Positions 1 through 64,000 of a stretch of 64,000 nucleotides of DNA are shown here, in pieces. The notes under the pieces were generated by a model. The model did not search any database, was not told the DNA's origin, and was given only the letters and a program-made list of their open reading frames with translations. Within the stretch, counting starts at the first letter, position 1. Each line of letters begins with the position of its first letter. A program made the position numbers and the translations under genes. Source of the DNA: Alphaproteobacteria bacterium (GTDB taxonomy: Bacteria > Pseudomonadota > Alphaproteobacteria > Caulobacterales > Parvularculaceae); NCBI GenBank assembly GCA_016125455.1, contig WGLS01000013.1:1-64000 (forward strand), written 5' to 3'.

Positions 1-568
1 ATCCGTACTTCACTGCCATGGCGCCGGCGAGCGGGCCGCGGCGTTGCCGGGGAGTTATATCCGGGTACGGACAGCGTCGTAGAAGCCCGCCGGGTCGGCC
101 GTTTCGCAACGACGGGGAATTCAGCGCCGGGAGTTTTCGGCGCGCGAATCCGGACCGGGCGGAGCGCGAGCTGTCCACCGAGAAAACGCCGGGCGCGGGG
201 CGCGAGCTGTCCCACGTTACCTATACAAAGCAGGGTCGGCCGTCCCGCGCCGCTTCTCACCTTCGAAGAACCCCGAGGCGGAAACGCCGTCGGGCCGATA
301 GCGCTTGCACGGAGAAACGGATGGCGGGCGCGGGACGAAATGCATGAATCCGACCCGCGCATGCGCGCGGTCGGGGGCGGTTGTTCGGTTCGCCGCTCCG
401 CGGCATTCCTGCCTTGCCGCTCCGCGGCTTTTCGATTTGCCGCTCCGCGGCGGGGGCCGCTTCTCTTTTCATGCTCTCGCGTTCGTTGAACGGCGGAGGG
501 TCTGGCGGCGCCTGACGTTCTTGCGGGCATCGGATGACGGACCGGCGCGCGTGCGCTAAGGAAAGGCC
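1..568. other. Left-edge non-coding region upstream of ybgC
   Basis: I see no credible gene here: the reading frames are arginine-rich, match no family and overlap each other on both strands. The stretch is very GC-rich. It holds a 13-base word, GCGCGAGCTGTCC, twice (164-176 and 200-212), and a run of three small hairpin repeats (392-451, listed separately). The promoter of ybgC probably lies in the right part, but no clear -35/-10 pair could be picked out. Confidence 0.6.
392..451. repeat. Three tandem short hairpin repeats
   Basis: The 13-mer GCCGCTCCGCGGC occurs at 392-404, 416-428 and 439-451, so the copies are spaced 24 and 23 bases apart. Each copy contains the inverted repeat CCGC-TCC-GCGG and can form a 4-bp stem. 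The third copy runs into a GGGGGCCGC stretch. The repeats end about 120 bases before the ybgC start. Their role is unknown; they could be a protein-binding array or simply a local duplication. Confidence 0.6.
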
Positions 569-979
569 ATGACCGACCCGCACATTCATCGCATCCAGGT
601 CCGGATCTACTACGAAGACACTGATTTTTCAGGCATCGTCTACCATGCCCGTTACCTGCATTTCCTTGAGCGCGGGCGCACCGAAGCGCTGCGCTCGTGC
701 GGCATTTCTCATACGGACCTTCTGGCGCGCGAAGAGCCTCTCGCATTCGCTGTCCGAACCATGAAGATCGACTGGCGGCTGCCGGCGAAGATCGACGACA
801 TGCTGGCCGTGGAGACCGTGTTTCGCGAGGTTCGCGGCGCGCGGATGTTCCTGACCCAGGCGATCCGCCGCGACGGCGCGCTCATTGCCGCCGCCGATGT
901 CGAAGCGGCGTGCATATCGCTTGAAGGCCGGGCGCGGCGCCTGCCGCCTGACGTCCTCGATCGCCTTCAGGGCGGCTGA
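569..979 (+). CDS. ybgC: Tol-Pal system-associated acyl-CoA thioesterase YbgC
   Basis: This 136-residue protein is a hotdog-fold thioesterase of the YbgC/4-hydroxybenzoyl-CoA thioesterase family. The family signature YYEDTDFSGIVYHARYL sits at residues 14-30 and includes the catalytic Asp. The arrangement RTEALR that follows also matches YbgC. The family hydrolyses short acyl-CoA or acyl-ACP thioesters in the cytoplasm, and its gene normally heads the tol-pal operon. A ribosome-binding site AAGGAAAGG lies just before the ATG. Here ybgC is separated from tolQ by a gene on the other strand, so it is probably not co-transcribed with tolQRA. Length is normal for the family. Confidence 0.93.
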   Translation: MTDPHIHRIQVRIYYEDTDFSGIVYHARYLHFLERGRTEALRSCGISHTDLLAREEPLAFAVRTMKIDWRLPAKIDDMLAVETVFREVRGARMFLTQAIRRDGALIAAADVEAACISLEGRARRLPPDVLDRLQGG

Positions 980-1011
980 TCGATCTCGGATGCGCCGCCT
1001 GGCGCGCCCCC

Positions 1012-1614
1012 TTATGGCCAGTCCGCCGGATTGGGCGCCGGATTGGAAGCTGCGGCGGACATGCCGGGTCCGGTCTGTCCGCCGACGATCCGCCAGCCGT
1101 CTGGACCGTTCCGCATGCCGACGGTTGTCCAGCCGTCGAAGGCGAACGATTCCTCGCCCGCCGCCGTCAGGGCGCGAAGCGTGAAGTGGACCGAGACGAG
1201 GGCCGCCGCCTTGCCGAGCGCGGCCGTATGCATCTCGCCGAGGTCGATCGCGATGCGTCCGCCGCCCGCGCCAAGGGACTTCAGGGACGCGGCGGCATCA
1301 GCGCCTGAGTCGTACTGAACGCCGCCCCGTTCGATCCAGTGGAAACCCGGGCCGTCGCCATATATCGCCGCAGCTGCGTCGTAGTCGCCAGCGTTGATCG
1401 CGGCGACGAAGCCTCGATAGGCGGCCTCGGCTTCGGCGACGGCGGTCGCTTCGCCGCCCGGCTCGCTCGCGGGGCTGGAAGCGAAGGAGGCCGTTGCGCC
1501 GAGGCTCGCCATGACGGCGATGAGCGCGCCGCCCGCTGCGCGCCTGGCGGCCGACGCCCCAGCGACGCATCGATGGGCGCTTTTTCGTCTCGCAAGCCGT
1601 CCGGCGAGGGTCAT
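1012..1614 (-). CDS. Secreted NTF2-like (SnoaL/DUF4440-type) protein
   Basis: The protein has about 200 residues. A hydrophobic stretch at residues 26-46, ending in Ala-rich sequence, looks like a signal peptide, so it is probably periplasmic. The rest has the pattern of the NTF2-like superfamily: an Ala-rich helix with AAINAGDYDAAAAIYGDG, followed by strands with FHWIERGGVQYDSG, VSVHFTLRAL and GWRIVGGQTGPG. The closest named types are SnoaL-like or DUF4440 domains; no enzyme activity can be assigned. I chose the ATG at 1614 because GGAGCG stands about six bases upstream; an ATG at 1644 is possible. The gene is convergent with ybgC and divergent from tolQ, which interrupts the usual ybgC-tolQ linkage. 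Confidence 0.7.
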   Translation of the reverse strand: MTLAGRLARRKSAHRCVAGASAARRAAGGALIAVMASLGATASFASSPASEPGGEATAVAEAEAAYRGFVAAINAGDYDAAAAIYGDGPGFHWIERGGVQYDSGADAAASLKSLGAGGGRIAIDLGEMHTAALGKAAALVSVHFTLRALTAAGEESFAFDGWTTVGMRNGPDGWRIVGGQTGPGMSAAASNPAPNPADWP

Positions 1615-1919
1615 GGCGATCGCTCCTGAAGCCTGAAAGGCCATGAGGCCGCCTTAAATCTGAGAAAGAAAGACCGTTCGACACAGAAACGACGAAAGGT
1701 TCGCAAATCTCCTGTTCAGCCGCGAGGCGATTTTGGCTACACGTCAGGTTAACCGGACCCTGCGAGCGATCGTGCGAGGGGCGGTCCCGTTTGCGCCTGC
1801 CGTGTTTGCGCCTGCCGTCACAGCGCCTGTAGGCGGAACCTGCAGGCGGAAAGCGCCGGCATGCGGCGCGGCGGATGCGAAACGGAACCCGGGGCAGCTC
1901 GAGAGGAACAAGCAAGAGT

Positions 1920-2648
1920 ATGGAATCCGAAGTGATCAACGTCGCCGCTGCAACAGGCGCGAGCCTTGGCGGCGAATTCAGCCTGTGGAGCCTTTTCCTG
2001 TCCGCCGGCCTCGTCGTGAAGGCCGTGATGGGCATGCTCGCCATTGCGTCGATCTGGTCCTGGGCGGTCATCATCGACAAGTCCCTCCTTTTCGGCCGGC
2101 TGAAGCGCAAGGCCAACCGGTTCGAAAGCGCATTCTGGTCGGGCCGCCCGCTTGAGGAGCTTGCCCGGAAAGTGGGCGATAACGCCGACGACCCCATGTC
2201 GCGGGTGTTCAAGGCGGGAATGACCGAGTGGGCCCGCGCCAAGGACGGCGCGGTAAGCGCCAACCTTGCCGTCGGCGCCCGCGAACGCATTGACCGGGTA
2301 ATGAACGTCACTGTCTCGCGCGAACTCGAAGGCGCCGAGCGCCACCTCGGCGTTCTGGCGACGATCGGATCGTCCTCGCCGTTTATCGGCCTTTTCGGCA
2401 CGGTGTGGGGCATCATGACGGCGTTCCAGGCGATCGCCGCGACGAAAGACACGAACCTCGCCGTCGTGGCGCCAGGCATCGCGGAGGCGTTGTTCGCGAC
2501 CGCGCTCGGCCTGCTAGCGGCCATCCCGGCGGTGGTCGGCTACAACCGGTATTCGGCGGCGCTCAATTCCTATGCGGTGCGCCTCGAAGGCTTCGCCAAC
2601 GAGTTCGCGACAATCCTGTCGCGCCAGCTTGACGAGAGGTCACGCTGA
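1920..2648 (+). CDS. tolQ: Tol-Pal system protein TolQ
   Basis: This 242-residue inner-membrane protein belongs to the ExbB/TolQ/MotA proton-channel family. Hydrophobic segments lie near residues 25-45, 140-160 and 175-200, matching the three-helix topology. The family motif around GLFGTVWGIMTAFQ (second helix) and the final helix AEALFATALGLLAAIPAVVGYN are clear. Together with TolR it uses the proton-motive force to energise TolA, which keeps the outer membrane tied in during division. The start is taken at MESEVINV; an in-frame ATG 45 bases upstream has no support. The stop codon overlaps the tolR start, so the two are translationally coupled. Confidence 0.95.
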   Translation: MESEVINVAAATGASLGGEFSLWSLFLSAGLVVKAVMGMLAIASIWSWAVIIDKSLLFGRLKRKANRFESAFWSGRPLEELARKVGDNADDPMSRVFKAGMTEWARAKDGAVSANLAVGARERIDRVMNVTVSRELEGAERHLGVLATIGSSSPFIGLFGTVWGIMTAFQAIAATKDTNLAVVAPGIAEALFATALGLLAAIPAVVGYNRYSAALNSYAVRLEGFANEFATILSRQLDERSR

Positions 2649-3091
2649 TGGGCGCGTCGATGCAGGGCGGCGGGCGGCGAATTGGCGCTACGGGCCGGTC
2701 GCGCGCGCGGCCGATGGCCGAAATCAACGTGACGCCGCTCGTCGACGTGATGCTCGTCCTGCTGATCGTGTTCATGGTCGCGGCGCCGCTTCTTACGGTC
2801 GGCATTTCGGTTGATCTGCCGGAAACCGAGGCCGCGCCGATCCCCGACCAGGGCGAGCCGCTGACGGTCACAATCACAGGCGAAGGCAAGATCTTCGTCC
2901 AGGAAACGGAGGTCGCGATCAATGACCTCGTGCCCCGGCTCGAGGCGATCGCCGGCGCCGGCTATGACCAGCGCATCTACATTCGTGGCGACCAGGCGCG
3001 CAGCTATGGCGAGGTCATGCAGGTCATGGGACGGATCAACTCGGCGGGGTTCCGCCGCATCGGCCTCGTGTCCGACCCGTCGCTGCAGTAG
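2648..3091 (+). CDS. tolR: Tol-Pal system protein TolR (ExbD family)
   Basis: This 147-residue protein is a single-pass inner-membrane protein of the ExbD/TolR family. After a short basic N-terminus, the hallmark MAEINVTPLVDVMLVLLIVF lies around residues 24-43. Its Asp in the membrane helix is the proposed proton-carrying residue. The periplasmic part includes IYIRGDQARSYGEVMQVMG, the conserved dimer core. The ATG overlaps the tolQ stop (TGATG). It acts with TolQ as the motor of the Tol-Pal machine. Confidence 0.95.
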   Translation: MGASMQGGGRRIGATGRSRARPMAEINVTPLVDVMLVLLIVFMVAAPLLTVGISVDLPETEAAPIPDQGEPLTVTITGEGKIFVQETEVAINDLVPRLEAIAGAGYDQRIYIRGDQARSYGEVMQVMGRINSAGFRRIGLVSDPSLQ

Positions 3092-3157
3092 CGATCCGAT
3101 CGCCGCTTGAGATTTAACGCCCTTTGGTTCGAGTAACTGGCAGGATCTGACCGTCCC

Positions 3158-4024
3158 ATGCGTTTCGGCGTACCAGCATCGGTCCTACTTCACGCGTCGG
3201 CGATCGGCCTCGCTTTCGTGACGCTGCCGGAATCCGTGCGCACCAATGTTGAATCGGAACCGTTCATCCCGATCGAATTGATCGCCGACGCCGAAGACGC
3301 CCTGAAGACGAGCGTGCCAGCCGCTGCGCCGGAACCGGCGCCGGAACCTGAACCGGTCGACGAAACGCCCGCAGCGCCCGAGCCCGAGCCGGAACCGCCT
3401 GTCGAGACGCCGGAAACAATGAAAGAGCCGGAGCCGGAGCCTGCGCCAGAGCCTGCGCCAGAGCCGGAGCCAGAGCCGGAACCTGCGCCGGAACCCGTCG
3501 TTAAAGAACCGGAACCTGAACCGGAACCGAAGATCGAAGAACCAAAAAAGCCCGCGCCGAAAAAGCCGGCCGACGACCTTGATCTCGACCGGTTGGCGGC
3601 GCTGGTCGACAAGGCCAAGGACGCCCCGACGACGCCGGCGACGCGCCAGCCAACGACCGAAGGCGAAACGCGCGAGGCGATCGGAGCTGGCGACGTGCTG
3701 GCGGCAAGCGACATCACGAAGATACGCGCGGCGGTCTCGCGCTGCTGGAATGCGTCGGCGATAGTCGGCGCGCCGGAGCCCGAAAAACTGCAGGTCAGGC
3801 TTGAGGTGAGGCTCAACCGTGACGGCTCGCTGCTGGAAAACCCGAAAGTGCTGAACGCGACGCAGATCAACCTGTCGGGGAACCGGTTCTGGAAGGTCGC
3901 CGAACAGAACGCCGTTCGCGCCGTGGTCCAGTGCCAGCCCTATGATTTTCTCAAAGCCGACCGATATGACGCCTGGAAGGAAATCGAGTTTGTCTTCGAC
4001 CCCTCGCAAATGGCGGGCTTTTAA
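3158..4024 (+). CDS. tolA: Tol-Pal system protein TolA, acidic Pro-Glu type
   Basis: The protein has 288 residues. An N-terminal membrane anchor (about residues 7-25) is followed by a long linker made of PEPEPEP and PAPEPAPEP units (about residues 55-135). A short basic stretch, EEPKKPAPKKPADDLD, follows, and then a C-terminal domain (about 180-288) with AVSRCWNAS and a VRLEVRLNRDG strand, typical of TolA/TonB C-domains. It links the TolQR motor in the inner membrane to TolB and Pal. The linker is Pro/Glu-rich and should be extended and acidic, unlike the Ala/Lys/Glu-rich helix of E. coli TolA. The position between tolR and tolB secures the call. Confidence 0.9.
   Translation: MRFGVPASVLLHASAIGLAFVTLPESVRTNVESEPFIPIELIADAEDALKTSVPAAAPEPAPEPEPVDETPAAPEPEPEPPVETPETMKEPEPEPAPEPAPEPEPEPEPAPEPVVKEPEPEPEPKIEEPKKPAPKKPADDLDLDRLAALVDKAKDAPTTPATRQPTTEGETREAIGAGDVLAASDITKIRAAVSRCWNASAIVGAPEPEKLQVRLEVRLNRDGSLLENPKVLNATQINLSGNRFWKVAEQNAVRAVVQCQPYDFLKADRYDAWKEIEFVFDPSQMAGF
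3320..3573 (+). repeat. Pro-Glu coding repeat in tolA linker
   Basis: The DNA here is a low-complexity series of GAGCCG, GAACCG, GCGCCG and CCTGAA codon pairs encoding PEP, PAPEP and PEPEPEP units. The repetition is imperfect at the DNA level, with alternating GAG/GAA and CCG/CCT/CCA codons, so slippage may be limited. It produces long spurious open frames on the opposite strand. Confidence 0.8.
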
Positions 4025-4167
4025 CGCCATCGCGGCGATCGTGCGGCGCCATGTTGTCGTCGCAACGCGAGGCTAGTTGAAATTGATGCCGATGGCCGGC
4101 GGCCTGCGCCCGGTCAGGAACGCCCTGACGACAGGGACCCCTAGAGAGAAGCCAGGGAGCGAGTTTG

Positions 4168-5490
4168 ATGCAGCGAGCGATTACCGGATTGATGGCGGCC
4201 CTTGTGGCCGTGGCGTTCGCGATGGCGCCGGCGACGGCGCGCGTACGGATTGATATCACGCAAGGCAATATCGAACCGATGCCGATTGCCGTGCCGACCT
4301 TTATTGCTGGCGGCGACGACGCCGCGCGCGAGTTGTCGCGTGACCTCACTGCCGTGATTGCGGCCGACCTGGAGCGCTCTGGCCTCTTCAGCGTCATCAA
4401 CGAACGCGCCTATGTCGAGAACCTCAACAGCGTCAACGTCAGGCCGCGCTTTCCGGACTGGCGCATCATCAATGCGCAGGTGCTGGTTGTCGGCGAAGTC
4501 GTGCCGGAAGCGGACGGCCGCATTTCGGTCGCCACGCGGATCTGGGACGTCCTGTCGAACGAACAGCTCGCCGCCGTGTCGTTCAAGACGCCCGCGGACA
4601 ATTGGCGGCGCGCCGCCCACAAGGTCGCCGACAAGGTCTATGAGGCGCTGACCGGCGAGAAAGGATACTTCGACACCCGCGTCGTTTTCGTCCACGAAAC
4701 CGGCCCCAAGGATCAGCGCAACAAGCAGCTGATGATTATGGACCAGGATGGCGCGAACCCCGTGCCGCTTACCGAAGGGCTTGGTTACGACGTGCTGACG
4801 CCGCGGTTCTCGCCGACCCAGCAGCTCATCACCTATATGGCGCTGTTCGAAAATCGCGCCGGGCAGGTCTATCTCTTCAATATCGAAACCGGCGAACAGG
4901 AACAGCTTGGCACTTTCCGCGGCATGACCTTCGCGCCGCGGTTTTCGCCGGACGGTTCGGAAGTGCTGATGGCGATCGAGCGGAACGGCAATTCCGACGT
5001 CTTCCGGATGCGGCTGTCAGACCGTCGCATTACGCGGCTGACGGACAATTCCGGGATCGACGTGTCGCCGACCATGTCGCCGGACGGGGACCAGATCGCG
5101 TTTACCTCCGACCGTGGCGGCTCGCCGCAGATATATGTGATGAACGCTGATGGCACGGATCAGCGCCGGATTACCTTCGGCGAAGGCAGGTATGAAACCC
5201 CGGTCTGGAGTCCGCGCGGCGACCTCATCGCTTTCACCCGCCAGTATAATGGGCGTTTTTACATCGGCGTCATCCGGCCGGACGGAAAGGGCGAACGCCT
5301 CCTGACCGAAAGCTATCTCGACGAGGGGCCGACCTGGTCGCCAAACGGCCGGGTCCTGATGTTTTTCCGGGAGCCAAGCCCTGGCGCGGGCCCAAGCCTC
5401 TGGTCGGTTGACCTGACCGGGCGCAACCTGCGCCGGGTCCGCACGCCGGCGGACGCGTCCGATCCGGCCTGGTCGCCGCTGCTGCCGTGA
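4168..5490 (+). CDS. tolB: Tol-Pal system beta-propeller protein TolB
   Basis: The protein has 440 residues with a signal peptide (about residues 1-25, cleavage after ATA). An N-terminal alpha/beta domain (about 30-160) is followed by a six-bladed beta-propeller. The propeller shows repeated signatures such as PRFSPDGSEVLMAIERNGNSD, SPDGDQIAFTSDRGGSPQIY and WSPRGDLIAFTRQ. TolB is periplasmic and binds Pal and the TolA C-domain. I chose the ATG at 4168 (MQRAIT); a TTG directly before it is in frame. A purine-rich AGGGAG stands about ten bases upstream. The length is normal. Confidence 0.95.
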   Translation: MQRAITGLMAALVAVAFAMAPATARVRIDITQGNIEPMPIAVPTFIAGGDDAARELSRDLTAVIAADLERSGLFSVINERAYVENLNSVNVRPRFPDWRIINAQVLVVGEVVPEADGRISVATRIWDVLSNEQLAAVSFKTPADNWRRAAHKVADKVYEALTGEKGYFDTRVVFVHETGPKDQRNKQLMIMDQDGANPVPLTEGLGYDVLTPRFSPTQQLITYMALFENRAGQVYLFNIETGEQEQLGTFRGMTFAPRFSPDGSEVLMAIERNGNSDVFRMRLSDRRITRLTDNSGIDVSPTMSPDGDQIAFTSDRGGSPQIYVMNADGTDQRRITFGEGRYETPVWSPRGDLIAFTRQYNGRFYIGVIRPDGKGERLLTESYLDEGPTWSPNGRVLMFFREPSPGAGPSLWSVDLTGRNLRRVRTPADASDPAWSPLLP

Positions 5491-5844
5491 CACCTGTAGC
5501 GCCGCCAGCCTGTGACGGAAATTTCATTGCGGCGGCGACACAAGCGCGGTTGATCGCCAGGCCGGCGCTCATTAGCGTTTTATAAGTCGGTTAACGCGAA
5601 CGATCTAAAAAACGTCTCTGGATCAGAGAATTCGTTTGATTTTGCTGATAGCCGGTAAGAGGAAAAAGCCGAACTGCGGCGCAGCATGCCTTCAAGCCTT
5701 TTCGCGACTTTCCGGTTGCGGTAAAATTTTATTTCTGCAGGGGGCTTGCAAGAACACGACGCGCAGCCAAATTCGCGAGCGTTTTTTAGCGGCGGGGCGC
5801 GATCATCGCGACCGCATAAGGTCGAGAGTAGATCGGAGAGGGTG
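5491..5844. other. tolB-pal intergenic region, probably a pal promoter
   Basis: This 354-base gap holds no credible gene. It is AT-richer than its surroundings, especially 5570-5640 and 5710-5740 (GGTAAAATTTTATTT), which suggests a promoter for pal; TAAAAT at 5722-5727 could be a -10 box, but no good -35 partner is visible. GCGCCGCC just after the tolB stop could pair with GGCGGCG about 25 bases on, without a T run. The gap means pal is probably transcribed partly apart from tolQRAB. Confidence 0.45.
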
Positions 5845-6354
5845 ATGAACCTAACGGCGGGACTTAAGAAAATCGGTGCGGCGAGCGTTCTTGCTCTGGC
5901 CGCCGCGTGCGCCAGCTCGTCTGGCCCTGATGTCGTCGCGAATGCGCCGGATCAGTCAGCGCAAACGGATCGTGGCTATGCCAAGGGCAGCCAGGAAGAT
6001 CTGGAACGTAATGCAGGGCACCGCGTATTCTTTGGATACAATGAATACTCGCTGACGCCGGACGCGCGGGTAACGCTCGCCCGCCAGGCTGAATGGCTCA
6101 AGGCTAATCCGTCGGCCACGATCCTCGTATCAGGCAACTGCGACGAGCGCGGCACGCGTGAATACAACCTCGCCCTCGGCGCGCGCCGGGCGCAGGCCGC
6201 TCGGTCGTTCCTGATTTCGAACGGTGTTGACGCCGCGCGGATCACGACCAAGTCGAACGGCAAGGAACGTCCGCTCGACAGCCGCTCGACCGAGGAAGCG
6301 TGGAAGCTGAACCGGAATGCGACAACGACTTTGACGGGCGTCCCGGGCGCGTAA
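5845..6354 (+). CDS. pal: Peptidoglycan-associated lipoprotein Pal
   Basis: The protein has 169 residues. A lipoprotein signal (lipobox LAAAC, about residues 18-22) is followed by an OmpA-like peptidoglycan-binding domain. That domain carries SGNCDERGTREYNLALGARR, with the conserved Asp and Arg that grip meso-diaminopimelate. Pal is an outer-membrane lipoprotein that binds peptidoglycan and TolB. The start ATG has a strong GGAGAGG upstream, so the longer frame that begins at 5746 is not the true start. A rho-independent terminator follows at 6388. Confidence 0.95.
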   Translation: MNLTAGLKKIGAASVLALAAACASSSGPDVVANAPDQSAQTDRGYAKGSQEDLERNAGHRVFFGYNEYSLTPDARVTLARQAEWLKANPSATILVSGNCDERGTREYNLALGARRAQAARSFLISNGVDAARITTKSNGKERPLDSRSTEEAWKLNRNATTTLTGVPGA

Positions 6355-6387
6355 CCGCGACGTAGCCGGATCGATTGAGATGGGGAA

Positions 6388-6413
6388 GGCGTCGCGGCGA
6401 GCGACGCCTTTTT
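6388..6413 (+). terminator. Rho-independent terminator after pal
   Basis: GGCGTCGC (6388-6395) and GCGACGCC (6401-6408) form a perfect 8-bp GC-rich stem around the loop GGCGA. A run of five T follows (6409-6413). It lies 33 bases past the pal stop and before cpoB, so it should end much of the transcription from tol-pal and reduce read-through into cpoB. Confidence 0.88.
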
Positions 6414-6500
6414 CCTTGCGCCGCCGCGACAGGCGCGGCGATTTCGTCTATCTTCGGCGACATGCGTTTGGCGCGGCGTCAGGGATTGGGCCGCCAGGTG

Positions 6501-7394
6501 ATGGAAGTGAAAAAGATGGGTCGATACGCGATGTCAGCAATCAGCCGCGGCGTGGCCGCCGCGATGGCGCTTTCCGTTGCAGCCACAGGCGGCGCGCTTG
6601 CAGCTTCGACCAAGGATCGCGTCGAAGCGCTTGAAGCGACCGTCGCCGAACTGACGGCGGCGGCGGACGCGTCAAAGGCGGACGCGGCCCGGCTCGACCA
6701 GCTTGAGCGCGAAGTGCGCGGCCTGACCGGTCGGGTCGAGGAACTGACCTACAATCTCGATCAGGCGAATGCGAAGATTTATTCCCTGACGACCGCGCTT
6801 TCCGGCGGCGCGCCAGCGGACGACGCTTCGCCCTTTGTCGGGATCGACGGCCGGGCATCGGACAGTCAGGCGCCAGTTGGCCGCGCCACGGGGGCCGGCC
6901 CGACCAGCGCCGGCGGCAATGGCCCCACCATGCTGATTGGATCGGGTTCGGGCGAACCGTCCGGCGATGCGCCGGCCGGCGCCGCGCCGATCGACGACGT
7001 GCAGCTTCCGCTCGATCCCGACGCGGCGTTCAATTACGCGAACGGTTTTTTGTTCGAAGAAGACCTGCCGCGCGCCGAGGCGGCGTTTTCGATGTTCCTT
7101 AGCGCCTTCGGGGCGCACCCTCGCGCTGCGGACGCGCAGTTCCGTCTTGGCGAAATTCTCCTTGCGGAAGAAAAGTACGCAAAGGCCGCCGACGCGTTCG
7201 TCGTGTTCATTCGTAAGCACCCGGACGAAGCAAAAGTGCCTGAGGCGTACCTGAAGCTCAGCGCATCCTTCGCCGGCCTCGGCGAACAGGCTGAAGCCTG
7301 CAAGGTGTTGCGCGCGGCGAAGTCGAAATACGCCGGCGGCGACCCGCAATTCCTCGATCGCGCCGACGCTGCGATGTCGCGGACGGGGTGCTGA
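6501..7394 (+). CDS. cpoB: Cell-division coordinator CpoB (YbgF), TPR protein
   Basis: The protein has about 297 residues. It carries a signal peptide (about residues 5-33), then a coiled coil (about 38-90: KDRVEALEATVAELTAA and LDQLEREVRGLTGRVEELT), the region that trimerises in YbgF. A Gly/Ala-rich linker and C-terminal TPR repeats (about 175-290, with FNYANGFLFEEDLPRAEAAF) complete it. CpoB couples peptidoglycan synthesis with Tol-driven outer-membrane constriction. The ATG at 6501 is chosen; one at 6516 is also possible. The gene lies behind the pal terminator, so it may have its own promoter. Confidence 0.88.
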   Translation: MEVKKMGRYAMSAISRGVAAAMALSVAATGGALAASTKDRVEALEATVAELTAAADASKADAARLDQLEREVRGLTGRVEELTYNLDQANAKIYSLTTALSGGAPADDASPFVGIDGRASDSQAPVGRATGAGPTSAGGNGPTMLIGSGSGEPSGDAPAGAAPIDDVQLPLDPDAAFNYANGFLFEEDLPRAEAAFSMFLSAFGAHPRAADAQFRLGEILLAEEKYAKAADAFVVFIRKHPDEAKVPEAYLKLSASFAGLGEQAEACKVLRAAKSKYAGGDPQFLDRADAAMSRTGC

Positions 7395-7449
7395 AGCAGG
7401 GACAGTTCGCGCCGGGCCCGCTTTTCATCGCGCCGGACGTTGCGTCGCG

Positions 7450-8769
7450 ATGACCGCCGATCACGTCGACAGTCCATTGCCTATTGTCGCTTCGGCCCTG
7501 AAAAATGCGCTGGCGGACGTCGCGCCTGACGGGGTTGCGTTGCTCGCCGTGTCGGGCGGCGGCGATTCCATGGGCATGCTTGCGGCCGCCGCCAGCCTGG
7601 AAAAGCCGCGCGCAAGGTTCGCCGTCGCAACTGTCGACCACGGCATCAGGCCGGATTCGCGACACGATGCAGCGCTCGTCGCAGAGGCCTGTGCGGCATA
7701 CGATATTCCCTGCGCAATTCTGGCGTGGGGCGACCCCCATGGCGGCGCGGGCCTGCAGGCCGCTGCGCGCGAGGCCCGATACCGGCTCCTTGCCACGCAC
7801 GCCGCTGCGATTGGCGCCAATGCGATCCTGACGGCGCATACAGCCGACGACCTTGCTGAGACTTTCCTGATGCGCCTTGCAAGAGGCTCCGGGGCGGCGG
7901 GGCTCGCGTCCATGCTGCGGCCTGTCCGCGTCGCAGCAGGTCCATCCGGCTCGTTGCCGCTGATCAGGCCGTTCCTTGCCGTCCGTCGCGCGCGCATGCG
8001 AATGGCGGCGCTGGATTTCGGACTCGCCGTCACCGATGATCCGTCAAATGACGATCGCAGGTTCGAGCGGGTTAGGGCCCGCTCGTTCCTCGCGTCCGGC
8101 GACGATACGGCGGGCCTTGCAGTCGAGCCGATTCTCGCGACCTGCCGGCGGCTGGCCCGGGTAGCGCGGATCGAAGACGAGGCGATTGCGCGCCGGGCGG
8201 CCGATCTCGGCGTCCAATTCGAACCGTCAGGGGTCGTGACATTCAGACTCTTTGCGCCGGCGCCGGACTTTGATGCGCCGCTGCTGGCCCGCGCCATCCA
8301 TGCGGTTTCGGGCGGGATTTGGCCGCCGTCCGACGCCGCCGCGGCTGATGCGCTTGGCGAGATCGTTGGCGGCGCCCGGAAACTCTCGCTTGGCGGCGCG
8401 ATTGTTGAGGCCGCGCCTGCCGGTCTTATGGACAGGAACGGCGGCTGGCGGATCCGCGCCTATCGCGAGCCGTCGGCGATTCTTGGCCGGGCGGGCGTCT
8501 CGCCAATCGCGCCGGCAGCGCTCGCGCCCGGCGAGACAATTCTGTGGGACCGGCGGTTCGTGATCGCCAACAGGACCGGGGGCATGCTAACCGCGATGCC
8601 TGCAGGCGCCTTGGACGCCGAACCCGCATGCGGTATTGACCCCGCCGGCTCGACGGCGCCGACGCTGGTTGACGAAAGCGGGCGGGTAAGGGCGTCGCCG
8701 GAGCAAAGCCCCGAAGCATTCGTCTGGCTCGGGCCGGAACGCTTCCGTGGCGGCGTCGTGCGGTATTGA
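7450..8769 (+). CDS. tilS: tRNA(Ile)-lysidine synthase TilS
   Basis: The protein has 439 residues. The N-terminal PP-loop ATPase motif AVSGGGDSMGML (about residues 33-44) marks the N-type ATP pyrophosphatase family. The TilS features VDHGIRPDSRHDA and ILTAHTADDLAETFLMRLARGSG follow, and the NDDRRFERVRAR segment also fits. TilS modifies C34 of the CAU-anticodon tRNA to lysidine so that it reads AUA; it is essential in most bacteria. The C-terminal part is divergent. The position between cpoB and ftsH is the usual alphaproteobacterial order. Confidence 0.93.
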   Translation: MTADHVDSPLPIVASALKNALADVAPDGVALLAVSGGGDSMGMLAAAASLEKPRARFAVATVDHGIRPDSRHDAALVAEACAAYDIPCAILAWGDPHGGAGLQAAAREARYRLLATHAAAIGANAILTAHTADDLAETFLMRLARGSGAAGLASMLRPVRVAAGPSGSLPLIRPFLAVRRARMRMAALDFGLAVTDDPSNDDRRFERVRARSFLASGDDTAGLAVEPILATCRRLARVARIEDEAIARRAADLGVQFEPSGVVTFRLFAPAPDFDAPLLARAIHAVSGGIWPPSDAAAADALGEIVGGARKLSLGGAIVEAAPAGLMDRNGGWRIRAYREPSAILGRAGVSPIAPAALAPGETILWDRRFVIANRTGGMLTAMPAGALDAEPACGIDPAGSTAPTLVDESGRVRASPEQSPEAFVWLGPERFRGGVVRY

Positions 8770-9035
8770 GGCGCAAGGGAGCGGATTCGCAGCGGGTCAA
8801 CCTGTCGCGCGCACTTTTATCGGTTGCGGTCATGGCGCCGGACCCCGGGGGCCCCTATCTTCAACCCAAGTCATGGCGGGCTGCCGCATTGGCAGGGAAA
8901 TAAACGGTCCGGGAACCAGCCGCCGCTAATAAGGGTTTAAGGCCTGACCGGAAAAGCGCATTTTTGCTGCGAAGGTAGCGTTCGCAGCGTCCGGAAACAG
9001 CGCGCTGTATGCGGCGCGCGAGAGGAACTTGAAGC

Positions 9036-10964
9036 ATGACCACGCGAAATCTCGTCATCTGGGGCCTGGTGTTCCTCTTCTTCTTTTTGATGCTCCAGAT
9101 GTTCGAGTTCAGTCCGGCCGGCACGCAGGCGAAGGGGCTGACCTATTCCGAGTTTATAGACCGCGTTGACTCTGGCGCGATCCGGTCAGCCGAAATCGAC
9201 CGCGAGAAAGTAAAGGGCGTTCTCAGCGACGGCACGCCGTTCGAGACGTCTATCCCCTTTACGGCCGGCGCCGACATCGCCGAGCGGTTGAACGCATCCG
9301 GCGCGGACACACAGATTACCCCGGAAGAGGAACTGCCGCTGGCGTTGACGATACTCTTCAACATCCTGCCATTCCTGATCTTTCTCGCATTCTTCTTTTT
9401 CATCATGCGCCAGATGCAGGGCGCCGGCGGCAAGGCGATGGGCTTTGGCAAGTCGCGAGCGAAGCTGCTGACCGAACGGCAAGGCCGCGTGACCTTTGAG
9501 GACGTGGCCGGCATTGACGAGGCCAAGGAGGAGCTTGAGGAGATCGTCGAGTACCTCAAGGACCCGATGAAGTTTCAGCGCCTCGGCGGCAAGATCCCGA
9601 AGGGCGCGCTACTCGTCGGCCCGCCAGGCACCGGCAAGACGCTGCTTGCGCGCGCCATCGCCGGGGAAGCAAATGTTCCATTCTTCACGATTTCCGGTTC
9701 TGACTTTGTGGAGATGTTCGTCGGCGTCGGCGCGAGCCGGGTGCGCGACATGTTCGAGCAGGCGAAGAAGAACGCCCCCTGCATTATCTTCATCGACGAA
9801 ATTGACGCCGTCGGCCGCCATCGTGGCGCCGGCCTCGGCGGCGGCAATGATGAACGCGAGCAGACGCTGAACCAGCTCCTTGTGGAGATGGACGGGTTCG
9901 AAGCGAACGAAGGCATCATCCTTATTGCCGCGACGAACCGGCCCGACGTCCTCGATCCGGCGCTGCTCAGGCCAGGCCGCTTCGACCGTCAGGTCGTCGT
10001 GCCGAACCCTGACGTCATGGGCCGCGAGAAGATCCTGAACGTTCACGCGAAAAAAGTGCCGCTTGCCCCGGACGTGAACCTGCGGACGATCGCCCGCGGC
10101 ACGCCCGGATTTTCGGGCGCAGATCTTGCGAACCTCGTTAACGAGGCCGCCCTGCTCGCCGCCCGCAGAGGCAAGAGATACGTCACCGCCAAGGAGTTCG
10201 ACGACGCCAAGGACAAGGTCCTGATGGGCGCTGAACGGCGGTCGATGGTGATGACAGAAGACGAAAAGGCATTGACCGCCTATCACGAAGCCGGTCACGC
10301 GCTCGTCGGCTTGTCGGTGCCTGGAAACGATCCCGTCCACAAGGCGACGATCATTCCGCGCGGGCGGGCGCTCGGGATGGTGCAGTATCTGCCCGAACGC
10401 GATCGCTATTCCATGAGCCTCGAACAGATGAAGGCGCGCATCGCGATGGCGATGGGTGGCCGGGTCGCCGAGGAACTGAAGTTCGGCAAGGAAAAAGTGA
10501 CGTCTGGCGCCCAGCAGGACATTGAGCAGGCGACGAAAATCGCCCGCGCGATGGTGACCCAGTACGGTCTGTCGGAAAAGCTGGGGCCGATCGCCTATGC
10601 CGAGGACGAGGGGGAAGTGTTCCTTGGCCAGAGCATCGCCCGGTCGAAGTCAATCTCGACCGATACGGCGAAGCTGATCGAGGACGAGATCAAGCGCTTC
10701 ATTACCGAAGGCTATGACAAGGCGCGCGAGATCTTGACCGAGCGTCGCTCGGATTGGGAGAAGCTCGCCGAGGCGCTGCTGGAGTACGAAACGCTGACCG
10801 GCGAGGAAATCAGCAAGCTGATGCGCGGGGAAGCGATCGTTCGGGAAGATCCATCGGACACGATGACGCCGCCATCGGCTTCGGTGCCTTCGACGGATGA
10901 CCCGTCAGGTTCGACGTCGAAAAAGGACCCGGACAGCGGATTTGAACCAAGCCCTGTCGTCTAG
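9036..10964 (+). CDS. ftsH: ATP-dependent zinc metalloprotease FtsH
   Basis: The protein has 642 residues. Two membrane helices (about 5-24 and 105-128) flank a periplasmic domain. The AAA module has Walker A GPPGTGKT (about 190-197), Walker B IIFIDEID and the second region of homology [19 protein letters not shown]. The protease zinc site HEAGH is at residues 417-421, with the third ligand Asp in [17 protein letters not shown]. FtsH degrades membrane proteins and regulators such as RpoH and LpxC. The last 35 residues are Ser/Asp/Pro-rich and probably disordered. A ribosome-binding site, GAGAGGAAC, precedes the ATG. Confidence 0.97.
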
Positions 10965-11542
10965 GGCGAACCCGCCCCCCGCCACGGCCCCCCAAGTGTT
11001 CTTGCAGGTCAGGACCAGGTGGCCCGGCCATTAAGGTTCCAAGGCTTTGCCGGGTGCCAGGCGCTCGCATGCGCTGGCAAGTGCGCATTGTTGTGAGCTC
11101 TGCGCCGCCGCCATTATCCCGACAATCTCGGCGTGATTGGTTAAAGGAGCCTCGCCTCGGCCAGGGGTGCAGGCGGAGGCGCCAGCAGTTCTGCATCGTC
11201 GTCACTTCTTGTATGTCACTCTTGGACCGGCAAAGCAGTGGGCGGTAAATTACAGCTGTATGTGAGCGGCCTCCAAGCCCCATGCCGCCTCAACGTAAAG
11301 TCAGTGCGGACGGACAGGACAAAATGGCCCGCGCTGCTGGTAAGCAATCCGCTTTCCGTGGCCCGGCCTATCGACGCGATGCCGTCGCGCGAACCTTCGA
11401 CGTTCGTCAGCTTCGCCATGACGTCGCTCGCCTGGACGGCGTCAACATGGCCAATAAAAAACCGCCGGCTCGTTTTGAGCCGGCGGTTTCAGCTTTGGCC
11501 TTAATGACCGACTGATTGGGGGTTGGCTAACTCCAGTCGCAA
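10965..11542. other. ftsH-PEP-CTERM gene intergenic region
   Basis: This 578-base gap has no recognisable gene. In related genomes glmM or folP often follows ftsH directly; here only the terminator at 11455-11489 is clear. Small frames exist (for example 11282-11515 on the plus strand, 77 residues, and 11216-11419 on the minus strand). They have no convincing ribosome-binding site or family match, and the plus one reads through the terminator hairpin. An unannotated small RNA cannot be excluded. Confidence 0.5.
11455..11489 (-). terminator. Rho-independent terminator for the PEP-CTERM gene
   Basis: ACCGCCGGCTC (11461-11471) and GAGCCGGCGGT (11477-11487) form a perfect 11-bp stem around GTTTT. 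On the minus strand the stem is followed by six T (the A run at 11456-11461), so it best ends the minus-strand gene whose stop lies about 55 bases upstream. The plus strand has only three T after the stem, so two-way action is possible but weaker. Confidence 0.88.
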
Positions 11543-12313
11543 TCAGATTTCCGACTTGCGACGACGGGTCCAGCCGAACAGCGCCATGCCGGTAAGCATG
11601 AGCGGCAGCGCGCCGGGAAGCGGGATTTCAGGCGTGATCTCGCGACCGAGCTTCTCGATGATCGCCGCGCCAAAGGCATCGAAATCGGCGGCAAAGACCG
11701 TGAACGCGCCCGTGCCGCCAATCACGTTGGCGTTGAAGTAATCGACGAGGCTCATGCTGCCGATCGCAAGCGCATTGATCGCATCGACGCCCGCAGCCAG
11801 CGCAGCGTCGCGCGCGGTAGCGGGAGCAACGTTGCCCGAATTGTCTTGTCCGTCACCCGACAGGTCGATGACCTGGCGCGTGCCGTCGAAATCATTCGTA
11901 TCAAAGCGTGGCGCACCGAAGGCAAGCGCTTCGCCCACACCGGTGTTGCCGTTGTAAGGACGTGTCGTTGCGTCGATTGCGTCTGCGAACGCATTGGCTG
12001 AAGCCACGCTGTCAATCAGCGCCCAACCGGTGGCGACGTTCTGCTGGTTCGAGCTCGACCAGTAGATCAGTTCGACGGCGATCTTGCCGATAACGCCATT
12101 CAGGATCTGGTTCTGGATCGTCGCGTTGCGGAACGCGTTCGAATACCCGGTCCTCTGAAGGTTGAATTCGCCCGTGCTGATTGAATTCGAAACGTCGACA
12201 AGAAGCTGAAGCTCAAGGTCGACCGCGACCGGGGCCGCATTCGCTTGTTGAGCGCCGAGGGCGGACATAATCGCCGCACCGGCGGCGACGGCAATGTGCT
12301 TGAATTTAATCAT
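11543..12313 (-). CDS. DUF1194 (vWA-like) protein with PEP-CTERM sorting signal
   Basis: The protein has 256 residues. A signal peptide (about 1-26, ending QQANA) is followed by a DUF1194 domain, a von Willebrand A-like fold. Its MIDAS-type motif LLVDVSNSIS lies at residues 37-46, and LQRTGYSNAFRN and VIDLSGDGQDNSG match the family. The C-terminus has a short motif PLPGALPLML, a hydrophobic stretch and a basic end TRRRK, which is the PEP-CTERM sorting layout read by exosortases. It should be exported and then processed at the inner membrane, probably together with the exopolysaccharide made by the 50-60 kb locus. GGGGGAG precedes the ATG, and a strong terminator follows. Confidence 0.88.
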   Translation of the reverse strand: MIKFKHIAVAAGAAIMSALGAQQANAAPVAVDLELQLLVDVSNSISTGEFNLQRTGYSNAFRNATIQNQILNGVIGKIAVELIYWSSSNQQNVATGWALIDSVASANAFADAIDATTRPYNGNTGVGEALAFGAPRFDTNDFDGTRQVIDLSGDGQDNSGNVAPATARDAALAAGVDAINALAIGSMSLVDYFNANVIGGTGAFTVFAADFDAFGAAIIEKLGREITPEIPLPGALPLMLTGMALFGWTRRRKSEI

Positions 12314-12483
12314 TGGACTCCCCCAATTGGTTACACTGGATCACGCTACCTGATTTTTAGTCAAATACGAAGCTTTCGATGCCGAAAAAATGCGGTTTGG
12401 CCGATGATTTTTCCGATTTTTGCTGATTGCCGACAAGCGATGCGAATTAGACGCACTGTTTGCGCAACCGTGACGGATGCCGG

Positions 12484-13329
12484 ATGACCGGCATTCAACC
12501 GGCGGGGTCAGTTGCGTCTGAACCGGCCTTACGGATCATGGCGATCCTGAATGTGACGCCGGACAGCTTTTCCGACGGCGGGCGCTATTCCGACCCGCAA
12601 AAGGCGGCAGAGGCGGCGCTGCGACTGGTTGATGACGGCGCGGACATCATCGACGTCGGCGGAGAGTCGACCCGGCCGGGCGCTGAGCCGGTGTCGACCG
12701 ACCAGGAACTCGGACGGGTGATCCCGGTTATCGAGGCGATTCGCGCGCGAATTGCGGCGCCAATTTCCATCGATACGAGAAAGCCGGAGGTCGCGCGGCT
12801 GGCTATCGCTGCCGGCGCATCGATCTGGAACGACGTCTCGGCCCTCACCTGTTCCGCCGAAAGCCCGGACCTTGCCGCTCGCCTCGGCTGCGACGTCGTT
12901 CTCATGCATGCCCAGGGCGATCCGCAAACCATGCAGCGCGCGCCATCCTATAGTGATGTGGTTGGGGAGGTGCACGACTTTCTCGAGGCGAGGGTGACCG
13001 CCTGCTTGGCCGCCGGCATCGCCCGAGAAAGGATTTACGTCGATCCGGGCATCGGTTTCGGGAAAACCCTCGAGCATAATCTCGCGCTCTTGCGAGCGCT
13101 GCCGCGGTTCAAGGCGATCGCGCCTGTGCTCCTCGGGGCGTCACGAAAGCGGTTCATTGCCGGGTTGGACCGCGACGTCGCGCCAACAGACCGGATAGGA
13201 GGATCAATCGCCGCGGCGCTTGCGGGCGCTGCCGCCGGGGTTGCAGTCGTCAGGGTGCACGATGTCGCTGAAACGCGCCAGGCGCTCGCCGTTTGGTCGG
13301 CAATCAGCCCTATGCAACGGTCTCAATGA
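12484..13329 (+). CDS. folP: Dihydropteroate synthase FolP
   Basis: The protein has 281 residues, the normal size. It is a TIM barrel with all the family signatures: ILNVTPDSFSDGG near residue 22, ADIIDVGGESTRPGA, SIDTRKPEVAR, NDVSAL, DPGIGFGKTLEHN and LLGASRKRFI. It condenses p-aminobenzoate with hydroxymethyl-dihydropterin diphosphate in folate synthesis and is the target of sulfonamides. The ATG at 12484 is favoured over a TTG 24 bases upstream. Its end overlaps the end of the convergent hydrolase gene by 20 bases. Confidence 0.95.
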   Translation: MTGIQPAGSVASEPALRIMAILNVTPDSFSDGGRYSDPQKAAEAALRLVDDGADIIDVGGESTRPGAEPVSTDQELGRVIPVIEAIRARIAAPISIDTRKPEVARLAIAAGASIWNDVSALTCSAESPDLAARLGCDVVLMHAQGDPQTMQRAPSYSDVVGEVHDFLEARVTACLAAGIARERIYVDPGIGFGKTLEHNLALLRALPRFKAIAPVLLGASRKRFIAGLDRDVAPTDRIGGSIAAALAGAAAGVAVVRVHDVAETRQALAVWSAISPMQRSQ

Positions 13330-14242
13330 AGGCGTCCGCATGGGTCCAGAATTCATGGCGCAGTTCGTCGCGCTCGATCAGGATTTCATGGCGGGCCTCG
13401 GCGACCAGTCGCCGCTCGATCCGCTCGGACGAGGCCGCCAACAGGGCATGATCGTCAGAGTCCACCAGGCGGTCGATGCCGGCGGAAATCATTAATGCCC
13501 GAGCTGACATTGCCTTGAAGCGATCCGGCCGGTGCAAATCATCGCTGGCGGCGATTGCCGCCTTCAGCCAGCCGAACGTTGGCCGTCTGACCTGGGCGTT
13601 TGGTTCCGCTTTTTGCAGGCGGACGAAGAGATCGTGGCGCGCAGGGTCTGACGTAAGAGAGTTCTCGCCGAACGGCTCCAATTCGTCAGGCCAGCCCGGG
13701 ATGCTTGACCTTGCCGCCCCTAGCGCCGTCGCCACGCCGACGCCGAGACGCGCCAGCGCCGTCTGCGCCGCACCCGCCTTCAGCCTGGTCAGCGGCGCGC
13801 ACAAAACTGCCGCGCGAATGTCGTCGCGGCCGTCCGCGAGCCGCTGCAGCATAGGCGCGCCTCCCATGGAGTGGGTCAGCGCATAGAACGGCCGCGGCAT
13901 GCCGTCGTCCGCCATTCGCTTCAGCATTAGGTCGATGTCCGCGCGGAACAGGGCGAAGTCCTCGATGTGGCTTGTGGTGCCGCGTTTGGCGAAACGCTCC
14001 GACAATCCTTGTCCGCGCCAGTCCATGGACATGCAGGCGAATCCGCGGGCGTGGAGGTCTCGAACGGTCTCGAAGTACTTCTCCATGAATTCCGACCAGC
14101 CCGTGAGCACCAGGAAGGTGCCGCGGGCGCCGTCCCGGGGAAAGGCGCCTATCCGCAATTTCGCGCCGTCGCCGGCAACAAGGTTGTGGGCGCTCGCGCC
14201 GTCGGGGACGGGATTGCCGTCGACAACGATAAAATGCGCCAC
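13310..14242 (-). CDS. Alpha/beta hydrolase, PldB/monoacylglycerol-lipase type
   Basis: This 310-residue protein has the layout of the lysophospholipase PldB group: FLVLTGWSEFMEKYFETV, CMSMDWRGQGLSERF, and the nucleophile elbow LTHSMGGAPML, in which Ser is the likely nucleophile. The first Gly of the usual GxSxG is replaced by Thr. The Asp (near SAGIDRLVDSDDH) and His (ARHEILIERDELR) of the triad are also in place. The likely substrate is a lysophospholipid or monoacylglycerol. No signal peptide is seen, so it is cytoplasmic or membrane-associated. It is followed at a short distance by the SCP2 gene on the same strand. Confidence 0.85.
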   Translation of the reverse strand: MAHFIVVDGNPVPDGASAHNLVAGDGAKLRIGAFPRDGARGTFLVLTGWSEFMEKYFETVRDLHARGFACMSMDWRGQGLSERFAKRGTTSHIEDFALFRADIDLMLKRMADDGMPRPFYALTHSMGGAPMLQRLADGRDDIRAAVLCAPLTRLKAGAAQTALARLGVGVATALGAARSSIPGWPDELEPFGENSLTSDPARHDLFVRLQKAEPNAQVRRPTFGWLKAAIAASDDLHRPDRFKAMSARALMISAGIDRLVDSDDHALLAASSERIERRLVAEARHEILIERDELRHEFWTHADAFIETVA

Positions 14243-14288
14243 GGCAGATTCCTTCCTTTTGGCTGCAAAGGGCGCTCGGCCGTCGCGG

Positions 14289-14603
14289 CTAATCGCACTT
14301 CATAACGAGGCGGGCCATAACGCTCATGTCGCCGCCAATGACGAGACGCCCCGAGAGATAGGCGTTTTCGAGTGCGCGCTTGCGCTGGAAGATCGAGATC
14401 AGCGTCGCCGGGGGCGATCGCCAGGTGCAGTCAGCCTCGGCCGGACGATCGCTGAAGATCGTCGCGACGGGCCCACGGCCGTCAACGAAAAACGGATCGC
14501 AACCGTCCGGCGTGATCTCGATGACGCCCTCAAAGCCGTCGCCGAACGCGTCGGCAGCGGCGGCCATAAGGGCTTCGCGCCCCATATCGATCGACGCCGT
14601 CAC
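14289..14603 (-). CDS. SCP2 sterol-binding domain protein
   Basis: The protein has 104 residues, all made of one SCP2-like domain. ADCTWRSPPATLISIFQRKR and AYLSGRLVIGGDMSVMARL match the lipid-binding tunnel strand and final helix. The start is a GTG that overlaps the stop of the upstream methyltransferase gene by four bases (GTGA), so the pair is coupled. SCP2 domains bind sterols, fatty acyls or acyl-CoAs. A link with the acyl-CoA catabolic cluster at 19-28 kb is possible but is inference. Confidence 0.85.
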   Translation of the reverse strand: MTASIDMGREALMAAAADAFGDGFEGVIEITPDGCDPFFVDGRGPVATIFSDRPAEADCTWRSPPATLISIFQRKRALENAYLSGRLVIGGDMSVMARLVMKCD

Positions 14604-15538
14604 TCCTCGCCGGTCGCCATCTCGGTTGCCCCGTCTGACTGCTCGTCAGGTTCGGCGCCACCAGGCTTTCTGAAGCGGAGCGTCATCCGGTCGCTTTCCC
14701 CGATCGCCAGATACTCTTCGGCGTCGACCTCCGCCGGCAGGCCCGGGGCCGGCGCTGTGCGGGAGACCGGCGGCAGGGTCCATACGCCAAATGGGTGGTC
14801 GCGATCGTCGGCGGAATTTGCATTGATGTCGCTGCGCGCCTCAAGAACGAAGCCGGCCTTTTCCGCGAGGTCAATGGCCGTCCTTTCAGTGACGTAGCCA
14901 CCGTGCGACTTGCCATCCTCGGCCGTCGGGTCCGCCCGATGTTCGACAAATCCGAGGACGCCGCCGGGCTTAAGCGCAGCGAACATTGTCGCGAATGCGT
15001 CCTCCGCTGCATCGCCGCCCAGCCAGTTATGGAGATTCCGGAACGTCACGACGGCATCAGCGGCCCCTGGCGCCAGCGTCGAGGATGGTTCCTTGCCGGG
15101 CGCGAAGATCGCGAATTCGACCCGGCCGAAACGCGCCGCATCGTCGGTCAGCGCGGTAAGGCGCGCATGGTTGGCGCGCGTGTAGTCGGAGGTTTCCGGA
15201 TCGACCGAGGCCAGAATGAGCGTCCCGCCGCCGGATTTGAGGTAGGGGCCCAGGATGCCGGTGTACCAGCCGCCGCCGGGCCAGATCTCGACGACTGTCA
15301 TCTCTGGCTCGACGCCAAAAAAGCCGAGCGTTTCATAAGGATGACGCCATTTATCGCGGCTGCGCTCAGCTTCGGAGCGCATCGGACTGTCGATGGCCGC
15401 CGCGAGGAGGTCGCCGACCGGCTCGGATTCATCGCTTACCACCCCAGGCGCGGACTCTTCCGCGCCGCCGCAACCGGCAAGCGTTAATCCGGCAAGCGCG
15501 ATCCCGCCAAGGAAGCTTTTTCGCACGTCAGTTTTCAT
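14600..15538 (-). CDS. Lipoprotein with a SAM-methyltransferase-like domain
   Basis: The protein has 312 residues. It begins with a lipoprotein signal (lipobox LTLAGC, near residue 21), so it is placed outside the cytoplasm. The mature part resembles the COG4798 methyltransferases: VVEIWPGGGWYTGILGPYL is the SAM-binding loop, AADAVVTFRNLHNWLG the fourth strand, and LGFVEHRADP follows. Being a lipoprotein outside the cytoplasm, it should lack SAM, so the substrate or even the activity is uncertain. The start at MKTDVRKS is chosen because the longer frame upstream is not signal-like. The downstream SCP2 gene overlaps by four bases. Confidence 0.8.
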   Translation of the reverse strand: MKTDVRKSFLGGIALAGLTLAGCGGAEESAPGVVSDESEPVGDLLAAAIDSPMRSEAERSRDKWRHPYETLGFFGVEPEMTVVEIWPGGGWYTGILGPYLKSGGGTLILASVDPETSDYTRANHARLTALTDDAARFGRVEFAIFAPGKEPSSTLAPGAADAVVTFRNLHNWLGGDAAEDAFATMFAALKPGGVLGFVEHRADPTAEDGKSHGGYVTERTAIDLAEKAGFVLEARSDINANSADDRDHPFGVWTLPPVSRTAPAPGLPAEVDAEEYLAIGESDRMTLRFRKPGGAEPDEQSDGATEMATGEE

Positions 15539-15662
15539 TCGCTGGATCCCTAAATTGCGTCGCTTAGACTCTCGGTTGCGTGGCGCGTTCGTGGAAGATG
15601 GGGCGGAATGCGGCGGAAGGCTACTGGCGCCCGGATGAATCGTTCGGTCAGCCGATGCCCCT

Positions 15663-15691
15663 CTTGAATCCAGTTTAAGCAGTCGCATGTA
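15663..15691 (+). promoter_or_regulatory. Possible RpoH-type promoter of hsp20
   Basis: CTTGAA (15663-15668) is a good heat-shock-sigma -35 element. After 17 bases CATGTA (15686-15691) could be a -10. This would start the transcript near 15699 and give a leader of about 120 bases, the right size for a ROSE element. The -10 is weak, so this is only a candidate. Confidence 0.35.
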
Positions 15692-15790
15692 AGGGCCGAG
15701 GGCGGCCGCAACGGCGCTCTCCCGGGTAAAGGTCGAACAGGGCGGGCCCACAAGGCCGCTCCAGCGAGGTCATTATTCCGGAACGTTAAT

Positions 15791-15811
15791 TCCTTGCTTG
15801 ATCAAGAAGGA
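15791..15811 (+). promoter_or_regulatory. ROSE-like RNA thermometer hairpin masking the hsp20 RBS
   Basis: The sequence forms UCCUU-G-CUU, loop GAUC, AAG-AAGGA. Eight base pairs are broken by one bulged G (15796). The 5' arm contains UUGCU, the conserved ROSE sequence, and the 3' arm is the ribosome-binding site AAGGAG of hsp20. This is the layout of ROSE elements in alphaproteobacterial small heat-shock genes, where heat melts the hairpin and frees the site. The gene ten bases downstream is an Hsp20, which supports the call. Confidence 0.75.
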
Positions 15812-15820
15812 GCTAGACTT

Positions 15821-16288
15821 ATGCGAAACTACGATCTCACCCCGCTATACCGGAACTCTGTCGGATTCGACCGGATGTTCGACCTCCTGGAGAATCTCGG
15901 GAAGGTTGAGGCGGGCGGCGGTTACCCCCCATACAACATCGAGCGCCTCGACGACGATCAGTACCGCATCACCCTCGCGGTTGCGGGCTTCAGCGCGAAC
16001 GACCTTGACATCGAGATTCACGAAAACTCGCTCAAGGTGTCGGGCGCCCGGAACGAAGGCGATGAAGGCCGAACGTTCCTGCATCAAGGTATCGCCGGTC
16101 GGTCCTTCGAGCGTAGGTTCCAGCTTGCGGACCATGTGAAGATCGAAACCGCCACGCTGGCGAACGGTCTTCTGAACATTGATCTTCGTCGGGAAATTCC
16201 CGAAGCGAACAAGCCGCGCAAGATCGAGATCAACGCCGCGGCGGAATCGAAACTGAAGGTCATCGACGATAACAAGTCGGCCGCCTGA
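15821..16288 (+). CDS. Small heat-shock protein Hsp20 (IbpA-like)
   Basis: The protein has 155 residues. The alpha-crystallin domain (about 35-138) reads YNIERLDDDQYRITLAVAGF, ENSLKVSGARN, SFERRFQLADHVKIETATL and GLLNIDLRREIPE, all typical of class A/IbpA-type Hsp20. RKIEI near the end serves as the I-x-I motif. It is a holdase chaperone that keeps heat-damaged proteins refoldable. The ATG lies ten bases after AAGGAG inside a ROSE-like hairpin; a TTG 27 bases upstream is in frame but lies inside the thermometer. Two GC-rich hairpins follow the gene. Confidence 0.93.
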   Translation: MRNYDLTPLYRNSVGFDRMFDLLENLGKVEAGGGYPPYNIERLDDDQYRITLAVAGFSANDLDIEIHENSLKVSGARNEGDEGRTFLHQGIAGRSFERRFQLADHVKIETATLANGLLNIDLRREIPEANKPRKIEINAAAESKLKVIDDNKSAA

Positions 16289-16320
16289 CGCGTCGTTCCA
16301 TCCCCCCGGGAACGTTGCTC

Positions 16321-16387
16321 CGCGGCGCGCATCGCGCGCCGCGTCGGTCGACGAGCAGCGCTGCGCCGATCAAGCATAGGCGCAGCG
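16321..16387 (+). terminator. Two strong hairpins after hsp20, terminator-like without T run
   Basis: CGCGGCGCGC (16321-16330) pairs with GCGCGCCGCG (16334-16343). CGCTGCGCC (16359-16367) pairs with GGCGCAGCG (16379-16387). Both stems are perfect, but no T run follows either, so they may mark the transcript end or stabilise the 3' end rather than terminate on their own. They lie between the convergent hsp20 and the minus-strand gene that ends at 16430. Confidence 0.35.
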
Positions 16388-16429
16388 TCTGATTGGTCGG
16401 CGTCCTGCCGAGGCGCATTATTACGCAGC

Positions 16430-17077
16430 CTACTGATTAAATCTGGCGTCTTCGGCAATGCGCGCCGATGCGTGGACTGTTGCAGCGTATCCGGCCCGTA
16501 GCGCGCCGACCGTCGCGCGCGGCGTCAAGACCGGGGCTTCAACCTCAAACGATAGGCCCCACGGCGCACTCCGATACCCTTCGAATGTCCATTCGTACAA
16601 TCTCCCTCCGAACCAGAGGTGCGGCGATCTCGCGATGTCGACAATTGTTCCGTCCGGCAGGTCAGTTGGGCGTGCCTGCCACGCGGCCTCTTCGCCGATG
16701 ACCGCGCGCCGGCCCCCGTGCAGGATCGCGTCCACTTCCGGCGCTTTCATCGACGTCGCGCCTGTCGCCCTGGCGAAAGCCCGTACGTAGTTCAGGGCGT
16801 CTTCCCGCCTGCACTCAAAGCACGGCCGTTGCCCGGCCGCGAGCGCAGTCGCTTCGTCGAGGAAAAACAGCTCCGTATAGCGACCAGGCGCCATTACCTG
16901 ACGGCGATGATCATTGAACTCCAACCGGCAAGCTATCCATGCCCTGGATGCCCAGCGCCGGCGCTCTAGATCGCCAGAATCGTCATGGATGCAGCCGCCG
17001 CGATTGCCCATCAACGTCCCGCGCGCCGGGTTCGCGACAATCTCGCCATAGGGCGATACCCGATTTTGGCGCGTCAT
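16430..17077 (-). CDS. Conserved protein of unknown function with PCFECRR motif
   Basis: The protein has 215 residues and no signal peptide or membrane segment. The text around WIACRLEFNDHRRQVMAPGR, TELFFLDEATALAAGQRPC and CFECRREDALNYVRAF looks strongly conserved. The C-x-x-C (PCFECRR) could hold a metal, together with the His residues in CIHDDSG and SPHLWFGG. I do not recognise a named function. It overlaps the upstream MBL-fold gene by four bases, so the three minus-strand genes from 18848 down to 16430 form an operon. Confidence 0.75.
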   Translation of the reverse strand: MTRQNRVSPYGEIVANPARGTLMGNRGGCIHDDSGDLERRRWASRAWIACRLEFNDHRRQVMAPGRYTELFFLDEATALAAGQRPCFECRREDALNYVRAFARATGATSMKAPEVDAILHGGRRAVIGEEAAWQARPTDLPDGTIVDIARSPHLWFGGRLYEWTFEGYRSAPWGLSFEVEAPVLTPRATVGALRAGYAATVHASARIAEDARFNQ

Positions 17078-18042
17078 TCCGATACGATAGGCGCGAGGCA
17101 GTGCCGGTCGCCTGCGCGCGCGACGCCGAAGCCGAGGTTCTCGACCTGCCGTGAGTGCGGCGACGCGCGATGCCTGATCGGGTTCGTGTGATTGTAGTGA
17201 ATGAACCGCACCTTTGCCTTGTCTGCAGCAGGCAAAGCGGCAAGCCGTTCCATTGTCGCTGCAACGCGCGGGTGCGGAATATCCGACATGTCCCTGTTGG
17301 CAAGCTCACCGTCCATGAAGAATGTCGCATCGATGAACGCGACGTGCGCATTGCGCACGACGTCGGCGATATCGATCCCGGCAACGTCCCGCCACGAGTC
17401 CCAGCTGTCGATGTCCGGCAGGAAAAATGCGCGGGCGGCTGCGGCGTCGATCCAGTAGCCGACAGTTTCGGAATACTCGTCGCGGTGGGGAACCGGGATG
17501 GGCGTCACAGAGACTACGTCGTCGATCCGGGTCGTCGCGTTTGCGGACAATGGCCGTATGTCGATATTCCGTAGCGTGACGAGCTGGGCCCACGGAGCGT
17601 TCTCTTCAAGGAATGCCTTCATTCGCGGCATGGCGTAGACCGGGACGTCCCTGGCGCCGGCTGCTTCGCGGCCAAGGAACATGAGCCCCGTATAGTGGCC
17701 GATATGCGCGTGGGTCAGGAAGATCCCATCGACGCCGAGATCCGCGCCCTTGTCGCCATTTCGCGGCGCAACGTCGTCAAGCGCTTTCAAGTGATCCCGG
17801 ATTTCCGGCGCCGCGTCGAAGATGAAGCGCGCGCCATGTCGACGGTTGACCAGTCCGAGAGATGTCGCCGTGAGGCTGAGGGCGCGATCCTCCCAGGCCG
17901 GATCATCAGACCTGCCGATCTGCGGCGCGCCAGCGTCCTGCCCAGCTCCAAGGACCACAATCTCGACGTCGCAGGTCTCGGGTCGCGCCGTCGGACCGTT
18001 GGCCAGACTGAGGGAAAGAGCGGCAAGGGCCTCTAGCATCAC
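17074..18042 (-). CDS. MBL-fold metallo-hydrolase, PqqB-like
   Basis: This 322-residue protein has a short hydrophobic N-terminus that may be a signal peptide. The metal motif THAHIGH (about residues 110-116) is the HxHxxH of the metallo-beta-lactamase fold, with Gly in place of the common Asp. IVVLGAGQDAGAPQIG and PVPHRDEYSETVGYWI recall PqqB-related enzymes, and the ligand His in FIHYNHTNPI is also there. The substrate is unknown. Start: GTG at 18042 overlaps the upstream stop by four bases; ATG at 18039 is equally possible. No pqq genes are nearby, so it should not be called PqqB. Confidence 0.8.
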   Translation of the reverse strand: MMLEALAALSLSLANGPTARPETCDVEIVVLGAGQDAGAPQIGRSDDPAWEDRALSLTATSLGLVNRRHGARFIFDAAPEIRDHLKALDDVAPRNGDKGADLGVDGIFLTHAHIGHYTGLMFLGREAAGARDVPVYAMPRMKAFLEENAPWAQLVTLRNIDIRPLSANATTRIDDVVSVTPIPVPHRDEYSETVGYWIDAAAARAFFLPDIDSWDSWRDVAGIDIADVVRNAHVAFIDATFFMDGELANRDMSDIPHPRVAATMERLAALPAADKAKVRFIHYNHTNPIRHRASPHSRQVENLGFGVARAGDRHCLAPIVSE

Positions 18043-18848
18043 GCCCCGGCTTCCGCCTTGCCGAGAATGAGGTCGCGAGCGGCATCGAACAATTCACCAT
18101 TGGTGGCCAGGATTGACGGGCCATGCAAGGGGTCTCCCCGGGGCTCCTCGACGGCGCCCACAATGCCGCCCGCCTCCCGCACCAGGACGATGCCGGCGCC
18201 GACGTCCCAGGGGTTAAGGTCCCACTCCCAGTAGGCGTCAAAACGGCCGGCCGCGGTGTAGGCGAGGTCAAGAGCAGCCGATCCGAATCGCCGGATGCCC
18301 GCCGTGGCGGCGAGCACGCGCTCGGTCTCTTTCATTGCTCGCGGACGGCCCGAGCGGCCACGGAATGGCAGGCCGGTCGCAAAAAGCGTTTCGGCGATGT
18401 CGCGTCGCGCGGAAACGCGCAGGCGGCGGTCGTTGAGCCATGCGCCTTCGCCCTTCTCCGCCCAGAAAAGCTCGTCGCTCGCCGGGTTGTAGATGACGCC
18501 GGCATATGGTTTTCGGTCCCGTTCAAGGCAGATTGAAATCGCGAACTGCGGCAGGGCGTGCAGATAGTTCGTCGTGCCGTCGAGCGGATCGACGATCCAG
18601 CGGTTGGAGTTGTCTACGCCGTCAATCTCGCCGCGTTCTTCCATGACGAAGCCGTATTTCGGGCGGGCCTTCGACAGTTCTTCAAAAATCGTCTGCTCTG
18701 CGCGCAGGTCGGCGGCAGTGACGAAATCCGACGCGCCTTTCTTTGACACCTGGAGAGCGTCAAGCTCCCCGAAGTCGCGGGAGAGACCGCGTGCGGCCTT
18801 GCGGGCGGCGGCGACCATCACTGTGATCAGGGCGGAGGCGTGTGCCAT
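18039..18848 (-). CDS. Inositol monophosphatase family protein (SuhB-like)
   Basis: The protein has 269 residues. The two family signatures are present: WIVDPLDGTTNYLHALPQF (motif 1, metal-binding Asp pair, near residue 85) and WDLNPWDVGAGIVLVREAGG (motif 2). VMEERGE supplies the Glu of the metal site. It dephosphorylates inositol-1-phosphate or similar sugars, and SuhB proteins also take part in rRNA antitermination. The start at MAHASALITV is the usual one; the longer frame to 19091 runs into the promoter of the next gene. It opens a minus-strand operon with the MBL-fold and PCFECRR genes. Confidence 0.9.
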   Translation of the reverse strand: MAHASALITVMVAAARKAARGLSRDFGELDALQVSKKGASDFVTAADLRAEQTIFEELSKARPKYGFVMEERGEIDGVDNSNRWIVDPLDGTTNYLHALPQFAISICLERDRKPYAGVIYNPASDELFWAEKGEGAWLNDRRLRVSARRDIAETLFATGLPFRGRSGRPRAMKETERVLAATAGIRRFGSAALDLAYTAAGRFDAYWEWDLNPWDVGAGIVLVREAGGIVGAVEEPRGDPLHGPSILATNGELFDAARDLILGKAEAGA

Positions 18849-19044
18849 CGGACGGGAGACTTTCCACTGAGGGGCAAAGAGCGCGCAACATAGGGGCGGA
18901 CTGCCCCGAGGCAAGCTCGTTGGCGCGCTGCTGGCCGCCAAGTCCGCGACTTTTTGGCCAGTCGGCGTCTGCGGCTCGCGCTTTACACCTTCGCTTGGCC
19001 TGTCTTGATGAAACAAAATGACCCAAAGGGAGGAATAGAAAGAC

Positions 19045-20790
19045 ATGCCCGAACAGACGGCCGCCGCCAGGACGACGCCTGCGATCGACAATGACGCCTA
19101 TCTCGATCCAATGAAAACGGCGACAGCGGCCATGCGCTTCCTGAGCCAGGACGCGCGGTTCAAGGTCACCGAAGCGACCATTCGCGGCAACGTCTATCGG
19201 GTCTTCGAGAATGCGCCGAAGAGCCTTGTCGGGCTATTCGAGCAGGGCGCCGCCCACAGCGACCGGGACTTCATCATCTTTGGCGAGGAAAAGACGACGT
19301 TCCAGGGGATGTGGGATGACGCGCGCCGGTTCGCGAACGGTCTGCGGGAGCGCTACGGCATCGGCAAGGGCGATCGCGTCGGCATCGCCATGCGGAATTA
19401 TCCGGAATGGTGCATTGCCTATTTCGGCGTGATTTCCCTCGGCGCCATTGTTGTGCCGTTGAACGCTTGGTGGAAGACCGAAGAGCTCGCTTATGCAATC
19501 CAGGACGCAGACGTCAAAACGCTGGTGGTCGACGCCAGGCGGCTCGACTTCCTGAAGCCAATAAGGGCTGCTGTCGGCCTGACGCTCATCCTGGCTCGCG
19601 AAGAGGCTGAAGGGGCGGACGCTCGCTTTGAGGATATTGTCGCGTCGGGCGACCCTAAGACCCCTGATGTGGACATCGACCCCGACGACGATTTCTGCAT
19701 CGTCTACACCTCTGGATCGACCGGCAACCCGAAAGGGGTCGTCCTGACCCACCGCGGCGCGGTCTCGGCGATCATGTCGTACGTGTTTCTCTCGGAGGTC
19801 GTCCAGGAAGCGCGCGACGGTCGGCCTACCTTTGGCGAAAACCCGGGCATTCTTCTTGCAGTGCCGCTATTCCACGTGACCGGCAGCCACGCGATTTTCC
19901 TGTTGTCCTGGGTCGTCGGCAGACGGATCGTCATGATGTATCGGTGGGACGCAAACGAAGCCTGCGAGCTCATTCGCAAGCATGAGCTCAAGAATTTCGT
20001 CGGCGTGCCGGCGCAGTCATTTGAGATGATTGACGCCGCAGGGCCGGAAGGATTGCCGAGCATCCTCGATCTCGGCTCAGGCGGCGCAAAGCGTCCGCCA
20101 GAGCACGTCCGCCGGCTGAAGGAACGGTTTCCGAACGTCAATCCGTCGTCCGGTTACGGACTTTCTGAGACAAATGCAATCGGCACGGTCTGTTCTCTGA
20201 GCGACTACCAGCGCAAGCCGGATGCGGCCGGGCGTCCATTGCCGCCGCTGATGGACGTCAAGATCGTCGACGGCGACGGCCGCGATGCGGCGGTCGGCGA
20301 AGTAGGCGAAGTGTGTCTCAGGTCGGCTGCAAATTTCCGTGGCTACCACAATCTTCCCGAAGAGACTGCGCGGGCGATCACGCCGGACGGCTGGTTCCGA
20401 ACCGGCGATCTCGGCAAACTCGATGAAGAGGGATTCCTTTACATAGTCGATCGTCTCAAGGACCTAATTATTCGCGGCGGCGAAAACATTTCCTGCCTTG
20501 AGGTTGAAGCGCGGGCATACGAACACCCGGCGGTCGCCGAAGCTTGCGCCTTTGCGGTGCCGGACGACGTGATGAACGAGCGAGTAGGTCTCGTCGTTTA
20601 CGCAAAACAAGGGGAGGCCGTGGATCCGAAAGAACTCCGCGATTTCATGGCGGAAGACCTCGCCGGCTTCAAGCTGCCGGAGCGGATCTGGCTTTCGCCG
20701 CAACAATTGCCACGTCTCGGCACGGCAAAGATTGACAAGATCACAATCAAGAAGGTCGCGCTGCAGCAACCGCCGAACTGGAAAGCCTGA
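19045..20790 (+). CDS. AMP-dependent acyl-CoA synthetase (FadD-like)
   Basis: The protein has 581 residues and belongs to the adenylate-forming family. The phosphate loop YTSGSTGNPKGVVLTH (about residues 220-235) and the A5 motif GYGLSETNA are clear. So are GWFRTGDLGKLDEEGFLYIVDR, DLIIRGGENISCLEVE and the lysine-bearing end LPRLGTAKIDK. It activates a carboxylic acid, probably a fatty or bulky cyclic acid, to its CoA thioester. It is the first gene of a plus-strand catabolic cluster and would feed the dehydrogenases downstream. GGGAGGAATAG gives a strong ribosome-binding site. Confidence 0.9.
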   Translation: MPEQTAAARTTPAIDNDAYLDPMKTATAAMRFLSQDARFKVTEATIRGNVYRVFENAPKSLVGLFEQGAAHSDRDFIIFGEEKTTFQGMWDDARRFANGLRERYGIGKGDRVGIAMRNYPEWCIAYFGVISLGAIVVPLNAWWKTEELAYAIQDADVKTLVVDARRLDFLKPIRAAVGLTLILAREEAEGADARFEDIVASGDPKTPDVDIDPDDDFCIVYTSGSTGNPKGVVLTHRGAVSAIMSYVFLSEVVQEARDGRPTFGENPGILLAVPLFHVTGSHAIFLLSWVVGRRIVMMYRWDANEACELIRKHELKNFVGVPAQSFEMIDAAGPEGLPSILDLGSGGAKRPPEHVRRLKERFPNVNPSSGYGLSETNAIGTVCSLSDYQRKPDAAGRPLPPLMDVKIVDGDGRDAAVGEVGEVCLRSAANFRGYHNLPEETARAITPDGWFRTGDLGKLDEEGFLYIVDRLKDLIIRGGENISCLEVEARAYEHPAVAEACAFAVPDDVMNERVGLVVYAKQGEAVDPKELRDFMAEDLAGFKLPERIWLSPQQLPRLGTAKIDKITIKKVALQQPPNWKA

Positions 20791-20851
20791 CGCTGTCGCG
20801 CCGCGCTGGTTGCCTCAAGTCAACACTACCGGCGCCTCGCAGGAACAAAGA

Positions 20852-21160
20852 ATGCTCGAGATCCGACAGAATTGCGAACTGTGCGACAAGGATCTCGCGC
20901 CCCAGGCCGAAGACGCGATGATCTGCTCATACGAATGCACGTTCTGCGTCGCGTGCGTGGCCGGCGTGCTCCGGAACGTCTGCCCGAATTGCGGCGGCGG
21001 CTTTGTAGCGCGGCCGATTAGGCCCTCGACAGAGCGGCGGGAAGGGGTCAGTCTCCGTCAACATCCGCCGAATGGGACGCGCGTCCTAACCCGGTGGACG
21101 CGCGAGGAGATCGAGGCCTTCGCCGCCGAGCACGCCCATGTTCCCCCGGCGCGCCGGTAA
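20852..21160 (+). CDS. DUF1272 zinc-ribbon protein
   Basis: The protein has 102 residues. Its first 60 hold a Cys-rich zinc-binding pattern: ELCDKDL, ICSYECTFCVACVAGVL and CPNCGGGFVARPIRP, which is the DUF1272 signature. A linker and short tail follow. The function of this small family is unknown. The start at MLEIRQNCELC fits all DUF1272 proteins; the longer frame to 20732 overlaps the ligase. It sits inside the acyl-CoA cluster on the same strand. Confidence 0.9.
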   Translation: MLEIRQNCELCDKDLAPQAEDAMICSYECTFCVACVAGVLRNVCPNCGGGFVARPIRPSTERREGVSLRQHPPNGTRVLTRWTREEIEAFAAEHAHVPPARR

Positions 21161-21259
21161 GTGGACAGCGATCTCCGAGCAGAGACGAGCCGGCGCAAAA
21201 ACGACGCCCGAACGCGACGCCGGCAAGAGCAAAGAACGACCGTCCGAAAGGTGACTCAC

Positions 21260-22465
21260 ATGGCTGATATTGAAACCTTCCGCGCCGCCGCTCGCACCTG
21301 GCTTGAGGAAAACTGCCCGCCGGAAATGCGCGGGGGCGAGCAGGACGAAACGACCATCTGCTGGGGCGGCAAGCGATGGACGTTCAAGTCCGAAGCGCAA
21401 AAAATCTGGCTGGAACGGATGGCGGCGAAGGGCTGGACCGTGCCGGCATGGCCAAAGGAATACGGCGGCGCCGGACTGTCAAAGGAAGAAGTGAAAGTCC
21501 TCAAGGACGAGATGCGGCGCATTAAGGCGCGCTCGCCCCTCGAAAGCTTCGGCATCTGGATGCTTGGACCGGCGCTGCTGAAGTACGGGACGCACGAGCA
21601 GAAAGCGCACTTCCTGCCGCCTATCGCCCGCGGCGAAGTTCGCTGGTGTCAGGGCTATTCCGAGCCAAACGCCGGTTCCGACCTCGCCTCGCTCCAGTGC
21701 AAGTGCGAGGACAAGGGCGATCACTGGGCGTTGAATGGCCAGAAAATCTGGACGTCATATGCGGATGAATCCGACTGGATTTTCGTCCTTGTAAGGACCG
21801 ACCCGACCGCGACCAAGCACAACGGTATTTCCTTCGTTCTTGTCGACATGGATCAGGAAGGCGTTTCCACGAAGCCGATCAAGCTGATTTCCGGCAAGTC
21901 TCCTTTCTGCGAGACGTTCTTCGATGACGCGACGGCGCCGAAAGAGCACGCGCCGGGCGTGTCGGCGATTGTGGGCGAACTCAATCGCGGCTGGGACGTC
22001 GCAAAGTATCTCCTCACCCATGAACGCGAAATGATTGGCGGCGGCGGCGGCGGCCTGCTCGGCGGCCGCGGTCTTGGCGAGGTCATCGCGAATGAACTGG
22101 GCGTCGATGAAAACGGCCGGCTCAACGATCCGATCCTGCGCGGCAAGGTCGCGCAGGCCGAGGTCGACGGCTGGGCGTTCCTCTTGACAATGGAGCGCAT
22201 GAAGGACGAAGCGAAAGCTGGACAGGGCGTTGGCGCGAATTCGTCAATGCTGAAGTACTACGGCACCGAGTTCAACAAGCGCCGCTATGAGTTGTTCATG
22301 GACGCGGCCGGCTCCGACGGCCTTGAGTGGGAAGGCGAACGCTCCGAGGACGGAAAGCTTGCAAAGAGTTGGCTTCGAACGAAAGCGAACTCGATCGAGG
22401 GCGGCACGTCGGAGGTGCAGCTCAATATCATTGCCAAGCGGATACTCGATCTGCCAGGCGCCTGA
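21260..22465 (+). CDS. Acyl-CoA dehydrogenase, catalytic subunit type
   Basis: The protein has 401 residues. GYSEPNAGSDLASLQCKCED and NGQKIWTSYADESDW are the FAD-binding acyl-CoA dehydrogenase signatures. Near the end, SIEGGTSEVQ has the catalytic base Glu (about residue 380). It oxidises acyl-CoA to trans-2-enoyl-CoA. It resembles the long subunit of paired steroid-type or pimeloyl-type dehydrogenases. A run of six glycines (MIGGGGGGLLGGRG, about residue 255) sits in the helical part and is unusual. MADIETF is taken as the start. Confidence 0.9.
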   Translation: MADIETFRAAARTWLEENCPPEMRGGEQDETTICWGGKRWTFKSEAQKIWLERMAAKGWTVPAWPKEYGGAGLSKEEVKVLKDEMRRIKARSPLESFGIWMLGPALLKYGTHEQKAHFLPPIARGEVRWCQGYSEPNAGSDLASLQCKCEDKGDHWALNGQKIWTSYADESDWIFVLVRTDPTATKHNGISFVLVDMDQEGVSTKPIKLISGKSPFCETFFDDATAPKEHAPGVSAIVGELNRGWDVAKYLLTHEREMIGGGGGGLLGGRGLGEVIANELGVDENGRLNDPILRGKVAQAEVDGWAFLLTMERMKDEAKAGQGVGANSSMLKYYGTEFNKRRYELFMDAAGSDGLEWEGERSEDGKLAKSWLRTKANSIEGGTSEVQLNIIAKRILDLPGA

Positions 22466-22522
22466 CGGCCGCGACATTCGCCGCCGGAAAGCCGCCCGTC
22501 ACAGAATGCCAGGGCTGAGCAA

Positions 22523-22915
22523 ATGACCGTATTCGATTGGCTGTCGCTTAGCGTTGGACTCTATGTCGTAAACATCTTCGTCCAGGCGGCGTTCGCTAAC
22601 CGCCGCTACGATCCAAAGACGCTCCTCGGCAATCGCGATGATTTCGAGCCGGACGATGTCCATCTTGGCCGCGCAAGGCGCGCACAGGCCAACCTTACCG
22701 AGGCTATGATCATCTTCACGCCGCTCGCGCTCGGCGCCGAAAGCATGGGCAAGGGCGATGGGCTCGCCGCGATCGGCGGCGCTGTCTTTTTCGTTTCACG
22801 GGTCGCCTATCTCGTGATTTACGTCGCCGGCGTGCCGACGCTCCGATCGATTGTATGGGCGACCGGGATGATCGGCGCTGGGCTGGTATTTTGGGTGGTT
22901 GCGCCCTTTAATTAG
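22523..22915 (+). CDS. MAPEG family membrane protein
   Basis: The protein has 130 residues with four predicted membrane helices (about 5-25, 62-80, 82-100 and 105-125). The segment RARRAQANLTEAMIIFTPLAL is the MAPEG hallmark, with the Arg, Asn and Glu that bind glutathione in the eukaryotic members. Bacterial MAPEG proteins are membrane enzymes of unknown substrate. It lies between the two acyl-CoA dehydrogenase genes on the same strand, but a role in the pathway is not shown. Confidence 0.88.
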   Translation: MTVFDWLSLSVGLYVVNIFVQAAFANRRYDPKTLLGNRDDFEPDDVHLGRARRAQANLTEAMIIFTPLALGAESMGKGDGLAAIGGAVFFVSRVAYLVIYVAGVPTLRSIVWATGMIGAGLVFWVVAPFN

Positions 22916-22997
22916 GTCGCGCGTCCCAATAGTCTGACAATTGCTGAGATTTCAGGCCCATCAGGGGCCATTCCGCCGTCAAGAGGAGTCGCCTTAA

Positions 22998-24137
22998 GTG
23001 CCTTTAGTTCTCAATGAAGAGCAAGAAATGCTGAGGGAGTCGGCTGAGGGATTCCTCGCCGAACGCGCGCCGGTTGCCGCGCTACGAAAGCTTCGGGATT
23101 CCGGCGACGCGACAGGTTTCGACCGCGGCCTCTGGAAAGAAATGGCCGATATGGGCTGGGCCGGCATCCTCGTCGACGAAGATTACGGCGGTTCCGGATT
23201 CGGTTTCGTCGGCGCGGGCGTGATCGCCGAAGAAATCGGACGCAACCTGACGGCGTCGCCTTTCTTGTCGACGTCGATACTGGCGGCGACCGCACTCCAG
23301 AAGTTTGCGAGCGACGCCCAGAAGAAAGAGATTCTGCCGAAGATTTCAGCCGGCGACCTCGTGATGGCGCTCGCCGTCGACGAGGGCAAGAAGCATGCGC
23401 CAAGCCAGACCGCTCTCGTCGCAGAAAAGTCCGGCAATGGATTTAAATTGTCCGGTGACAAGGCGTTTGTGTCCGACGGCCATGTCGCGGACAAAGTGAT
23501 TGTCTCCGCACGAACCGCCGGCGCGCCGGGCGAGGAAAGTGGAATAACGCTGTTCCTTGTCAACGCGCAGGCCAAAGGCATTGCGATCGAGCGCACCGCC
23601 ATGGTCGACAGTCGAAACGCCGCGCGGATGACATTCGACAAAGTTGACGCCACGGGCGATGACGTCATCGGCGAAGTCGACGGCGGCTATATGGCGCTCG
23701 AAGGCGTCCTCGCCGCCGGACGCGCGGGGCTGTCAGCGGAGATGTCAGGCGCGGCGCAGGCGGCATTCCGTATGACTACGGACTACTTAAAGGAACGCAA
23801 GCAATTCGGAACAGAGATCGGCCGCTTCCAGGCCCTTCAGCATCGCGCGGCGCATCTATATTCCGAAATTGAGCTGATGAAGTCGGTCGTCCTGAAAGCG
23901 CTTCAGGACCTCGACAACGCCTTTGGCATGGCAGGCGTGACCTGCTCGCTGGCGAAAGCCAAGGCGGGCGACGTGGCCAAACTCGCTGCGCTGGAGGCGG
24001 TGCAAATGCACGGCGGCATAGGCATGACCGATGAGTACGACATCGGCCTTTACCTGAAGCGGATCCGGGTCGCTCAGGAAATGTTTGGCGACACAGCCTA
24101 CCATGCTGACCGCATTGCGCGGCTCAGGGGCTATTGA
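22998..24137 (+). CDS. Acyl-CoA dehydrogenase, second subunit lacking the catalytic Glu
   Basis: The protein has 379 residues and starts at GTG with AAGAGGAG upstream. LGADE-type N-helices (EEQEMLRESAEGFLAER) and the later FAD half with LKERKQFGTEIGRFQALQHR and MHGGIGMTDEYDIGLYLKR mark an acyl-CoA dehydrogenase. Where active members have IYEGT, this one has MFGDT (residues 362-366), so the catalytic Glu is absent. Such proteins often pair with an active partner in heteromeric dehydrogenases for steroid side chains or pimelate. The active partner is probably the gene at 21260. Confidence 0.88.
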   Translation: MPLVLNEEQEMLRESAEGFLAERAPVAALRKLRDSGDATGFDRGLWKEMADMGWAGILVDEDYGGSGFGFVGAGVIAEEIGRNLTASPFLSTSILAATALQKFASDAQKKEILPKISAGDLVMALAVDEGKKHAPSQTALVAEKSGNGFKLSGDKAFVSDGHVADKVIVSARTAGAPGEESGITLFLVNAQAKGIAIERTAMVDSRNAARMTFDKVDATGDDVIGEVDGGYMALEGVLAAGRAGLSAEMSGAAQAAFRMTTDYLKERKQFGTEIGRFQALQHRAAHLYSEIELMKSVVLKALQDLDNAFGMAGVTCSLAKAKAGDVAKLAALEAVQMHGGIGMTDEYDIGLYLKRIRVAQEMFGDTAYHADRIARLRGY

Positions 24138-24173
24138 TCGACGCCCTTTTGATCAGATGAAGGAAGATTCGTG

Positions 24174-24629
24174 ATGCCAGAAGTGCAACCGTCCGACGCG
24201 CCAACATGGGTTGGCAAGGAAACCGGGGTCTCCGACTGGGTTCTGATCGACCAGGCGCGCATCAACGCTTTCGCGGATGTGACCGAAGACTGGCAGTTCA
24301 TACATGTAGAGCCGGAAAAAGCCGCGGCGACACCCTTCGGCGGCGCGATCGCCCATGGTTTCCTGACGCTGTCGATGTTGTCAAAGCTGGCGAGCGAATG
24401 CGTGCTGCGCCTCGACGGCGTCAAGATGGGTGTCAATTACGGCTTTGAGAAGGTCCGCATGATGAGCCCGGTGCGAGCCGGCAAGCGCATCCGCGGGCGC
24501 TTCGTGCTTGCCGAAGCGGATGAACGCGGTCCCGGCCAATGGCGCTTCAAGTACAATGTGAAGGTCGAGATCGAAGACGAAGAAAAGCCCGCGCTCATAG
24601 CGGAATGGGTGACGATGCAGTTCGTCTGA
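24174..24629 (+). CDS. MaoC-like (R)-enoyl-CoA hydratase
   Basis: The protein has 151 residues with a single hotdog domain. The hydratase-2 motif FADVTEDWQFIHVEPEKA with a second part GGAIAHGFLTLSML holds the catalytic Asp and His. It hydrates trans-2-enoyl-CoA to (R)-3-hydroxyacyl-CoA, the step after the dehydrogenases. The ATG at 24174 is preceded by GAAGGAAG. It fits as the hydratase for an HSD17B4-like (R)-hydroxyacyl-CoA dehydrogenase two genes downstream. Confidence 0.9.
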   Translation: MPEVQPSDAPTWVGKETGVSDWVLIDQARINAFADVTEDWQFIHVEPEKAAATPFGGAIAHGFLTLSMLSKLASECVLRLDGVKMGVNYGFEKVRMMSPVRAGKRIRGRFVLAEADERGPGQWRFKYNVKVEIEDEEKPALIAEWVTMQFV

Positions 24630-24650
24630 TGCCGGAACGGGGCGGGCGCC

Positions 24651-25100
24651 ATGGCGGAGCATATCGCCGAAATCATCTGGCGGCGAGATACGGAAAGCTT
24701 CGCATACGAAGCCTATGGCCGGTCGCATGACTGGCGCTTCGACAATGGACTTGTCGTGCGCGCCGCCGCCGCGCCTGAATTTCGAGGCGACCCCGCTAAT
24801 GTCGATCCGGAGGAGGCGTTCGTGGCCTCGATCGCCAGTTGCCACATGTTGACCTTCCTGGCGATCTGTTCGCGGAAACGCATCGTCATCGACGCCTATG
24901 AAGACCGGGCCGTCGGCGCGATGTCGAAGAATGCCGCCGGCAAGCTCTTTGTGTCGCGCATCGACCTTCGTCCACGGATCTCATTCGCCGGTTCGCCGCC
25001 GTCTCGCGACAGCCTATCGGCCCTGCATCGGCAGTCGCATGCGGAGTGCTTTATCGCCAACTCCGTCATGACTGAAATAATCGTGCATCAAGATGAGTAA
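24651..25100 (+). CDS. OsmC family protein
   Basis: The protein has 149 residues. The OsmC-fold pattern is seen in NVDPEEAFVASIASCHMLTF and in HRQSHAECFIANSV near the end; each carries one Cys, spaced as in the peroxide-reducing OsmC/Ohr pair. It could reduce organic or lipid peroxides. It stands within the acyl-CoA operon, between the hydratase and the SDR, where it may protect against peroxides made by the oxidation of unusual acyl chains; that role is inference. Confidence 0.85.
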   Translation: MAEHIAEIIWRRDTESFAYEAYGRSHDWRFDNGLVVRAAAAPEFRGDPANVDPEEAFVASIASCHMLTFLAICSRKRIVIDAYEDRAVGAMSKNAAGKLFVSRIDLRPRISFAGSPPSRDSLSALHRQSHAECFIANSVMTEIIVHQDE

Positions 25101-25112
25101 GGAGACGTAACC

Positions 25113-26033
25113 ATGTCCGACATCCGGTTCGACGGAAAGGTCGCTATCATCACCGGCGCGGGGGGCGGCCTTGGTCGGTCGCATGCGCTTGCTCTCGCTG
25201 CGCGCGGCGCCAAGGTGGTCATCAACGATCTAGGTGGGGCCCGCGACGGATCCGGCGGGTCGCTTGGACCAGCTGAAACGGTCGTCAAGGAGATAACTGA
25301 GGCTGGCGGCGAGGCGATCGCAGACGGCGCAAACGTGACCAACGACGCGGAAGTCCAGGGGATGGTCAAGGCGACGCTCGACAAATGGGGCCGCGTCGAC
25401 ATTCTCGTCAACAACGCCGGCATCCTCCGTGACAAGACGTTCCACAAGATGGAGTTCAAGGACTACCGCGCCGTTATCGACGTGCACCTCATCGGGACCG
25501 CGCTGTGCACCCACTCGGTCTGGAACGTCATGCGGGACCAGGGTTATGGCCGCATCATCTGCACGTCGTCGCCATCTGGTTTGCACGGCATTTTCGGCCA
25601 GGCCAACTATGGCGCAGCGAAGGCCGGCATGATCGGATTTATGAACGCCCTGCACCTTGAGGGCGCCAAGTACAATATACGGATCAATCTGCTATCGCCG
25701 TCGGCGAAGACGCGAATGACCGAGGATCTCGGCTTCCCGCCGGAACTGCTCGACATGCTGACGCCGGAGGCCATTACTGCCGCGTGCCTTTTTCTCGTCT
25801 CGGAGGATGCGCCGAGCCGGCAGATCATTTCCTGCGCCGGCGGCGGCTACGCGGCGGGCTTTATTGTTGAAACGGGCGGGGTATTCCTCCCGCCAGCGAA
25901 ACAAACGCCCGAAGCGATCCGCGACAACTGGGACCAGATCGCGGACAGGTCTGATGTGCACTTCTACGAAAACTCCAGCGGCCCGATGCAAAACTTCATG
26001 GGCAAGGCGCAAGCCGCAGGCGGCGGCGAATGA
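25113..26033 (+). CDS. SDR-family hydroxyacyl-CoA dehydrogenase, HSD17B4-like
   Basis: The protein has 306 residues and is a short-chain dehydrogenase. It has the NAD-binding motif GAGGGLGRSHALALA (about residues 14-28), the DLGGARDGSG loop typical of the MFE-2/HSD17B4 dehydrogenase, NNAG, and the catalytic Tyr-Lys in YGAAKAG. It should oxidise (R)-3-hydroxyacyl-CoA to 3-ketoacyl-CoA, which fits the MaoC hydratase upstream. GGAGACG precedes the ATG. Its stop overlaps the next gene's start by four bases. Confidence 0.92.
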   Translation: MSDIRFDGKVAIITGAGGGLGRSHALALAARGAKVVINDLGGARDGSGGSLGPAETVVKEITEAGGEAIADGANVTNDAEVQGMVKATLDKWGRVDILVNNAGILRDKTFHKMEFKDYRAVIDVHLIGTALCTHSVWNVMRDQGYGRIICTSSPSGLHGIFGQANYGAAKAGMIGFMNALHLEGAKYNIRINLLSPSAKTRMTEDLGFPPELLDMLTPEAITAACLFLVSEDAPSRQIISCAGGGYAAGFIVETGGVFLPPAKQTPEAIRDNWDQIADRSDVHFYENSSGPMQNFMGKAQAAGGGE

Positions 26034-26575
26034 GACAACGGCAATCTCTCGCGGGACTTGTGGGTCTCGCAACCATGGCGGGAGCGTCCGCGTCTGCCCA
26101 ATCCCCAACCTCGACTGGGCCGATGGCCGCCGAGCCGGATGAAGGCGCAATTCTGACCGTTGTCGATGCTTTCTTCCTTGCAATGGCAGCAAAGGACTCC
26201 GACGCGTTCCCGGCGATCGTAGCGCCCGGTGCAACGATGGTTGCGCTCGGCTATGGCGACGATGGTGCGCTGCCGCCGCGCCGCACCGCCGTCCAGGAAT
26301 TCATCGATCGTCTCGACGACCGCGACTCCGCTGATCGTCTTGAAGAAGCCTATTGGGTGCCGACCGTGCTTCAAAGAGCGGACCTTGCAGTTGTCTGGAC
26401 GCCCTATCGCATCGACCTGTCGGGCAAACGGATTCATTGCGGCATCGATGTGTTCAATCTATCGCGAGAAGCCGGACGTTGGCTCATCGATTCAATAAGC
26501 TTCACAATGGAGCCTGACGCGTGCCCCGAGCTTGAGCCGGCGGGCGTTGTCGCGCGCCCCGCGTTCGAAGACTGA
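26030..26575 (+). CDS. Secreted NTF2-like protein
   Basis: The protein has 181 residues with a signal peptide (about 1-24, ending ASAQ). The mature part has the NTF2-like pattern: LTVVDAFFLAMAAKDSDAFPAI, a strand with AVVWTPYRIDLSGK and GIDVFNLSREAGRWLIDSIS. No catalytic residue can be assigned. The ATG overlaps the SDR stop (ATGA), so it is translated in the acyl-CoA operon. It resembles, in fold only, the protein at 1012-1614. Confidence 0.8.
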   Translation: MRQRQSLAGLVGLATMAGASASAQSPTSTGPMAAEPDEGAILTVVDAFFLAMAAKDSDAFPAIVAPGATMVALGYGDDGALPPRRTAVQEFIDRLDDRDSADRLEEAYWVPTVLQRADLAVVWTPYRIDLSGKRIHCGIDVFNLSREAGRWLIDSISFTMEPDACPELEPAGVVARPAFED

Positions 26576-26633
26576 TTCTCTGTATTGAAATGGATGGCGC
26601 AAACCCCGCGCCAATGACCCCAAGGAGACCGCC

Positions 26634-27830
26634 ATGAGAGAAGCCGTTATCGTTTCCACCGCGCGGACGCCGATCGGCAAGGCCTATCGCGGCGCCTTCA
26701 ACAATACGACCGCGCCGGCACTTGGCGCCCACGCCATCCGACATGCCGCGGCGCGCGCTGGCGTCGATCCGGGCGAGGTCGAAGACGTCGTCATGGGCGC
26801 GGCATTGCAGCAAGGGACGGCGTTTCAGAACGTCGCGCGCCAGTCGGCCCTGCGCGCCGGCTTCCCCATCGGGGTTTCAGGCATGTCGGTCGATCGTCAG
26901 TGTGCATCAGGGATGATGGGAATCGCGATCGCGGCCAAGCAGGTGATCGCCGACGGCATGCAAGTCGCGGTGGGCGGCGGACTCGACTCCATTTCCACGA
27001 ACCAGACTTCGGGCATGTTCGTCATTCCCGACCCGTGGCTGCTGGAGAATTTGCCGGCGACTTACATGCAGATGATCGAGACCGCCGAGATCGTCGCAGA
27101 GCGCTATGGCGTGTCGCGCGAGGCGCAGGACGAGTACTCGCTACAGTCGCAGCAGCGCACCGCAGCGGCGCAACAGGCAGGTAAGTTCGATGACGAAATC
27201 GTGCCCCTCGCTTCAACGATGATCCGTCTCAATAAGGAAACCGGCGAGAAGTCCGAGGTCGCGGTCAATCTCGAGAAGGACGAGGGCAATCGTCCGGAGA
27301 CGACGCTTGAGGGCCTTTCCGGCCTCCAGCCGGTGTTCAAGGGCGGCCAGAAAATTCAGGCCGGCAAGCACATCACCGCTGGCAATGCCTCACAGCTGTC
27401 CGACGGCGCGTCCGCCGCCGTGGTTATGGAGGCAAAGGAAGCATCGAAGCGCGGGCTTCAGCCGCTCGGGATCTATCGCGGCATCGCTGTCGCGGGGACG
27501 GACCCGGATGAAATGGGCATCGGGCCGGTCTATGCCGTGCCGCGCCTCCTCGAAAAGGCCGGCTTGAAGATGAACGATATCGGCCTGTGGGAACTGAACG
27601 AGGCGTTCGCCGTGCAGGTTCTCTATTGCCGCGACAAGCTCGGCATCCCGAACGATATCCTCAACGTCAATGGCGGGGCGATTTCGATTGGCCATCCCTA
27701 CGGCATGTCCGGCGCACGGATGGTTGGCCACGCCCTTATCGAAGGCAAGCGCCGCGGCGCGAAGTATGTTGTCTGCACCATGTGCGTCGGGGGGGGCATG
27801 GGCGCGGCCGGCCTTTTCGAAGTCGCGTAA
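26634..27830 (+). CDS. Acetyl-CoA acyltransferase (thiolase)
   Basis: The protein has 398 residues, the thiolase size. The active-site Cys is in [12 protein letters not shown] (about residue 89). The other family motifs, [19 protein letters not shown] and [16 protein letters not shown], hold the His and second Cys. It cleaves 3-ketoacyl-CoA with CoA, the last step of the spiral. AAGGAGA precedes the ATG. It closes the plus-strand cluster that began with the ligase at 19045. Confidence 0.94.
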
Positions 27831-27912
27831 GCGACAAAGAAAAGGTCGGGATACGCGCCCATTGATTTTGCACTGAGCCATTTCGGCCGTTGGCCGAACT
27901 GGCGGGCGCGGC

Positions 27913-28359
27913 CTAACGTGACCGCGCGCCGCGGAAGACGATCGCCGCGGCGATCGCCAACAGGAGGATGGCGCCCGCCTCGAATACGATGTTTTCCGGC
28001 GCCATATCCTTGCCTTGCAACACAATGAGTCGGGCGAGCGCGGTCATTGCGATGAATATCGGATAGACAAATGGCGAAGAATCCTCGCCCTGGTAAAACA
28101 CCGCGATCATGCCCATGACTTCGAGGTAAAGGAACATCAGCAGGATATCGGCAAGGCCGATTGTCCGGTTCGAGACGACCTCGTGGATTTCAACGCCCGC
28201 GGCTGCGACTGTCATCAGGGCAATGACGATGAGAAATGCGCGTTCGACGAACGTGAACGCTCGCTCGCTGCCGGTCATATCCTTGTTGCGATGCTCGACG
28301 ATGTTGGTGTTTGATGATTTGTCGCTGGCCATCATGATATCCGCCATAGTGCGCGTCAT
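27913..28359 (-). CDS. PsiE-like phosphate-starvation-inducible membrane protein
   Basis: The protein has 148 residues with four hydrophobic helices after a charged N-terminus (about 40-60, 72-92, 98-115 and 125-142). FTFVERAFLIVIALMTVAAA, GLADILLMFLYLEVMGMIAV and PIFIAMTALARLIVL match the PsiE family. Its biochemical role is unknown. Several ATG codons near the N-terminus make the start uncertain (28359, 28347, 28335 or 28332). The same-strand PhoD gene upstream hints at a shared phosphate theme. Confidence 0.85.
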   Translation of the reverse strand: MTRTMADIMMASDKSSNTNIVEHRNKDMTGSERAFTFVERAFLIVIALMTVAAAGVEIHEVVSNRTIGLADILLMFLYLEVMGMIAVFYQGEDSSPFVYPIFIAMTALARLIVLQGKDMAPENIVFEAGAILLLAIAAAIVFRGARSR

Positions 28360-28392
28360 GCTTACGGGAGCCGACGCCAGTCCGGATTGGTC

Positions 28393-28974
28393 CTATCGCC
28401 GGATTCGTCTGACGATGTCTGCAATCGCAGCGCCAACTACCGCGGCCAGGCCAAGGCCCATGCCGCCAAACCCAGTCGCAAGCTTAATTGTCGTCGCGGC
28501 TTGCTGGACGATCGCTGGCGTTCCGTTCGGTGCAAGCGCGTCGAGCGCGAATGCCGCGACCATCGCGTTCTCCACACACTCGGCAGCAAAGTAGGCCAGC
28601 GGCAGCCACAAGGCGAGGCGAAGGATCGAACCCTGAAGGCCGGCCTTTCTGAGAAGCAGCGCTATCGCCGCAGTAATAACGATGACATTCAACACGGCAT
28701 AGGGAATGTCGATCAGCTGCCAGAGGACATAATCGGCGACGCCGCTGTTCGCCTGGATTGCGTCGATCGACCGCTGCGGTTCAATTGCGACAAGGCCGGG
28801 CTGCTCTTCCGGCAGCCGACCGCCGCCTGCGGCCAACGCCTTTTCCCAAGCGGAGCCCTCGCCGTTCAGGAAGACAAGAGAGAACGCTGATTGCGCAACG
28901 ACCGCCGCCACAAACAGGAGCCAGCTCGCTCGCTCGCGCCAGAACCGAAACCACGCCGCCATCAGAAGAGCCAT
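28393..28974 (-). CDS. Membrane protein of unknown function
   Basis: The protein has 193 residues. Four hydrophobic segments are seen (about 17-36, 85-105, 118-140 and 165-185), and a periplasmic-like loop (about 40-78) lies between the first and second. I recognise no family. It overlaps the end of the PhoD gene by 13 bases and is followed by psiE, so all three may share a transcript. Confidence 0.7.
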   Translation of the reverse strand: MALLMAAWFRFWRERASWLLFVAAVVAQSAFSLVFLNGEGSAWEKALAAGGGRLPEEQPGLVAIEPQRSIDAIQANSGVADYVLWQLIDIPYAVLNVIVITAAIALLLRKAGLQGSILRLALWLPLAYFAAECVENAMVAAFALDALAPNGTPAIVQQAATTIKLATGFGGMGLGLAAVVGAAIADIVRRIRR

Positions 28975-30692
28975 TGCTCCTTGAAGCTGATGCCTGTCGC
29001 AGCGTCAAAGGCGGCTACGCCAGATTTTTTCCGGATACTGAATGCTGCCTGCTGGTACGCGTTGTAATTTGTCGACTCGATCGTGTCGACCGCCATGAAG
29101 CGCGCATCGACGCCGTCGCGCCGGACTTCCAGATCGATGTAGCCGTGGCTTGCGCCCGAAAGATAGCGCACAGACGGGTTTTCCTGGTTGGTGAGCAGCG
29201 CGTATTCGGCGCCCTTGCCGCCGAGAAACTCCGGGCGGTAAGGCGACGGCGAGGAAACTGACGATACGCCAAGCTCGACTCCCATCGGCGTCCCGTCCTG
29301 ATCGGCGAGGTCGTTCGCCCACCAGGTGTGGGTGTCGCCGGTAACGACGATCATGCCTTCCGCGGCGGTCGTCTTTGCGATCTCGTAGAGACGCTCGCGC
29401 GCGGCTGGATAACCGTCCCATGCATCAAGATTTATCGGCAGGCCAAGCTTTGAGAACTCAATGAATGCCCGGGCCTGATCCCATTCCTTCTCCAGGACGG
29501 CGATGTCTTCTTCTGTGACGTACTCGGACAGATTGGGCGCGATGACTTTCGCCATGATGACCTGATTGGCGACGAGCCGCCAAGGACGCTTTGCCTCGCG
29601 CGCGCGTTCGAATGCGTTCGCGACATAGTCAAGCTGCGGCTGGCCCATCATCTCGCGGGCGCCATCCCAAAGTACATTGTCGCGGAAATTGGCCACGTCC
29701 TCGGCGCTCTTGAGGGTTGGGACGATTTCCGAGTATTCGAACTGCCGTGAACGCGCCATCAGCCTCGTTTCAAGCGAAACGAGCGTCAGAAGATCGCCAT
29801 AGTCGTAGGCGCGGAATAGCCACTCTTCGGGACGTCCTTCGGCCGGATCACGCACCGGCATCCACTCATAATAGGCCTGAAGCGCGGCGCGCCGCCGCGC
29901 ATCCCAATCGCCTTCCGTCTCAGGCTGGTGGTTTTCCGCGCCGTCTTTCCACGAATTGTTGCTGGTTTCGTGGTCATCCCACATCGGAATCATTGGCGCC
30001 GACGCATGCATCGCCTGCGATGAAGGGTCAGCCTTGTATTGGGCGTGACGCGTTCGGTAGTCTGTGAGGGTCACGAGTTCATTCGTAGGCGCATGGATAC
30101 GGCCGAGTTGTTCGCCGATGGCGCCGCCATAGCCACCTGTATCATATTCATAAAGATAATCGCCGAGGTGCAGGATTGCGTCCAGATCGTCGCGACGCGC
30201 GATCTGGTCGTATACATTGAAATAGCCAAATGGGTAGTTCGAGCACGACACAACCGCAAAGCGGGCGAGGTTGACCGGGCCGCTCGGTAGGGTCTTCGCG
30301 CGACCGACCGGCGATGAGGCCCCGAACGCTGCGAATCGGTAGTAGCAGACGCTGCCAGGGGGCAGAGCGCGGGCGACGGCCTTTGCCGTCCAGTCTCTGC
30401 TCTTCCCAGTCAGCGTGACGCCGGCCGAGATGACCGTTGAGAAAGTTTCGTCCGTCGCCACCTCCCAGCGCACTTCGGTCTGCCCTGAGGCCGGATCAGG
30501 CGGCGTAACCCGGGTCCAGATCACTACCGAACTGGCGTCCGGGTCACCGCTTGCGACCCCATGCCGGAAAACATCGTTGCCTGCGGCGGCGGGTCGCGCC
30601 GTGAAAGGCGTCATTTTCGGCGCGCCCGCGCAGGCGGCGGCGGCGCTCAAAAGCCCGGCATTGAGGGCCGCGCGGCGAGTGATGCTGGTCAT
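28962..30692 (-). CDS. phoD: PhoD-type alkaline phosphatase/phosphodiesterase
   Basis: The protein has 576 residues. The N-terminus TSITRRAALNAGLL suggests a Tat signal, and a Cys in AAAACAG could allow lipidation. An N-terminal PhoD beta domain holds HGVASGDPDASSVVIWTRV. The metallophosphatase core has VVSCSNYPFGYFNVY, LHLGDYLYEYD, MWDDHETSNNSWKDG and GDTHTWWANDL, the metal ligands of PhoD. It would act in the periplasm or at the surface, releasing phosphate from esters. The start at MTSITRR has GAGGGGA upstream; the longer frame reaches 30770 but is not signal-like. Confidence 0.9.
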   Translation of the reverse strand: MTSITRRAALNAGLLSAAAACAGAPKMTPFTARPAAAGNDVFRHGVASGDPDASSVVIWTRVTPPDPASGQTEVRWEVATDETFSTVISAGVTLTGKSRDWTAKAVARALPPGSVCYYRFAAFGASSPVGRAKTLPSGPVNLARFAVVSCSNYPFGYFNVYDQIARRDDLDAILHLGDYLYEYDTGGYGGAIGEQLGRIHAPTNELVTLTDYRTRHAQYKADPSSQAMHASAPMIPMWDDHETSNNSWKDGAENHQPETEGDWDARRRAALQAYYEWMPVRDPAEGRPEEWLFRAYDYGDLLTLVSLETRLMARSRQFEYSEIVPTLKSAEDVANFRDNVLWDGAREMMGQPQLDYVANAFERAREAKRPWRLVANQVIMAKVIAPNLSEYVTEEDIAVLEKEWDQARAFIEFSKLGLPINLDAWDGYPAARERLYEIAKTTAAEGMIVVTGDTHTWWANDLADQDGTPMGVELGVSSVSSPSPYRPEFLGGKGAEYALLTNQENPSVRYLSGASHGYIDLEVRRDGVDARFMAVDTIESTNYNAYQQAAFSIRKKSGVAAFDAATGISFKEQWLF

Positions 30693-30851
30693 GTCGATGG
30701 TCCCCTCAGTCCGATTGGTCACGCCGGCCAGTCCGGCCGCGCCCCTTTCATTGCCGTAATTTTTGCGCAACGATCAATGCCATCAAGCGTCGCCCGCGGG
30801 GCAAGCATTCGCATTGCGCGGCGCATCATCCCTGACGGATACGACAGAATT

Positions 30852-32426
30852 ATGCGAACGACGACACAAGCCCGCATGGTGCGACGCACACTCAAGACCG
30901 GAGCGGCCGCCGCCGCGGCATTCGGCCTGGCCGGTTGCGACGCCCTCAAGCAAGCCGCCCTCGGTGAGGACGCCGTCGCTCAAACGACCGCGGCGGATGA
31001 GGTCGAAGTAGGTGGCGGCGGCTCTGGGCAGGCTGACGCCCGCGAAAGAGCAGGCGGCGACCAGGAAGGCGTTCGGCCCGATCCGGACCCTTTCCCATCG
31101 ACCTACCAACCCTATCCGTCCCGCCCGACCGCGATTATCGGCGCAACGATCTATGACGGCGCGGGCGCAGTCCTTAACGACGGCGTTGTTGTCCTGCAGG
31201 ACGGAAAGATCATGGCTGTCGGGCCAGCCGATGGCGTGTCCATCCCGGAAGGCGCGATAAGGGTGGAAGCGGACGGAAAGTTCGTGACGCCCGGCATCAT
31301 CGACATCCATTCGCACCTTGGCGACTATCCTTCGCCGTCGACCCAATCGACGTCCGACGGCAACGAGGCGACGGCCGCCAACACCGCTGGGGTATGGGCG
31401 GAACATTCGGTCTGGCCACAAGACCCCGGATTCACCCGCGCCATCGCTGGCGGGATTACGAGCCTTCAAGTCCTGCCGGGTTCCGCCAACCTGTTTGGCG
31501 GTCGTTCTGTCATCCTGAAAAACGTCCCGGCCCGGACGGTGCAGGCGATGAAGTTTCCGGGCGCGCCCTACGGTCTCAAGATGGCCTGCGGCGAAAACCC
31601 CAAGCGGGTTTATGCGGAGAAGGGCGGCCCCTCAACCCGGATGGGCAATTTTCGCGGGTACCGTGAAGGCTGGACTGAGGCTGCCGCCTATCGCGATAAA
31701 TGGGACGCTTACGAACGAAAATACAGGAAATGGGCGGATGGCGGCAAGAAGGATGCGGATCGACCCGACGCCCCGACGCGGGATCTGAAGCTGGAAACGC
31801 TCGCCGCCGCGCTCGAAGGCGACATCATCGTGAACATGCATTGTTATCGCGCCGACGAAATGGTGCAGGTTCTCGATATGGCGCGAGAGTTCGGCTACAA
31901 GGTGCGCACATTCCACCACGCCGTCGAAGCATACAAAGTTGCCGACGTGCTCGCCGAGAATAACGTTTGCGCGGCGGTCTGGGCGGACTGGTGGGGCTTC
32001 AAGCTTGAGGCGTACGACGCAGTTCGCGAGAACGCTGCGCTCGTTCACGCCCAGCCTGGTGGATGCGCCATCATTCATTCCGACGACGCCAATGGCATAC
32101 AGAGGTTGAATCAGGAAGCCGGCAAGGCGCTTGCCGATGGCAACCTGATGGGCCTTGACATCTCAAAGGCGACAGCGATGACGTGGCTGACGCTTAATCC
32201 GGCCAAGGCCATGGGCATCGACGACCAGACTGGCTCGCTTGAACCTGGCAAGATGGCTGACGTCGTGATCTGGTCAGGCGATCCGTTCTCGGTCTATTCG
32301 CAGGCGGAGAAAGTTTACATTGATGGCGCGCTGATGTTCGATCGTTACGATCCGGCCTATCAAGCGCGAACGGACTTCGAACTTGGACAAGCCGTGTCGG
32401 ACGATGCGGGAGGGGCCGGCAAATGA
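30852..32426 (+). CDS. Secreted amidohydrolase lipoprotein (metal-binding)
   Basis: The protein has about 524 residues with a lipoprotein signal (lipobox FGLAGC, Cys about residue 29). After an acidic linker comes an amidohydrolase fold, with the metal motif DIHSHLGDY (HxH at about 153-155), NMHCYRADE, FHHAVEAYK and the Asp of HSDDANG. TPGIID and the tail LEPGKMADVVIWSGDPF are standard for imidazolonepropionase-like members. The substrate is unknown but probably a cyclic amide or peptide outside the cytoplasm. Its stop overlaps the start of the next, related gene by four bases. Confidence 0.88.
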   Translation: MRTTTQARMVRRTLKTGAAAAAAFGLAGCDALKQAALGEDAVAQTTAADEVEVGGGGSGQADARERAGGDQEGVRPDPDPFPSTYQPYPSRPTAIIGATIYDGAGAVLNDGVVVLQDGKIMAVGPADGVSIPEGAIRVEADGKFVTPGIIDIHSHLGDYPSPSTQSTSDGNEATAANTAGVWAEHSVWPQDPGFTRAIAGGITSLQVLPGSANLFGGRSVILKNVPARTVQAMKFPGAPYGLKMACGENPKRVYAEKGGPSTRMGNFRGYREGWTEAAAYRDKWDAYERKYRKWADGGKKDADRPDAPTRDLKLETLAAALEGDIIVNMHCYRADEMVQVLDMAREFGYKVRTFHHAVEAYKVADVLAENNVCAAVWADWWGFKLEAYDAVRENAALVHAQPGGCAIIHSDDANGIQRLNQEAGKALADGNLMGLDISKATAMTWLTLNPAKAMGIDDQTGSLEPGKMADVVIWSGDPFSVYSQAEKVYIDGALMFDRYDPAYQARTDFELGQAVSDDAGGAGK

Positions 32427-33751
32427 GCAAGCGTTCCACCAATCTCAACGCCGCGACCTCGGCTGCAATCGCCGCCACGCTATCGATCTCGCTCGCGCCG
32501 GCCGCTGCGCGCGCAGCCGATGTTTTGATCGACAATGGCCGGTTGCACCTGTTGACTGGCGCCGACCATGGCGACGTTCTCGCGACTGGCGATATTCTCG
32601 TGCGTGACGGCAGGATCGTGGAGGTTGCGGCGGAAATTCCGGCCCCAGACGGCGCATCCGTTATCGACGCCTCCGGTTCGATCGTTACGCCAGGGTTCAT
32701 CGCGGCTTGGTCGCAGATTGGCCTTGTCGAAATTGGCCTCGACGCGGAAGCAAATGACGCAAGCCCCGAAGGACCATTTGCGCTCTCGGCGGCGCTCGAC
32801 GCGCGCGACGCATTCAATTCGGCCTCAACGCTGATCCCAATCAGCCGCGCCGGCGGCATCACGCGCGCGCTCTCTGCGCCAACGCCGGGCGCAAAGATGT
32901 TCGGCGGCCAGGCGGCGATTGTCGCCCTTGACGGGGATCCGGCGACGTCGATCGTAAGAGGCGGCGCGGCTCAGTCCGTTGTGCTCGGTTATGGCGGCGC
33001 AGCGCGCGCCGGCGACACACGGATGGGCGCATGGGGTGAACTTCGCGCCTACGTCGCCGAAGCGAGAGCCTTTGCCGTCGACCCGGAAAGCTACCGTGGA
33101 CGGACGATCGATCTCGCTCGATTCTCGTTGGCGGATCTCGAGGCGCTGCGACCGGTCATCAGCGGCGAGCAGCTCCTGATCGCACAGGTTCACGGTGCCG
33201 CCGAAATTCGAACTCTGCTCCGCTTCGCGGCAACCGAGAAGATAAAGGTCGCAATTCTTGGCGGTGACGAAGCGTGGGTCGTGGCCGACGAGATTGCCGC
33301 GGCGGGGGCGCCGGTCATCCTCGACCCATTGTCCAACCTCCCGGGCAACTTCCACCGTCTTGGCGCGACGCTTGAGAACGCGGCCCGACTTCAGGCGGCA
33401 GGCGTGAAGATCGCCTTTGAAGCGCCAGGCACTCACAACCTTCGCCTCTTGCCACAATCGGCCGGCAATGCGGTCGCTAATGGCCTGCCATTCGAAGCGG
33501 CGCTCGCCGCGCTTACTATCAACCCGGCCGAGATTCTTGGCATTGGTAGCGAGGTGGGCACAATCGAGCCCGGCAAGATTGCCGATTTGGTCATCTGGAA
33601 TGGCGACCCGCTGGAGCTGTCGTCGCGGCCGACTGCTGTGCTTATTAATGGTGAGCCGCAATCCTTAGAGACGCGTTCAACGAAGCTGCGCGACAGGTAT
33701 GCCGACCCGAAGCCGTCTGCTCGGCCTCTCGCCTACCCAGCCGACGAATAG
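32423..33751 (+). CDS. Amidohydrolase paralogue lacking the HxH metal site
   Basis: The protein has 442 residues with a signal peptide (about 1-33, ending ARAAD). The amidohydrolase fold is kept: GSIVTPGFI and IEPGKIADLVIWNGDP. Where the upstream protein has HSH, this one has WSQ (about residues 96-98), and the HSDD region is replaced by APGTHNLR. It should therefore bind no, or much altered, metal. Its start overlaps the upstream stop (ATGA), so the two are made together and could act as a heterodimer. Confidence 0.85.
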   Translation: MSKRSTNLNAATSAAIAATLSISLAPAAARAADVLIDNGRLHLLTGADHGDVLATGDILVRDGRIVEVAAEIPAPDGASVIDASGSIVTPGFIAAWSQIGLVEIGLDAEANDASPEGPFALSAALDARDAFNSASTLIPISRAGGITRALSAPTPGAKMFGGQAAIVALDGDPATSIVRGGAAQSVVLGYGGAARAGDTRMGAWGELRAYVAEARAFAVDPESYRGRTIDLARFSLADLEALRPVISGEQLLIAQVHGAAEIRTLLRFAATEKIKVAILGGDEAWVVADEIAAAGAPVILDPLSNLPGNFHRLGATLENAARLQAAGVKIAFEAPGTHNLRLLPQSAGNAVANGLPFEAALAALTINPAEILGIGSEVGTIEPGKIADLVIWNGDPLELSSRPTAVLINGEPQSLETRSTKLRDRYADPKPSARPLAYPADE

Positions 33752-33928
33752 GCGTTTTTGCATCTTTCTGCCATTCGAACACGATCCTGCATTTATCTTT
33801 AATTGATATCCACGTAGTTTTTGGCGAAAAAACGCGCATGGGAATTTCTTCGATCGTCGATTGTCGATTAAACTGCGGCCGAACAATCGGCGGGCTAGCG
33901 TCAGCCGCTGACTGACGGGAATACTCCC

Positions 33929-35359
33929 TTGACCGAACGTATGTTGACCTTCGTCTCGCGGGAACGCGAGACCCCGACGAAGCGCCCGGCCGATGAGCGC
34001 CGGAGCGACTTCGACGAGATTTATCTGAGCTTCACTGAAGAACGAGCCGAGTTGCAGGCGTCACGCTGCTCTCAGTGCGGCGTGCCATTCTGCCAGCATC
34101 ATTGCCCGCTCGGGAACGACATCCCCGACTGGCTTCGGCTGGTCGCCGAAGGGCGACTGGAAGAAGCGTACGCCCTTTCCGCAGCGACGAACAACATGCC
34201 CGAAGTGTGCGGCAGGATCTGTCCCCAGGATCGCCTCTGCGAAGGCTCCTGCGTGATCGAGCAGTCCGGACACGGAACGGTGACGATCGGCTCGGTCGAG
34301 ACCTACATCACTGAAAAGGCCTTCGAAAACGGCTGGGTCCCGCCGATCCGGCCCGAGGTCGAACGCACAGAAACCGTCGGCATCATCGGCGCTGGCCCAG
34401 CTGGCCTCGCCGCGGCCGAGGAGCTGCGCAGTGAAGGTTTTGGCGTCGTCGTCTATGATCGGTACGACCGGGCTGGTGGACTCCTCATCTATGGCATTCC
34501 GAATTTCAAGCTTGAGAAATCGGTCGTGGAGAGGCGAACGGAGCGGCTTCGAGACGGCGGCGTTGAATTCCAGCTGAATTTCGACGTCGGCCGTGACGCC
34601 ACGCTCGACGAGCTGCGGTCGAAGCACGATGCGATCCTTATCGCCACCGGCGTCTACAAGGCGCGCGCGCTGGAATGTCCGGTGGATGCCGACGCAGGTC
34701 TTGTGCCGGCGCTCGACTATCTGACGGCATCGAACCGGAGGGGGCTCGGCGACGACGTTGTCGACAATTTGGGAGTGGCGAAAGACAAGTCCGTCGTTGT
34801 CATCGGCGGTGGCGACACCGCAATGGATTGCGTACGCACCGCCGTGCGCCAGGGCGCGTCGTCCGTTCGCTGTCTATACCGTCGTGACCGCGCAAACCTG
34901 CCGGGATCGCAGCGCGAGGTCGCTCACGCCGAAGAAGAGGGCGTCGTTTTTGAATGGCTGTCCGCACCCAAGTCGGTGATCCGCGGGCGTGTCGCTGCAA
35001 TGCGCATGCGTCTTGGCGATGCCGACGAAAGCGGTCGCCGTAGGCCTGAATTGGTCCCCGGCAGCGAACGTGATCTCGAGGCCGGTCTTGTCATCGCGGC
35101 GCTGGGTTTTGAGCCGGAGGACCTGCAGACGATTTTCGGCGAGCCGGCGCTTGCCGTTACTCGTCGTGGCACGTTGAAGGTAGATGGCGCGACCCTCGAA
35201 ACGTCGCTGCCGGGGGTTTATGCCGCAGGTGATATCGTTCGGGGCGCATCATTGGTTGTGTGGGCGATTCGGGATGGCCGCCTCGCGGCAGCCTCCATAT
35301 CGGCGCGGTTGAAACAAGCCGCCTGTGGGGCCCTCACGACGTCAATTGCTGCGGAATAG
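33929..35359 (+). CDS. gltD: Glutamate synthase small subunit GltD
   Basis: The protein has 476 residues. The N-terminus holds two Cys clusters (SRCSQCGVPFCQHHCPLGN and CGRICPQDRLCEGSCV) for iron-sulfur centres. The FAD-binding loop IIGAGPAGLAAAEEL (about residue 150) and the NADPH-binding loop VIGGGDTAMDC (about 290) follow. GltD passes electrons from NADPH to GltB. The TTG start at 33929 has GACGGGA at a good distance; an ATG 12 bases on is too far from it. It precedes gltB, the opposite of the order in E. coli, with a VOC gene between. Confidence 0.94.
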   Translation: MTERMLTFVSRERETPTKRPADERRSDFDEIYLSFTEERAELQASRCSQCGVPFCQHHCPLGNDIPDWLRLVAEGRLEEAYALSAATNNMPEVCGRICPQDRLCEGSCVIEQSGHGTVTIGSVETYITEKAFENGWVPPIRPEVERTETVGIIGAGPAGLAAAEELRSEGFGVVVYDRYDRAGGLLIYGIPNFKLEKSVVERRTERLRDGGVEFQLNFDVGRDATLDELRSKHDAILIATGVYKARALECPVDADAGLVPALDYLTASNRRGLGDDVVDNLGVAKDKSVVVIGGGDTAMDCVRTAVRQGASSVRCLYRRDRANLPGSQREVAHAEEEGVVFEWLSAPKSVIRGRVAAMRMRLGDADESGRRRPELVPGSERDLEAGLVIAALGFEPEDLQTIFGEPALAVTRRGTLKVDGATLETSLPGVYAAGDIVRGASLVVWAIRDGRLAAASISARLKQAACGALTTSIAAE

Positions 35360-35370
35360 GACGCGGCGAA

Positions 35371-35766
35371 ATGGACCTTAACCAGGTGACGATCGATGTC
35401 GCTGATCTGGCGCGCGCCGCCGCGTTCTACGAGCGATTGGGCCTTAAGCGGATCGTCTGGTCGCCGCCGCGCTATGCGCGCTATGAGTGTCCGTCGGGCG
35501 CATCGACCATCTCGCTCCATATCGCTGATGGTCCGGTCGCGAGCGGCGTGTCGCTCTATTTCGAAGTCGACGATGTTGACCTCGAAGTTGAGAGACTTCT
35601 TGCGTTAGGCATCGGATTCGATGCGCTGCCGAAGGATCAGGAGTGGCGCTGGCGTGAGGCATGGACCTGCGATCCTGACGGCCACCGCGTCTGCGTCTTT
35701 CACGCCGGGCTGGATCGCCGCTTTCCGCCGTGGCGCGTTGCGGCCGATGATGGAGCGAAGCGATGA
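35371..35766 (+). CDS. VOC (glyoxalase/bleomycin-resistance) family protein
   Basis: The protein has 131 residues and two VOC half-domains. DVADLARAAAFYERLGLKRI and YFEVDDVDLEVERLLALGIGF match the family, and a later WTCDPDGHRVCVF supplies the second metal-side strand. The start at MDLNQVTID is 11 bases after gltD and its stop overlaps the gltB start by four bases, so it is made with both. A role in glutamate synthesis is not known; an associated or detoxifying function is possible. Confidence 0.85.
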   Translation: MDLNQVTIDVADLARAAAFYERLGLKRIVWSPPRYARYECPSGASTISLHIADGPVASGVSLYFEVDDVDLEVERLLALGIGFDALPKDQEWRWREAWTCDPDGHRVCVFHAGLDRRFPPWRVAADDGAKR

Positions 35767-38700
35767 CGTACGCTGATCAGCTGAAGATGCGCGATTGCGC
35801 CGAAGCGTTCGGCCTTTATGATCCCGCTGATGAACGCGATGCCTGCGGCGTCGGACTCATTGTCGCGCTTGATGGGACGCCTCGCCGCGAGATTGTTGAT
35901 CTCGCGATCAAGTCGCTCAAGGCTGTCTGGCATCGTGGGGCGGTCGACGCCGACGGCAAGACCGGCGATGGCGCCGGCGTTCGTCTAAATGTGCCACAGG
36001 CCTTGTTTCGCGATTATGTCGCGCGAACGGGCCATGCGCCGGCCGAGGCTGAGATCGGCGTCGGGCAATTATTCCTGCCGCGCACGGATTTCGCGGCTCA
36101 GGACGCGGCCCGGGCGATCGTCGAGGCTGAGATCCTTCGAGAGGGATTATTTCTCTATGGTTGGCGCCAGACGCCCGTCGATGCATCGGTCCTCGGTGAT
36201 AAGGCAAATCTGACTCGGCCCGCAATCGAGCAGATATTGTTCTTTGATCCACAGGAGCGCGACAGGGAGACGCTCGCGCGAACCCTTTATACTATCCGCC
36301 GTCGGATCGAAAAACGGTGTCGCATCGACAGCATACCAGACCTCTACGTCTGTTCTCTCTCAACGGACGATATCGTCTACAAGGGCATGTTCCTTGCTGA
36401 GTCGATCGACAGGTTCTATCCAGATCTCAGAGATCCGCGATTCGCGTCGCGAGTAGCGATTTTCCATCAGCGCTATTCGACGAATACCTTCCCGCAATGG
36501 CGGCTTGCGCAACCATTCCGTATGCTGGCCCACAACGGCGAGATCAATACGCTACGCGGCAACATCAACTGGATGCGCAGCCATGAAATCCGAATGGCGA
36601 GCGCGGCATTCGAGGACGAAGGCGAAGACCTGCGTCCGATTATTCAACCGGGCGCGTCCGATTCCGCAGCGCTCGATCAGGTTTTCGAGCTGATCGTCCG
36701 TGCAGGGCGTGCCGGCCCGATGGCGAAGTGCCTCCTCATGCCCGAAGCGTGGTCGAAACGCTCTGAGGTAATGAAAACAGAGCATCGCGCGCTCTACGAA
36801 TACTGCAATGCCGTTATGGAGCCATGGGATGGCCCGGCGGCCCTGTCCGCCTATGACGGACGATGGGCGCTGGCTGGCCTCGATCGCAATGGTCTTCGGC
36901 CAATGCGATATTCGATCACTTCCGACAATGTCCTCGCCGTAGGATCGGAGACGGGCATGTGTCCGCTCGATCCGGATCGTGTCGTCCGTCGAGGGGCGCT
37001 GGAGGCGGGCGGCATGCTTGCTTTCGATTTCGATGAAAAGCGCCTCTACGGCCACGGCCAGATCCTTGATCGGCTATCCTCAAGACATCCGTACAAGGAG
37101 TGGCTTGAAAACATCGTCGAGCTGGAGCCGATGATCGGTCCGGGGCCGGAGCCTGTCGCCTGGACCGGCGGCGAGCTTCGGCGTCGGCAGGCTGCCGCGG
37201 GATATTCGCTTGAAGAGATTGATCTCGTCCTGAAGCCGATGGCGACCGAGGCTAAAGAAGCCGTTGGCTCAATGGGCGACGACACGCCGCTGGCTGTGCT
37301 TTCCGACCGCTATCGTCCGCTATCGCACTACCTACGGCAAAAGTTCAGTCAGGTGACAAACCCGCCAATTGACCCGCTTCGCGAAGCGCGGGTCATGAGC
37401 CTAAAGACTCGGTTCAAGAACCTTGGCAATATCCTTGTCGAAAATGAAGCGCAGACGAGCGTTTTTGTCCTTGAAAGCCCGTTTCTCTCGAACGGCATGT
37501 TTGACAGGTTTGTCGACTTCGTCGGCGCCGCTGCGGCGCGCATCGACTGCACCTATCCCGCAGCAGGGGCGGATGGTTCGGGAAAGTCCTTGTCGAAAGC
37601 TATCGCCCGCATCCGTCGCGACGCAGTCAAGGCGGTTTCCACTGGCGCCGAGCATGTCATCCTTTCTGATGAAGCCGTTGGGCCGGACCGCGTCGCCGCG
37701 CCAATGATCCTTGCCGCCGCAGCCGCCCACACTCACCTCGTGAACAAGGCAAAGCGCGCATTCTGTTCGATTATCGTCCGATCGGCGGAATGCGTCGATC
37801 CGCACTACGCAGCCATGCTTGTCGCGGTCGGGGCGACGGCGGTCAATCCCTATCTGGCGTGCGATTCGATCTCCGAGCTTCAGGCCAAAGGCGCGCTTGG
37901 ATCGCTCGGCGTTGGCGCGGCGATCCTGAACTACAAGAAAGCGATTGAGACGGGTCTGATGAAGATCCTCGCGAAGGCGGGCATCTCGGTCATTTCGTCT
38001 TATCGTGGCGGATGCAATTTCGAGGCGCTTGGCATCTCGCGTGCGCTTGCTCGGGAATACTTCCCAGGCGCCGCGGCCCGAATCTCCGGCATCGGCATGC
38101 CCTTCCTCGAACGCAAGACGCGGGAGATCCACGCTCAGGCCTATCAGTCGAATGCCGCATTGCCCGTTGGCGGCTTCTACCGGCAACGCCGTCGGGGGGA
38201 AGCGCACGCGCTTGAAGCTTCTATTGTCGCTGATCTTCAGCGTGCGGTTCGTAACGAAGATTATGACGCTTACAAAGCATTTGTCGCAAAGGCGAATGGC
38301 CCGACGCCGTTTCAATTGCGCGATCTGCTCGGATTTCGACCGCTCGGCGCGCCGCGTGACGTCTCGGAAGTAGAATCGATAAACGCTATCCGCCAACGCT
38401 TCGTGACGCCGGGCATGTCGCTTGGCGCGTTGTCGCCCGAAGCGCACGGCGCGTTGAACATTGCGATGAACCGTATTGGCGCGAAATCCGTGTCCGGCGA
38501 AGGCGGCGAGGATCCTGCTCGCTACAAGCCTTATGCGAACGGCGATAATGCTAACTCCGCGGTAAAGCAGATCGCGAGCGGACGCTTTGGCGTCACGACG
38601 GAATACCTGAACCAGTGCCGCGAGATCGAAATCAAGGTCGCCCAGGGAGCGAAGCCTGGCGAGGGCGGCCAGCTGCCCGGCTTCAAAGTGACTGAGTTCA

Positions 38701-40292
38701 TCGCCCGCATGCGGCATTCAACGCCTGGCGTTACACTGATTTCACCGCCGCCGCACCATGACATCTATTCGATCGAAGATCTCGCCCAACTAATCTATGA
38801 CCTGAAGAATGTCAGCCCTTCGGCTAGGGTCTGCGTAAAGCTGGTCTCGGCGGCCGGCATTGGCACAATCGCCGCGGGCGTGGCGAAGGCGAACGCGGAC
38901 GTAATCCTCGTCTCCGGCAATGTCGGCGGCACGGGCGCATCGGCCCTGACGTCGATCAAGTTTGCTGGCGGACCCTGGGAACTTGGCCTGTCAGAAGCCC
39001 ACCAGGTGCTGACGGTGAACAATCTTCGCGAGAAGATCACGCTACGGACGGATGGCGGGATCCGCACCGGGCGCGATGTCGTGATTGCCGCCATGCTCGG
39101 TGCGGAAGAATTCGGCATTGGCACGACCTCGCTAGTCGCGATGGGTTGCCTGATGGTCCGTCAGTGTCATTCGAATACCTGCCCGGTTGGCGTGTGCACA
39201 CAGGACGAGAACCTCCGCGCCCGATTCCCGGGCAAGCCGGAACATGTCGTCGCTCTCATGTCGTTCATAGCCGAGGACGTTCGTGAAACCCTGGCCTCGA
39301 TCGGCGCCTCGTCGATCGAGGACGTCATCGGCCGCTCGGATCTCCTGTATCAGGAAACCCGCGGCGCGCCCGACCTCGACGATCTCGATCTGAACCCCAT
39401 GTTAACCCGCGTCGATGCGGGCGGCGCGCCAAAGCGTTCAACGCGGATCGGCCGATCAGAACCGACCCCGACGCTCGACGACCAGATTTTGAAGGACGCG
39501 GCGCCGACGTTCGAACGCGGCGAAAAAATGCAGCTGACTTACTCTGTTCGAAATACGCAACGGTCGATTGGCGCTCGAACTTCGTCGGCAATCATCCGGC
39601 AGTTCGGGCGGGACGCATTGCCGGAAGGCCAGCTCACGGTTCGGCTTCGCGGCAGCGCAGGTCAGTCGCTTGGCTGTTTCGCCGCAACCGGCCTGAGGCT
39701 CGAACTCGTCGGCGACGCCAACGACTATGTCGGCAAGGGGCTGTCCGGCGGGATCATTGTCGTGCGGCCATCCAAACGTGCGATGGAGATTATTGATCCG
39801 GCCTATGACGACGCCACGGAATCGGATGGCGGGGCAATCATCGGCAACACCTGTCTTTATGGCGCGACTGCCGGCGCGCTCTACGCCGCCGGCCGGGCGG
39901 GAACGAGATTTGCCGTACGCAACTCTGGCGCTGACGCGGTCATCGAAGGTTGCGGCGCAAACGGCTGCGAGTACATGACCGGCGGCGAAGTGGCGATCCT
40001 CGGCCCGGTTGGCGACAATTTCGCGGCCGGCATGACCGGCGGCCGGGCCTATGTCTACGACCCGGAAAAACGTCTCAATGCCCGCATAAATCCTGACAAC
40101 GTCATTGCCAGGCCGCTAGGCGAGAAGGCGAACGTCCGCGCACTGGCGCTTATTGAACGGCATTTTGCCGAAACCCGGTCCGCCGTTGCGGAGAAGCTGC
40201 TGACGGACTGGACAGCCGCGGCGGCGGATTTCGTGGAGATTGCGCCCGTCGACATCCTGCCGCTGGAGGAAGGCGCGGAGGCGGCGGCATGA
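35763..40292 (+). CDS. gltB: Glutamate synthase large subunit GltB
   Basis: The protein has 1509 residues, the full length. After a short propeptide the class II amidotransferase Cys is at residue 28 (RDACGVGLIV). The glutaminase domain (28-430) contains HQRYSTNTFPQW and HNGEINTLRGN. A central domain and the FMN-binding synthase domain (about 830-1210) follow, with the 3Fe-4S cluster in CHSNTCPVGVC and SGNVGGTGAS. The C-terminal beta-helix has ANDYVGKGLSGG and GANGCEYMTGGE. It makes glutamate from glutamine and 2-oxoglutarate with GltD. nadE follows closely. Confidence 0.97.
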   Translation: MTYADQLKMRDCAEAFGLYDPADERDACGVGLIVALDGTPRREIVDLAIKSLKAVWHRGAVDADGKTGDGAGVRLNVPQALFRDYVARTGHAPAEAEIGVGQLFLPRTDFAAQDAARAIVEAEILREGLFLYGWRQTPVDASVLGDKANLTRPAIEQILFFDPQERDRETLARTLYTIRRRIEKRCRIDSIPDLYVCSLSTDDIVYKGMFLAESIDRFYPDLRDPRFASRVAIFHQRYSTNTFPQWRLAQPFRMLAHNGEINTLRGNINWMRSHEIRMASAAFEDEGEDLRPIIQPGASDSAALDQVFELIVRAGRAGPMAKCLLMPEAWSKRSEVMKTEHRALYEYCNAVMEPWDGPAALSAYDGRWALAGLDRNGLRPMRYSITSDNVLAVGSETGMCPLDPDRVVRRGALEAGGMLAFDFDEKRLYGHGQILDRLSSRHPYKEWLENIVELEPMIGPGPEPVAWTGGELRRRQAAAGYSLEEIDLVLKPMATEAKEAVGSMGDDTPLAVLSDRYRPLSHYLRQKFSQVTNPPIDPLREARVMSLKTRFKNLGNILVENEAQTSVFVLESPFLSNGMFDRFVDFVGAAAARIDCTYPAAGADGSGKSLSKAIARIRRDAVKAVSTGAEHVILSDEAVGPDRVAAPMILAAAAAHTHLVNKAKRAFCSIIVRSAECVDPHYAAMLVAVGATAVNPYLACDSISELQAKGALGSLGVGAAILNYKKAIETGLMKILAKAGISVISSYRGGCNFEALGISRALAREYFPGAAARISGIGMPFLERKTREIHAQAYQSNAALPVGGFYRQRRRGEAHALEASIVADLQRAVRNEDYDAYKAFVAKANGPTPFQLRDLLGFRPLGAPRDVSEVESINAIRQRFVTPGMSLGALSPEAHGALNIAMNRIGAKSVSGEGGEDPARYKPYANGDNANSAVKQIASGRFGVTTEYLNQCREIEIKVAQGAKPGEGGQLPGFKVTEFIARMRHSTPGVTLISPPPHHDIYSIEDLAQLIYDLKNVSPSARVCVKLVSAAGIGTIAAGVAKANADVILVSGNVGGTGASALTSIKFAGGPWELGLSEAHQVLTVNNLREKITLRTDGGIRTGRDVVIAAMLGAEEFGIGTTSLVAMGCLMVRQCHSNTCPVGVCTQDENLRARFPGKPEHVVALMSFIAEDVRETLASIGASSIEDVIGRSDLLYQETRGAPDLDDLDLNPMLTRVDAGGAPKRSTRIGRSEPTPTLDDQILKDAAPTFERGEKMQLTYSVRNTQRSIGARTSSAIIRQFGRDALPEGQLTVRLRGSAGQSLGCFAATGLRLELVGDANDYVGKGLSGGIIVVRPSKRAMEIIDPAYDDATESDGGAIIGNTCLYGATAGALYAAGRAGTRFAVRNSGADAVIEGCGANGCEYMTGGEVAILGPVGDNFAAGMTGGRAYVYDPEKRLNARINPDNVIARPLGEKANVRALALIERHFAETRSAVAEKLLTDWTAAAADFVEIAPVDILPLEEGAEAAA

Positions 40293-40335
40293 GCGCGCCT
40301 TGCGCGTCGCGGCGGTTGAGCGTCTAACGCCGGCC

Positions 40336-42000
40336 ATGTTGTCCGAACTCTCCATAGCCGTTTGCCAGATCGAGCCGTCAGTCGGCGATCTCGAAGGCAA
40401 TTGCGAGAAAATCAGGGCCGCCCGGGCGGGAGCGGCGGCGGCGGGCGCTGACCTCGCCGTCTTCTGTGAACTTGTAATTTGCGGCTATCCGCCGGAGGAC
40501 CTCGTGCGGAAGCCGGCTTTCCGTCGAGCGTGTCGCGAGTCGGTTGAGGCGCTTGCTGCGGAAACCGCCGACGGCGGCCCGGCGATGATTGTCGGCGCGC
40601 CTTGGGCCGAGGGCGATGCGCTCTATAATGCGTGTTTCCTGCTCAATGATGGCCGGATCGAGGCGATCGTCCGCAAGGCCCGTCTGCCGAATTACGGCGT
40701 CTTCGACGAGCCTCGCGTCTTCGCGCCGGCGCCATCTTTCCCAGCTCCAATCGAGTTCTCGGGCGCAAAGCTCGGGCTGTTGATTTGCGAGGACCTATGG
40801 TTGCCGGGCGTGGGAGAGCATCTCGCCGCGAATGGAGCCGATCTGCTGATCGCTCCGCACGGATCACCTTTCCGCCGCACTGCGCTTGCTGAACGGCTGG
40901 CGGCTGCTCGCGAACGCTCGGCGTCGACGGGACTCGACGTCCTTTTCGTTAATCAGCTGGCGGGTCAGGATGAGATCGTTTTCGATGGCGCCAGTTTTGC
41001 CATTCGACCAGATGGCGAGACGCCCTTCCGCGCGCCGCAGTTCGAGCCGGCGATCGAACTGACAACCTGGCGCAGGGGCGAGACCGGTTTCAGGTGCATT
41101 GAAACGCAGCAGGCGACCTGGCCGGGCGGGAACGAAGAAATCTACCGCGCTGTCACGCTCGGCGTGCGCGACTATGTCGAAAAGAACCGCTTTCCGGGCG
41201 TTGTCATTGGTCTGTCCGGCGGCGTCGATTCGGCGCTGACCGCGGCGTTCGCCGTCGACGCTCTGGGGCCTGAACGAGTGCGCTGCGTAATGCTGCCGTC
41301 GCGGTACACCTCGCGGGATAGCCTTGTGGATGCCGAAGCCTGCGCAGGCGCCCTCGGCGTCGCGTTCGAGACAATTCCAATCGAACCGGCTGTTGAGGCC
41401 TTCGCCGCAATGCTCGCGCCTGTCTTCAAGGGGCGTGCGCCGGACGTGACCGAAGAGAATGTTCAGTCGCGCATTCGCGGCCTTATCCTGATGGCGCTGT
41501 CGAACAAGTTTGGCGAGATGGTGCTGACGACCGGCAACAAATCTGAAATGTCGGTTGGCTATGCGACTCTTTATGGCGACATGAATGGCGGATACAATCC
41601 GCTTAAGGATATTTACAAGACCGATGTCTATCGCCTCTGCCAATGGCGCAATGGCGCTGAGCCTGTGGGCCTGAAAGGGCCGGCTGGGGAGGTTATTCCG
41701 ACCAGCATCATCACTAAACCGCCCTCGGCCGAGCTTCGCTTCGATCAGACCGATCAGGACAGCCTGCCTGACTACAATACTCTCGACGCAATCCTTCAGG
41801 CGCTCGTCGAGGAAGAAAAAGCCGTCTCGGAAATTGTTGCCGGCGGCTATGACGAAGAGGTCGTGCGCCGTGTCGAAAACCTCCTTTATGTCGCGGAATA
41901 CAAGCGTCGCCAGGCGCCCCCCGGGCCCAAAGTGACGCGGATCAATTTCGGACGCGATCGGCGTTATCCAATCACGAATTCGTGGCGGTCGGGGCGTTGA
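40336..42000 (+). CDS. nadE: Glutamine-dependent NAD+ synthetase NadE
   Basis: The protein has 554 residues. The nitrilase-like glutaminase domain (1-260) has its Glu-Lys-Cys triad in LAVFCELVICGYPPEDL, IVRKARLPNYGVFDE and LGLLICEDLWLPG. The synthetase domain (about 280-554) has the PP-loop IGLSGGVDSALTAAF and LTTGNKSEMSVGYATLYGD. It amidates nicotinate adenine dinucleotide, the last step of NAD synthesis. The start at MLSELSIAV is chosen over a longer frame into gltB. The short distance to gltB (44 bases) suggests co-transcription with the gltD-gltB operon. Confidence 0.95.
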   Translation: MLSELSIAVCQIEPSVGDLEGNCEKIRAARAGAAAAGADLAVFCELVICGYPPEDLVRKPAFRRACRESVEALAAETADGGPAMIVGAPWAEGDALYNACFLLNDGRIEAIVRKARLPNYGVFDEPRVFAPAPSFPAPIEFSGAKLGLLICEDLWLPGVGEHLAANGADLLIAPHGSPFRRTALAERLAAARERSASTGLDVLFVNQLAGQDEIVFDGASFAIRPDGETPFRAPQFEPAIELTTWRRGETGFRCIETQQATWPGGNEEIYRAVTLGVRDYVEKNRFPGVVIGLSGGVDSALTAAFAVDALGPERVRCVMLPSRYTSRDSLVDAEACAGALGVAFETIPIEPAVEAFAAMLAPVFKGRAPDVTEENVQSRIRGLILMALSNKFGEMVLTTGNKSEMSVGYATLYGDMNGGYNPLKDIYKTDVYRLCQWRNGAEPVGLKGPAGEVIPTSIITKPPSAELRFDQTDQDSLPDYNTLDAILQALVEEEKAVSEIVAGGYDEEVVRRVENLLYVAEYKRRQAPPGPKVTRINFGRDRRYPITNSWRSGR

Positions 42001-42099
42001 AGCCTCGCGCGCGTCGCGTCGAAATAGACGCCTCTTGATCGTCTCAGTGTCGGGTGGTCGGCGACAACGCCGCCACGCGCCAAAACAAGGAAACCGGCC

Positions 42100-42738
42100 A
42101 TGAAAATCTACGGAAATTTTCTATCCCCGCCCGCCAACCAGGTGCGGCTCACCGCGAGCGCTCTTGGCGTCGACCATGAGTACCTCCATGTCGATCTGAC
42201 CAAGGGCGAACAACGCGGCGCGGACTTCCTCGCAGTCAATCCATTTGGGAAGGTGCCCGCGCTTGTCGATGGCGACTTCAGGCTTGCTGAGAGCAATGCG
42301 ATTTCTCGCTATCTCGCTTGCCGCGATGGGTCTGATTGCGCATTTTATCCCAATGACATTCGCCAGCGCGCCACCATCGACAAATGGATGGATCATGCCG
42401 GCCAGAACGTCCGAACCCAGACTGGCAAAGTCCTGTTCAACAAGGTCTTTGCGCCGATGCTTGGCATGCCGGTGGATGACAAGGCGCTGGCGGAAGGGCG
42501 CGAACAGCTTGGCGTCGCCCTAGGCGTCATCGACGCGGAACTGGCGGATCGGCCGTATCTTGCCGGCGACACGGCGACCATCGGGGACATCGCGATGATC
42601 GCCGCGATGGAGCCGTTCGAGATGGTCGAGTTCGACATTGCGCGCTTCGCCAACGTCAAGCGTTGGCGCGATGGCCTCATGGCCCAGGCCTGGTACACGG
42701 CCGTCCATGCCCGCTACGGCGCGGAGATGGCGGGTTAG
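42100..42738 (+). CDS. Glutathione S-transferase family protein
   Basis: The protein has 212 residues. The thioredoxin-like N-domain (about 1-80) has SPPANQVRLTASALGVDHEY, VNPFGKVPALVDGD and ESNAISRYLAC, the glutathione-binding parts, with Ser near residue 5 or 6 as the possible active residue. The helical C-domain has YLAGDTATIGDIAMIAAMEP. It may conjugate or reduce an electrophile with glutathione. AAGGAAACCGG precedes the ATG. A possible terminator lies after it at 42783. Confidence 0.9.
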   Translation: MKIYGNFLSPPANQVRLTASALGVDHEYLHVDLTKGEQRGADFLAVNPFGKVPALVDGDFRLAESNAISRYLACRDGSDCAFYPNDIRQRATIDKWMDHAGQNVRTQTGKVLFNKVFAPMLGMPVDDKALAEGREQLGVALGVIDAELADRPYLAGDTATIGDIAMIAAMEPFEMVEFDIARFANVKRWRDGLMAQAWYTAVHARYGAEMAG

Positions 42739-42782
42739 GCCGGGGTCCTCCGCCCGCCCGGGTCATCATTTGACCTCCGGAA

Positions 42783-42808
42783 CGCGAGGGCGTACCTCGC
42801 GCGGGTTT
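42783..42808 (+). terminator. Possible terminator between the GST gene and gltX
   Basis: CGCGAGG (42783-42789) and CCTCGCG (42795-42801) form a 7-bp stem around GCGTA, followed by CGGGTTTT. The T run begins a few bases after the stem, so strength is uncertain. The location, 45 bases past the GST stop and 38 before gltX, is right for one. Confidence 0.45.
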
Positions 42809-42846
42809 TAACGGCTTCGCTTTTTTCGTTGACAGGACCGCCGCCA

Positions 42847-44190
42847 ATGACAGTCACAGTTCGGTTTGCGCCGTCGCCGACAGGCAAGCTGCACGTTGGT
42901 AATGTGCGTGCCGCGCTTTGGAACTGGCTGTTCGCGCGCCGCGAAGGTGGCAGGTTCCTGCTGCGCATCGACGACACGGACCGGGAGCGTTCAACCAGCG
43001 AGTACGAGGACGGCATCAGGGCCGATCTTGAATGGCTCGGGCTGAACTGGGACGATACGTTTCGTCAGTCAGCGCGATTCGTCGAATACGACATGGTCTG
43101 CGACGCGCTGAAGGCGGATGGCCTGCTTTACCCTTGCTATGAGACGCCCGAGGAACTTGACCGCAAGCGGCGATTGCAGCGTGCTAGAGGCTTGCCGCCG
43201 GTCTATGATCGCGCTGCGCTTTCGTATACTGATGATCAACTGGCCGCCTTTGAAGCGGAAGGGCGAAAGCCGCACTGGCGTTTCAGGCTATCGCAGACCG
43301 AAGTCCAGTGGCGCGACCTCATTCGTGGTGAAGTCGTCGTAGATACGTCGAATGTGTCTGATCCGGTGCTGATCCGCGCTGACGGCGTTTATCTCTACAC
43401 ACTGCCGAGTTGCATCGACGACGTCGACTATCGGATCACTCATGTGATCCGCGGCGAGGACCACGTCACGAATACGGCCGTGCAGATCGAAATATTCCGG
43501 GTCTTGACGAAAATGCGTGGCGGCAATGTGCCGATTTTCGCGCACCATTCGCTGCTCGTCGGGGCGGACGGGCAGGGGCTTTCGAAGCGCCTCGGCGGCC
43601 TGTCGATCGAAAGCTTCAGGGCGCGCGGCATCGAACCGGAAGCCGTGACGAGCCTGATGGCGCGGCTTGGCACCGCACAGGCGGTCGCGCCGGAACGCTC
43701 GCTTCAGGCGCTGGCCGACACTTTTTCGTTCGAAACGGTCGGGCGCGCGCCGGCCCGCTTTGATGAGGCGGAGCTTGCTGCGCTGAACGCCAAGCTCCTC
43801 CACGAGACGCCGTTCGACGCAGTTTCGGACCGGCTTGCGCAGATGGGCGTCGATGCTGCTCTCTGGGACGTTGTTCGCGGTAACATCGAGACGCTGGCGG
43901 AAGCCTCGGAATGGCGGGATGTCGCCTATGGAGCTATAGACCCCGTCATCGAAGATGAACCGCTGACGACCGCCGCCGCCGCCCTTGTGCCTGACGATCC
44001 TTTGTCCGAGGAAAGCTGGTCAGCCTTTACGAACGCGGTCAAGGACAAGACCGGCGCAAAAGGCAAAGCGCTTTTCATGCCCTTGCGTCATGCGCTCACC
44101 GGCCGTGCGCGCGGGCCCGAGATGGCGGCCATTTTTCCGTTGATTGGCGCGGTCCGCGCAAGGGCCCGCTTGGCCGGCCAGCGGAGCTAG
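42847..44190 (+). CDS. gltX: Glutamyl-tRNA synthetase GltX
   Basis: The protein has 447 residues. The HIGH motif is in FAPSPTGKLHVGNVRAAL (about residues 6-20). The acceptor part has RIDDTDRERS and the KMSKS motif is replaced by GLSKRLGG (about 245). It charges tRNA-Glu, and in many alphaproteobacteria also tRNA-Gln or a special tRNA with a second GluRS. LSKR instead of KMSKS is common in alphaproteobacterial GltX proteins. The ATG at 42847 is chosen; a TTG 18 bases upstream is also in frame. Its end meets that of the minus-strand LOG gene. Confidence 0.95.
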   Translation: MTVTVRFAPSPTGKLHVGNVRAALWNWLFARREGGRFLLRIDDTDRERSTSEYEDGIRADLEWLGLNWDDTFRQSARFVEYDMVCDALKADGLLYPCYETPEELDRKRRLQRARGLPPVYDRAALSYTDDQLAAFEAEGRKPHWRFRLSQTEVQWRDLIRGEVVVDTSNVSDPVLIRADGVYLYTLPSCIDDVDYRITHVIRGEDHVTNTAVQIEIFRVLTKMRGGNVPIFAHHSLLVGADGQGLSKRLGGLSIESFRARGIEPEAVTSLMARLGTAQAVAPERSLQALADTFSFETVGRAPARFDEAELAALNAKLLHETPFDAVSDRLAQMGVDAALWDVVRGNIETLAEASEWRDVAYGAIDPVIEDEPLTTAAAALVPDDPLSEESWSAFTNAVKDKTGAKGKALFMPLRHALTGRARGPEMAAIFPLIGAVRARARLAGQRS

Positions 44191-44762
44191 ACGACGGCCC
44201 TCAGGAGACGTTTCTCGGCGCAGGAGAAAACGTCCTCCACATTATCGACGAGGATGACGTCGGACAGTAGTTCGCGATCAGCAAATCCTTCGCCGACTAT
44301 ATGATCGAACAACTGTTTCAGCGGCGCCCAATAGCCTTCGATGTTCAAAAGAATGATCGGCTTGCGGTGCAATTGCAGGCGCGCCCATGAAACCGTCTCG
44401 ACAACCTCTTCGAGCGTGCCGATGCCGCCAGGCAACGTAACGATCGCGTCGGCCGCCTCGAACATTTTCATCTTGCGTTCGTGCATGGTTTCGACAACGT
44501 CGTGATCCACTCCGTCGAGGATCCCTTCAAGTTCAACGAGAAAGTTCGGAATGACGCCGTACACTGCGCCGCCGGCGTCACGTGCGGCGCCGGCAGCGGC
44601 CCCCATGAGCCCGAGGCGGCCGCCGCCATAGACAATGCGCCAGTCGCGTTCGGCGGCCATCCGGCCCAGGGTTTCCGCGGCTGCCTTGTGGTGCGGATTG
44701 AGGCCGAATTTCGAGCCGCAATAGACGCAAAGAGACCGTTTGAATGTTCGCATTTTTGACAT
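44187..44762 (-). CDS. LOG family (TIGR00730) phosphoribohydrolase
   Basis: The protein has 191 residues. The family signature PGGIGTLEEVVE is present (about residue 118), along with VYCGSKFGLNP near the N-terminus and IVYGGGRLGLMGA. LOG proteins cut N6-substituted AMP-type nucleotides to a free base and ribose-5-phosphate; in bacteria the natural substrate may be AMP or a cytokinin nucleotide. The stop overlaps the end of gltX by four bases (tail to tail). It is divergent from the LysM gene. Confidence 0.92.
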   Translation of the reverse strand: MSKMRTFKRSLCVYCGSKFGLNPHHKAAAETLGRMAAERDWRIVYGGGRLGLMGAAAGAARDAGGAVYGVIPNFLVELEGILDGVDHDVVETMHERKMKMFEAADAIVTLPGGIGTLEEVVETVSWARLQLHRKPIILLNIEGYWAPLKQLFDHIVGEGFADRELLSDVILVDNVEDVFSCAEKRLLRAVV

Positions 44763-44966
44763 TCTACCAGATTATCGCATCGGCGATATGGATAGGGTTA
44801 ACGGCACCCAAAACGAATGGACGAAACCGCCGGTTCGCGTAAAGCGCGAAGATGCGTGCGGCCGCTGACGTTTGCCGCTAAGATGTCCGGGGTTGATCCT
44901 TGGGGGCGGCCGCCGCCGGCGTTTTCAGATTGGCAGGCGGCGGCGTTGAAATCTGGAGGGCGCGCG

Positions 44967-45950
44967 ATGCGGGTCATCATCATCTTCATCCTATTGGTGG
45001 CGCTCGGCGTCATCGGCTGGAAAATCGCCGAACGGTATGGCGTTGCGCCGCCAATCGAGGAAATCGTCGCGCCACAGGCGGACAGGCCCATCCCGTCGTC
45101 AGAGCCGGAACAGGAAGCGCCTGGCGCGCGGCTCCCGAGCTTTGACATTGTTCGAATTGACCGGTCGGGTGACGCCGTGATCGCTGGCCGCGCAGCGCCG
45201 CGCTCGAAGGTGACCGTCGACGCCAACGGCAAGCCACTTGCGACAGAAGAGGCGGCGACTGACGGCAATTGGGCGATTGTCACGGAAACGCCGCTCGAAG
45301 CGGGGACGGTCGAACTTACCCTCGAAATGACGACGGTCGATGGCCTCACTGTGAGATCGGACGAAACAGTCGTTGTTTATGTGCCCGAGCGCGCCGGCGA
45401 CCGTCCGCTGATCCTGCGAACAACGCCGGGCGGCGCGACCGAAATCCTGCAGGATCCGCGGGACGCCGCACCTGGCCTTGGGCCACTCACGATCGAGTCG
45501 ATCGACTATGATGATAGCGGCAGCGTAATCTTCGCCGGCCGCGCTGTGCCCGAACGGATTGTCGTCCTATCGACGGATCGGGGCCGGATCGGACGGACGA
45601 CCTCGAATGGATCGGGGCGCTGGACGCTGACGTCGACCTCGATACCCCCTGGACAGTACACTCTGCGGATCACCCAGCTCGACGCCGAAGGGAAGCCCGC
45701 CTACGTCATCGAAATTCCTTTTGAACGCGTTGCGCCAGGCGATGTCGACATTCGCGAAGGTCGGGTCGTCGTTCAGCCGGGAAACAGCCTTTGGCGCATT
45801 GCGCGACGCGTTTATGGCTCCGGCTTTCAGTATACGGTCATTTACGAGGCGAATGTTGGCCAGATACGCGATCCTGATCTCATCTACCCCGGGCAGATAT
45901 TCAATCTGCCTGAAGAGAGCGTCGACGACGCCGAGGATGACGAAGGCTGA
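44967..45950 (+). CDS. LysM-domain membrane-anchored protein with Ig-like repeats
   Basis: The protein has 327 residues. An N-terminal helix (about 2-20) anchors it. Two beta-rich, Ig-like repeats follow: SGDAVIAGRAAPRSKVTVDANG and SGSVIFAGRAVPERIVVLSTD are clear paralogous halves. The last part (about 265-312) is a LysM domain (VVQPGNSLWRIARRVYGSG and LIYPGQIFNLP), which binds peptidoglycan. It probably sits in the periplasm at the cell wall. GGAGGG precedes the ATG. The final tail is acidic. Confidence 0.88.
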   Translation: MRVIIIFILLVALGVIGWKIAERYGVAPPIEEIVAPQADRPIPSSEPEQEAPGARLPSFDIVRIDRSGDAVIAGRAAPRSKVTVDANGKPLATEEAATDGNWAIVTETPLEAGTVELTLEMTTVDGLTVRSDETVVVYVPERAGDRPLILRTTPGGATEILQDPRDAAPGLGPLTIESIDYDDSGSVIFAGRAVPERIVVLSTDRGRIGRTTSNGSGRWTLTSTSIPPGQYTLRITQLDAEGKPAYVIEIPFERVAPGDVDIREGRVVVQPGNSLWRIARRVYGSGFQYTVIYEANVGQIRDPDLIYPGQIFNLPEESVDDAEDDEG

Positions 45951-45973
45951 ACCGACTCCGTGTCACGCGCGCC

Positions 45974-48900
45974 CTATTCGGCGGCGCGAGCCGAAGTGGT
46001 AGCATCAGCCTGAAAGGCGTCGGCGCGGCGCTCGTCGCCGCCGCTCCCGACGAGGCGTTTCTTAATGACCGTGGGCGCTGCTAGAAGCACCGGCGTGAGA
46101 ACCAGAGTCAGGACCGTTGAGAAGGCAAGGCCGTAGACGACCGCCGACGACAGGAGGACCCACCAATCCGACGTGGTCGAGCCGCGCGAAATTACGCCTG
46201 CAGCGAAGTCGACATTCAACTCAAACACCATCGGCAGGAGTCCGAGGATCGTTGTTGTCGTGGTCAACATGACCGGGCGCAGTCGCTGCGTTGCGGTTCG
46301 AATGACGGCTACTTCGACCGACAGTCCGCGCCCCCTTAGGTACTGGAAGGTATCTATCAGGACGATGTTGTTGTTCACGACAATGCCTGCAAGCGCGACA
46401 ATGCCGACGCCGGTCATGATTATCGAAAGATACTGTCCCGACAGCGCCACTCCGAGAAGTACGCCGAATACGGAAAAGATGACGGCCGTCAAGGTCAGGG
46501 CCGAATGATAGAAGTTATTGAATTCAAGCAGAAGGATCATCGCGATCATGAACAGTGAGGCGACCATCGCGGCTTCGAAAAAAGCAGCCGCTGCTGCCGT
46601 TTCTTCGTCAGCGCCCTTTAGCGTCGCCGATACGCCCGGTCCAAGGTCCGTTTCGGCCAGCCAAGCCTTCATTTCGTTGATCGCCTGATCCTGGCTCACT
46701 TCCCTGCCTTCAAACAGGGTGTTCGCATTGGCCTTGACGTCGATTACGCGTTTGCCGTCGCGCCGGACAATGCGATCCACTTGCGGCTCCGCCGTGCGCT
46801 GAACGAAATTCGTAATGGGAACGGAGCCGTTCGGGGTTTGCACGCGCACTGCGTCAAGCGCGAAAATGTTGCGGTTTTTTTCAGGGTAGCGCACGCGGAC
46901 GTCAATTTCGTCGTCGGCGTCGTCGGGGCGGACGCGGTCGACGAGCAGCCCATCGGTCACGAGTTGAAGCATGGCGCCGGCCTGCTGCACTGACAGGCCG
47001 TACTGGCCAGCAAGCGCGCGATCCATTTCAATTGACCACTCAATGCCAGGCAGAGGCAGGGAATCCTCGTTGTCCATATAGACTGGCGTTTCAACGCCAT
47101 TAATTGGCAAGGTCGCCGTCTCGACATGTTCGCGAACGCGTTTGGCGGCGGCGACCATGCGGTCGAAACTTGTCGCAGAGATCTCTACCTGAACGTCCTT
47201 GCCGATTGGCGGTCCGCCTTCACGCTGGCGCACCTCGACCAACGCGCCAGGCACGTCGGCCACCAGCTTCCGGAACTCCTCGACCAATACGCGCGAATGT
47301 TGGCGTTCGGAGTAGTTCAGCAGATCGATCCCGACCTGACCGATCGCTTCGGCCGGTATGTCGGTTGATCGGCCAAACGTCGGTCCGGTTTGTAGGTACA
47401 GGCTCTCAATCGCCGGATGCCCTTCGACCCTTGCGGCGACTTCCTCGACAAGCTCGATCTTCTGCTGGGCTGACATGTTGCCCCGCGCGAGAACAATCAG
47501 GAGAACTTCTTCGTTGTCGCTGCGGATGAAGTACTCAACATCAGGGCTGGCGATCCTGAAACTCAAAATGCACAGGCCGAGCACTACTGTCGCCGCCGTC
47601 ATGACAAGGATCGGGCGTTGCACAAGGCTAGCCATCAGGCGCGCGTAGCGGCCGAGCAGGTTGTCGAGGGTTGTCGGGTCGACCTCTTCGATATCAAGCG
47701 AGGTCGCGCCGTCGGTCTTGCCCTTAACCTTGAGGGCGTCTTTCGCCCATCTCGGCAGGCCGAATACCGACCCAAGCACCGGCAAAAATATAAGAGCGAC
47801 AACCAGCGATGCCGTCAGAACAAAGATCAGCGTCAGCGGCAGGAACTTCATGAACTCGCCAGTCACGTCCTGCCAAAAAAGAAAGGGAAAAAAAGCCGCC
47901 AGGGTCGTCGCCGTTGACGTGATCACCGGCCAGAACATCCGTTTCGACGCTTCTGCGTAGGCAGTGGTCCGGTCGGCGCCTTCGGCCATGCGCCTGTCAG
48001 CGAACTCAATAATGACGATCGCGCCATCGACAAGCATTCCGACGGCGAGCACGAGGCCGAACATGACCATCATGTTCAGTGTATAGCCAAACAACGACAA
48101 CAGCAGAAAGCCAATGAGGAACGATGTCGGGATCGCAATGCCGACCATCACCGCGGACCGCAGGCCGAGCGCCGCCACAATGACGATCATGACAAGGAGG
48201 ACCGCCGTCATCACGGAAGATGTCAGGCCTTCGAGATTATCCTTCACCATGACGCTTCGATCGCCAAGGAAAGCGTAGTGAACGGTAACCGGCCAGGTTT
48301 CGGCATCGGCCTCGACAAGCAGTTTCGCCTGTTCGATCGTCTCGACGATATTGAAGCCGGCGCGTTTGGTGATTTCGATGCCGATCGCTGGCTCGCCGTT
48401 GAAGATCGCGTAGCCTGTGCGATCAACGAACGTGCGACGGACCTCGCCAAGATCGCCGATCGTAACAACGTCTTCGCCGTTCGAGCGAACAGGAACCGAC
48501 ATCAGGTCTTCGGCGGTCTTGATCAGTCCCGGCACCTTGATCGCAAAGCTGGAGTCGTCGAGGTCCACCGACCCCGCCGTGATCAGACGGTTGTTGGAAG
48601 TTATGGCGTTTGCGACTTCAAGTTCATTTAATCCATAGCTCTCGAGCGTTTCGGGATCGATAATAGCTTCAATAAGTTCGTCGCGCGCGCCAGTCAGGCG
48701 GGCTTCGAGGACGCCCCCGATCGTTTCGAGCCGGTCCTTAAGGCGTTGCGCCGTGCGATACAGCGCGCGCTCCGGCGCATCGCCAGACAGGATGATGGTC
48801 AGTATCGGGAACTGGTTCTGGGTGTTGAATTCAGTGACCGTCGGTTCTTCGGCGTCATCGGGATATTCCGCCTTCGCCCGATCGACGGCTTCGCGCACGT

Positions 48901-49222
48901 CGAGAACGGCCTGATCGACGTCTATCGTGGTCTTGAACTCGACAATGATTTGCGCCGCGCCGTCGTAGGCGATGGAATCGATCTGCTCAACGCCTTCCAC
49001 GTTCTGCAGTTCCAGCTCCGTTGGCCGCACAAGGAGGCGTTCGCCATCTTCGGGCGATATGCCTGGCAACGGCGCCGTGACGAGAACGAACGGGGCCGGA
49101 ATGTCGGGCTCCGCCTCGCGCGGGATGCTTTTGTAGGCGGACAGTCCGAGCAGGATGAGCACGACCATCGCGGTCAGGACGACCCTGACGCGCGAGAATG
49201 CGGCGTCAATCAGGGCGTTCAT
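45974..49222 (-). CDS. RND efflux transporter permease
   Basis: The protein has 1082 residues, the AcrB size, with twelve membrane helices and two large periplasmic loops. SFLIGFLLLSLFGYTLNMMV, VDGAIVIIEFADRRMAEG and TATTLAAFFPFLF are in the fourth to sixth helices. In AcrB the fourth helix holds two Asp residues (DD); here the second is Gly (VDGA). The Lys of helix ten in AcrB is replaced in VNNNIVLIDTF by Asn. The family exports drugs or other small molecules. Its start overlaps the adaptor's stop by four bases. No outer-membrane TolC gene is next to it. Confidence 0.92.
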   Translation of the reverse strand: MNALIDAAFSRVRVVLTAMVVLILLGLSAYKSIPREAEPDIPAPFVLVTAPLPGISPEDGERLLVRPTELELQNVEGVEQIDSIAYDGAAQIIVEFKTTIDVDQAVLDVREAVDRAKAEYPDDAEEPTVTEFNTQNQFPILTIILSGDAPERALYRTAQRLKDRLETIGGVLEARLTGARDELIEAIIDPETLESYGLNELEVANAITSNNRLITAGSVDLDDSSFAIKVPGLIKTAEDLMSVPVRSNGEDVVTIGDLGEVRRTFVDRTGYAIFNGEPAIGIEITKRAGFNIVETIEQAKLLVEADAETWPVTVHYAFLGDRSVMVKDNLEGLTSSVMTAVLLVMIVIVAALGLRSAVMVGIAIPTSFLIGFLLLSLFGYTLNMMVMFGLVLAVGMLVDGAIVIIEFADRRMAEGADRTTAYAEASKRMFWPVITSTATTLAAFFPFLFWQDVTGEFMKFLPLTLIFVLTASLVVALIFLPVLGSVFGLPRWAKDALKVKGKTDGATSLDIEEVDPTTLDNLLGRYARLMASLVQRPILVMTAATVVLGLCILSFRIASPDVEYFIRSDNEEVLLIVLARGNMSAQQKIELVEEVAARVEGHPAIESLYLQTGPTFGRSTDIPAEAIGQVGIDLLNYSERQHSRVLVEEFRKLVADVPGALVEVRQREGGPPIGKDVQVEISATSFDRMVAAAKRVREHVETATLPINGVETPVYMDNEDSLPLPGIEWSIEMDRALAGQYGLSVQQAGAMLQLVTDGLLVDRVRPDDADDEIDVRVRYPEKNRNIFALDAVRVQTPNGSVPITNFVQRTAEPQVDRIVRRDGKRVIDVKANANTLFEGREVSQDQAINEMKAWLAETDLGPGVSATLKGADEETAAAAAFFEAAMVASLFMIAMILLLEFNNFYHSALTLTAVIFSVFGVLLGVALSGQYLSIIMTGVGIVALAGIVVNNNIVLIDTFQYLRGRGLSVEVAVIRTATQRLRPVMLTTTTTILGLLPMVFELNVDFAAGVISRGSTTSDWWVLLSSAVVYGLAFSTVLTLVLTPVLLAAPTVIKKRLVGSGGDERRADAFQADATTSARAAE

Positions 49223-50325
49223 CCGGCGCTCCTTGCGAATTCATCCGCCGCGGCGGCGGGGCGAGGCGCCACTTTCACCTTCTGGCCGGCTCGAACGAAA
49301 TCCTGTCCACGGAGGATAACAGTCGGCGCGCCATCGAGTCCGTCGACCCAGACACCCTCAGGACCGTCGCCAAGCAGGTTCACCGGCGTGAAGGCTACGG
49401 ATTGATCGCTCATCACGGTCCGCACGCCGATTCGCCCTTCATCATCGAGGGTCAGCGCGGACCGCGGCAACAGATGAGCCGCGCCCGACGTGGCATAGAC
49501 TTCGAAGTCAGCCGTCACGCCGTCGCGCACCGCGCCTTCTTCATTGGAAACTTCCAATTCAACATCAAATGTACGGGTGGCCGGATCGGCGGCGGCGGCA
49601 ACAAACCGAACCTTGCCTTCCACCGTCTCGCCAGTAGCGAGACGCGCCACGCCTCGGTCGCCGACTTTCAGTTTGGCGACGTCTTTCTCTGAAATGCCGC
49701 CAACAATAAGGACCGGTGACTGTTGAATGACGACGCCGCATGGGTCGCCAACGCGGAGAAAGTCGCCGACTTCGGCAAGGCGCTCGTTGAAGGCGCCATC
49801 GAACGGCGCGGTTATGTCGATGCGATCGAGGTCGAGTTCGGCGCGTTCCACCGATGCGTTGGCCAGATCGAGCGCGGCGCGCAAGGCGGCGACGGAGGTG
49901 TCCGATCTGAAGCCTTCGTCGGCTAGTTTGGAGGCGGCGTCGAAGTCGAGACGCGCCCGCTTCTGAGCGGCGCGGGCTTCGGCAAGCGCCGCTTGTCGCG
50001 CGTCGACCCGCAACCGACAAAGCACGTCGCCTTCCTTGACTACATCCCCTTCAACAGCGGGCGTCTCGGCGACGACGCCATTGGTCTCCGCTTTGACGCT
50101 GACCGTCCGGATCGCCTTTGTGCGGCCGCGCAGCCGGACCACGTCGCGCCACTCCTGGGCTTCGATCGGTTCCGCAACTACGGTGAAGACATCCGAGATC
50201 GTTTCAGCTTTGCCTTCGGGGGCGTTTTGATCGCCAAACACGCCCCTCACCAGAAAGTACAGGAACACCACGCCCGCTATGGTCAGGGCGGCAGTGACCG
50301 ATGAACTCAGCTTAAGAGGCGACAT
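49219..50325 (-). CDS. RND periplasmic adaptor (membrane fusion protein)
   Basis: The protein has 368 residues. A membrane anchor (about 10-28) is followed by the lipoyl and hairpin pattern: VVRLRGRTKAIRTVSVKAETNGVV, the coiled coil (about 105-165, AEARAAQKRARLDFDAASKLA), then IDITAPFDGAF and the beta-barrel. It links the RND permease to an outer-membrane channel. The start at MSPLKL has GGGATA upstream; the frame could extend to 50388. Upstream, a TATACT box lies at 50400-50405 (minus strand) with TTGAAA 20 bases before it, a spacing longer than usual. It is the first gene of the pump operon. Confidence 0.9.
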   Translation of the reverse strand: MSPLKLSSSVTAALTIAGVVFLYFLVRGVFGDQNAPEGKAETISDVFTVVAEPIEAQEWRDVVRLRGRTKAIRTVSVKAETNGVVAETPAVEGDVVKEGDVLCRLRVDARQAALAEARAAQKRARLDFDAASKLADEGFRSDTSVAALRAALDLANASVERAELDLDRIDITAPFDGAFNERLAEVGDFLRVGDPCGVVIQQSPVLIVGGISEKDVAKLKVGDRGVARLATGETVEGKVRFVAAAADPATRTFDVELEVSNEEGAVRDGVTADFEVYATSGAAHLLPRSALTLDDEGRIGVRTVMSDQSVAFTPVNLLGDGPEGVWVDGLDGAPTVILRGQDFVRAGQKVKVAPRPAAAADEFARSAG

Positions 50326-50504
50326 CGTTGTTTTATCCCGATCTATCTCGGCGCTCGCCGCCGGTCTGCCGGCGCGCTGGCGCGACAAGTAAACCAGCTA
50401 GTATACCTCGGACATTAATACGCTTTTTCAATGTCGGTTCGACCACCACGGCTCGACATGAATCACATTCAGGCACTATGTAGCCGGAATGTCGCGAGGC
50501 GGGC

Positions 50505-51308
50505 CTAATAGTAGGCGTTGGCCGCGGTTATGTCGGGCGCCTTGTTCAGGACGGTTCCGATGACATTAACGTCCTTCAGGAGCCGCCGGGCTTCGGTCAG
50601 GTCCCTGGCCCGGGTGTGGCCGCTTGCGGCAACGATCAGGGCGCAATCGACTTTCGGCAGAAATGCAATGGCGTCATCGCACCCTAGAATTGGCGAAATG
50701 TCGAAGATAACCGCCCGGGAGCCGTAATCTTCGACCGCGGTGCGGATCATCTCGTCAGCTTTCGCTGTTGTAAGATGTTCGGCCCCTCGGCGCGTGACGC
50801 GCTCGTTCGCAACCAGCAGCGTATTTGCCAGGTCGATCTTGACCGACACCTCCGGCAACGTGCGCGTTCCCTCGAAGTAATCAAGGCTCGAAGGAGGATC
50901 CTGGATGCCGAGATATCGGGCAACGCTCGGACGATAGAAGTCGAGGTCGATCAGCGTTGAACGCGAGCCTGCCTTCGATCCGATCGCGATCGCAAGATTG
51001 ATGGCCGTCACGGTTTTGCCCGCCCCTGACGTTGCAGAAACGACCGCGAGCGTTCGCCACCCATTACGTTCCATTGCCTGCAGGGTGCGGGTCCGCAGCA
51101 CGCGATAGGCGTTCAGCGCAGGATCCTGCTCATTGGCGATGATCCTGTGTCTGCCAATGGCGGAACGGTCGCAAGTAATTTCGCGGAATGCGGGAAGGCT
51201 TGTTGAACCGCTCGCCGGACGGGGCGAAGCGGCGCCAGCGTCCGTGCGCGGCGCCGGCGCCTCGCGGGATTCCTTCTTGCGACTGACGGCTTCCTGGATA
51301 CGGTCCAT
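50505..51308 (-). CDS. CpsD/CapB-type tyrosine autokinase, XrtA-associated
   Basis: The protein has 267 residues. The N-terminal 60 are Ser/Ala/Arg-rich. The BY-kinase ATPase core has the Walker A SATSGAGKTVTAINLA (about 93), Walker A' STLIDLDFYRPSVAR and Walker B SRAVIFDISP. The C-terminus has only two tyrosines, in NAYY, instead of the long Tyr cluster. It would switch exopolysaccharide synthesis with the Wzz-like protein upstream. It follows that gene by 56 bases on the same strand. The XrtA link is inferred from the neighbours. Confidence 0.88.
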   Translation of the reverse strand: MDRIQEAVSRKKESREAPAPRTDAGAASPRPASGSTSLPAFREITCDRSAIGRHRIIANEQDPALNAYRVLRTRTLQAMERNGWRTLAVVSATSGAGKTVTAINLAIAIGSKAGSRSTLIDLDFYRPSVARYLGIQDPPSSLDYFEGTRTLPEVSVKIDLANTLLVANERVTRRGAEHLTTAKADEMIRTAVEDYGSRAVIFDISPILGCDDAIAFLPKVDCALIVAASGHTRARDLTEARRLLKDVNVIGTVLNKAPDITAANAYY

Positions 51309-51364
51309 GGGTTCTTCTTAGACTCGTTCGCGAGACAAACCGTTAACTCCGACGCGCGGCTGGT

Positions 51365-52990
51365 TCAGGCCGCGGCCGGACTGCGCTTGCCTTGGCTTGT
51401 CGGCACGAACGACGTCAAGAGAAAACGCCGTTCGCCTTCGGCCGGAATATAGGGGATGACGGCAATCGGCTGTTCGTCGGTTATCGTCGCAAGATGGGAC
51501 TTCCCGCGCAACGTGCCGCCGATGATTTCCGCTGCGCCAGCGCAGGCGCCTCCTGCGCCAAACGCCACAAAAACCGCGAGGATCGAGAGCTTCAACCGAT
51601 CGGGCGACGACGGCGTTTCCGGCGGCACGGCCGGTTCGAGGATCGAGAATTTCTCAGCCTTCTGGCCATCCTCGAGGTTTTCGGCCGTAATCGCCTGTTG
51701 CCGCTTGCCCTGGGTCAACTGGTATTGCTTTTCAAGGTTGGCCTGATCGCGCACCAAAACGCCCAGCCCGCGAGCCACGTCAGGCGTCCGTGCGATCTGG
51801 TCTTGCAGAGTTTCGATTTCGTCCTGCAGTTCGGCGATCTCGGCGATTGTCGATTCATAGCGACTGGCGATGATCTCAAGCCGGCTCTGCATTTGCGCAA
51901 CGACAAAATCACCCGATCCAGATGACGCCTCCTTGATCAACTGCTGGCCGAGCTCCTGCCGAAACCTGATAGCCTTCGTTCGCAATTCGGCGACAAGGTC
52001 GACGTCTTCCGCGGCTAGCGCCGCGGCAATCTTTGCGTCCTGTTCCTCAAGCGCCGCTCGCAGTTCCACAATCTTCGCGCTCGGTCCCGCCTGCCGTTCG
52101 AGTGCGGCGATCTGGGTCCTGATCGCGGCGACATCCGGGTGCGCTTCGGTCTTTTCGGCTCGAAGCGTCGCCAGTTGAGACTTCAGCTTGGCGAGTTCCT
52201 GCGCCGGGCCGGTCGGGCCAAGGTTTGAGCCAGAAATATAACTCGACAGCTGGGACTCAAGCGCGCGGCGCTCCTCGTCGAGCAGCGCCAATTGATCTTC
52301 CGCGTCGGAAAGCTCCTGGGTCTTTCGGTCAAGGGTGCGCGTGCGAAGATCGAGGTGTTCCGGCAGGGCGTCCGAATTCGCCTCGCGAAATGCCGAAATC
52401 CGGGTCTCGAGTTCGTCAACAGCCGCGCGCATGCGGCGCGCCTCCTGATCGAAAAACTCGGTCGTGTCGGAAGCGCCTTCTTTACGGGTCCTGACGTCTT
52501 CGGTCAGGAACAGCGTCATGAATTCGTTCGCGACGAGGTATGCCTTCTGCGGGGAACGATCCGAATAAAAGATTTCAAAAGCGATCGTCCCGTCCTGCTG
52601 CCTGTAGCGATTGCCTGGGTTGACCGAGATCAGGCGGACGCCGAGATGGGCGCGCATGTCGGCGACTTTTTCAGAGCCCGACATGTCTGGCCGGTCGTCA
52701 TAAAGCTTGTACTTTGCGGCGACGCTGAGCAGCCGTTCGCGGGTCATTACCCGTTGCCTGATCACCTGGATGCGCTCCTGCGCATACGAATTTATCGTCG
52801 AAGGCACAAACTCCTCAGGAATCTGCTGGGATTCGACCAGGATCGTTCCTTGCGCCATGTATTGCGGCGGCAGAAGCATGACCGCGATCAGGCCGATCGG
52901 TGTCAATACGATTACCGGGATGAGAAAGAACAGGATCCTGCGTCTGATGATGATCAGGATGTCTTCGAGCTGAAACTCGTCACTGTTCAT
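51365..52990 (-). CDS. Wzz/GumC-type exopolysaccharide chain-length protein
   Basis: The protein has 541 residues. MNSDEFQLEDILIIIRRRIL is followed by the first helix (about 19-40). A periplasmic coiled coil (about 170-420, including ELQDEIETLQDQIARTP) follows, and then the second helix (about 480-505: LKLSILAVFVAFGAGGACAG). The C-terminal cytoplasmic tail is short. It belongs to the polysaccharide co-polymerases that set chain length and dock with a BY-kinase. The ATG at 52990 has GGAGAG upstream; a start 30 bases earlier is less likely. The kinase gene follows on the same strand. Confidence 0.88.
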   Translation of the reverse strand: MNSDEFQLEDILIIIRRRILFFLIPVIVLTPIGLIAVMLLPPQYMAQGTILVESQQIPEEFVPSTINSYAQERIQVIRQRVMTRERLLSVAAKYKLYDDRPDMSGSEKVADMRAHLGVRLISVNPGNRYRQQDGTIAFEIFYSDRSPQKAYLVANEFMTLFLTEDVRTRKEGASDTTEFFDQEARRMRAAVDELETRISAFREANSDALPEHLDLRTRTLDRKTQELSDAEDQLALLDEERRALESQLSSYISGSNLGPTGPAQELAKLKSQLATLRAEKTEAHPDVAAIRTQIAALERQAGPSAKIVELRAALEEQDAKIAAALAAEDVDLVAELRTKAIRFRQELGQQLIKEASSGSGDFVVAQMQSRLEIIASRYESTIAEIAELQDEIETLQDQIARTPDVARGLGVLVRDQANLEKQYQLTQGKRQQAITAENLEDGQKAEKFSILEPAVPPETPSSPDRLKLSILAVFVAFGAGGACAGAAEIIGGTLRGKSHLATITDEQPIAVIPYIPAEGERRFLLTSFVPTSQGKRSPAAA

Positions 52991-53477
52991 TCTCGGCTCT
53001 CCGCCTTCCTTCATCGCCACGCCGGCTTTGCGGCCAACCTGTCGCCCGGCAGCCCGACCCGTCCCAGGGGAAGGGCCCGCGCCCTATTCGCCCGCGATGC
53101 GGCCTTCGTATGCGAGCATCGTACCATTCGGGCGAGGCGACGAACAATTGTTCTCGTTCAGCGGCCCGGACTCCCGACATCTATAACAGGAACGTGGCGA
53201 AATTACTGGCGGGATTGCCTTGCCCGTTGATTTCGGCGCGATTCTTCGAATCCGGGCCGCCATTATTCCGGGAGATGCAATTTCAAATCCTTCCTACGTC
53301 TTCAATTAAGGTTAATCTAGCGCGACGTTGATCGGGACAGCCTCGAGACGGCCGTTTGGCGCCGCCGTTTTCCGGCGCTGCCCGGCGACGCTCACGTCTG
53401 GCGCGAGTTTTGCTGCCGACAGGTCGCCGGGACCGGGAATTCAGCCCAGCCGGCAGCCAATGGGACGAGGGCATCAG
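52991..53477. other. Divergent promoter region of the exopolysaccharide locus
   Basis: This 487-base stretch separates the minus-strand wzz-kinase pair from the plus-strand genes. I see no convincing gene. The frame 53328-53477 continues upstream of the glycosyltransferase but lacks a proper start. Base composition is less GC-rich at 53270-53325 (TTCAATTAAGGTTAATCTAG), where promoters may lie. No sigma-54 -24/-12 pair with correct spacing was found, although such promoters drive some XrtA loci. Confidence 0.45.
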
Positions 53478-54749
53478 TTGACTAACGCATCCAGAGATGA
53501 ACTGGCGGCGCCTTCGGCGGGCGAGACGCGGGTCTTTGCCTTGGCGGACAATGGGGGTGGCGTCCGGAATGTTGCGGCGACCGCCAGCTTGTCCGACGAA
53601 TTCGATCGCGATGTCTGGAACTTGTTCGGGCTTCCGGTCGATGCCGTAAACCTTGCGGCCGCCGCATCCCAAGTCGAGGCCGCCGCGCGCGCTGGGCGGC
53701 GGCTGCGGATCGTCACGCCCAACGTCAACTTTCTTTGCATGGCGCGAGACGATGCCGTCGTACGTCGTGACGTCATCGACAACGAAATCTCGTTGGTGGA
53801 CGGCGCGCCGCTGCTCTTGCTGGCGCGACTCGCCGGCGCGCCATTCCCGGAGCGCGTTGCGGGCTCCGACCTGTTTGACGTCCTTCGCCGTCGGCCGGCC
53901 CCACGCGGCCGCAAGCTGCGCGTTTTCTTCTTTGGGGGCCTTGATGGCGCCGGTGCGCGCGCCTGCGCCGCGTTGAATGCGGATGTCGGCGGCGGCATGG
54001 AATGCGTCGGCAGTCTCGATCCCGGCGTCGGCGGCGCCGACGAGATGAGCGGAGACTCGCTCATCAACGCGATCAACGCCGCCCGACCCGATTTTGTCGT
54101 CGCGGCTCTCGGCGCAAGAAAAGGCCTCGCATGGATTGCCAGCGCCGCTGCGAGGCTTGATGCGCCCGTGATTTCGCACCTCGGCGCTGTCGTGAATTTT
54201 GTCGGCGGCGACGTTCGCCGCGCGCCTCGCTTCCTGCAGCGGCTCGGTCTTGAGTGGGCATGGCGGATCCTGCAGGAACCTGCGCTCTGGCGCCGATACT
54301 GGAGCGATGCGAAAACGCTCGCCGACATCATGATCCGACAGGCTCTGCCGCTTGCGCTAAATCCCGCCACGCCGACCGGCGCAGCGCCTGTAGCAGTTGT
54401 AAGTTCGGCTGGCGGCGAGCTTGAGATAGCCGTCGCCGGCGACCAGCTGGCAGGGAAACTCGAGGCGCTGCGCCGCGCGCTTCGGCAGGCGGTTTCAGTG
54501 AGCGCGCCGGTGACGGTCGACCTTTCGCGCATCGGCGCATTCGATGGCGCTTTCCTTGGCCAGCTCTTAATGCTTGAGAAAGCGCTGATGCCTCAAAATC
54601 GACGCTTCACGATGCGTGGACTGGATCGTGCGGCTCGACGACGGCTGAAATGGCACGGATTCGCATTTGCCGAGGGGCGGGCGGCGCCTCGCGGCGAGGC
54701 CGTGGACGGTACGGAGAGCGACATTGCGGGCGGCCGTCAAACCGCCTAG
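53478..54749 (+). CDS. WecB/TagA/CpsF glycosyltransferase fused to a STAS-like domain
   Basis: The protein has about 423 residues. The first domain (about 45-285) is a GT26-type glycosyltransferase: VTPNVNFLCMARDDAVVRR, NEISLVDGAPLLLLARLAG, PERVAGSDLFD and ISHLGAVVNFVGGDVRRAP. The C-terminal part (about 305-395) has the STAS fold pattern GELEIAVAGDQ, VTVDLSRIGAFDGAFLGQLL and RRRLKWHGF; the usual phosphorylated Ser is not there. It probably adds a sugar to a lipid-linked precursor at the membrane, and the STAS part may regulate it. The TTG at 53478 with GAGGG six bases upstream is the likely start; ATG at 53460 is the alternative. Confidence 0.83.
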   Translation: MTNASRDELAAPSAGETRVFALADNGGGVRNVAATASLSDEFDRDVWNLFGLPVDAVNLAAAASQVEAAARAGRRLRIVTPNVNFLCMARDDAVVRRDVIDNEISLVDGAPLLLLARLAGAPFPERVAGSDLFDVLRRRPAPRGRKLRVFFFGGLDGAGARACAALNADVGGGMECVGSLDPGVGGADEMSGDSLINAINAARPDFVVAALGARKGLAWIASAAARLDAPVISHLGAVVNFVGGDVRRAPRFLQRLGLEWAWRILQEPALWRRYWSDAKTLADIMIRQALPLALNPATPTGAAPVAVVSSAGGELEIAVAGDQLAGKLEALRRALRQAVSVSAPVTVDLSRIGAFDGAFLGQLLMLEKALMPQNRRFTMRGLDRAARRRLKWHGFAFAEGRAAPRGEAVDGTESDIAGGRQTA

Positions 54750-54797
54750 TCATGCTCGAAAGATCTAGTTGGAATGATCAGGGAACGGACTGCGCAA

Positions 54798-57263
54798 ATG
54801 ACAAAGAACGATGCAATTTTCGACGCGCGCCAGACGAGCGGCGCCGCCATCTCGGCGCGGAACGTCGCTTGCGGGAGCCGTCGCAAGCGGTTGTTGCCTC
54901 TTATTGCGGCCGTTGCCGTGGCGCCAATGATCTCCGCGTGCGCTTCGCCCGAACAGAAAATGCAACGTTACACCGAAAGCGGACAGGAATTCCTTGAAAA
55001 GGGAGATCTCGGAAAGGCGAATATCCAGTTCCGAAACGCCCTGAAGATCGACGAAGACCATGTGCCTGCGCTGTTGGGGCTCTACGAAATCGTCGAATCC
55101 AACAATCAGCCGCAACAGATGTTCGGTCTCCTGCAGCAAATCACGCGTCTCGATCCAACAAATGCCGAGGCCCTGACAGACCTTTCCAAGCTTTATCTGC
55201 TGTCCGGCGATGAAGCGACGTCGCTTGAAACGATTGATGCCGCACTTTCGTATAAGCCTGACGCTGCGGACACGATTGGCACGAAGGCCGCGATACTTTT
55301 CCGGATGGGCGACCGCGAGGAATCCATAGGGCTGGCCGAGCGGGCGCTTGAGCTGGATCCGACGATTCAGGAAGCTTCGACGGTCGTCGCGACGAATTAC
55401 ATCCTTGAGGAAAAACCCGACGAAGCAATCGCCGTGCTTGATCGAGCGCTGGAGGCGAATCCAAAGGCCGCTGTCCTTCATCTCCTCCGGGTACAAATCT
55501 ATGCGTCGCAGAACAGGTCGGAGGATATCACTGCGGCCTACGACGCGTTGATTCAGGAATTCCCTGACGAGCCCGCCTACCGGCGGCTTTATATCTCTCA
55601 GCTTGTTCGTGAAGAGAAGTTCGCTGAAGCTCGCGCCGAGCTGATGGAAGTCGTCAAGCTCCGGCCAAACGAAACCGAAGGCTATATCGACATTGCGCGT
55701 CTCGATCGACGCATTGACGGCGACGAGAAGGCGCGTGAAACGCTGAAGTCGTTCGCGGACGAAAACCCTGACAAGCCGGACCTTGCGTTCGCTTATGCGG
55801 CCTACCTGAGGGAATCCGGCGACGCCGACGCGGCGCGGGGCGTTTACCAACAGGTCATCGGCAACGCAAAGACTGACGAGCTTGCGCTTCGGGCGAAAAA
55901 TGAACTTGCCAACATGATGCTTCTTGACGGCGATCGAAGCGGCGCCGAGACGCTTATTGCTGAAATTCTAAATAGGGACGCGCGAAACTCCGGCGGCCTC
56001 ATCAAGACCGCAAGCATCAAGCTCATGGACGGCGATACGGACGGCGCTATCAACGATCTGCGCCTCGTTCTCGCCGACCAGCCCGACTCCGTCCAGGCTA
56101 AGCTGCTCATGGCGTCGGCCTACGAACGGCGCGGCGACAATGCATCCGCCGAACGTCAGTACCAGGAAGCGTTTGATTCAACTGAAGACAAGGCTTCGGT
56201 AGGCAACGGGTTCGCCCGTTTCCTTATCCGGCGTGGTGATACAAAGCGCGCGGAAGGAATTCTGAGCCGGGCTCTCGAAGTAAATCCGCGTAATGAGGAA
56301 AATCTCAAACTCCTCGCGGCGGTGCGTTTGCAACAACAGGACTGGCGCGGCGCGGAGGAAGTCGCCCGGATGATTGAATCCGTTAAACAGGACGATGCGA
56401 TCGTGGATCGCATCCTCGGCGCCGCCTATACGGGGCTGCAGGATTATGCCGGCGCCATTTCGGTGCTCGAGAAGATGAACGAAAACGAGCCTTTGGAGGT
56501 CAACTCTCTGGCGACCCTCGTTAACGCGTACGTCAATGCCGGCCGTTCCGAAGAGGCGGAGCGCCTTCTCAACACCAAGATTGAAAACGGCCAGGACGCT
56601 TATGAGGCGAACTTGCTGCTCGCAAACGTGCTCGCGTCGCAGAACCGCGCCGAAGAAGCCAAGTCAAAAATGCGCAGCGCCATCGACCTGGCGCCGGAGC
56701 GGCCGCAGGCATACGAACGCCTGTATCGCCTGTACATGGGTGAAGGGCGTCGCGAAGACGCGCGAACGGTTCTTGAGCAGGGGCTGGGCGAGGCGCCGAC
56801 CAATGATGGCCTGAAAGTGCTGCGCGCGGATATGCACATGTCGGCCGGCGAGTTTGAGGAAGCCGTGGCGATCTATGAAGACATTCTAACGCGTCGACCC
56901 GAGGACGTTCTTGTGCTGAATAACTACGCAGCGCTGGTGTCGGACATTCGGACCGACAAGGCGAGCCTCGATCGCGCGGTGGAGCTGTCGCGGCCGCTGC
57001 TCGAAACGGACAATGCGAACTTTCTTGATACGCATGGATGGGCGCTCGTGCGTGCGGGCCGACTTGCTGAGGGCATCGACGTGCTCGATCGCGCCGTCGG
57101 CCTGGCGCCAAAGTTCCCGGATGCGCTTTATCACCTCGGCGCCGCGCAGAAACAGGCGGGCGATTCCGTCGCGGCGGAACGGGCGTTGAAGCGCGCTATT
57201 GAAGCTGCGGGCTCAACGCGTCCCGATATCGTCGAGAAGGCGAAAAAGCTGTTGGACGAGTAA
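54798..57263 (+). CDS. PrsT-like TPR lipoprotein of the XrtA exopolysaccharide system
   Basis: The protein has about 821 residues. A lipoprotein signal ends at the lipobox MISAC (about residue 43). TPR repeats fill the rest (about 50-815), for example ANIQFRNALKIDEDHVPALL and EAISVLEK-like units throughout. XrtA-associated exopolysaccharide loci carry a TPR lipoprotein named PrsT of this size. It probably sits in the periplasm or outer membrane and scaffolds polysaccharide export. The ATG at 54798 is chosen, with AGGGAACGG ten bases upstream; ATG at 54774 is possible. It is between the glycosyltransferase and the ATPase on the same strand. Confidence 0.85.
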   Translation: MTKNDAIFDARQTSGAAISARNVACGSRRKRLLPLIAAVAVAPMISACASPEQKMQRYTESGQEFLEKGDLGKANIQFRNALKIDEDHVPALLGLYEIVESNNQPQQMFGLLQQITRLDPTNAEALTDLSKLYLLSGDEATSLETIDAALSYKPDAADTIGTKAAILFRMGDREESIGLAERALELDPTIQEASTVVATNYILEEKPDEAIAVLDRALEANPKAAVLHLLRVQIYASQNRSEDITAAYDALIQEFPDEPAYRRLYISQLVREEKFAEARAELMEVVKLRPNETEGYIDIARLDRRIDGDEKARETLKSFADENPDKPDLAFAYAAYLRESGDADAARGVYQQVIGNAKTDELALRAKNELANMMLLDGDRSGAETLIAEILNRDARNSGGLIKTASIKLMDGDTDGAINDLRLVLADQPDSVQAKLLMASAYERRGDNASAERQYQEAFDSTEDKASVGNGFARFLIRRGDTKRAEGILSRALEVNPRNEENLKLLAAVRLQQQDWRGAEEVARMIESVKQDDAIVDRILGAAYTGLQDYAGAISVLEKMNENEPLEVNSLATLVNAYVNAGRSEEAERLLNTKIENGQDAYEANLLLANVLASQNRAEEAKSKMRSAIDLAPERPQAYERLYRLYMGEGRREDARTVLEQGLGEAPTNDGLKVLRADMHMSAGEFEEAVAIYEDILTRRPEDVLVLNNYAALVSDIRTDKASLDRAVELSRPLLETDNANFLDTHGWALVRAGRLAEGIDVLDRAVGLAPKFPDALYHLGAAQKQAGDSVAAERALKRAIEAAGSTRPDIVEKAKKLLDE

Positions 57264-57352
57264 TCCTCGATCGACCGATCATGTCGCGCTGCTGTTCGTG
57301 GATGGATGTCGTCTCGATCGGCTGCAAACAGTATGCGTGCGAACGGTAGGGT

Positions 57353-59566
57353 ATGTACGAAGAATTCTACGGCCTCAAAGAGAAGCCATTCTCGATTCAG
57401 CCGGACCCGTCCTTTCTCTACTGGGGACGGACGCACCGGCTTGCCTATGCCATGCTCGAGTATGGCGTCATAAATCAGGCTGGGATTTCTATCGTCACCG
57501 GTGAGGTTGGTTGCGGCAAGACGACCCTTATTCACCGGTTGCTCGAGCAATTGTCCGACACCCACTCGGTCGCGCTCCTGTCGAACATCCAGCGTGATCG
57601 AGGCGATCTTCTGAGCTGGGTTTTGATGGGCTTTGGCCAGCCATTCGCCGGCATGGACCATGTCGAGAGGTTTGCGGCGCTCCAGCGATTCTTTATCGCG
57701 GAGTACGGAAAGGGGCGGCGCGTTGTCCTCATCATCGATGAAGCGCAGAATCTGTCGATCGACATGCTTGAGGAAATCCGCATGTTGTCGAACATTAACG
57801 CCGGCAAGCATCAGCTTCTGCAGCTGATACTCATTGGCCAGCCGCAATTGAAGCAATTGCTGAACCGGCCGGACATGCTGCAGCTCGCGCAGCGCGTCGG
57901 CGCGGACTTTCACCTAAGCCCGCTCAATCGAGACGAAGTTCACGCCTATGTTGATACGCGTCTCGCGATCGCCGGCGCAAAGCGGGCGATCTTCACTGCT
58001 GCGGCAATTGATCAGATTGCAGCTGAATCGAAGGGCGTGCCGCGCGTCATCAACATTATCGCCGACACTGCGCTCGTCTATGGATTCTCTGCGGGCGACG
58101 CCATGGTCGACAGAGACAGTATTGTTTCGGTGATTGCCGACAAAGGCAATTATGGCGTCTTCGGCATAGCGAGCGATGACGATCTTCAGTTGTCTGAGGC
58201 GCCTGATGCAGGGCCAACCTCGTTCATCAAGACGCCTGCCAGCAGCGGCGCGCGATTGAACGTCGCCGAGAGCGGCGGCGAGGCGATCAAGGCTGCCGCG
58301 CCCGGCGGTTTTGGCGATGTGGGTTCGTCGGGCGTCGCGCCGACCGGCGGGCCGACGACATTGTTTCCCGACCTGGAGCAGCCCGCAACCGGCGCGGCAA
58401 GCGCCGTGACGGCCGAACCGCGGCGCGAACCTGAAGATGGCGTTGCTGCTTTCCGTGCGGTGCGTCCGGCGGTTGGCCAATCGCCCCAGAGCGGCGCCTT
58501 TCCGCGCTGGGAGCGCGCCATTGCCGAGCCTGCCGTTGAAAGCGGCAAGCGCGACGACGCCGCCGCAGCCGGCCCAATCGGCGTGATCCTCTATGGCTAC
58601 AGCCAGAGCAGCGAGACGCCGGGGACGTTCGGCGCCAATGTGACTCAGGTCATCCTTGTACGTAGCGCACGACCCGGCGCGGTTTTCGATCCCCCCGATG
58701 GCGTCGACATTGTCGACCTTGGCGGCGATGACGCAAGCCCCGGCCGCGCGCGCAACGCTGGCTACCGTCGAATGAAGAAACTTGCGCCAAATGTCCGATT
58801 TGTTCAGTTCCTTGGCCCTCAGGCGCGGCTTGATCCGAAATGGCTGGAAGCGGCCACGGCATTCATGGCGCGCCGCCCGGAAGTCGCGGCGATATCCGGC
58901 GTTGAGGCGCTCGCCGAGGGCGAACGGAGGCTGTTTCAGAAGCTCAGGTCCATTCGATTGCGCAAAGAGCCTGGCGAAGCAATTTTCACGAGCGAGAACT
59001 TCTTCGTGCGGGCCGCTGCGTTCGAAACGGCCGGAGGATTTCGCGGCGATATTCCTGGCGCTGAAACGGCAGACCTTTGCGTGCGCCTACGCCGTCGCGG
59101 CGCTCATATCTGGCGTGTCGAGGATACGATGACGCTGATCGCGCCGGCGGTAAAAGGCGCAGGCGGATGGTTTGCGGCGTGCGCCAGGGACGGAAAGTCG
59201 TTCGCCCTCAGGGCCGCATTGCATGGCGCGCCGCCGGAGCGATTGTGCGCTCTTGAAAGATCACGCGCCATTTTCTGGGGCGCCGTGATTCCGACTTTGA
59301 TGGTTGGTTCGGCATCGCTTTTCGGCGCCGTCGCCTATGTCGCGGATCGCGGTCTTGACTATCGGGTCGCGATAGCGGCGCCAATTGGCGCTGGCATGCT
59401 TGCTTATCTGGTGAAAATCGTCGCAAGCGCATTCAAGCACGGCCCATTCCGCCCGAGCTCGTGGGCATACGGCGTATTTTCGACCATCGGCCACTTTGCG
59501 GAATTCATCGGTATACTGCAGGCGGGCGGCATTGTGAAGGAAGTCAGCCAGTCCCGTCGTCGATAA
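57353..59566 (+). CDS. XrtA-associated ExeA-like ATPase fused to a degenerate GT2-like membrane domain
   Basis: The protein has 737 residues. Residues 1-290 form an ExeA/GspA-type AAA ATPase: MYEEFYGLKEKPFSIQPDP at the start, Walker A GEVGCGKTT (50-58), Walker B VVLIIDEAQN (124-133) and SKGVPRVINII. An Ala/Gly/Pro-rich linker (275-405) follows. Residues 405-620 resemble a GT2-type glycosyltransferase: RARNAGYRRM, then FVQFLGPQARLDPKWLEAA, where active members have a DxD, here absent. Two or three membrane helices (about 638-662, 672-690 and 705-725) end the protein. XrtA loci usually code for the ATPase alone, so the fusion is unusual. The substrate of either part is unknown. Confidence 0.83.
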   Translation: MYEEFYGLKEKPFSIQPDPSFLYWGRTHRLAYAMLEYGVINQAGISIVTGEVGCGKTTLIHRLLEQLSDTHSVALLSNIQRDRGDLLSWVLMGFGQPFAGMDHVERFAALQRFFIAEYGKGRRVVLIIDEAQNLSIDMLEEIRMLSNINAGKHQLLQLILIGQPQLKQLLNRPDMLQLAQRVGADFHLSPLNRDEVHAYVDTRLAIAGAKRAIFTAAAIDQIAAESKGVPRVINIIADTALVYGFSAGDAMVDRDSIVSVIADKGNYGVFGIASDDDLQLSEAPDAGPTSFIKTPASSGARLNVAESGGEAIKAAAPGGFGDVGSSGVAPTGGPTTLFPDLEQPATGAASAVTAEPRREPEDGVAAFRAVRPAVGQSPQSGAFPRWERAIAEPAVESGKRDDAAAAGPIGVILYGYSQSSETPGTFGANVTQVILVRSARPGAVFDPPDGVDIVDLGGDDASPGRARNAGYRRMKKLAPNVRFVQFLGPQARLDPKWLEAATAFMARRPEVAAISGVEALAEGERRLFQKLRSIRLRKEPGEAIFTSENFFVRAAAFETAGGFRGDIPGAETADLCVRLRRRGAHIWRVEDTMTLIAPAVKGAGGWFAACARDGKSFALRAALHGAPPERLCALERSRAIFWGAVIPTLMVGSASLFGAVAYVADRGLDYRVAIAAPIGAGMLAYLVKIVASAFKHGPFRPSSWAYGVFSTIGHFAEFIGILQAGGIVKEVSQSRRR

Positions 59567-59601
59567 TGGCGGTTGCGCCGCATCCGCTCCTCGGCGAACG
59601 T

Positions 59602-60747
59602 TCAACTCTGGCGCTCCAGCCATTCCTCGCGAACTTCCGGATCAGGTTCGGTTCGCTGCCGCGCGGCGGCTTCGCGGTTGGTTTCGGCCACTGGCGCTAG
59701 TCGTCGAAACGCCCATGTCGCTGCGCCGCGGACAAGCGGCGAGGCGTCATCAAGGCCACGGCGCGCTGCGTCAAGAAGCGCCGGATCGCCGGAATTTCCG
59801 ATTGCAATCATCACATTACGGACAAAACGGTCGCGACCGGTTCGCTTGATCGGCGAGCCGGCAAACGTGCGCCTGAAGGTTTCTTCGTCGAGACATGCAA
59901 GCTGGTCGAGACGCTCGGGCGTCGCATGCTCGCGAGCGCGCAGTTTCGCCTCTGACGCGACGGACGCGAACTTGTTCCACGGGCACACTGCGAGGCAGTC
60001 ATCGCATCCGAATATGCGATTGCCGATGCCTGCCCTCAAATCGCGCGGGATCGACCCCTTGTGTTCAATGGTAAGGTAGGCAATGCACCGACGGGCGTCG
60101 AGCTGGTAAGGGGCAGGGAACGCATCGGTCGGGCAAATCTCAAGGCATCGTACGCATGCGCCGCAATGATCGATCTCGGGCGGATCTGCGGGTAGTTTGA
60201 GCGTGGTATAGATGGCGCCAAGAAACAGCCATGACCCGAACTCGCGCGACACAAGATTGGTGTGCTTGCCTTGCCAGCCAACGCCGGCAGCCTGACCAAG
60301 TGGTTTCTCCATTACCGGCGCCGTGTCAACGAAGACCTTCACTTCGCCGCCATAAGTAGCGACGATTGACCGGGCTAGGGCCTTCAGCCGTTTCTTGAAA
60401 ACGTCATGGTAGTCGCGCCCGTGTGCGTATACGGAGATTGCGCCGCGCGAACCGTTCCGAAGGGCTAGTCGCGGGTCGGTGTCCGGTCCATAGTTCATGC
60501 CGGCCATGATCACCGCGTTGGCGGCTGGCCAGAGCGCCCTTGGCGACGCCCGCTCAATCCGTCTTTCGGCGAGCCAACTCATCTCGCCATGCCGCCCGGC
60601 TGCAAGAAACTCACTCAACCTGGCCGAGACGGCCGGATCGAGGTCAGGCGGCGCGACGCCGAGCGCATCGATCCCCAGTGTTTGGGCAAGGCGCCGGATC
60701 GCCTCCTTGGTTGCTGCGCCTGTCGGGTCAGGTTGCGTCTTCGACAT
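59602..60747 (-). CDS. queG: Epoxyqueuosine reductase QueG
   Basis: The protein has 381 residues. The two 4Fe-4S clusters are seen in CGACVRCLEICPTDAF and CDDCLAVCPWNKF. The cobalamin-type core has VDTAPVMEKPLGQAAGVGWQGK and NLVSREFGSWLFLG. C-terminal HEAT-like repeats (about 290-365: RFVRNVMIAIGNSG) follow. QueG reduces epoxyqueuosine to queuosine in tRNA, in the cytoplasm. The start at MSKTQPD is one base after the stop of the upstream GST gene, so they are coupled. Confidence 0.95.
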   Translation of the reverse strand: MSKTQPDPTGAATKEAIRRLAQTLGIDALGVAPPDLDPAVSARLSEFLAAGRHGEMSWLAERRIERASPRALWPAANAVIMAGMNYGPDTDPRLALRNGSRGAISVYAHGRDYHDVFKKRLKALARSIVATYGGEVKVFVDTAPVMEKPLGQAAGVGWQGKHTNLVSREFGSWLFLGAIYTTLKLPADPPEIDHCGACVRCLEICPTDAFPAPYQLDARRCIAYLTIEHKGSIPRDLRAGIGNRIFGCDDCLAVCPWNKFASVASEAKLRAREHATPERLDQLACLDEETFRRTFAGSPIKRTGRDRFVRNVMIAIGNSGDPALLDAARRGLDDASPLVRGAATWAFRRLAPVAETNREAAARQRTEPDPEVREEWLERQS

Positions 60748-60748
60748 T

Positions 60749-61405
60749 TCAGAAATCAAGGTCGTGGTAGTGCAAGGCGGGAGCCCGTCGCGGATGCGCA
60801 TCAAGGAGAACTGCTCTCATGGAGGGCCTGCACTTGATCCGGCGATACCAATCTGCGATCTCCGGAAAATCCTTCCACGGTGCATTGCCAAAATAGTCGT
60901 GTACGGAAATACACGCCACGGCGGCGAGATCCGCCGCTGTCAATCGATCGCAGGCGAGGTGCGCTCGCCGTTCGAGCAACCACTGCATGTAGTCGAAATG
61001 CCATCGCATCGCCGCTCGCGCGTCCGCTCGCGCCCGCTCGTCGCTCGTTGTCGCAAGCGCCTGTGTTTCAGGGTCAAACTTTTGAAGAAACCAGGAAACA
61101 AGGCGACGCGCTTCCGCGCGCCCAGCGGCCGTATGCGGAAAAAGCGTCGGATCCGGCTGAATTTCGTCAAGGTATTCGATGGCCGCGGTCGCCGGACAGA
61201 TCGACGCCTCTTCGCCGGACGATGTTTCGTCGATAAGGACCGGCAATGACATTGCGGGATTGGCGGCGGCAAGTTGCGCGCGCGCGACGTCGTCAAGCGC
61301 AGCTGGGTCAAGGGCGATCAGGCGATAGGCCAGCCGTTTCTCTTCGAGCGTTAACCTTACCGCTCGCGAAGCGGGATCGAAGGCGTTGTGAATCAGCGTT
61401 CGCAT
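60749..61405 (-). CDS. Glutathione S-transferase family protein
   Basis: The protein has 218 residues. The N-domain has FDPASRAVRLTLEEKRLAYR and AMSLPVLID, then ICPATAAIEYLDE, as in GSTs. The helical domain has RLTAADLAAVACISVHDYFG and FPEIADWYRRI. The N-terminus reads MRTLIHNAFDPASR, so Ser is the likely active residue. The longer frame to 61522 adds an unlikely arginine-rich N-terminus. It is translated just before queG. Confidence 0.88.
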   Translation of the reverse strand: MRTLIHNAFDPASRAVRLTLEEKRLAYRLIALDPAALDDVARAQLAAANPAMSLPVLIDETSSGEEASICPATAAIEYLDEIQPDPTLFPHTAAGRAEARRLVSWFLQKFDPETQALATTSDERARADARAAMRWHFDYMQWLLERRAHLACDRLTAADLAAVACISVHDYFGNAPWKDFPEIADWYRRIKCRPSMRAVLLDAHPRRAPALHYHDLDF

Positions 61406-61580
61406 GCGCCGGAAATAGACTGGGGCGAGGATCGAAGAAAGGCCATCGGCTCTTCGCGCCAATCGCGCGCGGTGCCGGCGCTGCGCGTCATTGGGGCGAA
61501 GCTGCCTTGTCGCTCGCCGCAACCGGCAGGGATTTTGCGAGGCGAGGTCCGAGTCGTTTCAGATCGGACAGGCTGGCGCC

Positions 61581-63209
61581 ATGACAGCGGAAATTCTCAC
61601 ATCTGACGAAGAATGCGCCTCCTGGAGGCGTCCGGCCCCTCGCGCGCGCCGCGCGGTCATGGCGTTGTACAGCTGGAAGGACCCGGGCTGGGTCTTTCTT
61701 GTTGCAGTTCTGGCGGCGACGCCGTTCATCTGCGCGTCAGCGATGGCGCCGGCGTTACTCAGTTTTGCGCCGACCGTGGAACCGGTCGGGCAGGTAGCCG
61801 ACGCGAGGGCATTTGCCGCCGGCGCTAGCAGCATCGGCGACGAGGCCGCGCCGTTTCAGCTCATGCTGTTGACACTGGCAGACCGTTTTGCCGATGCGCC
61901 TGGCCGCATCCAGCTCATAGCCAAGGCGATTGCGGCCGTCCTCGCTGCGTATCCTCTCGCATACTTCGCGTCAGTAAGATTGCCGACAGTGCTTGCGGTG
62001 GCGATGACCGCGGCGATCGCGTCGTTCATAGTCGCGCCATTTTCCGGGCCAAGCGATCTGGCGCTGGCGCTGTTTCTTGTCGCCTCGACCGCGCTTGCCT
62101 TGTCTCCTGCCGACGAAGGATGGGATCGCGCGATATTTGAAGGCTTGCTCGTCGGCGGCATCATGTTCGCTCTATGGCTACTTAATCCGGTGTTCACGCT
62201 GGCGGGCTTCGCCGTTCTGTCCGCGTGTCCGTTCCTCACCGGCCTTGCTGGATTTTCGCGTTACGCGACAGCCTTTGGCACGTTCGTCGTCTTCGCGATT
62301 GTGGCTGAAATTGCCGTGCCCGGCCTGAACGGGGCAAGGGCGGAAATCGCCTCGGCGATGGTTGCAGAAGGGCTTGTGAATACCGCGAGAATGGTCGGTG
62401 CATGGGGGCTCGCCGGCGTCGCCGCGTCCAGCCTCGTGGTGATTGGCGCAACCGCTGTTTTCGGTGGGCGGGAACACGCGCGCGGTTGGGCCGCCGGCGC
62501 CGGATTTCTGGCCATCGCCGCGCTAGCTTCCGCCCTCTCGGGCGCTCAGCCTGCGCTGGCGTTCGCTTTCGCCGGGGCGATGGCGGTCTTTTCGATCCAT
62601 TCGCCTTTTTACGATGGCATATTTCGCGATCACGACCGAGGATCGATTGCGGCCGCTGGCGCCGTCGGGGCGCTGGTCCTGTTCTGGTTTGCGTTGACGG
62701 GCGTCGACGGCGCGTCCCAGTTGAAGTCTCAGTGGCAGGCCGGCGCGCGCCAGGAATCCGGCGCCGCCGCTGCGCTCGCTATCGCTTATCCGACTGTCAA
62801 CCAGCAGGCATCTTGGGCGCGGGCCATAAGCGGCTTTCGCGGCGGTCAATCCTTGGTCGGGAACGCGCCGATGGATCAGTCGGAAATGATGTTCGAGGCG
62901 GCGACCCGCGCCAAGGCGATTTCGAAAGCCGGCGCTCCGATTGCGTTCCTTACGGGCGACGACACCGCTTGCGTCTTCGCCGGCGGTCGGCGCTGCCGGT
63001 CAGATGCCCGCGCGGCGGCGGCCGACGCAAGCGTCGTGTTCGTGCCGCGACTTGATCTGTCTGAGGCGACGCGCAAGCAGAAGGATCACGCTGAAGCGTT
63101 TCTGTACACGGAATTCAAGCTGGCGGAGCGAACGCAGTTTTGGGAGCTGTGGGTGCGTCGCGGCGCGCTCATTCCGGACGCAGCGATCGAATTCGGGCAA
63201 GGCCTTTAG
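61581..63209 (+). CDS. Large polytopic membrane protein of unknown function
   Basis: The protein has 542 residues. About ten hydrophobic helices span residues 35-390 (for example VFLVAVLAATPFICASAMAP and LAVAMTAAIASFIVAPF). The final 150 residues form a soluble domain with IAYPTVNQQASWARAISGF, SEMMFEAATRAKAISKAG, GDDTACVFAGGRRC and FKLAERTQFWELWVRRGAL. The layout, many helices then a periplasmic domain, recalls GT-C glycosyltransferases, but no motif proves it. Its neighbours point to envelope sugar chemistry only loosely. Its stop overlaps the end of the cysQ gene by four bases. Confidence 0.7.
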   Translation: MTAEILTSDEECASWRRPAPRARRAVMALYSWKDPGWVFLVAVLAATPFICASAMAPALLSFAPTVEPVGQVADARAFAAGASSIGDEAAPFQLMLLTLADRFADAPGRIQLIAKAIAAVLAAYPLAYFASVRLPTVLAVAMTAAIASFIVAPFSGPSDLALALFLVASTALALSPADEGWDRAIFEGLLVGGIMFALWLLNPVFTLAGFAVLSACPFLTGLAGFSRYATAFGTFVVFAIVAEIAVPGLNGARAEIASAMVAEGLVNTARMVGAWGLAGVAASSLVVIGATAVFGGREHARGWAAGAGFLAIAALASALSGAQPALAFAFAGAMAVFSIHSPFYDGIFRDHDRGSIAAAGAVGALVLFWFALTGVDGASQLKSQWQAGARQESGAAAALAIAYPTVNQQASWARAISGFRGGQSLVGNAPMDQSEMMFEAATRAKAISKAGAPIAFLTGDDTACVFAGGRRCRSDARAAAADASVVFVPRLDLSEATRKQKDHAEAFLYTEFKLAERTQFWELWVRRGALIPDAAIEFGQGL

Positions 63210-64000
63210 CTGCAGGCATCCCCTGCGGACGCCGCTCTTTCTGGATCTCCCCAGGCGACAAAGAACGGGTTGTCGTAGCCTCGCGCGGCCTTTCCGTACG
63301 ACAGCGGCGACCATGAAGACGCCTCCAGCACTGTCCCGCCGGCTGCCTGCAGGACGGCCTGACCAGCGCCTGTGTCCCATTCCATCGTTCGTCCGAAACG
63401 CGGGTAGACATCCGCTGCGCCTTCAGCGATCCGGCAGAACTTGAGCGACGAGCCGGCTTTTAGAAAGTCGGCGATTGGCAGCCTGGCGAGAAACACTTCG
63501 GTGGCGTCCGACCCATGGCTGCGGCTGCCAACGGCTATCAACTCGGTCGGGGCTGGCCGACGGGTCATTATTGGTTCCCAGTCGCCGGCGACGCATTTCG
63601 GCGCTTCGGCTCTCCAGGCGCCGGCGCCTGCAATCCCGAGGTAAATGGCGCCAAGCGCAGGCGCGACCACAACGCCCTGAACCGGCGCGCCCTTCCGAAC
63701 AAGGGCGATATTGACCGTGAACTCGCCAGAGCCGCTGATAAATTCCTTCGTGCCGTCAAGTGGGTCGACCAGGAAAAACGGTCCCTCGGCATCCAGGCCC
63801 AGCGCCGGAAACGATCCGGTCGACGCCGCTTCCTCCGCGAGAATTGGGATTTCGGGGAACGCTTGCGCCAATCCGCTAGTGATAATGTCTTCGCCGTGGC
63901 GGTCGGCGTCGGTCACCGGCGAGGCGTCGTTCTTGCGATCCACAGAGACGTCAGAGCGAAAGTAGCCGAGAATGGTGCGGCCTGCTTTCAGGCTGATCGC
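63206..64000 (-). CDS. cysQ: 3'(2'),5'-bisphosphate nucleotidase CysQ, N-terminus cut by the window edge
   Basis: The frame stays open to the right edge, so the gene is incomplete at its 5' end; about 265 codons are visible. FFLVDPLDGTKEFISGSGEF and EWDTGAGQAVLQAAGG are the two inositol-phosphatase family motifs, and ILAEEAAS gives the metal-binding Glu. DASPVTDADRHGED is CysQ-like. The enzyme turns 3'-phosphoadenosine-5'-phosphate into AMP during sulfate assimilation. The GTG at 63943 is internal to the frame and is probably not the start, since the upstream residues (for example AGRTILGYFRSD) fit the family too. Confidence 0.88.
   Translation of the reverse strand, partial: AISLKAGRTILGYFRSDVSVDRKNDASPVTDADRHGEDIITSGLAQAFPEIPILAEEAASTGSFPALGLDAEGPFFLVDPLDGTKEFISGSGEFTVNIALVRKGAPVQGVVVAPALGAIYLGIAGAGAWRAEAPKCVAGDWEPIMTRRPAPTELIAVGSRSHGSDATEVFLARLPIADFLKAGSSLKFCRIAEGAADVYPRFGRTMEWDTGAGQAVLQAAGGTVLEASSWSPLSYGKAARGYDNPFFVAWGDPERAASAGDACS

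Follow-up and report, generated by a model that had tools for sequence, protein, structure and literature searches.

The question raised by this locus is why the ATPase of an exopolysaccharide locus should be joined, in one protein, to a membrane-bound glycosyltransferase-like domain, and whether that domain is still an enzyme. The gene lies on the forward strand at positions 57353-59566 of a 64,000-nucleotide stretch of Parvularculaceae DNA (contig WGLS01000013.1, assembly GCA_016125455.1), which as a whole is referred to here as the window. It has long been noted that exosortase loci adjoin exopolysaccharide genes (PMC1569441), and an earlier note on this DNA had described the product as an XrtA-type ATPase fused to a degenerate GT2-like, membrane-anchored domain. 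The analysis presented here leaves little doubt that the protein is a pseudo-glycosyltransferase joined to an ATPase of the XrtD type. A search of largely open-access literature on XrtD, TIGR03015 and inactive-glycosyltransferase fusions yielded no description of the fusion protein.

Architecture of the fusion protein

The gene is a single open frame of 737 residues with zero internal stops, in which an intact AAA ATPase, a disordered linker and a GT2-like membrane part follow one another, as the earlier note had read them. The ATPase domain (AAA_22, TIGR03015-like) occupies residues 1-264 (57353-58144, forward strand, as for all parts of the gene) and is 75-86% identical within the family; it carries a Walker A motif, GEVGCGKTT, at residues 50-58 (57500-57526) and a Walker B motif, VVLIIDEAQ, at residues 124-132 (57722-57748). 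It is followed by a variable linker, residues 272-406 (58166-58570), which ranges from 91 to 150 residues in the family, contains 81% disorder-promoting residues and is modelled with a pLDDT of about 28 (residues 280-405). The remainder comprises a pseudo-GT2 domain with a predicted GT-A fold at residues 407-600 (58571-59152), a less hydrophobic and probably interfacial helix at residues 603-624 (59159-59224) with the conserved H624 at its end, two transmembrane helices at about residues 633-664 (59249-59344) and 670-696 (59360-59440), and an additional less hydrophobic helix at residues 701-723, placed by the model of residues 401-737. Both transmembrane helices are present in all 28 sequences measured (maximal 19-residue hydropathy above 1.6); two or three had been proposed, and two stand while the third does not, the other two helices being less hydrophobic. 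In the full-length model the ATPase is of low confidence, its alignment being shallow and near-invariant, and the arrangement of the domains is not trustworthy.

The profile check proposed for the C-terminal part gave a match to Pfam Glyco_trans_2_3 with an E-value of 4e-5, under the curated cut-off for the window protein, and 13 of the 15 family members scanned matched at E<=0.01, the best with 8e-12. A scan of genome contigs with this part as a single sequence gave no matches; an alignment-based scan did find relatives. The closest comparison within the same genome is a free GT2 paralogue of 335 aa, 31% identical to residues 449-722 of the fusion (E 6e-27). Against the MftF model TIGR03965, for which at least 280 bits are expected, the fusion protein scores 25.3 bits. 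Profile searches against solved structures returned weak matches (6p61, 3.5e-6; GmaR, 3e-4), and the comparison of folds was far clearer: an AlphaFold model of residues 401-737, built from 47 sequences, reached a pLDDT of 91 and a pTM of 0.88, and it aligned (Foldseek, VIA-align 2) with hyaluronan synthase (Z 22.9, 299 residues, rmsd 3.4), PcManGT (Z 21.1, 275 residues, rmsd 3.2) and BcsA (Z 20.3, 300 residues, rmsd 3.9). Profiles and predicted structure both place the C-terminal half among the GT2 homologues with a GT-A fold, in line with the degenerate domain first proposed. The fused domain probably stems from the free MftF/EpsD-like membrane GT2 of the exopolysaccharide locus, which is homologous to it over about 270 residues, including the transmembrane part, and differs in having a complete active site and in not being joined to an ATPase. 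A free pseudo-glycosyltransferase ancestor was not found among the free GT2s of other alphaproteobacterial families (L108, L115-L117), which likewise carry the active-site motifs.

The ATPase and its exosortase

The N-terminal half scores 92.6 bits with the AAA_22 profile (PF13401; cut-off 27), both Walker motifs are intact, and the Walker core residues are invariant in 26 sequences of the fused family; a search by sequence gave no close solved relative. Its best NCBIfam match is TIGR03015, the family of the XrtA ATPase, with 274.3 bits against a cut-off of 324.5 (283.2 bits for the L055 copy); the genome's own XrtA-type ATPase likewise falls under this cut-off (319.4 bits). The XrtA ATPases share with the window protein the AAA_22 fold family and the type of neighbourhood, but they are tied to another exosortase, and in a tree the five XrtA-type ATPases are set apart as a clade of their own (100/100), whereas the fused copies group with ATPases from XrtD loci. 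When the XrtA-type ATPases are taken as outgroup, the nearest neighbour of the fused clade is family f46, with weak support (84/56).

The presence of the ATPase type follows that of XrtD. XrtD (TIGR04152) was over its cut-off in 40 of the 44 genomes of the family that have this type of ATPase, i.e., 32/35 with the fusion and 8/9 with a free orthologue, and in 0/18 with neither, counts that are not a significance test because related genomes are non-independent. The four genomes with the ATPase and without an over-cut-off XrtD are G035, where XrtD is split into two adjacent pieces, and G074, G010 and G084, with a completeness of 84%, 78% and 89%, respectively. The XrtD of the window genome is on contig C20 (486 bits, cut-off 400), and an XrtA-like exosortase (187 bits) is on contig C33; in the window itself, neither XrtD nor a VPLPA-type substrate is found near the ATPase. 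In Marinicaulis, where XrtD and the fusion are 5-7 kb apart, TIGR04152 (cut-off 400) gives 502 bits for the neighbouring exosortase (L075). Proteins with a VPxPxA tail, as expected of XrtD substrates, occur in relatives (L055, L056, L060, L076 and L077), and in several relatives their genes lie a short way upstream of WecG. The free ATPase of Rhodobacter sp. CZR27 (WP_096788000.1), 53% identical in the ATPase domain, adjoins an NCBI-annotated XrtD, a TPR protein, chain-length determinant and tyrosine kinase genes, and two VPLPA-CTERM proteins; it differs in having 294 aa and neither linker, GT domain nor membrane helices. On phylogenetic placement and co-occurrence, the ATPase is assigned to the XrtD (VPLPA-CTERM) exosortase system and not, as the earlier note had it, to that of XrtA.

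Free ATPases of 300-400 residues had been given as the usual form, and this is the norm elsewhere; it does not describe the XrtA-type ATPase of this genome (L050:3411-5780, reverse strand, contig C23), an open frame of 790 aa with an extension of roughly 400 residues that is low-complexity and coiled-coil-like. Elsewhere in the family, the open frames of XrtA-type ATPases span about 440-816 aa.

Distribution and origin of the fusion

The fused type was found in 35 of the 62 genomes searched from the Parvularculaceae, a family of marine bacteria, and in 31 of those the frame runs uninterrupted through both halves, with 695-809 aa and neither stop nor frameshift between them; most genomes compared are metagenome assemblies. 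Chance is excluded, because both halves share one frame in 31 genomes. The earlier note had named a GT-A match lacking DxD, together with the fusion in relatives, as what would support its description, and both are seen. The remaining four copies (G027, G031, G064 and G079) are truncated or at a contig end in draft genomes, and the carriers include the isolates Marinicaulis flavus SY-3-19 and Amphiplicatus metriothermophilus. The fusion was not seen in 384 further alphaproteobacterial genomes sampled, in each of which the two best candidates were scored; the best matches there are ATPases that stand alone, with a length of about 300-360 aa. A candidate second fusion in the gammaproteobacterial Candidatus Endobugula sertula (L082) was rejected, since the GT2 there is free and retains every active-site motif.

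The fused clade has one origin: a branch with 100/100 support splits the 31 fused GT domains from 20 free homologues, and in the ATPase tree the fused copies form a single clade (100/99). A downstream pseudo-glycosyltransferase gene was sought in the unfused loci of genera g3 and g8, and none was found; unrelated genes follow the ATPase, with the exception of G085, which has GT4 and EpsU-like GT2 genes in that place. The fusion is most simply taken as the derived state, its loss in g3 and g8 being formally possible as an alternative.

Loss of the active site and retention of the domain

To describe the state of the active site, 12 diagnostic positions were used, defined by their invariance in 20 free homologues and located in the motifs RNEG, VDSGSxD, DxD, EE/ED and HDA. 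All 12 are kept in each of the 20 free homologues tabulated, whereas the 31 fused copies keep between 0 and 4. The arginine and glutamate of RNEG, which bind the nucleotide, the aspartate of VDSGS and the histidine of HDA are gone in 31/31 fused copies, and the acidic base is lost in 30/31. In the window protein the RNEG place reads YSQS (residues 416-419; 58598-58609) and T572 stands at the position of the acidic base. The DxD place reads GPQ (residues 488-490; 58814-58822) within the stretch FLGPQARLD (486-494), for which the free paralogue has FIDGDCEVV. Thus the loss of DxD, on which the earlier note had laid weight, is real in the window protein but is not the key feature; it is the least consistent of the losses, because 7 of the 31 fused copies still spell a literal DxD. 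Common to the fused and free groups are RARN, the DLC-R region and H624; the first glutamate of EE/ED is retained in 26/31 fused copies, and the motif GRARNAGYRRMKK (residues 464-476; 58742-58780) is kept and extended. Judged by these motifs, the fused domain has lost the donor site, the catalytic base and the conserved histidine, and it would fall outside the GT2 enzymes as defined by nucleotide-sugar binding, DxD and base.

Selection has acted on the domain all the same. In the closest genome pairs, dN/dS (Nei-Gojobori) was 0.06-0.15 for the pseudo-glycosyltransferase, 0.01-0.035 for the ATPase and 0.16-0.27 for the linker. Moreover, 23 positions are conserved solely in the fused clade, among them Y471, R472, K475, RRPEV (507-511), R564-G565-D566, R581, R582 and W587; many fall in the latter half of the domain, which in GT2 proteins is normally the acceptor side, and the newly invariant GGFRGD (561-566) and DLCVRLRRRG (574-583) are found there (59033-59101). 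Mean identity to the window protein is 0.39 in the GT-A part and 0.30 in the transmembrane part, the least conserved of the folded parts, and mean entropy in the fused domain is 1.60 for the acceptor half versus 1.85 for the donor half, a modest difference. Purifying selection and the 23 newly conserved positions therefore indicate a maintained pseudo-glycosyltransferase and no relic.

Genomic neighbourhood

Directly upstream of the fusion lies the gene of a PrsT-type TPR protein (54774-57263, forward strand; TIGR02917, 377 bits over cut-off), an arrangement that recurs in relatives whether or not they have the fusion. The same operon includes a WecG/TagA glycosyltransferase fused to a STAS_2 domain (53328-54749, forward strand), and the reverse strand carries a polysaccharide chain-length determinant (51365-53020, TIGR03007-like, below cut-off) and a tyrosine autokinase (50505-51308, TIGR03018-like, below cut-off). 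The order WecG-STAS, PrsT, ATPase is common to the fused loci and, wherever WecG was detected, to the g3 and g8 loci with a free ATPase (L092-L095, L097). Downstream of the fusion, most relatives have glycosyltransferase genes (GT4 EpsE-like, GT2 EpsU-like and the free active GT2, the latter about 2-3 kb away in many), and beyond these a 2OG-Fe(II) oxygenase and/or a large G8/Ig-domain protein is found in many relatives, with QueG last. In the genus of the window (G000, G002), QueG comes directly after the fusion, and the free GT2 and XrtD are on other contigs; the neighbourhood is dispersed in this genus, and thus the fusion has outlived it.

Several other features of these loci deserve mention. 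The WecG/TagA/CpsF protein, with its C-terminal STAS_2 at residues 368-440, is a second unusual fusion of the operon, and its cluster is present in 27 of the loci compared. At 61491-63206 (forward strand) an open frame encodes a hydrophobic protein of 572 aa that has no Pfam or NCBIfam match and is conserved in 14 loci. In Amphiplicatus metriothermophilus (L078:11967-14225), a frame of 753 aa joins the EpsU-like GT2 and the free MftF-like GT2, which may be a two-enzyme fusion or an overlapping gene pair. A conserved protein of ~1050-1100 aa (L055:15399-18668 and its equivalents), with G8, CEMIP beta-helix-like and Ig/cadherin domains, adjoins the glycosyltransferase genes and possibly acts at the surface or on a polysaccharide. 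Finally, two free GT2s of g3, where the ATPase is unfused (L124, L127), deviate at VDSGSxD and DxDC but are unchanged in RNEG, HDA and the motif of the acidic base.

Proposed function

We favour, with a probability of roughly 0.55, the reading that the fusion is a fixed, derived variant of the XrtD exosortase/exopolysaccharide ATPase in which the dead glycosyltransferase would serve as a module that docks onto the exopolysaccharide machinery; for the docking or coupling mechanism itself the odds appear about even. With two transmembrane helices both protein ends would be cytoplasmic, placing the ATPase and the pseudo-glycosyltransferase on the same cytoplasmic face. The dead domain would tether the ATPase at this face of the inner membrane, where it may recognise either the lipid-linked glycan that served as the ancestral acceptor or the pathway's active GT2 paralogue. 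The state of exopolysaccharide assembly could then decide where ATP is hydrolysed, or gate the hydrolysis. The docking reading is consistent with the GT-A fold and two transmembrane helices (Z 20-23 to hyaluronan synthase, BcsA and PcManGT), with the loss of catalysis under continued selection and the appearance of new conserved positions, with the co-occurrence of XrtD and this ATPase type, and with the active GT2 near the fusion in many relatives. A precedent for a related design is ExeA, a cytoplasmic AAA ATPase with one transmembrane segment and a peptidoglycan-binding domain that is required for secretin assembly (PMC4098917). On the other hand, the module is inessential to the mechanism, since other Alphaproteobacteria and genera g3 and g8 use a free ATPase; the average conservation of the acceptor half does not stand out strikingly from that of the remaining fused domain; and in the lineage of the window neither XrtD nor the neighbouring glycosyltransferase genes have stayed in place, having been relocated or lost. 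Given the new invariant residues in the second half and the modest difference in conservation, binding on the acceptor side is a lead and no proof. The suggestions of the earlier note, that the added domain could bring the ATPase to the membrane or sense a lipid-linked sugar, would agree in spirit with this reading.

A more specific and tentative proposal is that the dead domain is a sensor of lipid-linked glycan, in which the acceptor at the membrane would switch the state of the ATPase and so time exopolysaccharide export or the XrtD-dependent attachment of VPLPA-CTERM proteins; if true, this would be a direct physical link of polysaccharide assembly to exosortase sorting. It seems unlikely that the domain is a plain membrane anchor, with the transmembrane helices alone of importance and the GT-A part a passive folding spacer. 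The two helices are indeed kept in every sequence measured despite the lowest conservation among the folded parts, but the GT-A part is conserved above them, and an anchor needs no new invariant residues such as R472, K475, R564, D566 and R582. Rather less probable is a regulatory pseudo-subunit, i.e., that the dead domain pairs with the active GT2 paralogue and the ATPase acts as a switch of its activity; the free active GT2 of the family is almost confined to genomes with XrtD and this ATPase type and is often encoded 2-3 kb downstream of the fusion, yet in g3 and g8 the ATPase is free, g3 possesses active-type GT2 genes, and neither genus has a pseudo-glycosyltransferase. Metal-independent GT-A enzymes exist, and the retention of RARN, of the first glutamate of EE/ED in most fused copies and of DxD in a few would suit an active, highly divergent glycosyltransferase working without DxD; this is very improbable, given that the residues for donor binding and catalysis were lost together (31/31; base 30/31). 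A decaying relic or an assembly or gene-calling artefact, to which the active-site loss and the four truncated or contig-end copies in drafts might point, is already contradicted by 31 intact frames from independent assemblies, including two isolates, and by purifying selection, and can be set aside.

Comparison with known systems and significance

Among characterised proteins, hyaluronan synthase, BcsA and PcManGT resemble the fused part in having a GT-A domain followed by interfacial and transmembrane helices; they differ in being active and larger, in having more transmembrane helices, and in an identity of 10-15% to the fused domain. ExeA/GspA of type II secretion is likewise a cytoplasmic AAA ATPase attached to both the inner membrane and a carbohydrate polymer (PMC4098917), although it is held there by a single transmembrane segment and a periplasmic peptidoglycan-binding domain, where the fusion has a cytoplasmic pseudo-glycosyltransferase. 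In GmaR of Listeria, a GT2-type domain is likewise part of a multi-domain regulatory protein, but there it is catalytically active, and the protein is a soluble antirepressor with no ATPase (PMC9638930).

Having arisen once and being under selection that can be measured, the fused domain is a clear example of a pseudo-glycosyltransferase in bacteria. It can also be regarded as a natural separation-of-function construct, for which cultured hosts exist. That the ATPase has been joined to a glycosyltransferase scaffold with its catalysis gone and its binding surface remade suggests that it works at the cytoplasmic stage of polysaccharide synthesis, in which the glycan is linked to a lipid.
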